Source: an uncultured bacterium (lineage in GTDB: Bacteria > Verrucomicrobiota > Kiritimatiellia > CAIKKV01 > CAIJXV01). From it: a stretch of DNA of 41,410 bases. Of the stretch, positions 1 to 41,410 are shown piece by piece. Under the pieces are notes generated by a model that did not search any database, was not told the origin of the DNA, and saw only the letters and a program-made list of their open reading frames with translations. Numbering within the stretch: the first letter of the stretch is position 1; each line of letters starts with the position of its first letter. Location: the NCBI GenBank assembly GCA_903824675.1, contig CAIJXV010000100.1, positions 1 through 41,410 of the forward strand, in the 5' to 3' direction. Position numbers and translations under genes: made by a program.

Positions 1-90
1 GGCTGATTCTATCGTTCGATGCTTCCCCCTATCAAGCTCTTCCACCACCTGCCGTTTAAACGCCTCACTGTACCTTATACTTGTCCCCAC
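1..90 (-). CDS. IS3-type transposase OrfA, N-terminal fragment cut by window edge
   Basis: Thirty codons run from a GTG at 90 off the left edge, reading MGTSIRYSEAFKRQVVEELD and onwards. RYSEAFKRQVVEEL is the typical start of the helix-turn-helix OrfA of IS3-family elements, which binds the element's ends. A GGAAAGG sequence a few bases upstream could serve as ribosome binding site. Only the DNA-binding N-terminus is visible, so intactness cannot be judged. It lies just beyond the last cassette of the integron array and may have interrupted that array. Confidence 0.7.
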   Translation of the reverse strand, partial: MGTSIRYSEAFKRQVVEELDRGKHRTIESA

Positions 91-257
91 TTTGTCCGTC
101 CTTTCCCCTGTCAAAGTGACAACCTATATCAGGACGAGACCGTTGAACCCCATTCCTGTACCCGCCTGACCCGTTACGCCCTAACCCGCCCCTGGTCAAT
201 TCCTATCCCGACTAATCGGCTAATAACCTGTCCCTGATCACCTTCCGTCGGTCGCAC
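91..257. other. non-coding flank of the IS fragment; no attC recognised
   Basis: This stretch separates the transposase fragment from the last small membrane protein gene. It should hold the attC of that cassette, whose first arm would read GTTCGGC on the plus strand, but no such motif with a paired partner is visible. CTTTCCCCTGTCAAAGTGAC next to the transposase start may belong to the IS terminus; I could not define an inverted-repeat end. Confidence 0.4.
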
Positions 258-536
258 TTAGAATCGTATCATCGGCTTTCGGGGGTTGTCCTTATCTGAC
301 ATGTCGGCAACCAATGCCATCTTCCATCCAATCCGCAGCAGTACGCTGCCGATGATGACTGCGACAACGGCCCGAATCCCCAGCGACTGAACAAGCGAGT
401 TTTGCCGCTCTATCTCCGGCAGTGAAAGAACGCGCCAAAAGCCATAACCACACATGGCTGCGTATAGGTAACAAGCGCATCCGAAAAGCCCCAGCACGCA
501 GCCGCCAGGTATTGCACGTGTTGGTTGTGAGTTCAT
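258..536 (-). CDS. small two-helix membrane protein, cassette cargo
   Basis: A 92-residue product with two hydrophobic segments (roughly residues 10-32 and 45-65) and a charged C-terminal tail; no family recognised. The ATG at 536 lies only nine bases after the core GTTCGGC of attC A, as is usual for integron cassettes, and was preferred over an upstream start that would read through attC. A purine-rich GCGAAAGAATC precedes it. It would be the seventh cassette, but no attC can be seen downstream, so either an insertion removed it or the cassette is decayed. Confidence 0.55.
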   Translation of the reverse strand: MNSQPTRAIPGGCVLGLFGCACYLYAAMCGYGFWRVLSLPEIERQNSLVQSLGIRAVVAVIIGSVLLRIGWKMALVADMSDKDNPRKPMIRF

Positions 537-545
537 GATTCTTTC

Positions 546-604
546 GCCGAACGCCGCAAATCCTGGGCGGCGGTACGCCGTACCGTGCATTTGCCGTGTT
601 GGAC
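546..604 (-). other. integron attC site A
   Basis: Read on the minus strand the site starts with GTCCAAC (604-598) and ends with GTTCGGC (552-546). Inner arms GCAAAT/ATTTGC follow three-base spacers, and the centre forms the hairpin CGGTAC-GGC-GTACCG. The first arm is the exact complement of GTTGGAC at the start of its cassette (1598-1592). It begins three bases after the stop codon of the DUF21-CBS gene. Confidence 0.9.
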
Positions 605-606
605 AT

Positions 607-1575
607 CTATTTGAATTCTTCAATGTCCGCGCTGAGTAGCTCTCCGGCAATATCCTCTAAGGTCACGATTCCTACGCACTGATTCTGACCGTCCACCACG
701 GCCAGCAGATGTTCCTTGTTCTGAAGCATCGTGTGGAGACCGGTCATGAGCGTGGCCGTGCTGACAGCCGTACGAAGGGGTTTGGCCTGAGACAGCAAGA
801 GGGCGAACTCGCCCTGAGTAACCGGGGCGGCCTTCTTTGTGACAATGTACGCAAAGATATCCTTTGCCTCCAGACTCTTGCTCACGGGATAGCGCGTGTG
901 GCTGCTTTCCTTCATCAGTGCAAGCAGCGATTCATGCGTCGCGCCTTTGGCAAGGAATCGTATTCGTTCCGGCGGAATCATAGCGGTCGTGATCACGGTA
1001 TGGCTAAGGCGCACCGCATTGACGATGATGTTCTCCTGTTCCAGGTTGATGGCCTTGCCGGATCGCGCGAGCGTCGCCAGCATTAAAAGATCGGCCGTCG
1101 TGATCTGTTCGGACTCCTCGTGAGCCGCAAGCCGTTTGAACATGGCTTCGCTCAATAGCACAAATGGATAAAGTAATCGGGTAATAACCTCCAAGATCGG
1201 GCCTACCCACGGCGCAAGTTGGTTGCGAAAGGTCACGCCAATAACTTTGGGGAGAATTTCCGTCCCGAAGAGAATTATGACTGTGAACAGAACCGAAAAT
1301 ATCCAGATATTGTGCTCGCCATATACTTCCGCGAAGGCTCCTCCCGCCACTGTGGCACCGCCTGTGTGGGCGACGGTGTTTAGAACGAGGATCGCGGTGA
1401 TCGGGCGCGCAACGTTCTTCTTGAGGCGCCTCCACGACTCGGTCGCCCGAGGTCGCGTGGCCTGCAGACGATTTAGAGTCAGCGGATTAAGACTCAATAG
1501 CAGGGCCTCCGCCAAAGAGCAGAGGAAAGACACAACTATCGCTATGGTCGAACTTATGATTAGGATGGCAGTCAT
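607..1575 (-). CDS. DUF21-CBS membrane protein (CNNM/CorC-like family), cassette cargo
   Basis: A 322-residue inner-membrane protein. The N-terminal DUF21 domain (about residues 1-170) has four hydrophobic segments, with the conserved stretch around LFTVIILFGTEILPKVIGVT. The C-terminal half carries a CBS pair, most clearly at the end (LLAVVDGQNQCVGIVTLEDIAGELL). Such proteins are implicated in Mg2+/Co2+ efflux or homeostasis; CBS domains sense adenine nucleotides. Many members have an extra C-terminal CorC/HlyC domain, which is absent here, so this is a short form. The ATG has an AAGGAGA site seven bases upstream and starts 17 bases after the core of attC B. It is the longest conventional transporter-like gene in the array. 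The transported ion is not deducible. Confidence 0.85.
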   Translation of the reverse strand: MTAILIISSTIAIVVSFLCSLAEALLLSLNPLTLNRLQATRPRATESWRRLKKNVARPITAILVLNTVAHTGGATVAGGAFAEVYGEHNIWIFSVLFTVIILFGTEILPKVIGVTFRNQLAPWVGPILEVITRLLYPFVLLSEAMFKRLAAHEESEQITTADLLMLATLARSGKAINLEQENIIVNAVRLSHTVITTAMIPPERIRFLAKGATHESLLALMKESSHTRYPVSKSLEAKDIFAYIVTKKAAPVTQGEFALLLSQAKPLRTAVSTATLMTGLHTMLQNKEHLLAVVDGQNQCVGIVTLEDIAGELLSADIEEFK

Positions 1576-1591
1576 GTTTCAGTCTCCTTGC

Positions 1592-1660
1592 GTCCAACGT
1601 GACGGCTGTGGATGCGAGGCCCGCGCCGGGGCCAAGCTATCCACCCGCCAGTTGTTCGGG
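1592..1660 (-). other. integron attC site B
   Basis: On the minus strand it runs from CCCGAAC (1660-1654) to GTTGGAC (1598-1592). Inner arms GGCGGGTGGAT and ATCCACAGCC pair imperfectly with a bulge, and a central GGCCC/GGGCC stem closes it. The first arm matches the cassette's leading core (GATCGGG at 1995-1989) in six of seven positions. It starts eight bases past the stop of the T2SS-F-like gene. Confidence 0.87.
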
Positions 1661-1667
1661 CCGTATG

Positions 1668-1970
1668 TCAGGCCGATTCCGCTCTCAGAACCTGCGCACT
1701 GATGAGACAGCTTCGCGGAAACTTGCCCGTCGTCTCGCCAGCCCCCAAGATGAGTTGGACAGAACGTGGGATCTGTTTCGCCTCCTCGGGGAACATTGAC
1801 TTCCCGCGTGCGATGCGAGCACGCATACGCCGGATGACTTCCGCAAGAGTCTTGTCGGGGCACTCATCTGCGGTGACGTCCATGGCGTCGAGGATGGGTG
1901 TTCCCCACATCATGAGATGCCCAAGTTTCTCCAATGCGCCCGCCAACTTCAGTTTCCTGGCCGTTGTCAT
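1668..1970 (-). CDS. short T2SS-F/PilC-like domain protein, cassette cargo
   Basis: A 100-residue product resembling one half of a GspF/PilC repeat: a KLAGALEKLGHLMMWGTPILDAM helix, a LAEVIRRMRARIARGKSM segment and an LILGAGETTGKF motif. In full GspF the domain occurs twice with transmembrane helices in a roughly 400-residue protein that organises pilus assembly at the inner membrane. Here the transmembrane part and the second copy are missing, and the last 15 residues are unlike the family. The start is firm: AAAGGAG lies six bases before the ATG, just after the core of attC C. Free-standing half domains of this kind may interfere with or modulate an assembly platform, but function is unknown. 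Confidence 0.65.
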   Translation of the reverse strand: MTTARKLKLAGALEKLGHLMMWGTPILDAMDVTADECPDKTLAEVIRRMRARIARGKSMFPEEAKQIPRSVQLILGAGETTGKFPRSCLISAQVLRAESA

Positions 1971-1988
1971 CTGTTACTCCTTTTGCTG

Positions 1989-2060
1989 CCCGATCGGTCG
2001 GCGTCTGCCGCTCGGGTGCCCGCGGCGGGCACCTGAGTAGGCAGCACGCCGTTGTTCGCC
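1989..2060 (-). other. integron attC site C
   Basis: On the minus strand it runs from GGCGAAC (2060-2054) to GATCGGG (1995-1989), the latter one base off the usual GTTCGGG. Inner arms GGCGTGCTGCC and GGCAGACGCC pair except for one extra G, the extrahelical base. The central arm is a 12-bp stem (one G-T pair) around the loop at 2023-2025. The first arm is the exact complement of the leading core GTTCGCC at 3334-3328. Confidence 0.9.
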
Positions 2061-2141
2061 GCTTCTTTAGTATGTTTTACAGCAATTTCAGTTAAGCTGG
2101 CTCCGAGTCGAAACGTCCAAGCCGGTCATTGGGCTCTTTGA

Positions 2142-3290
2142 CTACTGACGTGCGGGCAGGACTGTCCGGAACCCGTGAAGGTAGTTTGTGGTAGCCGGGC
2201 CGCTCAGGACGTTGCGAACAGAAACTCGAGTTCCAAGTGCGTCGTGACTCCAAGCCCCACCGCGAAGCACACGAATCGTTCCAGAAGCAGGTCCACGAGG
2301 ATCCGTTCCAAGCGACACAGCATAGTATCCAGGATCGTACCAATCCCAACACCATTCCCAGACATTTCCGGCCATGTCATACAAACCATAGCCATTGGAT
2401 GGAAAACTCCCCACAGGGCTTGTGAGGGGAGGCACCCCATCGTTGTATGTCGGATGATAACCCCGCGTCGGACTTGTGTCATAATCGTAAGTGTTGGTCG
2501 ATATATAGTTGGCCCACGCATGCTGAATCGTGTCCCTGCCCCATGGAAACTGACGCCCCTGTCGCCCGCCCCTCGCCGCCTTCTCCCATTCTGCCTCCGT
2601 CGGCAATCGGTAGCCCTTGACAGTCCAGTCTACCTGATTCGACCTCACATCGTGAATTCCCGTCCTATAAACAACCGTTCTTGTGTCATTAGTAAAATAG
2701 ACGGGAGAATAGCCCTCCTTTTCAGATCGGGCGTTACACCATTTCACGCAGCCGTACCAGCCTACGGTCTGAACGGGATGATTGCTTGCCTTGCCAGCCC
2801 CCGCCGGCAGATCCGTGTAGCCATTGGTGAGTCCCCAGCTCCGCACCTCATCCCATTTCATCTTCGTCACCTCCATCGCATCCATCCAGAATCCGCTAAT
2901 GAAGTTGGTATGAACAGGCAGTTCGTTAGCCCAGCCAACTCCTTGCGGATCTCCCATGACAAACTCCCCACTGTCAATCCATACTGTTCCTGCTGGTGGT
3001 TCGTTCGTCTCCATCACGACGCGGTAGAACATCGGGACTTCAACCACGAAGAGGGTCATGTCGTGCGCGTCAATTGTGTTTATGGGCTGATAAGTGAACG
3101 AATGCCACACGCCGTCTAACCGCGAGGCCCACTCCAAGCGATAGATTGCGTTGGTGGTGACCACATTTGTCCAAGAGAGTTGGCCATTCCCCTGAAACGA
3201 CCTAATCACCGGCCCTTGCCCCACGCTCTTCGTCGCGAGGAATCCAACCAGTGATACGACTCCCGCCAATAGCCATATTATCTTTCTCAT
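2142..3290 (-). CDS. secreted SUMF1/FGE-fold protein without catalytic cysteines, cassette cargo
   Basis: A 382-residue protein with an N-terminal signal sequence (residues 1-24), a short beta-rich region and a formylglycine-generating-enzyme fold from about residue 98. Family signatures are GEFVMGDPQG, GYRLPTEAEWEKAARGG, GLYDMAGNVWEWCWDWY and RVLRGGAWSHDA. Genuine FGE oxidises a sulfatase cysteine using a pair of cysteines in the segment after GGSW; here that segment reads GGAWSHDALGTRVSVRN and has none. Formylglycine formation is therefore unlikely and a binding or structural role outside the inner membrane is more probable. No sulfatase is adjacent. Secreted SUMF paralogues are abundant in Kiritimatiellota-like genomes. 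The ribosome binding site is weak; the start is set by the signal peptide. Confidence 0.88.
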   Translation of the reverse strand: MRKIIWLLAGVVSLVGFLATKSVGQGPVIRSFQGNGQLSWTNVVTTNAIYRLEWASRLDGVWHSFTYQPINTIDAHDMTLFVVEVPMFYRVVMETNEPPAGTVWIDSGEFVMGDPQGVGWANELPVHTNFISGFWMDAMEVTKMKWDEVRSWGLTNGYTDLPAGAGKASNHPVQTVGWYGCVKWCNARSEKEGYSPVYFTNDTRTVVYRTGIHDVRSNQVDWTVKGYRLPTEAEWEKAARGGRQGRQFPWGRDTIQHAWANYISTNTYDYDTSPTRGYHPTYNDGVPPLTSPVGSFPSNGYGLYDMAGNVWEWCWDWYDPGYYAVSLGTDPRGPASGTIRVLRGGAWSHDALGTRVSVRNVLSGPATTNYLHGFRTVLPARQ

Positions 3291-3327
3291 TGCGTCATCT
3301 ACTTTCTGTGCACAACCTCGTCTGCTT

Positions 3328-3383
3328 GGCGAACGTCACGGGTGTGGCGAGGGCTTCCCGTTGCCACCAACCGATGGTTCGCC
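3328..3383 (-). other. integron attC site D
   Basis: On the minus strand GGCGAAC (3383-3377) to GTTCGCC (3334-3328), perfectly complementary outer arms. Inner arms GGTGGC/GCCACACC pair with two extra bases on one side, and GGG/CCC closes the centre. It overlaps the last codons of the HEAT-repeat lipoprotein, giving that protein a GGNGKPSPHP tail. The first arm complements the leading core GTTCGCC at 4685-4679 exactly. Confidence 0.9.
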
Positions 3384-4667
3384 GTCTTTGATGTTTGGGT
3401 TCGTTCTGCTGGCACTCCGCAATGCCGACAACACTTCTTCAAAACAACGTTTGAACAAGGGATCATTGACTGCGGCGAGCGTCTCCACGTCCGGGATCAC
3501 AGAAGGGTCGCCTAACTCCTGCAGAGCCTTCGCCGCAACGATGAACATGGGCACACCGGAGCCTCTTCCGGTGCCATCCAAACGGTATCGACCAAATGAA
3601 GCGCCGCTGAAGACGTCGATCGGTGTGGCATCCTTGAGGAGAACAAGAAGCGTCGGCCTTGTGTCCGGTGCTCTTGAAAGTCCCAGTGCCATAACGGCGG
3701 CCCCCGCTGTCCTATCCCCAAGCCCCGTCAGCGATCCATACCACAATCTGGACTCGATATACCGTCGTAGTGTGCCATTGGCTGCCGGGTCGCCTCCCAA
3801 CTCGAATACAAGATCAATGACGGAGTCATCTGCAACGGTGTCACGGACCTTCCGTGCCCGTAGATCCGCCAGGTCTCGCACCAACCGCGCAACCTCAACG
3901 TCGAGAGCGTCCAACTCCTTCTGTAGCAGCGGGAGGTACTTCTGACGGTCCACTGTCAGCAAATACCCCAGTGCAGCCGCCCGCGCCCGAAGTCCAGCGC
4001 CCTTGTTATTCCAGATGTTCAACATTTGGTCGGCATAACCGGGGGCTTTCATCCGTTTCAGGGCTGTCAGGGCCGGTATGGTATAGGACCTGTCATCAAC
4101 CAATTGACCAAGACTCAGTACTGCAGCAGGATCGTTCACTTCGGCTATGGCTTCTCGGGCGTGGTTTGCCAACGAGGTTGACTGCCGGTGCGGGATAACC
4201 GCCGAGGAAAAGGTCTTGCCATAAAGGACCAACTCCGTCTCTTTAGAGAGTGGGATGAGACGATCCAAACCCTTCCGGCCCATTCTCGCTAGGGCGTGTA
4301 CCCATACTGGCGCGTAGTCGGGGTCCCCAATCTTGCTCTTGGCGCGTTGCGCGCCTTGCATCAACGCATTCGCTGCGTTATCCGTGCCAATGTGTGCGAT
4401 GGCATCAACAAGCGGTAATCGCACCTTGTTGATCGTTTGCTCTGTCCGGTTCGTCTGCTCGCTCCGGATAATCCGCAACAGGTACGGCAGCCCATCGTCA
4501 CCCAAGGCAACCAGGCGCTCGATGGATTCCTGCCCGCCTCTCCGATCACACTTCAGGTACGCCTGATAGGCATCTTCCGCCGGACTGGCCGTGAGAACCT
4601 GGCCGCAACCCATAAGACCGGCGGCCAGAAACAGAAGAACCCTTAGTCTGATTTCGTGACTTCTCAT
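3336..4667 (-). CDS. HEAT-repeat lipoprotein, cassette cargo
   Basis: A 443-residue protein. Starting at the ATG at 4667 gives a signal peptide ending LLFLAAGLMGC, a plausible though not ideal lipobox, so it is probably a lipoprotein. The rest is a series of degenerate HEAT/armadillo-type helical repeats, for example IERLVALGDDGLPYLLRII and AVLSLGQLVDDRSYTIPALT, which act as protein-binding scaffolds. The longer upstream reading frame was rejected because it would run backwards through attC E. The gene follows the core of attC E by about a dozen bases and its 3' end runs into attC D. No partner is indicated by context; function unknown. Confidence 0.75.
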   Translation of the reverse strand: MRSHEIRLRVLLFLAAGLMGCGQVLTASPAEDAYQAYLKCDRRGGQESIERLVALGDDGLPYLLRIIRSEQTNRTEQTINKVRLPLVDAIAHIGTDNAANALMQGAQRAKSKIGDPDYAPVWVHALARMGRKGLDRLIPLSKETELVLYGKTFSSAVIPHRQSTSLANHAREAIAEVNDPAAVLSLGQLVDDRSYTIPALTALKRMKAPGYADQMLNIWNNKGAGLRARAAALGYLLTVDRQKYLPLLQKELDALDVEVARLVRDLADLRARKVRDTVADDSVIDLVFELGGDPAANGTLRRYIESRLWYGSLTGLGDRTAGAAVMALGLSRAPDTRPTLLVLLKDATPIDVFSGASFGRYRLDGTGRGSGVPMFIVAAKALQELGDPSVIPDVETLAAVNDPLFKRCFEEVLSALRSASRTNPNIKDGEPSVGGNGKPSPHP

Positions 4668-4678
4668 CTGTGTATTAT

Positions 4679-4735
4679 GGCGAACGTTGGCCTTCTCCAG
4701 CGGCGCAAGCCGTATAGAGAAAGGCGTGGTTCGGC
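4679..4735 (-). other. integron attC site E
   Basis: A textbook case. On the minus strand the arms are GCCGAAC (4735-4729) and GTTCGCC (4685-4679). Inner arms GCCTTTCTC and GAGAAGGC pair with one extra T on the first arm, the extrahelical base. A short unpaired spacer is followed by a CGGC-TTGC-GCCG hairpin. The first arm is the exact complement of the leading core of its cassette, GTTCGGC at 5283-5277. It overlaps the stop codon of the toxin gene. Confidence 0.93.
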
Positions 4736-4992
4736 TATCTGTAGATTTCCTTCCGATGTCCGACTGCGACCACAAATACGATCAGCAGGTCATTCTTGAT
4801 TGAGTATAGAATCCGATAGTTGCCTTGCCTTAGACGGTACTGCTCACGTCCGGAGAGCTTCTTGGATTGGGGTGGAAGCGGATCATCAGCCAGTGCTTCA
4901 ATTGCCGAAATGAGACGCTGCAGGTCTTTCTTGGGGATTGAGTCAAAATCCTTCTGGACACTTTTCTTCAGCTCGACTCTATATTTTCCCAT
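4735..4992 (-). CDS. RelE/ParE-family toxin, cassette cargo
   Basis: An 85-residue basic protein of the RelE/ParE superfamily. It has the N-terminal helix with LKKSVQKDFDSIPKKD, the core SKKLSGREQYRLRQGNYRILYSI and a final strand with VVAVGHRKEIYR. The RxGxYRxxY pattern and C-terminal HRKEIYR are typical of RelE-type mRNA interferases, which cleave mRNA at the ribosome, although ParE gyrase poisons share the fold. It overlaps its antitoxin by 14 bp, the usual coupled arrangement. Its stop codon falls in attC E. Toxin-antitoxin pairs are the most common functional cargo of large cassette arrays, where they are thought to stabilise the array. Confidence 0.9.
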   Translation of the reverse strand: MGKYRVELKKSVQKDFDSIPKKDLQRLISAIEALADDPLPPQSKKLSGREQYRLRQGNYRILYSIKNDLLIVFVVAVGHRKEIYR

Positions 4993-5212
4993 TTCGCTTC
5001 AACTCCTTCAGGGCGGACTCCAATGAAATGGTAGGTTCATGTGCCCGTTTCTGGAAAATCTCCAAATCGTCGAGATCCTCGTGAAGAGCCGTGGATACGG
5101 CTTCATTAACCAATTCAGATACGCTCCGCGATGTTTCGGCAGATTTCAGCCGCAACACGCGGTGAAGCGATGAGTCAAAGTACACTGTTGCCCGTTTGAT
5201 TGCGACGCTCAT
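4979..5212 (-). CDS. RelB/ribbon-helix-helix antitoxin, cassette cargo
   Basis: A 77-residue protein whose N-terminus (AIKRATVYFDSSLHRVLRLKSAETSRSVSELVNEAV) is a ribbon-helix-helix DNA-binding domain. The acidic C-terminal part (EDLDDLEIFQKRAHEPTISLESALKELKRNG) is the toxin-wrapping region typical of RelB/DinJ-like antitoxins. The GAGGAG ribosome site six bases upstream fixes the start. It should neutralise the adjoining toxin and repress the pair through the palindrome in its own promoter. Confidence 0.9.
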   Translation of the reverse strand: MSVAIKRATVYFDSSLHRVLRLKSAETSRSVSELVNEAVSTALHEDLDDLEIFQKRAHEPTISLESALKELKRNGKI

Positions 5213-5236
5213 GGTTGCTCCTCTTTTTTCAACAAC

Positions 5237-5265
5237 AACATAGCGTCATAACGTCATGATGTCAA
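5237..5265 (-). promoter_or_regulatory. toxin-antitoxin cassette promoter with operator in the spacer
   Basis: On the minus strand TTGACA (5265-5260), a 17-bp spacer, then TATGTT (5242-5237), a strong sigma-70-type promoter. The spacer contains the near-palindrome TCATAACGTCATGA (5246-5259), a likely autoregulatory site for the ribbon-helix-helix antitoxin. A promoter inside the cassette lets the pair be expressed at any array position. Confidence 0.8.
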
Positions 5266-5276
5266 ATTATCATCTT

Positions 5277-5356
5277 GCCGAACGCTTCGGCTGAGCTTCT
5301 CAGGGAACCGCGCTTTGCGCGGATTCCTGAGTAACTGCTCTAGCCGGTTGTTGGTT
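5277..5356 (-). other. integron attC site F
   Basis: On the minus strand AACCAAC (5356-5350) to GTTCGGC (5283-5277). Inner arms GGCTAGAGC and GCTCAGCC pair except for one extra A. A long central stem CTCAGGGAA-CCGCGC with a TTT loop (as read on the plus strand) completes it. The first arm exactly complements GTTGGTT at 5722-5716. It overlaps the 3' end of the SAF-domain gene. Confidence 0.92.
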
Positions 5357-5701
5357 GGTCCTGATGTCTCCGCCTTCAATGTCTTGCCACGTCATTGGCT
5401 CTCGCTTTTTGAGCTTGAAGATGATTTTCTTACCGAAAATGTGATCGGCGTCTTCGGGATTAATCTGGTCTCGAACGGTTGAAGAGAAGACGGTCATCTT
5501 GCCGAGAAGTCGTGGCTCGAGTGTCGTGCCAGCCGGAATGTCTTGGGCTGCAGCGATGACTTCAACCTTCGGACCCATTGATGCTCGCCGGTTTGCTTCC
5601 GCGATCTGCATGCCAGTATGGATGCCGTATGCACGGCCAAATATAAAACCAAGAGCAATGCCCCCGATGATCCCAAGGATCAGGTATCCGTATCTATTCA
5701 T
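5300..5701 (-). CDS. membrane-anchored SAF-domain protein (CpaB-like), cassette cargo
   Basis: A 133-residue protein with one N-terminal transmembrane segment (residues 5-25) followed by a SAF domain: VEVIAAAQDIPAGTTLEPRLLGKMTV and later FGKKIIFKLKKREPMTWQDIEG. This is the fold of the CpaB/FlgA pilus- and flagellum-assembly proteins, but most CpaB proteins are about twice this length. The last 20 or so residues are encoded by the attC and are unlikely to be conserved. The start has AGAGGA eight bases upstream and follows the boundary core GTTGGTT closely. It is the array's first cassette. Function inferred only from the fold. Confidence 0.75.
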   Translation of the reverse strand: MNRYGYLILGIIGGIALGFIFGRAYGIHTGMQIAEANRRASMGPKVEVIAAAQDIPAGTTLEPRLLGKMTVFSSTVRDQINPEDADHIFGKKIIFKLKKREPMTWQDIEGGDIRTNQQPARAVTQESAQSAVP

Positions 5702-5715
5702 CTTCTGTCCTCTGC

Positions 5716-5722
5716 AACCAAC
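5716..5722 (-). other. array-boundary core site (attI-like)
   Basis: GTTGGTT on the minus strand is the leading core of the first cassette: it is the exact complement of the first arm of attC F. Unlike the other cores it has no paired attC arms upstream, so it may be the junction with a former attI or the end of a decayed attC. An AT-rich TATATAA a few bases upstream could be the -10 box of a cassette promoter, with no good -35. Confidence 0.6.
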
Positions 5723-6008
5723 GTGTTATATACCCTGCGTTACTTTTCCCGGAAAGAGGGGTTTTGAACAGGCTCCGAAGTGGCCACACCTGCTGGAAAC
5801 ATTGTTAATTCGATTTGAATCGTAAATCGATTAGAGACTGGCGTCAACGCGATATTTCTCATAAATCAAGTTGCGTCAATGCGATATTCGGATGCATTCT
5901 AAATGCGTCTGCAATAAAAAATGTTTCATAACAGGACAACAACTTAAGGCTTTCCGAGTATGGCAACTTCTGTTGTGGGGGCGGACATCGGCCGCCCTTC
6001 GGATTGGT
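5723..6008. other. gene-free junction between the cassette array and hisA
   Basis: No gene is visible, and in particular no integrase. The stretch holds an imperfect direct repeat, GCGTCAACGCGATATT (5841-5856) and GCGTCAATGCGATATT (5873-5888), spaced by exactly 32 bp; an inverted repeat CGATTT/AAATCG near 5811-5829; and a GC-rich hairpin GGGCGG/CCGCCC around 5978-5997, just downstream of the hisA stop and without a T tract. The repeats could be protein-binding sites; nothing further can be said. Confidence 0.5.
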
Positions 6009-6755
6009 TCAGGCCAGGTCCGTCGCAACCGCCAAAAGTTCGGCCAGGGTCACGCGGCCGTCATAGAGGGCTTTGCCCACGATGGCGCCTATTAAATTAT
6101 TACATTTCAAAGCCATCAATTGCCGGATATGTTCGGCTGTCACCACACCACCCGAGGCGATCACCCGGACCTCTGGTCCGGCCGCGCAACAGACAGCGCG
6201 CACCGCCTCGAAGTTCGGTCCGCCCAGCATTCCATCGGTGGCCGTATCGGTGTAAATCACGGTTTGAATACCGGCGGCGGCGATGCGCCGCACCAGATCC
6301 TCGGCCTTTAACGCCGAGGTTTCAACCCAGCCGCGGGTCTGAACCCAGCCGCCCCGCGCATCCACGCCCACCGCCAGCCGCGCGCCAAATCGTGACGATA
6401 AACGGGCCAGATCTTCCGGATGCTCGCAAGCCCGGGTTCCCAGTATGACCCGGTCAACTCCGGCATCGATCGCCGCTTGAAGATCGGCATCGGTCCTTAA
6501 TCCGCCGCCGAGATCGACGGGGATTTTCAAAGCCTGGGCAATCGCCCGAATCTGGGTCAGATGCACCGGGTGTCCGGCAAACGCGCCGTCGAGATCGACC
6601 AGATGCAAATAGGGCGCCCCACCCTGCTCCCATTGCCGGGCCATACCCACCGGATCATCGGAATAGACCGTCTCCGCATCGGCCCGACCCTGGGTCAGCC
6701 GGACACATCGACCGTTGCGTAAATCAATCGCCGGGATGATTTGAAAAGCGCCCAT
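6009..6755 (-). CDS. hisA: HisA, ProFAR isomerase of histidine biosynthesis
   Basis: A 248-residue TIM-barrel enzyme that isomerises ProFAR to PRFAR, the fourth step of histidine synthesis, in the cytoplasm. Visible signatures are IIPAIDLRNGRCVRLTQG with the catalytic Asp near the start, the phosphate-binding GGGLRT, the second half-barrel VIYTDTATDGMLGGPN and IASGGV, and VGKALYDGR. Length is normal for the family and the sequence is continuous. It follows hisB by 17 bp and is surely co-transcribed with it. The rest of the his pathway is not in the window. Confidence 0.97.
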   Translation of the reverse strand: MGAFQIIPAIDLRNGRCVRLTQGRADAETVYSDDPVGMARQWEQGGAPYLHLVDLDGAFAGHPVHLTQIRAIAQALKIPVDLGGGLRTDADLQAAIDAGVDRVILGTRACEHPEDLARLSSRFGARLAVGVDARGGWVQTRGWVETSALKAEDLVRRIAAAGIQTVIYTDTATDGMLGGPNFEAVRAVCCAAGPEVRVIASGGVVTAEHIRQLMALKCNNLIGAIVGKALYDGRVTLAELLAVATDLA

Positions 6756-6772
6756 ATCCGTGATCCACCCTG

Positions 6773-7366
6773 TTAAATGCGCCCCTTGCTTGACGGCACC
6801 CCTTTGACCCGCGGATCGCGGGTACAGCCCATGCGCAAGGCTCGCGCCAGGGCCTTGAAGACCGCCTCATAGGCATGATGCGCGTCTTTCCCATAAAATT
6901 GGTGGATATGTAAATTCATCCGCGCTTGAACTGAAAATGCCTGAAAGAATTCGCGGATCAAGCCGAGATCGAAGTCGATGATTTTTTTCTGCCGATGGGT
7001 CATCTCGAAGACCAGATAAGGCCGCCCGCCCAAATCGATCACGGCCCGCGCCAGTGCGTCATCCATCGGGATACAACTCGACCCATAACGGCCAATTCCC
7101 TTGCGGTCGCCCAGCGCCTGATCCAACGCCGTACCCAAAACCAAACCGATATCTTCCACGGTGTGATGATAATCGACGTGCAAATCGCCCCGGGCCTTAA
7201 GACGCAAATCGATCAGGGCATGTTTGCCCAACAATTCCAGCATGTGATCCAAAAAAGGCAGTCCGGTATCAACTTCCGTCCGGCCCGTGCCATCCAGATT
7301 GATGGCGGCAACAATGTCGGTTTCCCGGGTTTTGCGGATGACCGTAGCGATTCGTTTTTTGCTCAT
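6773..7366 (-). CDS. hisB: HisB, imidazoleglycerol-phosphate dehydratase
   Basis: A 197-residue monofunctional dehydratase that converts imidazoleglycerol phosphate to imidazole-acetol phosphate. The manganese-binding motifs are clear: DTGLPFLDHMLELLGKH, DLHVDYHHTVEDIGLVLG and, at the C-terminal side, NLHIHQFYGKDAHHAYEAVFKALARAL. No phosphatase domain is fused. AAGGGAG lies about ten bases before the ATG. Located directly upstream of hisA in the same direction. Confidence 0.97.
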   Translation of the reverse strand: MSKKRIATVIRKTRETDIVAAINLDGTGRTEVDTGLPFLDHMLELLGKHALIDLRLKARGDLHVDYHHTVEDIGLVLGTALDQALGDRKGIGRYGSSCIPMDDALARAVIDLGGRPYLVFEMTHRQKKIIDFDLGLIREFFQAFSVQARMNLHIHQFYGKDAHHAYEAVFKALARALRMGCTRDPRVKGVPSSKGRI

Positions 7367-7436
7367 GATAGTTCAGTGCTCCCTTCGATCAAATCGAGCG
7401 CAGTGTATATCGACCTCCAGCGCGCGTCACGCCTTT

Positions 7437-8963
7437 TCACAATTGCGGAGCGAACAGATTCCAGAAATTCTCGATCGCCCGGCGACGGCGGGACCGTTTC
7501 CGCCAGACGTCCAGTTGGATCTCATCGCTCATCGCCAAATCCTCCAGCACAATCCGCTTGAGGGAATTAATGAAGGTTTCACCAAACACCACCAGATTGG
7601 TTTCGTAATTCACCCGCAGACTGCGCACATCCAGATTGGTGGTGCCCACCAACGCGGCCGTGTCATCCACCACCAGCGCCTTGGCATGAATAAACGGGGG
7701 GCGGCGTTCATAGATGCGCACCCCGGCCAGCATCAGTTCCTCATACAGGGCGCGTCCGGCCCACCCGGCAAAAAAATGATTACTGACCGCCGGCACGACC
7801 AATCGAGTATCCACACCCCGCAAGGCCGCCAGCCGGATCGCCCGAAGGATATCCGTCGTCGGCACAAAATAAGGCGTAACGATCAATAACTGGCGCCGCG
7901 CGGCGGTGATCAGGGCGAAAACCGCGTCAATACCTGTCTCAGAAGGATGCGTCGGCCCGCTGTTGATCACCCGGGCCTGCATTTGCCCCGCCTCCCGCGG
8001 CGTCGGAAAATGGGCAGTCTGCATCAAAATCTCCGGATCCTCATCCGTCATGCAATACCAATCCTGGAGAAAGGTGTATTGAAGTTCCAAGACCACGGGT
8101 CCGTGCAATTCGAAATGATAATCGCGGATCGGCGGACGGTTGTGGCAGGAGACATGATCCTCGTGCAGATTAATCCCCCCCATGAAAGCCGTTTCTCCAT
8201 CCACCACCAACGTCTTACGATGATTCCGCAAATTAAACTGAACCTGCTGTTTTAAGGGATTGGCCAGCGACCAGTCGGCGATCTGTAAATGGGGGATATC
8301 GTCATAGCCCGCAAAAAAACGCCGCAAGACAGCCGGCGTCGAGCCGAACCGGTCGTATAAAAAGCGGACTTGAACCCCCGCCCTCGCCTTTTCGACCAAC
8401 GCCTCTAAAAACATGCGGCCAACCTCATCGCTCCCGACAATGAAACTCTGGAAATGGATATGATGCCGGGCGGATCGAATCGCCGCCAGCATCCGGGGGA
8501 AGGCCTCGTCCCCGGTCACCAGGGGTTCAATTCGATTTCCCCCGAGCAAAGGCAGATCCGGCAAAATCCCGTTCAAGGCGCGATTCAGATCCCCGGCCCA
8601 GGGATGTACCGGTTCCGCAACCCCCGCATGGTCCAAGGCCCGCCAATAGGCCAACGGCAGGGAGGTTTCGGCGGCATCCGGTTTGGGATCGCCCTTCCGG
8701 GGCGCCCGTGCCGGCGCCTTCCGCCAGATCTTTACCGGAATCCGCGTAATGCCGAACATCAAGTAGAGGATCGCGCCCAGGATCGGCACCAGCCACGCCA
8801 ACAGCAGCCAAAACCAGGCCGACGTCGCTTCCCGCCGCTGGCGCAATAAATGGCAGAAAATCAGAAACACCACGGTCAAATGCAGCGCATACAACAGGAT
8901 CAGCCAGGCCTGGCTATCAAAGCTGAACCAGCGCTGAGTCAGAATGGCGGACAAGTCCATCAT
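7437..8963 (-). CDS. cls: cardiolipin synthase, phospholipase D superfamily
   Basis: A 508-residue membrane enzyme that joins two phosphatidylglycerol molecules to cardiolipin and glycerol at the inner membrane. Two N-terminal transmembrane helices (about residues 17-40 and 48-70) precede two PLD domains with complete HKD motifs: NHRKTLVVDGETAFMGGIN and HAKALVVDDTAALVGTTN. Length matches ClsA-type enzymes. Its ATG overlaps the stop of the GspM-like gene (ATGA), so it is translated from the same transcript as the secretion-type genes upstream, an unusual partner that may only reflect operon packing. Confidence 0.95.
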   Translation of the reverse strand: MMDLSAILTQRWFSFDSQAWLILLYALHLTVVFLIFCHLLRQRREATSAWFWLLLAWLVPILGAILYLMFGITRIPVKIWRKAPARAPRKGDPKPDAAETSLPLAYWRALDHAGVAEPVHPWAGDLNRALNGILPDLPLLGGNRIEPLVTGDEAFPRMLAAIRSARHHIHFQSFIVGSDEVGRMFLEALVEKARAGVQVRFLYDRFGSTPAVLRRFFAGYDDIPHLQIADWSLANPLKQQVQFNLRNHRKTLVVDGETAFMGGINLHEDHVSCHNRPPIRDYHFELHGPVVLELQYTFLQDWYCMTDEDPEILMQTAHFPTPREAGQMQARVINSGPTHPSETGIDAVFALITAARRQLLIVTPYFVPTTDILRAIRLAALRGVDTRLVVPAVSNHFFAGWAGRALYEELMLAGVRIYERRPPFIHAKALVVDDTAALVGTTNLDVRSLRVNYETNLVVFGETFINSLKRIVLEDLAMSDEIQLDVWRKRSRRRRAIENFWNLFAPQL

Positions 8964-9463
8964 GGCGTCGTTCGGGTCAGAGTTTCAACGGTCAAACTCA
9001 CGTGGCTGACCTGTCCCGTCTGGGTCCCCCCTCGGATCGTCAAGGCGACCACTTTCCACGGCGGTCGTTGCAACTCGAGGGCGCCGACCAGCCGGATCAG
9101 ATCCCGGTCGGAAATATCTTTCAGGGTCAGCCCGGATCGTTCCCAACGCCAGCCCTCCGCCGCCGGTCCCTGGCCCATATCACTCACATCGATTCGAAGT
9201 CCGGGCGCGGCGGCGCGCAGAATCGATTCCAGCGGCGCGGGGCGGGAAGCTTCCAGCCGATCGAACACCGCCCGCCGGGCGGTCTGTCCATCTGCCATTC
9301 GCCGGATCTCCGCCAACCGGTCGAGATCCTGCCGTTTCCGTTCCAACCGGCGCCAGCCGTCAGCCAGGGACGAGGGCAAAAGGACGGTCAACACCCCGGC
9401 GGCCAGCAGAAGCAGAAGGGTCCCGGCGATCAGCAATTTCTGCAGAGGGGAATATTTCATCAT
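8960..9463 (-). CDS. GspM/PilO-like inner-membrane protein
   Basis: A 167-residue bitopic protein: short cytoplasmic start, one transmembrane helix (LLIAGTLLLLLAAGVLTVLL, residues 9-29), a coiled coil (WRRLERKRQDLDRLAEI) and a small periplasmic ferredoxin-like domain ending in VVALTIRGG and VSLTVETL. This order is that of GspM/PilO, which pairs with GspL/PilN in the inner-membrane platform of type II secretion and type IV pili. The ATG at 9463 overlaps the stop of the GspL-like gene and has GGGAGG upstream; a longer frame lacking that context was rejected. Sequence identity to named GspM is too low to go beyond the architecture. Confidence 0.7.
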   Translation of the reverse strand: MMKYSPLQKLLIAGTLLLLLAAGVLTVLLPSSLADGWRRLERKRQDLDRLAEIRRMADGQTARRAVFDRLEASRPAPLESILRAAAPGLRIDVSDMGQGPAAEGWRWERSGLTLKDISDRDLIRLVGALELQRPPWKVVALTIRGGTQTGQVSHVSLTVETLTRTTP

Positions 9464-10815
9464 CCGCCTCCCGGCTTGAGTTGAAATCCAACCCGGCCCA
9501 CCGGAGCGGCATCCCGCCGTTCGAGGCGGCTCCGATATCCCGCTTCCTCCACCTTCCGGCCCCATCGTTCGCAAGTTTCCCAATCCGACCCGGAACCGAT
9601 AATCGACACCGCAGACCCGTCCAAAGTGACTTCTTCGATCTGAATCGATTGCGCCGCGGCCAGATCGAGGAGCGTCTTCAAAGCGGCCAGAATCGGCGGA
9701 GCCAGAGCCCGTTCAAAGGAAAGTCCGGCCGGACCGCGCGCGAGAACCGCCCGTTCCGCCACCCGGACCTCCACCCCTTTTTCCCGCGTCAGGGAATGTC
9801 CTGCCAGCGCACTGGCCTCGGCGGTGATCTGGCGTTGAAGCCTCTCGTTGGCCCGATCCATTTCATACCGCCACTGGAGATTCAAAGCCACCAGCAAAAG
9901 GGCCACTCCGCCCACCGCCATCCACAGTTGCATCCATCGCCGCGCATGCCGCCGAAGGTGCCGCTCGGCGGTCAGAACACCGGATCGCAAATTGCAGGGC
10001 AAGGCCTCCGGCGCGAGCGCGCGAAAAGCATAGGCGCGAGCCAAAAAGTATTCCGGGCGGTCCACCTCGCGGGACCGTCCCGGAAACAGCGCCTCCAAAG
10101 CGGGTCGACAGGCGCCCATCCCACCGGGCTCCCGCAAGCCCGGTCCGCACCAAATCCATTCAACCGATTCATTCGGCACCGGAATGACCGATTTCAACCA
10201 ATTCACCAAAGCCCCGCCCTGCGGTTGCAAGGTCGAATAGGCCGCCACCCAGGCCGCGCCTCTCCCGACGGCGCAGGTCAACCGATCGTCGCCCGCCAGG
10301 GCGACAATACGCCAGTCCGTCGCCGTTCCCCATTCCTGCCGGGATTGTGTCCAAAGGGCCAGGGCCTCGGAATCCAGGATATCGGGATCGAATCCCGCCG
10401 ACTTCAAATCGTCGATCCGGCGAATGAGGTCTTCCCGCCGGGCGGCAACCGCCAAACCCCGACACGTCCGCGGTGTCGTGCGTTCCATCGCGGCCACGCC
10501 CCATTCACAGGTTTCAAGGGGAAAAGGAAGATCGACATCGAGCAGGGAGGGCAGAACCCTGCGGGCTTTTCCCCGATCGGCCAGCGGTACTTCAATCCAT
10601 CGCGCCAGGCATTCCCGGGGAGATAACCCGGCCGCCACCGCCGGTGCCCCCCGCAATGCGCCAGCCGCCTGGACCGCAGCCGGAAGTTCCAAGGGGGCCC
10701 AAAATCGCCAGGGTCCCCAGCGGAGCGCCCGGACCACCCGGATCGTGCGGCCGCCCGCATCCACGCCCAGGCAGATTCGCCGAACCGCCCATGCCCGTAA
10801 TATTTCAGGGTTCAT
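9460..10815 (-). CDS. GspL/PilM-PilN-like platform protein
   Basis: A 451-residue protein. The N-terminal two thirds look like an actin/ribonuclease-H-like fold as in GspL and PilM (ICLGVDAGGRTIRVVRAL at the start, then PLETCEWGVAAMERT and LKSAGFDPDILDSEALAL). A single transmembrane helix (LWMAVGGVALLLVALNLQW, about residue 295-315) and a periplasmic domain with coiled coil and ferredoxin-like strands (IQIEEVTLDGSAVSIIGS) follow. That is the layout of GspL or a PilM-PilN fusion, linking the cytoplasmic ATPase to the periplasmic platform. It lies between a GspK-like and a GspM-like gene with 4-11 bp overlaps, as in gsp operons. Confidence 0.72.
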   Translation of the reverse strand: MNPEILRAWAVRRICLGVDAGGRTIRVVRALRWGPWRFWAPLELPAAVQAAGALRGAPAVAAGLSPRECLARWIEVPLADRGKARRVLPSLLDVDLPFPLETCEWGVAAMERTTPRTCRGLAVAARREDLIRRIDDLKSAGFDPDILDSEALALWTQSRQEWGTATDWRIVALAGDDRLTCAVGRGAAWVAAYSTLQPQGGALVNWLKSVIPVPNESVEWIWCGPGLREPGGMGACRPALEALFPGRSREVDRPEYFLARAYAFRALAPEALPCNLRSGVLTAERHLRRHARRWMQLWMAVGGVALLLVALNLQWRYEMDRANERLQRQITAEASALAGHSLTREKGVEVRVAERAVLARGPAGLSFERALAPPILAALKTLLDLAAAQSIQIEEVTLDGSAVSIIGSGSDWETCERWGRKVEEAGYRSRLERRDAAPVGRVGFQLKPGGG

Positions 10816-11485
10816 TCAGCCCTTGCTCCAACCAGATTAAAATCCGTGCCGATCCTTTGCCGGATCGAAGAGCATATCCTTCAATTCCAAATTCTCCCTG
10901 CGAAACCACCGCCCGACTCGATACTTGCCAAACGTCCCCGGTAATGCCGCGCAGGGCCAGGGGTAATCGGGACGGCGCTATGGCCAGGGCTTCGCTCCGA
11001 ATCTCCACCCCTCCCGGAGTTGCCGTCCGCTGGGACGTCGCCCCCGCCGGGGCCGTCAACGCCCGGACCTGGTTACAAAACGCATCGGTCGCCACCGCCC
11101 GTAACGCCAGTCGATCCCGTTGTCGTTCGGCTTGTTTCAATCGCACTTGAACCAGGGTCAGGCCATGCACCACGGGACCCGTTAAGAGGGCCAAGAGCGC
11201 CAACACCATCAGCAACGCAAACCCGGCCACTTCCCGCCGTTCCCGCATGCGGTTTCGAATCCATTCGACCAGCACAATCCAGCCATACAACAGGCCGGCC
11301 AGGATCGCCGATCCCAAAAAGCCGATCCCCACTTGATACAGGCGGTCAATCCGCGCCAGATTGCCCCATACGGCCAGAGCGATACCCGCAACCGTGGAAA
11401 GCGAGAGCCAGATTGATAAAATGGTCCGGAGGCGGGTTGAATCCCAGCGATGCCGCCGGCGTTTTCGTCCTGAAGAAGAAGCCAT
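10805..11485 (-). CDS. GspK-like protein with an internal prepilin-type segment
   Basis: A 226-residue protein of odd layout. Residues 18-76 hold two hydrophobic helices; residues 80-103 then read MRERREVAGFALLMVLALLA, which is exactly a type IV prepilin leader (short basic stretch, Gly, Phe, hydrophobic helix) as found in minor pseudopilins such as GspK. Residues 104-226 are a small globular part. Either an N-terminal two-helix module has been fused to a pseudopilin, or translation also begins at the internal ATG at 11248. Gene order K-L-M with overlapping ends supports the assignment to a secretion or pilus system. Prepilin peptidase, GspE and GspD are not nearby. Confidence 0.55.
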   Translation of the reverse strand: MASSSGRKRRRHRWDSTRLRTILSIWLSLSTVAGIALAVWGNLARIDRLYQVGIGFLGSAILAGLLYGWIVLVEWIRNRMRERREVAGFALLMVLALLALLTGPVVHGLTLVQVRLKQAERQRDRLALRAVATDAFCNQVRALTAPAGATSQRTATPGGVEIRSEALAIAPSRLPLALRGITGDVWQVSSRAVVSQGEFGIEGYALRSGKGSARILIWLEQGLNEP

Positions 11486-11541
11486 GGTTAAAACAAGTTA
11501 AGAGAATCGCACCCTAATGTCAAACGGTCGAACGCCCCCCA

Positions 11542-12381
11542 TCAGGGGGTCGGCGCAATGGTTTCGGGCACGATCACCGGCAAATCGGTCTGATTCAACC
11601 AGTACTCCCACCCCGTGACCTGAACCTTGCGTCCGACAAAAGAGGAGAGTTGGGCATCGTTGCCTTTCAAATAGCAAACCGTTATCGTGCCGCTTTCTCC
11701 CCCGGCGCGGACCAGACGGTAATTCCCCGGGCGATTGAAAAGGAAATCGATCGGCTGAACCTGGCCTTCCCAGATCTTGCGAACCCCTTGCTGGATTTCA
11801 GGCTTCAATCCCTTGGCGGCCAGTTCCGGCGGGGCCGGGGTCTTTTCCGGCGTAACCACCACGGGCGGCGTAGCCACTTCGATGGGCGGCACCGCATTCG
11901 TGTCGGCGACAGAAAGGGAGACCGGCGGCGGAGACGTGGGACCTTCCATCCCCGTCACAAAGTCTTTATGCACCCAGAGAACACTTGAGGTTGGCGCCTC
12001 TATTTGAAGCCAATCCCCGAAGGTTGACCGAACCTTGACCGTGTCGCCCTTCTGAAGCACCGCGATACTGCTGAAATTAATCCCCGGCCCTCCCCGGACG
12101 TTCAACCGGGACTTGACTTGGGCATTCGTCACAAACGAGGCATGAACCCAAACCGGAGCGGTGGCGGGCGGACGGACTCCGCGCCAGTCACCCTGTATCC
12201 CCACGGGAGTCAGAAGGTCGCCGGTTTGCGCCTGGCAAACGACTTCGCTTTCATAGGCGGGACGGGCCCGCAGATTGACGCGGTCGGCGTTCACCTTCAG
12301 TGCGCCTTCGTCCGCCCCCGCCATCCCGGCGTACAGTACCACGATCGCGATTCCCCATCGAATTATTCCTGACTGCTTCAT
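11542..12381 (-). CDS. secreted double-SH3b protein
   Basis: A 279-residue protein with a signal peptide (residues 1-23, ending AGMAGA). Two bacterial SH3 domains follow: VNADRVNLRARPAYESEVV and SRLNVRGGPGINFSSIAVLQKGDTVKV, each ending in a VWVHxxFVT strand. Then come a proline/threonine-rich linker and a C-terminal beta domain (GSGTITVCYLKGNDAQ-like OB fold). SH3b proteins often bind peptidoglycan in the periplasm. The start at 12381 has GAGGAGG seven bases upstream; its first 131 bases overlap the 3' end of the pseudouridine synthase frame. A CCCCC/GGGGG hairpin without T tract sits over the stop codon. Confidence 0.75.
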   Translation of the reverse strand: MKQSGIIRWGIAIVVLYAGMAGADEGALKVNADRVNLRARPAYESEVVCQAQTGDLLTPVGIQGDWRGVRPPATAPVWVHASFVTNAQVKSRLNVRGGPGINFSSIAVLQKGDTVKVRSTFGDWLQIEAPTSSVLWVHKDFVTGMEGPTSPPPVSLSVADTNAVPPIEVATPPVVVTPEKTPAPPELAAKGLKPEIQQGVRKIWEGQVQPIDFLFNRPGNYRLVRAGGESGTITVCYLKGNDAQLSSFVGRKVQVTGWEYWLNQTDLPVIVPETIAPTP

Positions 12382-13210
12382 TCGGTGCCTCCTCATTCCG
12401 TCCGGCGGGCGACCGGGTTTCCGGTCCGCTCCGACCTGCCTCGGTTGTCCGATGGCCTGTTTGTTGAACTGGGGCCATTAGCATGGCCACTTCCCGGCGG
12501 GTCAACCGTCGCCATTGCCCCACTCGCAATCCATCCGTGGTCAAGGGACCAATCGCCACCCGCTTCAAAGCAATCACTTCGTGCCCCAGGGCGGCAATCA
12601 TGCGGCGAATCTGCCGGTTCCGGCCGGAGAACAGGGTGATTTCATATCCGTAACGGTGTTCACCCCGGCCGATCAACGCCACCTCTGCGGCCTGCAATAA
12701 TTCCCCTTCATCCCAAATTCCATCGATCATCCGGCGGCATTCGGGCTCGGGCAGCCGCGCATCGACCCAGACTTCATAGTATTTCGGCACCTGATGCCGG
12801 GGATGAATCAAGGCATGGGAGAACTGGCCATCATTGGTCAAAATCAACAGGCCTTCGCTATTGCGATCCAACCGCCCCACGGGAAACAGGCGCTGTTCAG
12901 GATCGGGGACGAAGTCCCGGAAGGTCCGACGCTCCCCGGGATCACGACAGGTACACAACACGTCCCGGGGCTTGTTGAAAAGATAATATTCCAGAGTCTC
13001 TGTCCGGACCGGATGGCCATCAAACAGAACCTGATCCTGATCGGGATCGATGCAATGCCCCTGCGTGGTATGCGGGTGGCCATTAACCTGAACCCGGCCC
13101 TCGGCGATGAACTGCTCACAGGCCCGCCGGGACCCCACTCCGCATTGCGCCAGATATTTCTGGAGGCGAACCTTATTGGTCGGCCTTGGTTTTGGGGAGG
13201 CCAAGTCCAC
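12251..13210 (-). CDS. RsuA/RluB-family pseudouridine synthase
   Basis: About 319 residues. An N-terminal S4 RNA-binding domain (VRLQKYLAQCGVGSRRACEQFIAEGRVQVNG) is followed by the catalytic domain with the family motif LFPVGRLDRNSEGLLILTNDG, whose Asp is the nucleophile, and later NRQIRRMIAALGHEVIALKRVAIG. It modifies a uridine in rRNA, most likely 23S as RluB, though RsuA/RluE/RluF cannot be excluded. The final 70 or so residues are Arg/Gly-rich, not part of the fold, and run 131 bases into the next gene. The GTG at 13210 was chosen because GAGGGG precedes it; a TTG at 13261 is possible. Either start overlaps the small basic protein gene. Confidence 0.9.
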   Translation of the reverse strand: MDLASPKPRPTNKVRLQKYLAQCGVGSRRACEQFIAEGRVQVNGHPHTTQGHCIDPDQDQVLFDGHPVRTETLEYYLFNKPRDVLCTCRDPGERRTFRDFVPDPEQRLFPVGRLDRNSEGLLILTNDGQFSHALIHPRHQVPKYYEVWVDARLPEPECRRMIDGIWDEGELLQAAEVALIGRGEHRYGYEITLFSGRNRQIRRMIAALGHEVIALKRVAIGPLTTDGLRVGQWRRLTRREVAMLMAPVQQTGHRTTEAGRSGPETRSPAGRNEEAPNEAVRNNSMGNRDRGTVRRDGGGGRRRTEGERRPRQSAGPSRL

Positions 13211-13328
13211 GATCCCCCTCTTTCCATTTTCCGCGCTTCTTGAGGAGGTCAACGCGCTCAAAGCGCTTTAAAACATTCCGACGGGCCGCGATCCGGGTCG
13301 CAGATTTCAAGCTCGAATGCTGACTCAT
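13173..13328 (-). CDS. PVC small basic protein
   Basis: A 51-residue basic protein beginning MSQHSSLKSATRIAARRNVLK and continuing FERVDLLKKRGKWKEGDRGLGLPKTK. I recognise it as the short basic protein conserved in Verrucomicrobia and Chlamydiae (SLKS...RNVLKRxER...KWKEGD...GLPK pattern), probably ribosome- or RNA-associated, though its role is not established. The ATG at 13328 has AGGAGA seven bases upstream and a strong promoter just beyond; an upstream in-frame start was rejected because it would lie across that promoter. It is the best taxonomic marker in the window. It is followed in overlap by an rRNA pseudouridine synthase, in keeping with a translation role. Confidence 0.9.
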   Translation of the reverse strand: MSQHSSLKSATRIAARRNVLKRFERVDLLKKRGKWKEGDRGLGLPKTKADQ

Positions 13329-13362
13329 GCTAATGTCTCCTACTGGGTCCAGTTGATCTGTA

Positions 13363-13391
13363 AATATAGAATTCTTCCCCGGGCAAGTCAA
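13363..13391 (-). promoter_or_regulatory. sigma-70-type promoter of the small basic protein operon
   Basis: On the minus strand TTGACT (13391-13386), a 17-bp spacer and TATATT (13368-13363). It lies about 35 bp before the ATG at 13328 and is one of the strongest promoter matches seen. It faces away from the hox operon. Confidence 0.8.
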
Positions 13392-13669
13392 TTCCGATTC
13401 CAAACCGGGTTCAGGACTGATTTCGGAGAAAAAAAGACCCGTCTTTTGCGGACCACTCCTTTTATTTCAGGAGATGCTTAAGGATTCGGTCTCTATTCAG
13501 CAAAATGCAAATAATTAACGTTAAATCATTAACGTTATTGGTTCTGTACAAACCGAACGGGGGGGCGTTACATTACAGCTAGATTTCCGGAGAGGCGTGT
13601 GCCAAAACGGATCCCTTTCAACCCGATTGACGAGGTCTTGGAATCGTCAAACTGCCGGTAAAGGATCTC
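13392..13669. other. divergent intergenic region between small basic protein and hox operon
   Basis: Together with the promoter just before it this is the longest gene-free stretch in the window, about 340 bases. It contains a Rex-type operator (13516-13537) and a short AAAAGAC/GTCTTTT inverted repeat around 13437-13455. No convincing -35/-10 pair for hoxF was found, although one is expected near the operator. AAAGGA lies six bases before the hoxF ATG. Confidence 0.6.
13516..13537. promoter_or_regulatory. Rex-type operator upstream of hoxFUYHW
   Basis: A perfect inverted repeat with 9-bp arms, TAACGTTAA (13516-13524) and TTAACGTTA (13529-13537), separated by ATCA. The core GTTAA-N4-TTAAC matches the known Rex consensus TTGTTAA-N4-TTAACAA at all ten core positions. 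Rex represses fermentation and hydrogenase genes when NADH/NAD+ is low. A rex gene is present 19 kb away in the same window. Confidence 0.75.
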
Positions 13670-15511
13670 ATGAGCGCTCAAGGGGCAGCCCACATCAAAG
13701 CCATTTGCAAAGCCGCCGGGAACGATCCCGCCCGCTTGATGGATATCGCCATCGCCGTCCAGAAACAACTCGGAGCCGTTTCAGATACGGCCATCGACTT
13801 GATCGCAACGCATCTCAAAATTCCCCGGGTGGATGTCGACAGCCTGGTCACGTTTTACGCTTTTTTCAGCAAAACCCCCAAAGGACGGGTCATCATCCGC
13901 CTCTGCAACGATGTGGTGGACCAGATGAACGGCGCGGCCGAGGTTGCCGCCGCGCTGGAAACCGAACTGGGAATCCGCTTCGGTGAAACCTCACCGGATG
14001 GCGCCATCAGCCTGGAATATGCGCCCTGTATCGGCTTATCCGACCAGGCGCCTGCCGCCCTGATCAACGATGTGCCGGTCACCCACCTGGATTCCGGCAA
14101 AGCCCGCCATCTCGCGCAACTCCTCAAGCGCGAAGGCACCCAGGCGCGCCTCGTCAAAACCTTCGGCGATGGCAATAATGCCCATGATCTGATCCGATCC
14201 ATGGTGGTCAACAATATCCGGGAAACCGGACCGGTCATCCTCGCCCCCTACACTTCCGGATCGGGCTTGAAAAAAGCGTTGGCGCTCTCGCCTGCGGAAG
14301 TCATTCGCGACATCAAAACCTCGCGCCTCCGCGGGCGCGGGGGCGCCGGCTTCCCCACCGGAATGAAGTGGGATTTCACCCGACAGGCCGGAGGCGACCA
14401 GCGGTTCATTATCTGTAACGCCGACGAAGGGGAGCCGGGCACGTTTAAAGACCGGGTCCTGATGACCGAATGTCCGGACCTGATTTTCGAAGGTATGACG
14501 ATCGCCGGATACGCGGTGGGAGCCGCCGAAGGAATCTTCTACCTGCGCGCCGAGTACGCTTATTTGGAGAAGTTTCTCACGGCCATCCTGACCCAGCGGC
14601 GCAAGGCCGGCCAACTCGGCCAGACCATTTGCGGCAAGGCCGGTTTTCATTTCGACATCCGGCTTCAGATGGGCGCCGGCGCTTACGTCTGCGGAGAAGA
14701 AACCGCCCTGATCAGTTCCTGCGAAGGACGCCGGGGTGACCCCAAAAACCGCCCCCCCTTTCCAGCCCAGAAGGGCTATAAGGGATGCCCCACCTCGGTC
14801 AATAATGCCGAAACCCTCTGTTGCGTCGCCCGCATTCTCGAATGCGGTCCGGGCTGGTTTGCGGCCATGGGCACGAAGGGCAGTGCGGGAACCAAACTGC
14901 TCAGCATCAGCGGCGATTGCGCCCGGCCCGGAGTCTATGAAGTCCCCTTCGGCGTCAAGGTTTCCGACTTGCTGAAAAAAGTGGGGGCGGACCATACCGC
15001 GGCCATCCAGGTCGGCGGCCCTTCCGGCCGCATGATCGGCCCCAAGGAATTCAACCGCATCATTTGTTATGATGATCTCTCGACGGGAGGCTCGTTCATC
15101 CTATTCAATAAGGGGCGGAATGTGGTTGATATCGCCCGCCAGTTCATGGACTTTTTCGTTGAGGAAAGCTGCGGATATTGCACCCCCTGCCGGGTCGGCA
15201 ATGTGCTTTTGCGGAACAAGCTGGTCGAAATTCTCGCGGGACATGGGGCGCTGGAAGATCTGGCTTATCTCGAGGAATTAGGCCGGACCACCAAGCTGGC
15301 CAGCCGGTGCGGGCTGGGGCAGACCTCCCCCAACCCCGTCTTATCCACTCTTGAAAATTTCCGGCCGGCCTATGAAGCCTTGTTTAAAAAAAGCCGGGGG
15401 CATGAACCCGTTCTGGCCAACTTCGATCTCCAGGCCGCGCTCAGCCAGGGGTCCATCCTGGCCGGCCGCGCATCATCCATATTCACCCCTGTAAACGGGA
15501 GCCAGCCATGA
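13670..15511 (+). CDS. hoxF: HoxF, NADH-dehydrogenase (diaphorase) subunit of [NiFe] hydrogenase
   Basis: A 613-residue diaphorase subunit that exchanges electrons between NAD(H)/FMN and the hydrogenase module. Residues 1-150 are the NuoE-like domain with only degenerate cluster motifs (RLCNDVVDQMNG and APCIGLSDQAP, two cysteines instead of four), as in Ralstonia-type HoxF. The NuoF part has the FMN/NAD-binding RGRGGAGFPTGMKWD, ICNADEGEPGTFKDR and [19 protein letters not shown]. An SLBB segment and the [4Fe-4S] motif ESCGYCTPCRVGN plus SRCGLGQTSPNP follow. It lacks the C-terminal ferredoxin domain present in the HydB encoded further downstream. First gene of the operon; hoxU overlaps it by 4 bp. 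Confidence 0.97.
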   Translation: MSAQGAAHIKAICKAAGNDPARLMDIAIAVQKQLGAVSDTAIDLIATHLKIPRVDVDSLVTFYAFFSKTPKGRVIIRLCNDVVDQMNGAAEVAAALETELGIRFGETSPDGAISLEYAPCIGLSDQAPAALINDVPVTHLDSGKARHLAQLLKREGTQARLVKTFGDGNNAHDLIRSMVVNNIRETGPVILAPYTSGSGLKKALALSPAEVIRDIKTSRLRGRGGAGFPTGMKWDFTRQAGGDQRFIICNADEGEPGTFKDRVLMTECPDLIFEGMTIAGYAVGAAEGIFYLRAEYAYLEKFLTAILTQRRKAGQLGQTICGKAGFHFDIRLQMGAGAYVCGEETALISSCEGRRGDPKNRPPFPAQKGYKGCPTSVNNAETLCCVARILECGPGWFAAMGTKGSAGTKLLSISGDCARPGVYEVPFGVKVSDLLKKVGADHTAAIQVGGPSGRMIGPKEFNRIICYDDLSTGGSFILFNKGRNVVDIARQFMDFFVEESCGYCTPCRVGNVLLRNKLVEILAGHGALEDLAYLEELGRTTKLASRCGLGQTSPNPVLSTLENFRPAYEALFKKSRGHEPVLANFDLQAALSQGSILAGRASSIFTPVNGSQP

Positions 15512-16233
15512 GCGAAACCTTCGACTTCACTTTGGATGGAGCAACCGTCACCGCCCAATCGGGCGAAACGATCATGCAAGCCGCCGATCGCGCCGGGATT
15601 TACATCCCCCGGCTCTGCGCCCATAAGGAGTTGCATCCCTTCGGCGCCTGCCGGATCTGCACTGTTTTGGTGAATGGCCGGCCCCAATCGTCCTGCACCC
15701 AACCCGCCGCCCCCGGCATCGTGGTCGAAAACGACACCGAAGCGCTGCGCAATGTCCGCAAAAGCCTGGTGGAAATGCTCTTCGTGGAAGGCAACCACTA
15801 CTGCATGTTCTGCGAAAAAAGCGGTCTCTGCGAACTCCAGGCCCTCGGATACCGCTTCGGCCTCCTCGCCCCCCGGTACCCCTACCAATTCCCCAAACGC
15901 GAAATGGATGCCTCCCACCCCGACATCTTCGTCGACCGCAACCGGTGCGTGCAGTGCGCCCGGTGCGTGCGCGCCTCCCGCGAGTTGGACCATAAGACGG
16001 TCTTCGAGTTCTCCGGACGCGGCGCACATAAAGCCATTGCCGTCAATGCCGATGCCCGGCTGGCCGATACCGATGTGAACGGAACCGATCGCGCCATCGA
16101 CGTTTGCCCGGTCGGCTGTCTCCTGCGCAAACGTTACGGATTCCGGACCCCCATCGGCCAACGCAAGTATGACCACCAACCGATCGGTTCCGACATCGAA
16201 GCCGGTCATCCTCCTGCCGCCGTCAACGGTTAA
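15508..16233 (+). CDS. hoxU: HoxU, iron-sulfur subunit of the diaphorase module
   Basis: A 241-residue electron-transfer subunit homologous to the N-terminal part of NuoG. It has a [2Fe-2S] ferredoxin domain (IPRLCAHKELHPFGACRICTVLVNG), the His/Cys-ligated [4Fe-4S] motif GNHYCMFCEKSGLCELQALG and a further cysteine group RNRCVQCARCVRASRELD with DVCPVGCLL. It wires HoxF to HoxY. The ATG overlaps the hoxF stop and is preceded by GGGAG. Length is normal for HoxU of group 3d [NiFe] hydrogenases. Confidence 0.96.
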   Translation: MSETFDFTLDGATVTAQSGETIMQAADRAGIYIPRLCAHKELHPFGACRICTVLVNGRPQSSCTQPAAPGIVVENDTEALRNVRKSLVEMLFVEGNHYCMFCEKSGLCELQALGYRFGLLAPRYPYQFPKREMDASHPDIFVDRNRCVQCARCVRASRELDHKTVFEFSGRGAHKAIAVNADARLADTDVNGTDRAIDVCPVGCLLRKRYGFRTPIGQRKYDHQPIGSDIEAGHPPAAVNG

Positions 16234-16247
16234 CCCGAAAGGACCTT

Positions 16248-16796
16248 ATGGCTGCCAAACCCAAAGTCGCCACGGCTTCCCTGGCCGGTTGTTTCGGTTG
16301 TCACATGTCGATCCTCGACATCGACGAACGCATTCTCGATCTGATCGAACTTATCGATTTCGACAAGTCGCCGATCGATGATCTTAAGGAATTCACCGGG
16401 CGTTGCGCGATCGGATTGATCGAAGGCGGTTGTTGCAATGAGGAAAATGTCCGCAACCTGATTGAGTTCCGCAAACATTGCGACCTTCTCATTTCGGTCG
16501 GCGAATGCGCCATCTGCGGCGGCATCCCCGCCTTGCGCAATACGCTCCCCCTCCAGGAGTGCTTTGATGAGGCCTATAAACACGGCCCCACGGTCTACAA
16601 CCCCTCCGGGCAATATCCCAACGATCCGGACCTGCCGCTCATTCTCAACAAGGTATATCCCTGCCACGAAGTGGTCAAAATCGACTACCATCTCCAGGGC
16701 TGCCCCCCTTCCGCCGACACCATCTGGGCCGCCTTGACGGCCTTGTTGACCGGCAAGCCGGTGCAACTGCCTTACGAATTGATCAAATACGATTGA
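16248..16796 (+). CDS. hoxY: HoxY, [NiFe] hydrogenase small subunit
   Basis: A 182-residue cytoplasmic small subunit carrying a single proximal [4Fe-4S] cluster. The ligand motifs are SLAGCFGCHMS, EGGCCNEENV, VGECAICGG and QGCPPSADTIW. No twin-arginine signal and no medial or distal cluster domain, as expected for the soluble bidirectional class. AAAGGA is five bases before the ATG. Sits between hoxU and hoxH with 12-14 bp gaps. Confidence 0.97.
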   Translation: MAAKPKVATASLAGCFGCHMSILDIDERILDLIELIDFDKSPIDDLKEFTGRCAIGLIEGGCCNEENVRNLIEFRKHCDLLISVGECAICGGIPALRNTLPLQECFDEAYKHGPTVYNPSGQYPNDPDLPLILNKVYPCHEVVKIDYHLQGCPPSADTIWAALTALLTGKPVQLPYELIKYD

Positions 16797-16808
16797 GGAG
16801 CCGCTTTC

Positions 16809-18269
16809 ATGGTCAAAACCACTCATCCTCGAAAAATTATCATCGAACCCGTCACCCGGGTCGAAGGCCACGGAAAAGTCACCATCCTGCTCGACGAACA
16901 CCGGAAGGTGCAGCAGGCCCGGTTGCATATCGTCGAATTCCGCGGCTTCGAAAGATTCATCCAGGGCCGCCCCTATTGGGAAGTCCCGGTCCTCGTTCAG
17001 CGCCTGTGCGGCATCTGTCCCGTCAGCCATCATCTGGCCGCCGCCAAGGCGATGGATTTGATTGCCGGAGTCGATCAACTGCCGCCCACGGCTGAAAAAA
17101 TGCGGCGGTTGATGCACTACGGCCAGATGTTCCAATCCCATGCGCTGCATTTCTTCCATCTCGTGTCACCCGATCTGTTGTTCGGGTTCGATGCCGATCC
17201 CGCCATTCGCAATGTGATCGGAGTCGCACGCCAGTTCCCCCATCTCGCCGTCCAGGGCGTTATGATGCGCAAATATGGGCAGGAACTGATCAAGGCCACC
17301 GCCGGCAAAAAAATCCATGGAACCGGCGCCATTCCCGGCGGCATCAATAAAAATCTGTCGATCGCGGAACGGGATGAATTCCTCAAGGACCTCGATCAGA
17401 TGCTCAAATGGTCGCGCGAATCCGTCGCCCTGGCCAAGGAATACACCGTCACCCATCTGAAAGAACTGGTGGATTTCGGATCCTTTGAGTCCAATCATTT
17501 CGGTCTGGTTCGCAAGGATGGCGCGATGGATCTGTATCATGGCAACCTGCGCGCGATCACCGCCGATGGCCAAAAGATTTTCGATCAGGTCGACTACCAG
17601 ACCTACGCCGATTATCTCGCGGAGGAAGTCAAACCCTGGTCCTACATGAAGTTCCCCTTTATCCAGTCGTTGGGCCCCGATCGGGGATGGTATCGGGTCG
17701 GCCCCCTGGCCCGTATCAACACCTGTGACTTCATCGACACGCCGGAAGCCGAGGGCGCCCGGCAGGAATTGATGGCCCTCACCCAGGGCAAGCCGAACAA
17801 TATCACCATGGCCTACCACTGGGCCCGAATGATCGAACTCTTGCATTCCATCGAAAAAATCAAGGACCTGTTGCATGATCCGGACCTGCAAGGCGTCGAA
17901 CTGCGCGCCCAGGGCCGGACCCGCCGTAGCCATGCGGTGGGCATGATCGAAGCCCCCCGGGGAACGCTCATCCATGACTATGAAGTTAACGAGCAGGACC
18001 AGGTTACCCGCTGCAACCTGATCGTCTCCACCACCCATAACAATACCCCGATGAACCGGGCGGTTGAAAAAGTGGCCCGGGATTTCCTGAGCGGAACCGA
18101 AGTCACGGAAGGGCTGTTAAACCGTATCGAAGTCGCCATTCGAGCCTATGACCCCTGCCTTTCCTGCGCCACCCATGCGATGGGGCGGATGCCCCTGACC
18201 GTGGAAATTCAGGACGCGCAGGGCATACGGGTCCATCGCCGGACCCGGGGAGTGGACCCGGATGTCTAA
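16809..18269 (+). CDS. hoxH: HoxH, [NiFe] hydrogenase catalytic large subunit precursor
   Basis: A 486-residue precursor of the catalytic subunit that reversibly oxidises H2. The four nickel-iron ligands are all present: RLCGICPVSHH (Cys67, Cys70) and DPCLSCATHAMG (Cys450, Cys453). The proteolytic maturation site follows His456, leaving a 30-residue C-terminal extension to be removed by the protease encoded next. RVEGHGKV near the start is the usual L0 motif. The site and operon content place it in the NAD-coupled bidirectional group 3d. Hyp maturation proteins needed for the cofactor are not in the window. Confidence 0.98.
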   Translation: MVKTTHPRKIIIEPVTRVEGHGKVTILLDEHRKVQQARLHIVEFRGFERFIQGRPYWEVPVLVQRLCGICPVSHHLAAAKAMDLIAGVDQLPPTAEKMRRLMHYGQMFQSHALHFFHLVSPDLLFGFDADPAIRNVIGVARQFPHLAVQGVMMRKYGQELIKATAGKKIHGTGAIPGGINKNLSIAERDEFLKDLDQMLKWSRESVALAKEYTVTHLKELVDFGSFESNHFGLVRKDGAMDLYHGNLRAITADGQKIFDQVDYQTYADYLAEEVKPWSYMKFPFIQSLGPDRGWYRVGPLARINTCDFIDTPEAEGARQELMALTQGKPNNITMAYHWARMIELLHSIEKIKDLLHDPDLQGVELRAQGRTRRSHAVGMIEAPRGTLIHDYEVNEQDQVTRCNLIVSTTHNNTPMNRAVEKVARDFLSGTEVTEGLLNRIEVAIRAYDPCLSCATHAMGRMPLTVEIQDAQGIRVHRRTRGVDPDV

Positions 18270-18744
18270 ACGGTTACTGATCCTGGGTTACGGTAATCCC
18301 GGCGGCCTGGATGACGGTCTGGGCCCCGCTTGTGTCGAGGCGCTTCGATCGTTCGATCTTCCGGATGTCACCTTGGAATCGGATTATCAGTTGACGGTTG
18401 AAGACGCGGCGCTGGCCGCAGAACATGAGGTCGTGGTGTTTGTCGATGCCACGGTCGCCGGTCCGGAACCGTTTGATTTTTTCGAAGTCCAGCCGGCTGA
18501 AACCTTAAGCTTCAGTTCACATGTCGTCGAACCGGGCGCCGTGATCACCCTGGCCGAATCGCTGTTCGGCGCCCGGATACACGCGTTTACGCTGGCCATC
18601 CGAGGGTATCAGTTCAATGAATTCGGTGAATACCTTTCGCAACAGGCCCGGAATAATCTGGCGGCCGCCGTCCAATTTCTGGCGCCGTTAGCCCGATCGC
18701 ACACCCTTCCGACGGCTCTGAAACCTAAAGCGAGGATGAATTGA
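18262..18744 (+). CDS. hoxW: HoxW, hydrogenase large-subunit maturation endopeptidase
   Basis: A 160-residue protease of the HyaD/HybD/HoxW family that cleaves the C-terminal peptide of HoxH after nickel insertion. The family start LILGYGNPGGLDDGLGPACVEAL carries the first acidic nickel-contacting residue; FVDATV supplies the second Asp and SSHVVEPG the His. Overlaps hoxH by 8 bp with GGGAG upstream, so the protease is made together with its substrate. Confidence 0.93.
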   Translation: MSKRLLILGYGNPGGLDDGLGPACVEALRSFDLPDVTLESDYQLTVEDAALAAEHEVVVFVDATVAGPEPFDFFEVQPAETLSFSSHVVEPGAVITLAESLFGARIHAFTLAIRGYQFNEFGEYLSQQARNNLAAAVQFLAPLARSHTLPTALKPKARMN

Positions 18745-18772
18745 ATCGAAGTTGGACGAAAGGACATATGAC

Positions 18773-19159
18773 ATGAAAAACAGCAAAGCCCTGATTCTCT
18801 GCATTGACGATGATCAGGATCTTTTGGACTCGATGCGAATCATTTTGGAAGGACATGGTTATGCGGTGGAAACGGCCACGACCGCACAGGAGGGCATCCG
18901 TTTCTTTAAAACAGCCCACCCCGATCTGATCCTGGTCGACCTGATGATGGAGGAGGTCGATTCCGGGGTTACCCTGGTCCGGGATCTCAAGGCCCTCGGA
19001 GTCAAGTTGCCACCCATTTACATGTTGAGTTCAGTCGGGGATGGGTTGAATTTGAATGTCGACTTCAGCGAGTTGGGCCTGACCGGAGTCCTGCAAAAAC
19101 CGATCAACCCCGATTCCCTGGCCAAAACGATTGCGGCCCAACTTAAGGCCGCGGGATAA
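18773..19159 (+). CDS. stand-alone response-regulator receiver protein
   Basis: A 128-residue single receiver domain with no output domain. Key positions are present: the acidic pair in LCIDDDQDL, phospho-acceptor Asp in LILVDLMMEE, Ser in YMLSSVGD and Lys in LQKPINP. It would act like CheY or Spo0F through protein contacts. The ATG at 18773, with GAAAGGA about eight bases upstream, was preferred over a TTG at 18752. It follows hoxW by 28 bp and is probably the last gene of the hox operon. No histidine kinase is nearby, so its phosphodonor and target are open. Confidence 0.88.
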   Translation: MKNSKALILCIDDDQDLLDSMRIILEGHGYAVETATTAQEGIRFFKTAHPDLILVDLMMEEVDSGVTLVRDLKALGVKLPPIYMLSSVGDGLNLNVDFSELGLTGVLQKPINPDSLAKTIAAQLKAAG

Positions 19160-19160
19160 A

Positions 19161-19236
19161 TGGAGCCAACGATCCGAATTGAACGGACGACCTGCTCATT
19201 ACGAGTGAGCTGCTCTACCGACTGAGCTACGTTGGC
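19161..19236 (-). tRNA. tRNA-Thr (anticodon CGU)
   Basis: A complete 76-nt cloverleaf on the minus strand. The acceptor stem is GCCAACG/CGTTGGC, the D arm GCTC-GAGC, the anticodon arm GCTCA-CTCGTAA-TGAGC with anticodon CGT, and the T arm contains GTTCAATTC. The discriminator is U and CCA is encoded. It reads ACG codons. It converges on the receiver gene with only one base between them. Confidence 0.97.
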
Positions 19237-19254
19237 TTTGCAAAAAACGCCTGT

Positions 19255-19284
19255 AGATTACCCAATCCCCTATCCCCCTGTCAA
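19255..19284 (-). promoter_or_regulatory. promoter of tRNA-Thr
   Basis: On the minus strand TTGACA (19284-19279), an 18-bp spacer and TAATCT (19260-19255), placing transcription start a few bases before the tRNA 5' end. The -35 is perfect and the -10 weak. Confidence 0.6.
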
Positions 19285-19363
19285 TTTTCGAGTTGTCGTT
19301 CCCTGAAAATTAAATTTAAAAAAACGGTGCGCGCCTACCGTGTCATATCAGCGAACGTCAGAT

Positions 19364-19537
19364 TTATTTTATGAGTTTCCGGAGTCGGAACAAGGCGAAT
19401 TCCGCTTCGTGCCCTTGGGTCGCAATAATGTCGAGAAGTTCAAAAGGGGTACGGTGGTCGGTCTCAGCGACACGGTTGGGGTTGACGGCCTTGAGGTCGC
19501 AAATGGAGTCCTCGATGGTCTGGGCCTCGGAATGGCA
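19364..19537 (-). pseudogene. C-terminal remnant of a type I R-M methylase (HsdM-like)
   Basis: An open frame of 57 codons without a start of its own. It reads QTIEDSICDLKAVNPNRV, then DHRTPFELLDIIATQGHEAE and a final helix ending LRKLIK before the stop. IxxLKAVNPN followed by RTPxELLDIIxxQG is the pattern I know from the very C-terminus of N-6 adenine methylase subunits of type I systems. The catalytic part is gone; the fragment begins four bases after the fic stop codon, in another frame. Fic genes often sit inside type I R-M loci, so this looks like a deletion scar. Assignment rests on pattern memory only. Confidence 0.55.
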
Positions 19538-19541
19538 GGGG

Positions 19542-20546
19542 TTAGACCAGCGTATAGTTTCCTGTTTTGCGCGTGCCGGTGCGTGTAATGAGACCGGCTT
19601 CAATCAAAGGACGGAGCAGATCCAGCGCCCCTTGCTTCGAGACACCCAAGGCATCCCAGATTTCCCGCGGGGTCATGCTTTTTCGGTCTGCCAAAAATTG
19701 CAACAAACGCTCTTGTTTGGGGCGAAGCACGAGTTTTTTGTGCCGTGATTGGGCGGATAAGTGTTGCAGACGCATCCATACCCGATCCAGCGTGACCAGT
19801 AGTCCTTCGGCTGTGTATTCCAGCCATCCGGTCAGGTCATCGCCTGCGCGGCGAACCGCCTGTAATTGCTCGTAATATCGGGCCCGGTTTTCCCAGTAAA
19901 ACTCGTCCACGGAAAAAATGTGGTGGGTGTCGAAACCGCGCCGATATAATTCCCAGAGGGCCAACGCCCGGCCCATGCGCCCATTGCCGTCAGCGAAGGG
20001 ATGGATGGCCTCGAACCGATAGTGCAGAATGGCCGAACTCACGATGGGCGAGAGTTCGCCGGACGCCCCGTTCCACCAAACCAGCAACTCACGCATGAGT
20101 CCGGACACGTCTTCGGGAGGGGGCGGGACATGCGGCCCCACCCGCACACGGATCGTCCGGTACCTGCCTGACGTACCTTGATCCATTACGCCGGTGGCGA
20201 TGATCCGGTGCAGATTCAGCATGGCATCGTGGTCAATTGGCGAGAGCCCGGTATTCTGCTCGATGAATCGCAGTCCGGCAAAGTAGTTGAGAACTTCACG
20301 CCGGGCGCGATTCGCGGCGGGCGCCGCCTCGCGCACGTCCTCGATCGCCCGCACTTCCTCTAGGGTCAGCGGATTGCCCTCGATGGCGGTGGATGAATGC
20401 GCACTGCGCGCCCGCGAGTCAAGTTGCATCGCGGGTATCCAGGGCACCTCGACCGTCGCAGAGACGATGCGCTCCCGAATCGCGGCGATCCGCTCAACGT
20501 GCGTCAACAGCAAGTTCGAAATAGTGAATTGTGGCCGATAGCTCAT
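19542..20546 (-). CDS. Fic-domain AMP-transferase with N-terminal inhibitory helix and C-terminal winged helix
   Basis: A 334-residue class II Fic protein, which attaches AMP from ATP to hydroxyl side chains of target proteins. The catalytic motif is HPFADGNGRMGR (His182). An N-terminal inhibitory motif STAIEGN (residues 52-58) supplies the glutamate that blocks ATP positioning, so activity is autoinhibited. The C-terminal 70 residues form a winged-helix-like DNA-binding domain (SMTPREIWDALGVSKQGALDLLRPLIEAGLI), common in this family. Next to it is a decayed methylase tail, suggesting a former type I restriction locus. Target unknown. Confidence 0.93.
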   Translation of the reverse strand: MSYRPQFTISNLLLTHVERIAAIRERIVSATVEVPWIPAMQLDSRARSAHSSTAIEGNPLTLEEVRAIEDVREAAPAANRARREVLNYFAGLRFIEQNTGLSPIDHDAMLNLHRIIATGVMDQGTSGRYRTIRVRVGPHVPPPPEDVSGLMRELLVWWNGASGELSPIVSSAILHYRFEAIHPFADGNGRMGRALALWELYRRGFDTHHIFSVDEFYWENRARYYEQLQAVRRAGDDLTGWLEYTAEGLLVTLDRVWMRLQHLSAQSRHKKLVLRPKQERLLQFLADRKSMTPREIWDALGVSKQGALDLLRPLIEAGLITRTGTRKTGNYTLV

Positions 20547-20804
20547 GGTTGTTACGTCGATAAGTCAAGCATAAGTCAAGTTATTGGTCAAGGGGGTTGT
20601 TTGGTGTTATTGTTTGGTTTGTGACTTCCATACTCCCCGAGGTGAATTATCCTCGATCCTCCAGATTGTTCCGAGCACCGAACTAAATTCCTCACAGCCC
20701 GAAGCTTTCTGAATTCGATTTTTTAAGACCCCCCAAAAATCCAGCATGGTCAAACGAACTGAAACCCGCTATAGTTGATGTTTCGGAAATGGAGAAACCT
20801 CGCC
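20547..20804. other. intergenic region between fic and small membrane protein
   Basis: No gene visible. Near the fic start it has two AAGTCAAG repeats (about 20561-20580), possibly a regulatory site. Near the other end lies the candidate promoter described separately. Confidence 0.4.
20747..20775 (+). promoter_or_regulatory. candidate promoter for small membrane protein-parvulin-ABC-F genes
   Basis: TGGTCA (20747-20752), 17-bp spacer, TATAGT (20770-20775), 30 bp before the ATG at 20805. The -10 matches five of six positions, the -35 four of six. Confidence 0.5.
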
Positions 20805-20978
20805 ATGGGCATCGCCGATCGGGATTATATGCGCACACCCCGCCGGAACGAAACCCCGGGTGAATATAATCCAGATGAGCCCGGAGGGCGGCCAACCGGC
20901 CCTTTCCGGATTCTTTTGGTGCTGATCGGCGTGATCCTGTTGATCGCCTTCCTCGGCATCGTTTTCGGAGTTCGCTAA
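20805..20978 (+). CDS. small single-pass membrane protein
   Basis: A 57-residue protein: a polar N-terminus with MGIADRDYMRTPR, a Pro/Gly-rich stretch and one C-terminal transmembrane helix (ILLVLIGVILLIAFLGIVF). The DRDYMR motif occurs in short tail-anchored proteins of many bacteria, often near rhomboid proteases; function unknown. The inner ATG was chosen because GGAGA lies nine bases upstream and the motif starts there. It is followed by the parvulin gene after 36 bp. Confidence 0.65.
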   Translation: MGIADRDYMRTPRRNETPGEYNPDEPGGRPTGPFRILLVLIGVILLIAFLGIVFGVR

Positions 20979-21014
20979 CCGAATGACATCGTCAATAAAC
21001 GAAGGAGTCTGCAC

Positions 21015-21293
21015 ATGACCAAAGCATCCGCACGCCACATCCTCGTAGAAACCCAGGCCGAATGTGAACGCATCAAGACCGAAATCGAAGGGGGCCAGGA
21101 TTTCGCCGCGTTAGCCAAAAAATATTCCAAGTGCCCCTCCGGCCGACAGGGCGGTGCTCTCGGCGAATTCCGGCCCGGCCAGATGGTTCCAGAATTTGAC
21201 CGCGTCGTTTTCAACGAAGCCGTCGGGAAAGTTCACGGTCCCATTAAAACCCAATTCGGCTTTCATCTGGTGGAAATCACCAGCCGATCCTAA
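21015..21293 (+). CDS. parvulin-type peptidyl-prolyl cis-trans isomerase
   Basis: A 92-residue single-domain rotamase of the PpiC type, acting on Xaa-Pro bonds in the cytoplasm (no signal peptide). Signatures: ARHILVETQAECERIKTEIEGG, FAALAKKYSKCPSGRQGGALGEF and VHGPIKTQFGFHLVEIT, covering the whole parvulin fold. GAAGGAG lies about eight bases before the ATG. Length equals that of E. coli PpiC. Confidence 0.95.
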   Translation: MTKASARHILVETQAECERIKTEIEGGQDFAALAKKYSKCPSGRQGGALGEFRPGQMVPEFDRVVFNEAVGKVHGPIKTQFGFHLVEITSRS

Positions 21294-21338
21294 TCCAGAT
21301 CGATGCCGGGAACGGCATCCCGTCCCCGGCTCCCGATT

Positions 21339-23198
21339 ATGGCCCTCTTAAGTCTCCGCAATATCAGCATTAGCTATGGGGGGCGACCCCTCGTCGATTC
21401 CGTTGATCTCCACATCGAGCGCGGCGACCGGGTCGCTTTGCTCGGAATCAACGGGACCGGCAAAAGCACGCTCCTCCGGATTCTCGCCGGCGACACCCCG
21501 CCCGACGAAGGGGAAGTCGTCCACTCGGCCCATCTCCGGATCACCCGCCTGCCCCAGCAAGTCCCCACCCATCTGCAGGGCAATGTTTTCAATATCGTTT
21601 GCCCCAACCCATCCGACGCGGAACAAAATCTGGAGGCCCGACAGATTCTCAGTCGGCTCCATCTCGACCCCGCAGCGGATTTCACCTCCCTCTCGGGCGG
21701 AACCCGGCGGCGCGTCCTCCTCGCCCAAATCCTCCTCGGGCAACCTGACCTGGTCCTTCTCGATGAACCGACCAATCATCTGGACCTGGATTCCATCGTG
21801 TGGCTGGAGGAATTCCTCTTGCGATATTGCCGGACGTTTTTCTTCATCACTCACGACCGGGCCTTTTTGCGCCGAATCGCCACGCGGGTGATCGAACTCG
21901 ATCGCGGCCATCTCTCGGATTGGAATTGTGATTACGATACCTTCCTCAAGCGCAAGGCCGAATTTCTCCAGGCTGAATCCCGCCATTGGGAGGAATTTGA
22001 CCGCAAGCTCGAAAAAGAGGAAGCCTGGCGCCGGCAGGGCGTCCGCGCCCGCGCGGTTCGCAATCAAGGCCGGTTGCGGGCGCTCATGGCTTTACGGGAT
22101 GAACGCCGGCAAAGACGCGAAAGCTCCGGCCCCGCCCGCATGTCCATCCAGGAATCGGAACGGTCCGGTCAAATCGTCCTGAAGGCCGAGCAGGTGACGT
22201 TCGGATACGGACCCCTTGAATCCGCCCCTCCGCTGATCCGCGATTTCTCAGCCCGACTCTCGCGAGGCGACAAGGTGGGCCTCCTGGGCCCCAACGGGTG
22301 CGGCAAAACAACCCTCCTGCGCCTCATTCTCGCGCCGGGTGAACCGATCGCCAACGGGGTCCTCCACGCCGGCCAAATCAGCCATGGAACCCGCCTGGAA
22401 ATCGCCTATTCCGATCAGCTTCGGGCTCAATTGGATGAAAACCTATCCTTGATCGACAACATCGCGCATGGCCGCGAATTTCTCGAGATCGATGGAACCC
22501 GCCGCCATGTCATCGGGTACTTGGAAGATTTCCTCTTCTCCGCCGACCGCGCCCGGCAACCGGTTCGAACGCTTTCCGGTGGCGAACGAAACCGCCTCCT
22601 CCTGGCCCGATTATTCGCCCAACCCTCGAACTTCCTGGTCCTGGACGAACCGACCAATGATCTGGATCTCGATACGCTGGATCTGCTGGAAGAGCGAATC
22701 GCCTCTTATTCCGGGACCGTCCTGCTGGTCAGTCATGACCGCGCTTTTCTCAATAATGTGGTTACGCATGTCTGGGCTTTTGAAAAATACCTCACCGACC
22801 AGCCGGACCTTCGATTGGGTCCGGACCAGGGCTGGTACATCAATGAATACGTGGGAGGGTACGACGACTGGCTCGAGCATCGCATTCCGTTACCCGCGCC
22901 GACTCCGCTAAAAAAGAAACCCGACCTTCCCCCGCGAAAGCCGACCCCAAAAGTCAAAAAGCCATCCGCCTCCGACCTTCGTGAGTTGGAAGCGCTTCCG
23001 GGTCACATCGAAGCGCTGGAAGCCGAGCAGAGCCAACTCCATGCCGAAATGGCGGATCCGGCTTTTTACCGGAAAACAGGGGAAGCCATCGCCCATGCCC
23101 GGGATCGCGCCGAAAAAATCGTGGTCGAACTCGAGACCGCCTACCATCGCTGGGAAGAGCTTGAACTCCGGGTTGCCACTCCCGGGAATCCCGCCTGA
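21339..23198 (+). CDS. ABC-F family ATPase (Uup/EttA-like)
   Basis: A 619-residue soluble protein with two ATP-binding cassettes and no membrane domain. Cassette 1 has GINGTGKSTLL, LSGGTRRRVLLA and LVLLDEPTNHLDL; cassette 2 has GPNGCGKTTLL, LSGGERNRLLLA and FLVLDEPTNDLDL. A linker with the Arg-rich helix (EKEEAWRRQGVRARAVRNQGRLRAL) typical of Uup lies between them, and a C-terminal charged coiled coil (about residues 530-615) follows. ABC-F proteins act on the ribosome; Uup also binds DNA through such a tail. The ATG at 21339 starts the conserved MALLSLRNISISYGG; an ATG at 21303 adds 12 doubtful residues. Confidence 0.93.
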   Translation: MALLSLRNISISYGGRPLVDSVDLHIERGDRVALLGINGTGKSTLLRILAGDTPPDEGEVVHSAHLRITRLPQQVPTHLQGNVFNIVCPNPSDAEQNLEARQILSRLHLDPAADFTSLSGGTRRRVLLAQILLGQPDLVLLDEPTNHLDLDSIVWLEEFLLRYCRTFFFITHDRAFLRRIATRVIELDRGHLSDWNCDYDTFLKRKAEFLQAESRHWEEFDRKLEKEEAWRRQGVRARAVRNQGRLRALMALRDERRQRRESSGPARMSIQESERSGQIVLKAEQVTFGYGPLESAPPLIRDFSARLSRGDKVGLLGPNGCGKTTLLRLILAPGEPIANGVLHAGQISHGTRLEIAYSDQLRAQLDENLSLIDNIAHGREFLEIDGTRRHVIGYLEDFLFSADRARQPVRTLSGGERNRLLLARLFAQPSNFLVLDEPTNDLDLDTLDLLEERIASYSGTVLLVSHDRAFLNNVVTHVWAFEKYLTDQPDLRLGPDQGWYINEYVGGYDDWLEHRIPLPAPTPLKKKPDLPPRKPTPKVKKPSASDLRELEALPGHIEALEAEQSQLHAEMADPAFYRKTGEAIAHARDRAEKIVVELETAYHRWEELELRVATPGNPA

Positions 23199-23254
23199 AA
23201 CCGGACCCGTCCCGCACGTCAGCCCACCCGTTGCAGGGCTTAAACGCCGTATTG

Positions 23255-24649
23255 TTAGCGTTCCGACTCAGGGATATGGACCGCCACAAACGCCGTTAAA
23301 CCAAACCCGTCCGATGGCATGCCTTTCGGACGGATACGGTCTCCGGCATGACCGTTTAGATTTGCATACAGGGTGGATCCATCGGCGCTCAGTTTGACCC
23401 CGTAAGTTCCTCCGGGCACGTAGTCGTACTCGGACTCCAATACCTCCCGGAGAAACGCGATGACTTTCCGTTGTCCCGTCGCAATCGTGTACTGGATCAC
23501 CGGCGTCCCGATGGAATAAGCATGGCCGTGGGCGCCCGGCAGGTAATATAAAAACCGTTCATCCGGCGACAACACACACACCGTCGAATAATCTCCCGCT
23601 CCAAAATCGGGGCCGAGCATAATGACTTCGTCCCGGGCCGGTGAATACCGGAAGAGGACGCCCGGCGACATGGACACCCCGTAAATAAAGCCATCCTTGG
23701 ATTCGGAGGTCGAGGCCCGCATCCCTTTATTGGGCAGGATGGTTTTCGTCTGAACCAGATGGGTTGGGGACTCGACTTTCCAAAGAGCGCCATTGGGGCC
23801 GTTAAAGAAGAGGGTTCCATCTTTTGCCAGGGCGAAATTGCGATTGAATCCCATGGATCCATCCGGCGCCTTATAGACGATTTTTCCCGTGGTCAGATCG
23901 AGGGCACAGAGGGCATTCGAGCCGGTCTCCAGGTTGCACCACCAGAGATTCCGCTCGCGATCGATGAGACTGGTCGCCGTACAGCGGGCGGGAGGGAAAG
24001 CACCGACCACCGTAGCCATTCCGGTCTGCGGATCATAGCGGTACAGTTGTCCCCCCGGCAGGGACTCGGACCATTTATAAACCGGCTTGTTCGCCAGGTT
24101 CCCATCATTCAGCGTCCCGCTGAAATAAATCCCACCGTCCGCGCCTTCGGCAATGCGGGCATGAACCTTGGACCAGGTGGGCTCTCCCCGTTTGCGAGGG
24201 ACAATGGCATTGAGATCGACAATCTGTTTAAGGACCCGGTCGGTCGGATCCCAGCAATATAGATAGGCATGCGACTGACCCCCGGCCTCATCGCCATGAT
24301 CGCCAAGTCCCACATAGACCCGGCCATCTCCGGCCACACAAATATCGCCCCAAGCCGACCATCCGGTTCCATTCAAGGCGCGATTGGGCAAGGTTCCATG
24401 AAATGCAAGATCGACCACGGGGGCCTCCCGGGCCATGACGAAATCCACCACTCCGGGCTTGGCACGGGTTGCCGCCACAGCGGCCGGTATTTTCAGAAAT
24501 CCCTCGCTCTGGATTTTCACCGTGCCGTGTTTCGCACCCTTCAACTTCGGCGGCCAGGATTGATCCTCTGCCGACTGTACCCAGCCCGCCATTCCGACCC
24601 CCAGCGCCAACACTCCCCATCCCACGTATTTAGAAAACACTTTGTTCAT
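23255..24649 (-). CDS. secreted beta-propeller protein
   Basis: A 464-residue protein with a signal peptide (VGWGVLALGVGMAGWVQSA). The mature part contains repeated propeller blades such as DICVAGDGRVYVGLGDHGDE, RIAEGADGGIYFSGTL and VCVLSPDERFLYYLPG. These resemble SMP-30/NHL/YncE-type folds that bind sugars, lactones or proteins. No catalytic residues can be named. It lies 65 bp downstream of the heparinase-like lyase gene in the same direction and may bind or process the same glycan outside the cytoplasm. The ATG at 24649 was chosen for the signal peptide although the ribosome site is poor. Confidence 0.7.
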   Translation of the reverse strand: MNKVFSKYVGWGVLALGVGMAGWVQSAEDQSWPPKLKGAKHGTVKIQSEGFLKIPAAVAATRAKPGVVDFVMAREAPVVDLAFHGTLPNRALNGTGWSAWGDICVAGDGRVYVGLGDHGDEAGGQSHAYLYCWDPTDRVLKQIVDLNAIVPRKRGEPTWSKVHARIAEGADGGIYFSGTLNDGNLANKPVYKWSESLPGGQLYRYDPQTGMATVVGAFPPARCTATSLIDRERNLWWCNLETGSNALCALDLTTGKIVYKAPDGSMGFNRNFALAKDGTLFFNGPNGALWKVESPTHLVQTKTILPNKGMRASTSESKDGFIYGVSMSPGVLFRYSPARDEVIMLGPDFGAGDYSTVCVLSPDERFLYYLPGAHGHAYSIGTPVIQYTIATGQRKVIAFLREVLESEYDYVPGGTYGVKLSADGSTLYANLNGHAGDRIRPKGMPSDGFGLTAFVAVHIPESER

Positions 24650-24713
24650 AGGATAAGATGCCAAGCCTTTCCGAGGACTTTTCCAGACAAAAACATCCGC
24701 CCAACCCTTCACC

Positions 24714-26672
24714 TCATCCTGCAACCGGCGCCGCTTTGCGGAAGGGATATATCGTCACCGCCAACCGGGATTTGATCTCCCGGATGCAGACCGAATCCTG
24801 AGCGTCGGACACTTCAACTTGAATTTCGTCCGGTCGGTCGGCGGTCGCGCCAAACGCCTGCACGCTGGTAATGCACAGATGACGCGTCGCCGGCGTGATC
24901 GGGGACATCCGCAGAAGCGGCATGGTGCCTTCCGCCTGCCCGCCGGTATGGATGCGAGTCTGGTCCTCCGTCGTCGCCGTGATGACCGTGGGCAGATGGA
25001 AACGGATTCGACATCCCGCCTTCTGTCCGCTTCCGGAAAAAGCAAGGGGGCCCTCGGAGTGAACCGGGAAGCCCGTATGAAACAGCAAGGTGGGCAGGAG
25101 GGGCGCGTTGCTTTCCAGGGCATCCACCATGACCCACGTATCGGGGCGGATATACAAAAGATGCCGCCGCAGGTGGCGCAGACCCAGTTCTTCCGGGTAG
25201 GCCAGGGTCAAGTCCGCAACCGCATAATCCCACCCCGCATGATGTTCCGTGTGTTCCAGGAAGGGATACCGGCGGCGCTGACGGTAGGGCAGATCTTCGA
25301 ACCACTCCGATTTCTCGCCGTACTGGCCGACCCCATTCAGGAGGAGCGTGTTATGAAAAGCCGTCTCCTTGTAAACATAACCCGGATGCGTGAGAATCCA
25401 TTCGCCCTGCGCAAAGATCTGAACTTCCCCATTATTCGGCTGCATATGACCACCGCCTAACGGATGACCATAAAGCCGCGCCGCATGGTGACCGACATTC
25501 GGGCCGCATTTGAAAGCGCAGGCCGATTCAGACCCACTCCAGTCACTGCGCATCACCACGATGCCATGATCTTCCATCAGGTCGAACGGGGGCGAATCGA
25601 GGGGGGCCACCGCCTTGACTTCCGGATCATAGAGCAGAAAAGACAGGGGGCCCATGCCGATATGGCCGCTTTTCAATAATTCGTCCGCCAACCATTGCGC
25701 CGTCCCATCCTGCGCCGCGCTGGCGATAACGCGCAACACCGATTCGAGCCCGAAAACATTCCCATGGGCATCCCCCTGCATAAAAAAGGCGTCATCTACT
25801 TTCCAGGAGGCCCGGGGAAGTGATTGCGCGTGCAATGAGCGCGCGTACCGCGATAACCAGGGCGTCGTGCCATAGAAGTCAAAACCGAACAGCTCTTCCG
25901 CCAGAAGAAAATTCACCGTGAGATAAGCGGCATAATAACCCCCGTACATGATGCCTTCGGGCGACACTCCGTCGGGGCCGAGGGCCAGGCTCTGACACCG
26001 CATCTTTTCCCAGGCGAGATTGGCGAAAGGGGCGACATCCGGGCGCTCGCCATAAAGGCAGGCGGCCGTGGCTGTCATCCCCCCGAGGACCACCGAGGCG
26101 ATATTCCACGTGTAGCCGAACGGATCGCCGGCGCGATAGGACGCCCACAGGTCAAAGACATGGCGCGTGCGGTGATAGAGCGTTTCGATATGGCTGCGCC
26201 GGGCGGCCTCATCGAAATCGTGCCACAGCCAATCCAGCGCGATGGAGAATCCCTGCGCCCAGTGCCCATAAATCAACGAGTCGCCCCAATCTTTCTCGTC
26301 TGTCAACCGTTGCATCAGATACCCGATGCGGGCCCGGTATTTCGGTTCTCCGGTCAGGCGATAGAGCAACGACAGGCTGATGAGGTGCCCCCCCAGCTGC
26401 CGAACATCAAAAACGGAAGGGGGCGTCCCCACGAGGGACTGGGGAAGCGAAACGGTCAACAGCGATTCGCCGTCGCGTTTCAGACTTTCAAAGACCGACT
26501 TCCACGGCTCGACTCCGAGGCGTTCGCGCAAGCGCTCAAACGGATGACGGATACAGAGCAGGCGCGGGTGAACCCCCAGCAGAGGGCCTTCGAGCGGCGT
26601 GGCGCTCGTAATGATATCCACCGCGGCGATCGCGGCGGTGGCGGGAGAGACCGGGGGGGAATGGGTCGTCAT
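24714..26672 (-). CDS. heparinase II/III-like polysaccharide lyase family protein
   Basis: A 652-residue protein. An N-terminal alpha/alpha toroid (about residues 40-370; HPRLLCIRHPFERLRERLG, DSLIYGHWAQGFSIALDWLWHDF, YTWNIASVVLGG, GVSPEGIMYGGYYAAY) is followed by a beta-sandwich heparinase II/III domain (LGGGHMQPNNGEVQIFAQGEWILTHPGY, FHNTLLLNG). Such enzymes cleave uronic-acid-containing polysaccharides by beta-elimination. Candidate His/Tyr/Asn catalytic residues are present but cannot be fixed by eye. AAAGGAG lies eight bases before the ATG at 26672. No convincing signal peptide is visible, so localisation is uncertain. The substrate cannot be told. Confidence 0.8.
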   Translation of the reverse strand: MTTHSPPVSPATAAIAAVDIITSATPLEGPLLGVHPRLLCIRHPFERLRERLGVEPWKSVFESLKRDGESLLTVSLPQSLVGTPPSVFDVRQLGGHLISLSLLYRLTGEPKYRARIGYLMQRLTDEKDWGDSLIYGHWAQGFSIALDWLWHDFDEAARRSHIETLYHRTRHVFDLWASYRAGDPFGYTWNIASVVLGGMTATAACLYGERPDVAPFANLAWEKMRCQSLALGPDGVSPEGIMYGGYYAAYLTVNFLLAEELFGFDFYGTTPWLSRYARSLHAQSLPRASWKVDDAFFMQGDAHGNVFGLESVLRVIASAAQDGTAQWLADELLKSGHIGMGPLSFLLYDPEVKAVAPLDSPPFDLMEDHGIVVMRSDWSGSESACAFKCGPNVGHHAARLYGHPLGGGHMQPNNGEVQIFAQGEWILTHPGYVYKETAFHNTLLLNGVGQYGEKSEWFEDLPYRQRRRYPFLEHTEHHAGWDYAVADLTLAYPEELGLRHLRRHLLYIRPDTWVMVDALESNAPLLPTLLFHTGFPVHSEGPLAFSGSGQKAGCRIRFHLPTVITATTEDQTRIHTGGQAEGTMPLLRMSPITPATRHLCITSVQAFGATADRPDEIQVEVSDAQDSVCIREIKSRLAVTIYPFRKAAPVAG

Positions 26673-26712
26673 GTTGAATACTCCTTTGGAATCGGTTCCT
26701 GCGCGGCACGCA

Positions 26713-27504
26713 TCAGGTCGGTCGCGAAAATAAATACTCACGGCCGATTTCATCCGGCGATTTCAGCGCGAGTCCTTTGCTTTCTAGCCGTTGAATCAGC
26801 TCAGATATTTTTTCCCCTTCAACGGGATGGATTTCTGCGACGATGTGGTCGATTTGGGCCAGCAGGGCATCCTCCATTCCCCCAAAGACCCCATATTCAG
26901 ACCCTTCGATATCGATTTTCAAGATATCTATTTTATCGAGCCGGTTTTGCCGAAAAATCTCCTGAATCGTGATCGTCGGAACGTCCATCGGGTCGTTCCC
27001 TTTATACACAGCGGAACTTTCCATATGAGAGACGGGGTTGACGTAGAAGGTCGTCGTCCCGACGCGATCACTGACGGCCGCATCGAAGAGTTTAATCCGA
27101 CGTTCATCCAGATGGTTGCCGGCAATATTGCGCTGGATGGCCAGATGATTTTTCGGCAACGGTTCGAAGGCATAGATGACCGCCTCGGGATACTTGGCAT
27201 AGGCATACAGGGAGTAATACCCCTGATACGCGCCCAGATCCAGAATCGTCCGGGCGCCCACATCCAGCCGGTAAACCTCTTTCCCAAACACCTCGTAGAG
27301 GCTGGACAGATTCTCCAGGGTGACCGCCTCAAAAACAAACCGGTGCCCGTTAAAGTTGATTCGCACCTGGGTGGGCCGGTTGAACATTAAAACTGAAAGC
27401 AAGGACCAGCGATTGTCGACCCGGCCTATAAACCGGAGAAACCCCTTTAAATTGACCGGTTTCGTTAGTTTCCTGACGATGTAAAATCCCGTCCGTAAAT
27501 TCAC
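26713..27504 (-). CDS. FkbM-family SAM-dependent methyltransferase
   Basis: A 263-residue methyltransferase. The SAM site is TILDLGAYQGYYSLYAYAKYP with the acidic YAFEPLPKN that follows; the FkbM signature KIDILKIDIEGSEYGVFGG and a late HIVAEIHP strand are clear. FkbM-type enzymes O-methylate sugars or polyketides and often occur in surface-polysaccharide loci, which fits the lyase next door. The start overlaps the stop of the zinc-ribbon gene by 4 bp (ATGA). Confidence 0.92.
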   Translation of the reverse strand: MNLRTGFYIVRKLTKPVNLKGFLRFIGRVDNRWSLLSVLMFNRPTQVRINFNGHRFVFEAVTLENLSSLYEVFGKEVYRLDVGARTILDLGAYQGYYSLYAYAKYPEAVIYAFEPLPKNHLAIQRNIAGNHLDERRIKLFDAAVSDRVGTTTFYVNPVSHMESSAVYKGNDPMDVPTITIQEIFRQNRLDKIDILKIDIEGSEYGVFGGMEDALLAQIDHIVAEIHPVEGEKISELIQRLESKGLALKSPDEIGREYLFSRPT

Positions 27505-28313
27505 GGGGACACTCCCACGGATGGGACCTGCACCGGAGGAACCGGCACGGCCGCCCCGGTCGGTTCAAGGGGCGGAGCGGACGGAACGACGTCCGTCGAT
27601 ATTTGGGGCGGATCCGATTTAAGCGGCTCCGGTTCTTTGACCGGACTCGGGATCGGTTCCGAGGTTTTCTCCACCGGAGTCGGTGCCACCGTGGACTGGA
27701 GCGCGGGGGTTGGACTCGCCGGGACCGGCGGAACCGGGGAGACCTTCGGTTCAATGGAAATCGGCGCATTCTGTTCGGCGGACACCGGGACCGATGCCGG
27801 ACGCGCCGGCCGCCCCGAACGCCAAATCAGCAGGGCCACGATTGCCAATACGATGATCAGGACCACCCGAATCCACCACCACCACAAGGTCGGCTGAACC
27901 GGAGCAGGAACGACCGCCGCCGGAGCCGGTGGCTCAACGGCGGGCGCGGCGAGAGGCGGCGCCGGACTCGCCGGTTCGGGGACGGCCGGTGGCTCAACCG
28001 GCGCGGATTTGGCCAGATCCGCAATCTTCAACCGCGCCAATTCGAGTTCGGTTTCCTTCCGGCGGAGTTTCTCTTGCAATTCCCGGTTCAGGGCCACCAA
28101 CTCCAGGACTCGTTGGGTCGGATCGGCAGATTCCCCCGGGGGGGGATCGCCCAGCGGATGCCGGAGAACCGGCTTGACCGGAGCGGACGGAGCCGACTTG
28201 TCGCCGGGAATCGTCAGCGCGGTCTGGCAACGCGGACAGGCAACGGTCTGACCGGCGGCCGAAGCTTTGACCTTCAGTCGGGTCTTACATTGATGACAGG
28301 CGAATTCGATCAT
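27501..28313 (-). CDS. zinc-ribbon, coiled-coil, proline-rich membrane protein
   Basis: A 270-residue protein of unknown function. Domain order: N-terminal zinc ribbon (FACHQCKTRLKVK, then VACPRCQTALTIPG, four cysteines), a short coiled coil (LELVALNRELQEKLRRKETELELARLKIADLA), an Ala/Pro linker, one transmembrane helix (WWWWIRVVLIIVLAIVALLIW, about residues 143-165) and a long Pro/Ser/Val-rich tail, probably extracytoplasmic. The zinc ribbon resembles MJ0042-type domains common in PVC and myxobacterial membrane proteins. No enzymatic motif. Eleven bases after the nitroreductase stop. Confidence 0.7.
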   Translation of the reverse strand: MIEFACHQCKTRLKVKASAAGQTVACPRCQTALTIPGDKSAPSAPVKPVLRHPLGDPPPGESADPTQRVLELVALNRELQEKLRRKETELELARLKIADLAKSAPVEPPAVPEPASPAPPLAAPAVEPPAPAAVVPAPVQPTLWWWWIRVVLIIVLAIVALLIWRSGRPARPASVPVSAEQNAPISIEPKVSPVPPVPASPTPALQSTVAPTPVEKTSEPIPSPVKEPEPLKSDPPQISTDVVPSAPPLEPTGAAVPVPPVQVPSVGVSP

Positions 28314-28324
28314 TATTCAAACCC

Positions 28325-28897
28325 TTAAATCGTGACCCAAACATCTTTTAATGATCGTTTGGGCACATGATGGATCCCGTGCTCATCCCGCCAATAACGA
28401 ATATCGCCATCCTTGGCTGCCTCCAAAACCACGGTCTCGACCGGCTTGCCCAACGCCAAAACCAGCAGAATTTCGTAACGCTCCGGAAGGTTCAACGCCC
28501 GGCGCAACGGCTCGCGTTGAACCGATCCGATCATGCAGCCTCCCAGGCCAAGTTCGGCGGCGCCCAGGAGAATGCTTTGCGCGGCGATACCGTGATCCAC
28601 CCCACTCGATTTACTGATCGTCGTGTCGGCCAGGATCACGATATAGGCGGCCGGTCGCTCGCCTTCCGCAGGTCCCCCCCACTCTTTCAGGTAGGCCGCC
28701 CAGGCGAGATGCGGAAAAATCAAGGCATTGCGCTCCGGGGTCGCCGAAATCAAGTATTTCAACGGCTGCAAATTCCCGCCGGACGCCGACAACCGCCCCA
28801 AATCCACCAGTTCCTTCAGGGTGGCCTCATCAATCGGCACATCCTGGTGAAACCGACGGAAGGTCCGGTTCTTTAAAATTAATTCGCGCAAGGCCAT
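28325..28897 (-). CDS. nitroreductase-family flavoprotein
   Basis: A 190-residue FMN-dependent oxidoreductase of the nitroreductase superfamily. It has the N-terminal RTFRRFHQDVPIDEATLKELVDLGRLSASGGNLQP (FMN phosphate contact RxxRxF and SxxNxQ-like segment), the central SGVDHGIAAQSILLGAAELGLGGCMIGS and the C-terminal LLVLALGKPVE. The reductant is probably NAD(P)H and the natural substrate is unknown. AAAGGA lies six bases before the ATG. Lies in the same run as the flavodiiron protein. Confidence 0.9.
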   Translation of the reverse strand: MALRELILKNRTFRRFHQDVPIDEATLKELVDLGRLSASGGNLQPLKYLISATPERNALIFPHLAWAAYLKEWGGPAEGERPAAYIVILADTTISKSSGVDHGIAAQSILLGAAELGLGGCMIGSVQREPLRRALNLPERYEILLVLALGKPVETVVLEAAKDGDIRYWRDEHGIHHVPKRSLKDVWVTI

Positions 28898-28908
28898 CCA
28901 TCATCCTT

Positions 28909-29295
28909 TCAGTCGGGCTTGGCCGGGATTTGCTGTAACAGGGACCGGAACCGAACATCGTTCCGGATCGACCGCAAATCCTCATCCCGCCGCATCCATT
29001 CAATGTTGTCATACCCCAGGGCGATCGCCTGTTGCAGGGCTTCAAACGCTTCATTGGGCTTTTTCAAGAGGGCCAGGCTGCATCCCAGGTTGTACCAAAC
29101 CAAGGCATCGCCCGGACATAACTGGCCCAATTGCTGGTCCAACCGCAGACCATCCTCATACCGCCCCACCCGCGTATAAAAATCGGCCAGAGCCTTGATC
29201 AGGAGGATGTCCTGCGGAAGCCGCCGGAACAATCGTTCCAAAAATTCAAGCTCGATCAGATCGTCGGCCGTTATTTCGTTCGTTCGCTCGTCCAT
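28909..29295 (-). CDS. TPR-repeat protein
   Basis: A 128-residue helical protein with about two and a half tetratricopeptide units: ILLIKALADFYTRVGRYEDGLRLDQQL, ALVWYNLGCSLALLKKPNEAFEALQQAIALG and a last helix with DLRSIRNDVRFRSLLQQI. A common small TPR type that mediates protein contacts. The ATG at 29295 (MDERTNEITADDL) was preferred to a frame-start within the flavodiiron gene. It follows that gene after ten bases and is probably co-translated. Partner unknown. Confidence 0.8.
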   Translation of the reverse strand: MDERTNEITADDLIELEFLERLFRRLPQDILLIKALADFYTRVGRYEDGLRLDQQLGQLCPGDALVWYNLGCSLALLKKPNEAFEALQQAIALGYDNIEWMRRDEDLRSIRNDVRFRSLLQQIPAKPD

Positions 29296-29305
29296 AACTC
29301 TCACT

Positions 29306-30502
29306 TCACCCCGCCGCAGCGGCCAGCGCCAAAGCCCGTTCACCCAACAACCGGCCGGCGACCCGACATTCATCCAAAATCGCCGCATCCGGCGCGTAAT
29401 TCGATAACAAAGGTTCCCGTACCAGGTCAACTTTCATTTGCTTGAGGATTTCCGACACCTCTTGCGCTCCGTTTTTGCCCCAGCCGTAGGAACCGAAGGC
29501 GAAACCGGATTTGCCCACCGGGCGCAATCCCTTGAGATAGATCAACCCCGCCCCGACTTCCGGCATCATCCCCATGTTCAACGTCGGGGTGCCCACCGCC
29601 AGACAAGCGGCGTCAAGAATTTCGGTCGCCTGCAAGGTGATATGATCCGTCCGGGCTTTCAGCAACGTCACCGTCACACCCGGCAGGGCCGCGCCATCCA
29701 CAATCGCCAGGGCCATGGCCTCCGTACTTCCCCACATGGAATCGTAAAGTACCACCACCTTGGCCTTGGGCTTGCAGACCGACCAATCCCGGTAAGCCTG
29801 GACAATCTCCCCCACCTGGTTACGCCAGATCAACCCATGACTGGGTGCGATCATCTCGATCGGAAGTCCCGCCGCACGGTCCAACACCTTGGTCACCTGC
29901 TTGCCATACAGCATGATGATATTGGCGTAATACGTCCGGGCTTCCGCCATCACCACTGATAGATCGTCCTGGTCGTCAAACCGGTGAACCGTGGCATAGT
30001 GCTGGCCGAAAACGTCCATGGAAAACAGGAGCTTTTCCTCCACCACATACGTGAACATCGATTCCGGCCAGTGGGCCATCGGGGTATCGATGAACTTGAG
30101 CGTGTTGCGCCCCAGCGACAGGGTCTGACCGTCGGAAACCGGCTTGACCTTCCAATCCGCCCCCCCCTGGTACCGCCGCAGAGTGTCCAGACATTTGGCG
30201 TTACAGACTAATTCCGCCCGCGGACAGGCCTTCAAGACCTCCGTCAGTCCACCGGCATGATCGGGCTCGGCATGATTGCAGACCACATAATCGATCCGGG
30301 CGGGATCGACGATTTCCGAAATCATCGCCAATAAATGCCCCGCATAGGGTGATTTGACCGTGTCGATCAGGGCAATCTTTTCGTCTACGATCAGATACGC
30401 GTTATAGGTCGACCCCCGGTCGGTCAGATAGCCGTGAAAATCCCGGATGGACCAATCCACGTGGCCCACCCAATAAATACCTTTGCGCAATTCCGTTGTC
30501 AT
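29306..30502 (-). CDS. flavodiiron protein (O2/NO reductase, FprA type)
   Basis: A 398-residue two-domain enzyme that reduces O2 to water, or NO to N2O, protecting oxygen-sensitive enzymes such as [FeFe] hydrogenase. The N-terminal metallo-beta-lactamase domain has the diiron ligands NHAEPDHAGG (His77, Glu79, Asp81, His82), an MAHWPESMF His, SMDVFGQH Asp and APSHGLIW His. The C-terminal flavodoxin domain binds FMN (VVLYDSMWGSTEAMA, VGTPTLNMGMMP, GSYGWGKNGAQ). No rubredoxin domain is fused, so an external electron donor is needed; the nearby nitroreductase is a possible but unproven link. Divergent from the ceramidase-like gene, about 1.8 kb from rex. Confidence 0.97.
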   Translation of the reverse strand: MTTELRKGIYWVGHVDWSIRDFHGYLTDRGSTYNAYLIVDEKIALIDTVKSPYAGHLLAMISEIVDPARIDYVVCNHAEPDHAGGLTEVLKACPRAELVCNAKCLDTLRRYQGGADWKVKPVSDGQTLSLGRNTLKFIDTPMAHWPESMFTYVVEEKLLFSMDVFGQHYATVHRFDDQDDLSVVMAEARTYYANIIMLYGKQVTKVLDRAAGLPIEMIAPSHGLIWRNQVGEIVQAYRDWSVCKPKAKVVVLYDSMWGSTEAMALAIVDGAALPGVTVTLLKARTDHITLQATEILDAACLAVGTPTLNMGMMPEVGAGLIYLKGLRPVGKSGFAFGSYGWGKNGAQEVSEILKQMKVDLVREPLLSNYAPDAAILDECRVAGRLLGERALALAAAAG

Positions 30503-30700
30503 GTCAGGTGCTCCTTACCCGCCCCTCTTCGGGCGTTCTCAAAAAACAGATCCATTTTCGCCAAACCGGCGACAAAACGCAAGCCCAACCGCGATCGCTC
30601 AATCCGACATTGAATACCCGGAGGACAGAGGGCCTGTCCCCCTTTCCCATTCCACTTTCGAATTGAAACAACGTTGAAATAAGCATACAAAAGAAACCCT
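30503..30700. other. divergent intergenic region, flavodiiron/ceramidase-like genes
   Basis: Contains AGGAGC before the flavodiiron ATG. A weak forward promoter TTGAAA (30663-30668), 17 bp, TACAAA (30686-30691) would start transcription almost at the GTG of the ceramidase-like gene. A GGCCTGTCCCCCTTTCCCAT stretch (30630-30650) recalls sequences seen around mobile elements. No Rex-like palindrome was found here. Confidence 0.45.
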
Positions 30701-32095
30701 GTGAAACACTCCCTGTCAGCCGCCTTTCAATCGGTCGATATCACGCCCACCGACTCCCGTCGGCTGGGTCGCCTGGGCATTAATATCCTCATCCCCACCC
30801 ATGTCCATTGGCCCCTGTCGGCCCGCATCGCCCTGTTCGAACAAGACGGCCTGCGCCTGGCCATCTGTATCGCCGATTTGAATGTCATGCTCACCCCCTC
30901 CGCCACCGAACTCCGCCAAGCCATCGCCTGCGGCGGAAAACTCCCGGTGGATCAGGTGCTCTTCGGCTGGACCCACACCCATAATGCCCCGACCGTCTGG
31001 CCCTGGCTGACCCAGGATCCCGATTTCACCTACCTCGATTTTGTGGCGGAGAAGGTGGAAACCCTGGCCGCCCGGGCGGCCGCCGCGCTCCAACCCTGCC
31101 GATTGCGGGTGGGCCGGACTGAAGCCCCTTCGATTTCAACCAACCGCCGGCCCCTCTATGCCACTCCGGACGGCCGGCTCCAAGTCGGAACGCACGGTCC
31201 CACCGACATCCCGTCGTATGTCAAAATGGAAGGTCCGGACGAAAATGAATTGCTGACCCTGCAAGCCTTTGCCAAATCCGGAACCCCGCTCGGTGGAATC
31301 GTCAATTTCGCCATGCATCCCACCTGTACCTATAGCGAAACCCTCTTCTCCGCCGATTATCCCGGCCCCCTGCGCACGCACATGGAAGAGCAACAAGGCG
31401 GCACCTGGCTTTTCCTGAATGGCGCCGCCGGAAATCTCGCGCCCAATTCTTCGTTGCCCGGCCTGTCCGCCCAATCCGGCGCCGAACGGGCCGAGCAGTT
31501 CGGACGCATGCTCGCCGACCACGCCCTCCGCGCCGTGGCCCAGTCCGAGGACGTAACCTGTACCGGTTTGGGCGCCCAATTTGAAATTCTCTCCATTCCC
31601 CAACGGCCCCTGACGTCCCACACCGTCGAAACCGCCCGCCACTTTCTGGAAACCCAGGCGCGTAAGGAACCGTGGACCGGCAATCTGTCCGATCAACTCT
31701 ACGGATACGCTTACCATTTCCATCACCGGTCCCCGGCCGTGGATGACTGGCTGGCCCGCGATATTCAGGGCATGTGGGAATGGCGCCGGAGAGTTGGTGA
31801 ACGGGAACTGCGCGAAGCAGTCCCCCTCCAAACCTTTCGCCTGGGACCGGTGGGAGTCGCCGCGTTTCCTTGCGAATTGTTCAACGAATTCAGCCGGGAG
31901 CTCCGCGCCGCTTCCCCATTCAAGCACACCCTGATCGCCCAGATGGCCAACGGTTGGCACGGCTATATTCCGCCCGCCGCCGCTTTCGAGCACGGCGGTT
32001 ACGAATGTTGTTTCGCCCTGCAAAGCCGCCTGATTCCCGAGGCCGGCGAACACATGACCGCCACCGCCCTCCGCCTTTTGGCCCGGTTGAAGTAA
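30701..32095 (+). CDS. neutral ceramidase-like hydrolase
   Basis: A 464-residue protein of the neutral/alkaline non-lysosomal ceramidase superfamily (N-terminal catalytic domain). Zinc-site motifs are present: GWTHTHNAP (His92, His94), NFAMHPTCTY (His206), LNGAAGNLAPN and the late QMANGWHGYIPPAAAFEHGGYE. The family hydrolyses N-acyl amides, but bacterial members with this short length lack the C-terminal Ig-like domain and most have untested substrates; many in PVC genomes sit in glycan or sulfatide loci. It starts with GTG, has no signal peptide and may have a very short leader. It is encoded alone between the flavodiiron gene and rex. Confidence 0.8.
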   Translation: MKHSLSAAFQSVDITPTDSRRLGRLGINILIPTHVHWPLSARIALFEQDGLRLAICIADLNVMLTPSATELRQAIACGGKLPVDQVLFGWTHTHNAPTVWPWLTQDPDFTYLDFVAEKVETLAARAAAALQPCRLRVGRTEAPSISTNRRPLYATPDGRLQVGTHGPTDIPSYVKMEGPDENELLTLQAFAKSGTPLGGIVNFAMHPTCTYSETLFSADYPGPLRTHMEEQQGGTWLFLNGAAGNLAPNSSLPGLSAQSGAERAEQFGRMLADHALRAVAQSEDVTCTGLGAQFEILSIPQRPLTSHTVETARHFLETQARKEPWTGNLSDQLYGYAYHFHHRSPAVDDWLARDIQGMWEWRRRVGERELREAVPLQTFRLGPVGVAAFPCELFNEFSRELRAASPFKHTLIAQMANGWHGYIPPAAAFEHGGYECCFALQSRLIPEAGEHMTATALRLLARLK

Positions 32096-32171
32096 CCCGG
32101 CCGACCCATTTTCCCATTCCCCCCCAAAAGTTAATGCGTAATTTTAATAGCGATTTTTTTCTTTATTCATA

Positions 32172-32189
32172 TTGACAAACTTTTAACGA
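32172..32189. promoter_or_regulatory. Rex-like operator in the rex promoter
   Basis: TTGACAA-ACTT-TTAACGA matches the Rex consensus TTGTTAA-N4-TTAACAA at 11 of 14 positions. Its right half TTAACG is the same as in the stronger site upstream of hoxF. It covers the -35 box and half the spacer of the promoter, where bound Rex would exclude RNA polymerase. Confidence 0.7.
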
Positions 32190-32200
32190 TTTGAAATAGT
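32172..32200 (+). promoter_or_regulatory. promoter of the rex-hydCBAS-spoIIE operon
   Basis: TTGACA (32172-32177) is a perfect -35; after 17 bp comes AATAGT (32195-32200), a four-of-six -10. Located about 70 bp before the rex ATG and overlapped by the operator. Confidence 0.65.
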
Positions 32201-32268
32201 ATCAGCGTTTCCGATTATTAAGGCGGTTTTGTAGAGATTGTTTTCGCAATTAAAATAAGGAGCGGACC

Positions 32269-32919
32269 ATGAGTGAACGGCCTTTGATGGTGATCCCTCA
32301 GCCCACGTTGAAACGGCTGGTCGTCTATCACCAATGGCTCAAGCAGTTGCAGGAACGGGGACGCGACGTCGTCTCCTGTACCGTGCTGGCCCGCGATTTC
32401 AAACTGGATGCAACCCAGATTCGCAAGGACCTCGAAATCGCCGGCATCGCCGGAACCCCCCGGGTGGGCTACCGGATCGACGCCGTCATCGCCTCCATCG
32501 AAAGCCTTCTGGGCTGGACCAATGTCAACGATGCCTTTCTGGCCGGGGTCGGAAACCTGGGGGCTGCTCTCCTCGGATATGAACGATTCACCCGGCAAGG
32601 CGTCAACATCATCGCCGCCTTCGATCTCGACCCCGCGAAAATCGGCACCAAGATTCACGGCAAACCGGTTTTCTCCCTGACCAAAATGGCGCCCCTCGCC
32701 CAGCGGATGAAAATCAAAATCGGCATTTTGACCGTTCCGGCCCCGGCGGCTCAAACCGTCGCGGACCTCATGATCGCCGGGGGAATCGAAGCGATCTGGA
32801 ATTTTGCCCCCACCGCCTTGCAGGTCCCGGAGCCCATCGTGGTCGAATCCGTCTCCCTGGCCTCCAGTTTCGCGGTACTCCTCAATCAATTGCAACATCA
32901 ACGCCACAAGACCACCTGA
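32269..32919 (+). CDS. rex: Rex, NADH/NAD+-sensing transcriptional repressor
   Basis: A 216-residue repressor. Residues 1-80 form the winged helix (IPQPTLKRLVVYHQWLKQL, VVSCTVLARDFKLDATQIRKDLEIAGI), and the rest is a Rossmann domain that binds NADH or NAD+ (FLAGVGNLGAALLGYERF, AAFDLDPAKIGTKIHGKPVF, IGILTVPAPAAQTVADLMIAGGI). NADH release from DNA turns fermentative and hydrogenase genes on when the pool is reduced. It is the first gene of the hydrogenase operon with a matching operator in its own promoter, so autoregulation is likely. Confidence 0.97.
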   Translation: MSERPLMVIPQPTLKRLVVYHQWLKQLQERGRDVVSCTVLARDFKLDATQIRKDLEIAGIAGTPRVGYRIDAVIASIESLLGWTNVNDAFLAGVGNLGAALLGYERFTRQGVNIIAAFDLDPAKIGTKIHGKPVFSLTKMAPLAQRMKIKIGILTVPAPAAQTVADLMIAGGIEAIWNFAPTALQVPEPIVVESVSLASSFAVLLNQLQHQRHKTT

Positions 32920-32930
32920 AAGGACTGACC

Positions 32931-33437
32931 ATGCCCCTCCCGCTTCCCAATCGATTTGATCGTGTGTGTAAAATCCTGGATGACCATGACCGCAATCCCG
33001 CCCACCTGATTCCCATCCTGCAGGCCGTTCAGGACGAATACCGCTATCTCCCGGAGGAGATCATGGTTTATGTCGCCACCTCCCTGGGACTCCCGCCTGC
33101 CCGGGTCTATGGGGTCGCCACCTTCTACTCGCATTTCGCCCTGGAACCCCGGGGCAAATACATCATTCGCCTTTGTGATGGAACGGCTTGTCATGTCAAA
33201 GCTTCGATCCCCATTCTGGAAGCGCTGCAACGCCGCCTCGATCTCACCCCCCAACGCAAAACCACACCCGACCTCAGATTTACCTTGGAAACCGTTTCCT
33301 GCCTCGGCGCCTGCGGGCTGGCTCCGGTCCTGGTCATTAACGAGGAAGTGTATGGGCAAGTCACACCCGCCCGGGCGATAGAATTGGTCGAAGCCTTAAT
33401 TGCAAAGGAGAGTCCGCATGTCACCGCAAATGCCTGA
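32931..33437 (+). CDS. hydC: HydC, NuoE-like [2Fe-2S] subunit of trimeric [FeFe] hydrogenase
   Basis: A 168-residue thioredoxin-like electron carrier of the NuoE family. Helical N-terminus (LIPILQAVQDEYRYLPEEIMVYVATSLGLPPARVYGVATFYSHF) and all four cluster ligands: LCDGTACHVK and SCLGACGLAPVLVIN. It shuttles electrons between HydB and HydA. Complete ligands distinguish it from the degenerate NuoE domain of HoxF. Overlaps hydB by 20 bp. Confidence 0.96.
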   Translation: MPLPLPNRFDRVCKILDDHDRNPAHLIPILQAVQDEYRYLPEEIMVYVATSLGLPPARVYGVATFYSHFALEPRGKYIIRLCDGTACHVKASIPILEALQRRLDLTPQRKTTPDLRFTLETVSCLGACGLAPVLVINEEVYGQVTPARAIELVEALIAKESPHVTANA

Positions 33438-35310
33438 TCTCGTCGCCCTGACAAAAAATTATGCAATCAATCGCCAACGGGTCCGTCGCCGGGTCCTGAT
33501 TTGTGCCGGAACCGGCTGCATCGCCAATGGCGCCCTCAAGGTTTATGACCGCCTCTCCACCGTCGCTCAGAACGCCGGTTTGCCGGTCGCGATCGACTTA
33601 AAGGCCGAGGCCCCCCAGGACGCCACCCTCTTTTCCAAAAGCGGGTGCCAGGGATTCTGCCAGATGGGACCGTTGGTCTCCATCGAGCCGGAGGGATTTC
33701 TCTACCTGCGGGTCAAGCCGGAAGATGCGGAAGACATCGTGTCGCAAACCCTGGCCAACGGGCTCCCCGTGGAACGCCTGCTCTATCGGGAGGAGCCCTC
33801 CGGCCAGACCCGACGAGGGGCCGGGGATATTCCTTTTTATGCCCGTCAAACCCGGGCGACGTTGAAAGCCTGTGGATTGATCGATCCGGAGGATATCCGT
33901 GAATACATCGCCCAAGGCGGCTATGCGATGGCCCGTAAAGCCCAGTTGGAATTGACGCCGGAAAATCTGTGCCACCTCCTGGAGCAGGCGGGATTGCGGG
34001 GGCGCGGAGGCGGCGGATTCCCGACGGGTAAAAAATGGAATCTCACCCGCATCCAACCCGGCGTCCCCAAATATGTCATCTGCAATGGCGACGAAGGAGA
34101 TCCCGGTGCGTTCATGGATCGCAGTGTGATGGAGGGCAATCCCCACAGTGTATTGGAAGGCATGATGATTGCCGCCCGGGCCGTGGGCGCCGAGGAAGGT
34201 TTTATTTATGTCCGGGCCGAATACCCGTTGGCCGTCAAACGCATTCGCCAGGCCATCCGCGATGCGGAAGCCCTGGGTTTGCTCGGCCCCTCCCTCTGGG
34301 GTACCCATCACGCGCTCAAATTGAAGGTCATGGAGGGTGCCGGCGCATTCGTCTGTGGTGAAGAAACCGCGCTCATTGCCTCGATCGAAGGCAAACGCGG
34401 CATGCCGATGCCGAAACCGCCCTTCCCCGCCCAGTCGGGTTTATGGGGCAAACCCACGGTCATCAATAATGTCGAAACCCTCGCCACCGTGCCCTTGATC
34501 CTGGCCCAGGGAGTGGAGGCCTATCGGTCAGTGGGAACGGACCGATCGCCGGGCACCAAAACCTTCGCCCTGACCGGGCATGTCGCCTATACCGGCCTGA
34601 TTGAGGTGCCGTTCGGCAGTACGTTGCGCGATATCATCTATTCGATCGGCGGCGGGGTCACGGGCGCCACGGGTCTGGTTGAGTCCGACGCCTTCAAGGC
34701 CGTTCAAATCGGGGGACCGTCCGGCGGATGCCTGACCACCGCCCACATGGACCTGCCGCTGGACTTCGACGCCCTCAAATCGGTGGGCGCGATGGTGGGT
34801 TCCGGCGGACTGGTGGTGATGAACAAGCACACCTGCATGGTCAGTGTGGCCCGTTTTTTCATGCAATTCACCCAGAACGAATCCTGTGGAAAATGTGTGC
34901 TCTGTCGCGAAGGGACCCGGCAAATGCTGGTCTTGCTCGATGACATCATCGAAGGCCGCGCCACGGCGGAAACGCTGGACCTGCTCCAAACCCTGGCGAA
35001 AGCCGTTCAAGTCGGATCCCTCTGCGGTCTGGGTAAAACCGCGCCCAACCCGGTGATCTCCACCTTCCGCCAATTCCGGGCGGAATACGAGGCGCACGTT
35101 TTCCACAAACGGTGCCCGGCCGGCCAGTGTAAGTCTCTTTGCCCGCCCACAATCACGGCCGCCCTGTGCAAAGGTTGCACGGCCTGTGTGCGCAAATGTC
35201 CCGTCGGGGCCATCACCGGCGAGAAAAAACTGCCGCATCGAATCGATCCGGCAAAGTGCATCCAGTGCGGCGCCTGCAAAACAGCCTGCAAATTCAACGC
35301 CATAACCTGA
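33418..35310 (+). CDS. hydB: HydB, NuoF-like NAD(H)/FMN subunit with extra iron-sulfur domains
   Basis: A 630-residue flavin subunit. N-terminal [2Fe-2S] thioredoxin-like domain ([23 protein letters not shown]), NuoF core with [29 protein letters not shown] and [23 protein letters not shown] segment, [4Fe-4S] motif [16 protein letters not shown], and a C-terminal 2[4Fe-4S] ferredoxin domain ([32 protein letters not shown]). In bifurcating HydABC this subunit splits electrons between NAD+ and ferredoxin; the C-terminal ferredoxin domain favours a bifurcating rather than NADH-only enzyme, but does not prove it. The ATG at 33418 has AAGGAGA upstream; a start at 33400 is less likely. Confidence 0.95.
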
Positions 35311-35320
35311 GGAAACACCC

Positions 35321-37357
35321 ATGACTCCCGCCCTCCCCGGCCAGCTCTTAATCGATGGAAAATCGGTTGCCATCGAAGGTGAACGCAACTTGTTGGAACT
35401 CATTCGCAAAGCGGGCATCGAATTGCCCACGTTTTGTTACCATTCCGAATTAAGTGTTTACGGCGCTTGCCGCCTATGCCTGGTCCAGGTCGAGGGCCGC
35501 GGCATCCTGCCCGCCTGTTCCACCCCGCCCGAGACCGGACTGTCGATCCGGACCGCCACCGAGGAAATCCGCCAGATCCGGCGCCTGATCGTCGAACTCC
35601 TCCTGGCTCAACATCACTCGCAATGCCCCACCTGCGGAAAAAGCGGGGGGTGTCAGCTCCAATCTCTGGCGCGGCGGCTTGGTGTGGACTCAGTCCGTTT
35701 CAAACCCGTTCCCCGCCTCCCCACGCCGGACCGGTCGACGCCCTCCCTCGTCCGCGACACTTCCAAATGTATCCTATGTGGCGACTGCGTGCGGTATTGC
35801 GCGGAAGTCCAGGGGATCGGCGCGATCGATTTCGCCTACCGCGGCGCACAGTCCGCCGTGGTCCCGGCCTTTAATAAACCGCTCAGCGATGTCGAATGCG
35901 TCCTCTGCGGTCAATGCGCCGCCATCTGCCCCACCGGTGCCCTGACGCCCCGCAGTGAACTGCCCGAGGTCTGGAAAGTTTTGGATGATCCCACCCGGCA
36001 TGTGGTCGTTCAACTCGCCCCGGCGGTCCGGGTCGCCTTGGGCGAGCAATTTGGCCTCGAACCCGGCACAGTCACCACCGGTCAAATCGTCGCCGCCCTG
36101 AAGGCGCTCGGTTTCGCAGAAGTTTACGACACCGCTTTTGCCGCGGATTTGACGGTGATTGAAGAAGCGGAGGAATTCCTGAAACGCAAAGGCGGCGGCG
36201 GATCCTTGCCCCAATTCAGTTCCTGTTGCCCGGCCTGGGTGAAATTTGCCGAACAGTATTATCCCGATCTGCTGCCCCATTTATCCACCTGCCGGTCGCC
36301 CCAGCAAATGCTCGGGTCCCTGGTCAAAGCCACTCTGCCTGCGCGGCTGAAAATCGACCGTCAAAACCTGGTCATGGTTTCGATCATGCCTTGCACGGCT
36401 AAAAAATTCGAGGCCCGTCGCCCGGAATTTAAAACCAACGACCAGCCGGACGTGGATTTTGTCCTGACCACCCAGGAACTGGCCCGCATGATCGAAGAGC
36501 GGGGCTTGTCGTTCACCCGCCTGGAACCCGCGTCCATGGATATGCCCTTCGGCTTCAAAACCGGCGCCGGAGTGATTTTCGGAAGTTCCGGCGGGGTCAG
36601 CGAGGCCGTCCTGCGCTATGCCCTCGAAAAGGTCCCGGGCGTCAAAGGCGATGCGATCGAATTCCAGGAAACCCGCGGCGATGCCGAGCGGCGAGTGGTG
36701 ACGGTCGCCTGTGGCGATCAACAATTAACCCTGGTAATCGTGAGCGGATTACGCAAGGCCCGGGAAGTGGCGGAAGAGATCAAATCCGGGGCCCTGAAGG
36801 CCGACTTCATCGAAGTCATGGCCTGTCCCGGCGGTTGTGTCGGCGGCGCCGGCCAACCTCTCTCCCGGTCCTCTGAAGCCCGACGCAAACGCAGTCGGGG
36901 TCTCTACGATACCGATCGCATGCTGGAACTGCATAAAGCCCAGGATAATCACCTCGTCAACCGCTGCTACCAGGAGGTTCTCCACGCCCCGGGCAGTCAC
37001 GAGGCCCACGACTTGTTGCATACCGTCTACCATAGCCGGCGCCGGATCAACCAGGAGAACCTGCGTTTATCGGATTCCCCGCCCACCCAGCCGGTGACCG
37101 TCCGAATTTGTGTCGGCACCAGTTGCTACCTGCGGGGCGCCCAGGAGTTGCTCCGCGACGTCAACCGGTTCGTGACCGATCGCCAACTGGCCGAGCGGGT
37201 GGATGTCCGCGCGACCTTTTGCCTGGAAGCCTGCGATCGCGGCCCTACCGTCCGCATCAATGAAAAAATCCTGCACCGGGCCGATCTCGGTCAGGTGATT
37301 AAATCCATTGAGGATATCCTGGAAGTCCTGACCCCCCTTCCGGCGGGATCAACCTGA
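35321..37357 (+). CDS. hydA: HydA, catalytic subunit of trimeric [FeFe] hydrogenase (group A3 type)
   Basis: A 678-residue catalytic subunit making or oxidising H2. Domain order: [2Fe-2S] ferredoxin (Cys39, 50, 53, 66), His-Cys3 [4Fe-4S] motif ([14 protein letters not shown], residues 98-111), two [4Fe-4S] clusters ([11 protein letters not shown] 150-160, [11 protein letters not shown] 193-203), then the H-cluster domain with P1 FSSCCPAW (Cys302 proton-relay, Cys303 ligand), P2 MPCTAKKFE (Cys358) and P3 [16 protein letters not shown] (Cys502, Cys506). A small-subunit-like segment (about 520-575) and a C-terminal [2Fe-2S] domain ([16 protein letters not shown]) complete it, as in Thermotoga-type HydA. 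All residues for catalysis are present. HydEFG maturases are not in the window. Confidence 0.98.
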
Positions 37358-37364
37358 GGCCCCC

Positions 37365-39143
37365 ATGACCGATCACCCTCGATCCAGTCCGGTGGTCTTC
37401 ACTCAGCCCGCACGTTGCCGGGATTGTTACCGGTGCGTCCGGGTATGCCCGGTGAAGGCTATCCGAATGCATGATGGGCAGGCCTCCGTCGATGCGGAAC
37501 GGTGCCTGGGATGCGGCACGTGCATCCGGGAATGCCCGCAACAGGCCAAGGCTTTCCGATCGGATATCGACCGGGTACGCATACTCCTGCGCGCCGGCGG
37601 CCCGGTTGCCGCCACGGTCGCGCCCGCTTTGGCCGCGGCGTTCGAGCCCTGGCAGATCCTGCGCCTGCCCTCCGCCTTGCGCGCCCTGGGCTTCACCTTC
37701 ATCGCCGAAACCGCCGTCGGCGCCGCGGCCACAGCCCGCGCTTCGGCGGATTGGATCCAGGCCCACCGCACGAATTCACCACTCATCACCGCCTGCCCCG
37801 CCGTCGTGCGCTGGATCGAACGCTACCAGCCCGATGCCGTCCCCCGCCTGATCCCGGTCGCCTCGCCCATGGCGATTCACGGCCGGCATCTGAAACGCCG
37901 CCTGGGCCCCCACGGCCGCGTGGTCTTTATCGGACCCTGCGTCGCTAAAAAACTCGAAATCGAACGCCTCGATGTCCGCGATGCGATCGATGCCGTCCTG
38001 ACCTTTCGCGAACTCGCCGAGTGGATGCAGGAGGAAAAAATCGATTTCCGGCGTTGTGAGGAAAGCCAGTTCGACGAGAGCGCCGAAGCCCTGCCCCGCC
38101 ATTTTGCCCGCGTGGGCGGCGCTCTCCATGCCGCGGGATTGTCAGAGAAAGATACTGAACCTCAAATCATCTCGGTCAGCGGTTATGAAGATCTGGCGGA
38201 AGCTCTGACGCCCAACGGCTCCCCGCCCTCTCCCGGTGTGGTCATCGAACCGCTCTTCTGTCGGCAGGGCTGCCTCAATGGCCCGGCCGGTCCGGCCGAT
38301 CTCCCCCTGCTCAAACGAAGGCACCGGCTGCAAATCTATACGGAACAAGGCCCTTCCGGTCCGCTGGGACAGGTGGACCCGACGGTATCGACCGGTGCCG
38401 CTTTTGCCGCGCAACCTGTTTCCCGGATGGTGTTCTCCGAAGAGGATCTGCGCCGGGTCCTGGCCCAAACCGGGAAAACCCGGCCGGAAGATGAGTTAAA
38501 CTGTGGAGCCTGCGGATATCCCTCCTGCCGCGAAAAAGCCCGGGGTGTTCTGGAGGGACTGGCGGAACCCGCCATGTGTATCCCCTTCACCCGCCGCCAG
38601 GCAGAACAACGCACCGACCGGATCATTGAAACCAGCCCCAATGGCATCGTGATCCTGGACGCCGACCTGCGCATCCTCAGTATGAACCCGGCCTTCCGCC
38701 GCTTTTTCATGTGTACCGATTCCGTTTGTGGGAAGCCCATCGCCTACCTCATCGACCCCGACTTGTTGGACCCATTGGCCACGGGCGCGCTGGAATTCAA
38801 CGAACGGGTTGCGACCCATGAGGCCTACGGATTGGTCTGTCATGAGTTATTTTATGCCCTGCGCGACGAAAGGCAATATGTCGGGATTTTTGTCAATATC
38901 ACCTCCCTCCAAACCCATCATGAAAAACTGCAGTCGTTGCGTGCCCAGACCCTGCAACAGGCGGAAGACCTGCTGGAACATCAATTGCAGATGGCCCGGC
39001 AGATCGCCGAATTTCTGGGAGACAGCACCGCCAAAGGCGAGATGCTGGTCAATCACCTGCGCACGCTCGCATCGGATTCCACCGACTCCGAACCCGAACA
39101 GAACAATAGTCCATGGCGCAAACGCTTCACCATTTCGAAATAG
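37365..39143 (+). CDS. hydS: HydS-like sensory [FeFe] hydrogenase with PAS domain
   Basis: A 592-residue putative H2 sensor. Two N-terminal [4Fe-4S] motifs (CRDCYRCVRVC 18-28, CLGCGTCIREC 47-57); an H-cluster domain with LITACPAVV (Cys144), FIGPCVAKK (Cys192) and FCRQGCLNGP (Cys299, Cys303); a four-cysteine Fe-S domain (CGACGYPSC, 380-388, and Cys405); a PAS domain (about 415-515) and a C-terminal coiled coil. The four H-cluster cysteine ligands remain, but the proton-relay cysteine is Ala143, a change typical of sensory group C enzymes with low turnover. No kinase or cyclase output is fused, so the PAS/coiled coil must act on a partner, most simply the phosphatase encoded with a 31-bp overlap. 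Seven bases after hydA. Confidence 0.9.
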   Translation: MTDHPRSSPVVFTQPARCRDCYRCVRVCPVKAIRMHDGQASVDAERCLGCGTCIRECPQQAKAFRSDIDRVRILLRAGGPVAATVAPALAAAFEPWQILRLPSALRALGFTFIAETAVGAAATARASADWIQAHRTNSPLITACPAVVRWIERYQPDAVPRLIPVASPMAIHGRHLKRRLGPHGRVVFIGPCVAKKLEIERLDVRDAIDAVLTFRELAEWMQEEKIDFRRCEESQFDESAEALPRHFARVGGALHAAGLSEKDTEPQIISVSGYEDLAEALTPNGSPPSPGVVIEPLFCRQGCLNGPAGPADLPLLKRRHRLQIYTEQGPSGPLGQVDPTVSTGAAFAAQPVSRMVFSEEDLRRVLAQTGKTRPEDELNCGACGYPSCREKARGVLEGLAEPAMCIPFTRRQAEQRTDRIIETSPNGIVILDADLRILSMNPAFRRFFMCTDSVCGKPIAYLIDPDLLDPLATGALEFNERVATHEAYGLVCHELFYALRDERQYVGIFVNITSLQTHHEKLQSLRAQTLQQAEDLLEHQLQMARQIAEFLGDSTAKGEMLVNHLRTLASDSTDSEPEQNNSPWRKRFTISK

Positions 39144-40267
39144 CCCAGGCCCAGCAAGCTCCTCCGCACGCTTCGGTCTGCGGCGATGTAGTGCGCATCG
39201 AGCGGACCGCTGAAGCTGTGTGGATGATCTGTTGCGATGGAGTGGGAAAAGGGGTCAAGGCGCATATCGCGGCCGTCATGACCGCCACCCGTTTCCTGAC
39301 ATTGGTCCGATTGGGAGGGTCGTTTCGCGAGGCCCTCCTGGCGCTGGCGGAAACCCAGGCGGCCGCCAAATTGGGACCGGTCCAAACTTATACCGCCTTT
39401 TCGGCCTGCCGGTTATCTCCCGATGGAACGGCGGCGGTCGGGGTTTACGAAGCACCCGGCCCGGTTCAAGTCGGCCCCTTCGGCGCAGGAGAAATCCCCC
39501 TCAAACCGTATGTCGGTCGCCAGGCCATGATCGCCGAGGGACATTGCCGTCTGATGCCGGGAGAGGCCTTAATCCTGATGAGCGACGGCATCACCCAGGC
39601 CGGCTTGGGCCGAAAGTGGGCCAATGGATGGGAAACCCAGGGGGTCGTTCGATATCTTTCCGGCCTGCTCGGCAGCGGCGTTCCGATGGATGATCTGCCG
39701 ACCCGTTTGATCGATCAAGCCGGCCTCCTGAATGACAACGGACCCGCCGACGACATGACGGTCAGTCTGGCGCATTGTCGCCGGGCAACCCTCTTGACCG
39801 TCTTGACCGGTCCGCCGCAAAAACGATCCGATAACGGAAAAGTGGTTCGCCGCTTCACGGGAACCGAAGGTTTAAAGGCGGTTTGCGGAGGCACGACAAC
39901 GGAAATCGTCGCTCAGGAAATGAAATGCCCCGTGAAAGTCGTGCTCTCCGATGATTTCGATCTGACCCCGCCTGCATCCCAAATCGAAGGGATCGAGGTG
40001 GTCACCGAGGGCGTCATCACGTTGAACCAGGTCTATCACCTGCTGGAAGTCGATCCCACCTTGTGGGAAGAAGGCGGCGCCCCGGCATTGGCCCGCCTAT
40101 TATTATCTGCCGACCGAATTGAATTCTGGCTGGGCGGCGGCGAAAGCCGCGCCAGTAATGGGATTCGATTTGCCCAGCGGGGCCTCATGCCTCGCCGTAA
40201 AATTGTGCCCCTGATCGCCGCCCGCCTGCAAGCCCGCGGTAAAATCGTCACCCTGCTGACCGTCTAA
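39113..40267 (+). CDS. SpoIIE/PP2C-type phosphatase with unrecognised C-terminal domain
   Basis: A 384-residue protein. Residues 1-222 are a PP2C-like SpoIIE phosphatase domain with metal-binding acidic residues: GDVV (Asp25), CDGVGKG (Asp42), MSDGITQAG (Asp158) and GPADDMTVSLA (Asp213/214). It should remove phosphate from serine or threonine of a partner protein. Residues 225-384 form a separate domain (EGLKAVCGGTTTEIVAQEM, GIEVVTEGVITLNQVYHLLEVDP) that I do not recognise. The start overlaps hydS by 31 bp without a ribosome site, suggesting translational coupling. The same pair, sensory hydrogenase plus phosphatase, is known beside HydABC in Firmicutes and Thermotogae. No kinase or anti-sigma factor is nearby. 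Confidence 0.85.
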   Translation: MAQTLHHFEIAQAQQAPPHASVCGDVVRIERTAEAVWMICCDGVGKGVKAHIAAVMTATRFLTLVRLGGSFREALLALAETQAAAKLGPVQTYTAFSACRLSPDGTAAVGVYEAPGPVQVGPFGAGEIPLKPYVGRQAMIAEGHCRLMPGEALILMSDGITQAGLGRKWANGWETQGVVRYLSGLLGSGVPMDDLPTRLIDQAGLLNDNGPADDMTVSLAHCRRATLLTVLTGPPQKRSDNGKVVRRFTGTEGLKAVCGGTTTEIVAQEMKCPVKVVLSDDFDLTPPASQIEGIEVVTEGVITLNQVYHLLEVDPTLWEEGGAPALARLLLSADRIEFWLGGGESRASNGIRFAQRGLMPRRKIVPLIAARLQARGKIVTLLTV

Positions 40268-40298
40268 TCGGAATTGGACGGCCCTCGATTCACAGCCC

Positions 40299-41180
40299 TT
40301 ACACATACAAGGTCTGGGTCCAGGCACAACGACCCATGGCATCCTCGAGCTCAAGATAGGCGTAATCCCACTGGGCGGGGATTTCGAACGCCCATTCCGT
40401 CCGTTCGATCCCGTCAAAACTCCCTTGGCGCTGCCCGAGGGCATCCGTCCCCACCAACCGGACAAAACGCACCGGTGAAGTTTCCAATTCGATCCGTCCC
40501 TGATGTTCACGGATCTGACGGATGACCGGCCCGCAGGATGAATAAAAATGGCCGCGCCGAATAGCCTCCAGAAGGGTTGTCCGTTCGCACACCGGTGCCA
40601 GGACCTGGACCCACCCGCCATTCCACCCGGGATGCTCAGGTCGCAGATGGGCATCGTCAACGGCAAAGCCCAGGGTCGGACGGCCGATCTTAAGTTGGGC
40701 ATTCCAATGAAGCCGACCGGACCATTTGCCATTCAACCATCGACAGACATGATTATAGATCTCCACCCCATCCAACCGGTCCGCCAATTCCGGATCGAGC
40801 GAATTGCCGGTCCACTCCGGATGGGCCAGAATCAGGATCGCACCGGCATCGCGCATCCGGTCCACGGCCTCGGTCAAATCCATCCGATCGACCATATCGC
40901 CCTGTTCCCGACCCAGGCAGACGATGTGATACGCTTCACCCCGTGAATCCTTGCCATCCAACTCAATGCCGTCGATCCACAGCAGGGGAAAGGTCTCCTC
41001 GAACAGCTGAACGTTACTGGCTTTCCAATGATCGGTGCAAAATAAGAAATCGTATTCTGCCTGGGCATAGAGGGTCGCGATGTCCCGAACCGACATTCCC
41101 CCATCCGAAGCCAGGGTGTGGATGTGGGTATTCCCCTTGAACCAACGGCCTTCTGCCGGATATCGAAATGTTTTTTTCAT
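40299..41180 (-). CDS. PHP-domain metal-dependent phosphoesterase
   Basis: A 293-residue protein of the PHP superfamily. Metal-binding motifs: GNTHIHTLASDGG (His19, His21, Asp26), FCTDHW (Asp50, His51), DGIELD (Glu73), ILAHPEW and a late AVDDAH. Such enzymes hydrolyse phosphate esters, for example nucleoside bisphosphates or histidinol phosphate; the exact substrate is not evident. The C-terminal 70 residues form a beta domain (VRFVRLVGTDALG, WDYAYLELEDAMGRCAW) seen in carbohydrate-associated PHP proteins. Cytoplasmic, no signal peptide. Converges on the hyd operon with 31 bp between stop codons. Confidence 0.88.
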   Translation of the reverse strand: MKKTFRYPAEGRWFKGNTHIHTLASDGGMSVRDIATLYAQAEYDFLFCTDHWKASNVQLFEETFPLLWIDGIELDGKDSRGEAYHIVCLGREQGDMVDRMDLTEAVDRMRDAGAILILAHPEWTGNSLDPELADRLDGVEIYNHVCRWLNGKWSGRLHWNAQLKIGRPTLGFAVDDAHLRPEHPGWNGGWVQVLAPVCERTTLLEAIRRGHFYSSCGPVIRQIREHQGRIELETSPVRFVRLVGTDALGQRQGSFDGIERTEWAFEIPAQWDYAYLELEDAMGRCAWTQTLYV

Positions 41181-41410
41181 ACCAGCTCCTCTGAATGATC
41201 ACGCCCGTCGAATCGCCATTCGGTCGATTAGTTTCAGGACATTGTCCGTTGCCGTCAACCCGAAAGTCCATCCGACCCGGGGCGGGGCGCATCTGCGATT
41301 CGGCGCAAATTCGCCTATTTCCATGATAACCGCCCCAGGTGGGGCTTCGCCCTCAACCCGATTCCCCGTTGTTGTCGGCCGGGCCTCTGCGCCCGGCGTC
41401 CACGGATCCA
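41181..41410. other. right-end non-coding stretch
   Basis: No gene recognised. CAGAGGAGCTGG lies just before the PHP gene start on the minus strand as a ribosome site. Near the edge a GC-rich hairpin GCCGGG/CCCGGC (about 41377-41397) resembles in style, not in sequence, the hairpin near hisA. Confidence 0.4.

Follow-up and report, generated by a model that had tools for sequence, protein, structure and literature searches.

The window, a stretch of 41,410 nucleotides that makes up one contig of a 4.24-Mb draft assembly in 124 contigs, carries six genes in the order rex-hydC-hydB-hydA-hydS-phosphatase, all on the forward (+) strand and either separated by gaps of 7–11 nt or overlapping. The first gene of the operon, rex (32269–32919), encodes an NADH/NAD+-sensing repressor (NCBIfam NF003994, E=1.8e-81, above cut-off), and is followed by hydC (32931–33437; PF01257, E=1e-50) for a thioredoxin-like [2Fe-2S] subunit and hydB (33400–35310; PF01512 and PF10589) for a NuoF-like FMN/NADH subunit, the start codon of which is uncertain. 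The hydA gene (35321–37357) encodes the catalytic subunit of a group A [FeFe]-hydrogenase with a NuoG-like N-terminus, which lies above the cut-off of TIGR02512 and matches NF040763 with E=6.8e-213, yet falls below the cut-off of the latter model. The last two genes, which overlap by 31 nt, are hydS (37365–39143), encoding a putative sensory [FeFe]-hydrogenase of group C3 type (592 aa), and the gene of a SpoIIE/PPM-type protein phosphatase (39113–40267; 384 aa) paired with HydS.

A promoter-like site (TTGACA-17-AATAGT with TG; 32172–32200, + strand) lies 5' of rex, although the consensus scan returned 5 sites against 2.8 expected and thus lends it weak support. The tight gene spacing and this site fit a single transcript running from rex to the phosphatase gene. 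No match to the Rex operator consensus TTGTGAAANNNNTTCACAA was found 5' of rex, and lineage-specific operators may differ from this consensus. An earlier sequence-only reading of the locus had NADH and H2 both read out within one transcript; the gene order fits this claim and recurs in ten other loci (L048, L049, L055, L056, L060, L061, L063, L066, L067 and L069), and the joint read-out itself is what we infer from the arrangement. About 14 kb away from the rex-hydABC operon, the window encodes another H2-linked enzyme, a [NiFe]-hydrogenase (13670–18741). Its operon codes for a subunit in which NuoE- and NuoF-like parts are fused, a ferredoxin subunit resembling NuoG, the small and large subunits, which come nearest to Vhu-type models, and a maturation protease. 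Upstream of the rex operon, on the minus strand, lies the gene of a flavodiiron-type protein (29306–30502; ODP lactamase plus flavodoxin).

Domain make-up and active-site residues of HydS

HydS contains two 4Fe-4S motifs (residues 14–61; 37404–37547; PF13237), the H-cluster domain (residues 81–307; 37605–38285; PF02906, Fe_hyd_lg_C, E=4e-46), a third 4Fe-4S motif between the H-domain and PAS (residues 378–407; 38496–38585; PF04060, E=4.5e-10) and a PAS domain (residues 416–523 in Pfam; 38613–38933 for residues about 417–523; PF13188, PF00989 and PF13426), behind which a helical tail is conserved in relatives. The earlier description of HydS as ending in PAS and a coiled coil is borne out for PAS, the coiled coil being a putative one. 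Alignment with the amino acid sequence of HydA from the window identifies the four H-cluster ligands, whose retention had also been claimed, as C144, C192, C299 and C303, and these cysteines are kept in 68–69 of 69 HydS relatives. In the same alignment A143, G190 and L297 replace the proton-relay cysteine and the two framing methionines, which rules out a group A identity for HydS.

Ala143 (codon 37791–37793) does pair with the relay cysteine of HydA, but the weight placed on this replacement in the sequence-only reading is not upheld, since alanine is the commonest residue at the relay position of published sensory [FeFe]-hydrogenases (about 43%, with cysteine at 17%; PMC10055695), and the 69 full-length relatives carry cysteine (38), alanine (21) or serine (7) there. 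Alanine is typical of the loci that most resemble the window (e.g. L047, L049, L053–L057 and L059–L061), and by these comparisons Ala143 is an ordinary residue for sensory [FeFe]-hydrogenases. TmHydS of Thermotoga maritima, which likewise has alanine at the relay position (A131), glycine at the M353 position, a PAS domain and an operon shared with another hydrogenase, still turns over H2 with Ala131 (PMC10055695); it differs at the M497 position, which is serine in TmHydS and leucine in the window HydS.

The conserved tail (residues 520–578; 38922–39098), with the consensus of about QMxxAQEIAxLLGExTAETKxxLxKL (x represents any amino acid), is a candidate phosphatase-coupling helix. A profile of this region, run against all reading frames of the loci at E<0.05, matched only PAS partners of the phosphatase, including four PAS proteins that lack the H-domain (L083, L124, L127 and L128), and the tail may accordingly be regarded as the putative element coupling HydS to the phosphatase. 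Two of the PAS-only partners adjoin NADH-dehydrogenase-like subunits, one of them together with a CO dehydrogenase. On a Planctomycetota chromosome (L083:8613–17250), the phosphatase module without hydrogenase domain consists of a ferredoxin, a [2Fe-2S] protein, a PAS-only protein with the HydS tail and the phosphatase. Beyond the PAS-phosphatase pair lie genes resembling hydC and hydB, one for a ferredoxin/NuoG-like subunit and one for an anaerobic CO dehydrogenase that scores above the TIGR01702 cut-off. In the window's phylum, L128:6726–9500 and L127:6476–8592 each encode a PAS-only partner with the tail plus the phosphatase, preceded by a rex gene in L128. Because such partners exist, H2 would not be the input of the module everywhere.

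The phosphatase and its C-terminal domain

The phosphatase comprises a PPM catalytic domain (residues 5–224; 39125–39784) and a C-terminal domain of 160 residues, and the AlphaFold2 model of the whole protein has a pLDDT of 91.5. Pfam identifies SpoIIE at residues 34–221 (PF07228, E=9.5e-12), in agreement with the earlier assignment of the overlapping gene to the SpoIIE type, and in VIA-align comparisons the catalytic half is similar to PPM phosphatase structures, namely to 3pu9 (Z 25.0, rmsd 2.8, 216 residues) and to SpoIIE 5ucg (Z 24.4, rmsd 2.8, 215 residues). The PPM metal-binding motifs D25, D42-G43, D158-G159 and D213-D214 are intact and are kept in 117 of 118 rows of the alignment. By predicted fold and aspartate motifs, the enzyme is a SpoIIE/PPM-type phosphatase and is predicted to act on proteins. 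The protein itself lacks a sensor domain and in this differs from RsbU and RsbP of Bacillus subtilis, whose activation is driven, or predicted to be driven, by coiled-coil linkers (PMC12143880). These enzymes share the SpoIIE-like PPM domain with the window protein, and RsbP also has a PAS domain, whereas the PAS domain and helix of the window system reside on a separate protein, an additional C-terminal domain is present and no STAS gene is found nearby.

The sequence-only reading had described the last 160 residues as matching no known domain. This holds for Pfam, which gave no match above threshold for residues 225–384 (39785–40264) and no significant match for the same region of 65 relatives; the region is however not peculiar to the window protein, as it forms a conserved domain present in every phosphatase relative examined. 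Among the matches listed for a domain profile run on 115 genomes of the phylum, all lie in phosphatase frames. In L097 a frame of 154 codons (10553–11014) with the C-terminal domain alone adjoins a HydA2-like gene and is possibly a remnant copy.

Modelled alone, the C-terminal domain adopts an alpha/beta fold with a pLDDT of 90.9. A sequence profile search of the PDB gave no significant match, Foldseek gave none at E<=0.001, and hhalign gave none against a Molybdopterin profile of just 5 rows. The top structures in VIA-align are E. coli NuoG (Z 10.0, rmsd 3.7, 119 residues), FhcABCD (Z 9.8, rmsd 3.1, 115 residues) and the formylmethanofuran dehydrogenase complex (Z 9.0, rmsd 3.5, 123 residues), with identities of 9–12%, while other Rossmann-like folds form a background at Z 5–6, slightly under these scores. 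As the NuoG-type scores stand above this background, the modelled domain may well share its fold with the NuoG/formylmethanofuran-dehydrogenase domain, the similarity being weak and common descent conjectural. The near-invariant motifs GPP (residues 233–235), GGTT (259–262), TEG (298–300) and G341 sit at, or just past, strand ends in the model, a placement that by analogy resembles that of ligand sites in such folds. The probable role of the domain is to bind either a small ligand or the phosphatase target. A more specific and rather doubtful proposal is that it is a second sensor, perhaps of a nucleotide or an electron carrier, built on a NuoG-type fold, with the PAS-tail protein and the phosphatase together forming an exchangeable coincidence detector; such a detector would integrate a gas or redox signal with that of a metabolite and thereby gate enzymes linked to H2, CO and NADH.

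Genomic pairing and exchange of the output module

The phosphatase family was found in 78 of the 289 genomes sampled from the phylum and HydS matches in at least 92 of them. At least 92 of the 98 phosphatase matches in this sample have a HydS match no more than 1.2 kb away, and the other 6 have no neighbouring HydS among the HydS matches listed; in two genomes of the same genus, HydS and the phosphatase are on separate contigs. Relatives of the phosphatase are encoded in no fewer than 553 stretches across all bacteria, the best 80 of which are the named loci and derive from Bacillota, Planctomycetota, Omnitrophota, Fervidobacterium, Spirochaetia, Bacteroidales and others. HydS adjoins the phosphatase in nearly all of these 80 loci, in many phyla, and a small thioredoxin-like [2Fe-2S] gene is located beside HydS in 37 of them. 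In a Gracilibacteraceae MAG (L064:9345–11140), rex is directly followed by the phosphatase gene with no HydS.

Among the matches listed, 16 HydS matches have no phosphatase neighbour, and many of these end near query residue 411–419 in frames of at least 668 codons. The Pfam check of these matches covered L139, from the same phylum, in which rex-hydCBA directly precedes a HydS fused to HisKA and HATPase_c behind the FeS motif, next to a response regulator receiver (REC) gene. Judged by domain content, the output is thus exchangeable, as L139 has the histidine kinase-linked design of [FeFe] group C1 in the place that PAS and the phosphatase occupy in the window. Group C1 shares the H-domain and FeS region with the window HydS, and in L139 the operon position, but its fused HisKA-HATPase output with a REC neighbour differs from a phosphatase.

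By the features tested, namely the H-domain, PAS and adjoining phosphatase, the window pair belongs to a known, barely studied type, [FeFe] group C3, which HydDB names 'phosphatase-linked (putative)' (PMC5037454). In this group a Ser/Thr phosphatase neighbours a sensory-type [FeFe]-hydrogenase, for which H2 sensing has been proposed, and the window member differs in its position after rex-hydCBA. Relatives of the pair are known from two other settings. HfsB and HfsC of Thermoanaerobacterium are a HydS-type PAS hydrogenase and a neighbouring serine phosphatase with a regulatory deletion phenotype, but they are encoded with HfsA and the HydA2-like HfsD, whereas the window has rex and a hydABC of bifurcating type. 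In Ruminococcus albus, HydS combines H-cluster and PAS domains in a cluster with a putative Ser/Thr phosphatase and H2-responsive expression, but is clustered with AdhE and a ferredoxin-only hydrogenase.

Proposed signal path, alternative explanations and phosphatase target

HydS and the phosphatase probably work together as an H2/redox sensor pair of the [FeFe] group C3 type, an explanation supported by their pairing, the restriction of the tail to phosphatase partners, the kinase swap in L139, the intact PPM motifs and the lack of a sensor domain in the phosphatase itself. HydS would bind H2 at the H-cluster, and the resulting change would pass via the extra 4Fe-4S motif and PAS to the helical tail, which would work in trans on the SpoIIE/PPM switch helices in place of the N-terminal linker of RsbU and RsbP. 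The phosphatase would then dephosphorylate a regulator that tunes hydrogenase and fermentation genes, and Rex, from the same operon, would read NADH alongside this H2 branch. A path from H2 through PAS to protein dephosphorylation had been put forward in the sequence-only reading; its architecture is well supported, with the class itself already named.

The sign of the response can be carried over from clostridial genetics. In T. saccharolyticum, deletion of hfsB (HydS type) raised ethanol yield, adhE transcript and hydrogenase activity, and deletion of hfsC (phosphatase) gave no ethanol rise (PMC5707799); the hfsC result is not clean because the deletion slightly lowered hfsD expression (PMC5707799). 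The R. albus cluster with AdhE, a hydrogenase, the sensory HydS and the phosphatase is regulated in an H2-dependent manner (PMC6776011). The simplest common reading of the two data sets is that HydS keeps the phosphatase in check in the absence of H2 and frees it when H2 is present, which by analogy is conceivable and somewhat doubtful for the window's organism. No biochemical evidence of a physical HydS-phosphatase link was found in the literature for any organism.

It is possible, but unlikely, that the module senses redox state (the ferredoxin or NADH pool) through its Fe-S motifs and PAS, with the H-cluster serving for electron entry or surviving as a relic and H2 not being the physiological signal. 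The PAS-only partners, which retain the tail and the phosphatase and in two cases lie beside NADH-dehydrogenase-like subunits, the recurrent [2Fe-2S] gene next to HydS and the replaced relay cysteine are all consistent with redox sensing, but a relic would lose the H-cluster ligands, which nearly every relative keeps, TmHydS turns over H2 with the same alanine, and the R. albus responses track the H2 level. The least probable alternative, and a very unlikely one, is that HydS works as a catalytic hydrogenase with low activity while the phosphatase acts on its own, operon history alone having paired the two: the activity of TmHydS and TamHydS is measurable (PMC11376134) and the two genes lie on separate contigs in the two same-genus genomes, but the pairing spans many phyla and several operon layouts, the tail is common only to phosphatase partners and a kinase takes over in L139.

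A third proposal, compatible with the sensor-pair explanation, concerns the target, which in a classical partner switch would be a STAS anti-anti-sigma factor, dephosphorylated by the phosphatase and opposed by an RsbW-type kinase encoded elsewhere. STAS proteins are the usual substrates of SpoIIE/RsbU-type phosphatases (PMC11418112), but such a switch is distinctly improbable here. As the earlier reading had stated, no kinase, STAS or anti-sigma gene adjoins the pair in the window; neither a STAS substrate nor an RsbW-type kinase, the features of an Rsb partner switch, is found at the pair or recurs within 10 kb of the 80 relatives, where the only recurring kinase, STAS or anti-sigma family is an APH/RIO-like kinase of gut Clostridia. 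The window's own genome has three STAS matches, one inside a SulP-like transporter (named by its sequence) and two in small proteins that each lie beside another SpoIIE phosphatase, so that no orphan STAS target is seen with the two STAS models used. Eight Hanks-type kinase matches occur in this genome, seven above cut-off and none on the window's contig, and no opposing kinase can therefore be singled out.

The APH/RIO-like kinase gene is located upstream of the [2Fe-2S]-HydS-phosphatase module in gut Clostridia (13 loci by clustering, 17 by profile, i.e. L084:6896–7657 and 16 others), and most of the encoded proteins contain the motifs HGDxxxxN and DW. From its position this kinase is a candidate opponent of the phosphatase in gut Clostridia, not in the window. 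The gut loci carrying it are related to R. albus, for which Zheng et al. suggested a neighbouring Ser/Thr kinase, as reported in PMC5707799, whereas a sequence search of the window's own genome, run without a positive control, gave no relative of it.

Returning to the H2/redox sensor pair, the features new here are the family-wide C-terminal domain, the tail motif shared with PAS-only partners, the relative in which a fused kinase takes the phosphatase's place in the operon and the operon order in ten other genomes; the group C3 literature covered, to which subscription papers may add, gave no description of the C-terminal domain, the tail motif or the PAS-only variants. The mechanism of signal transduction by sensory [FeFe]-hydrogenases is unknown according to PMC11376134, and the tail, the PAS-only partners, the kinase fusion of L139 and the C-terminal domain provide handles on it, pointing to a likely phosphatase contact site and to a domain that may bind a second ligand or select the target. 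Control of fermentation by H2 is relevant to rumen methane and to ethanol-producing thermophiles.
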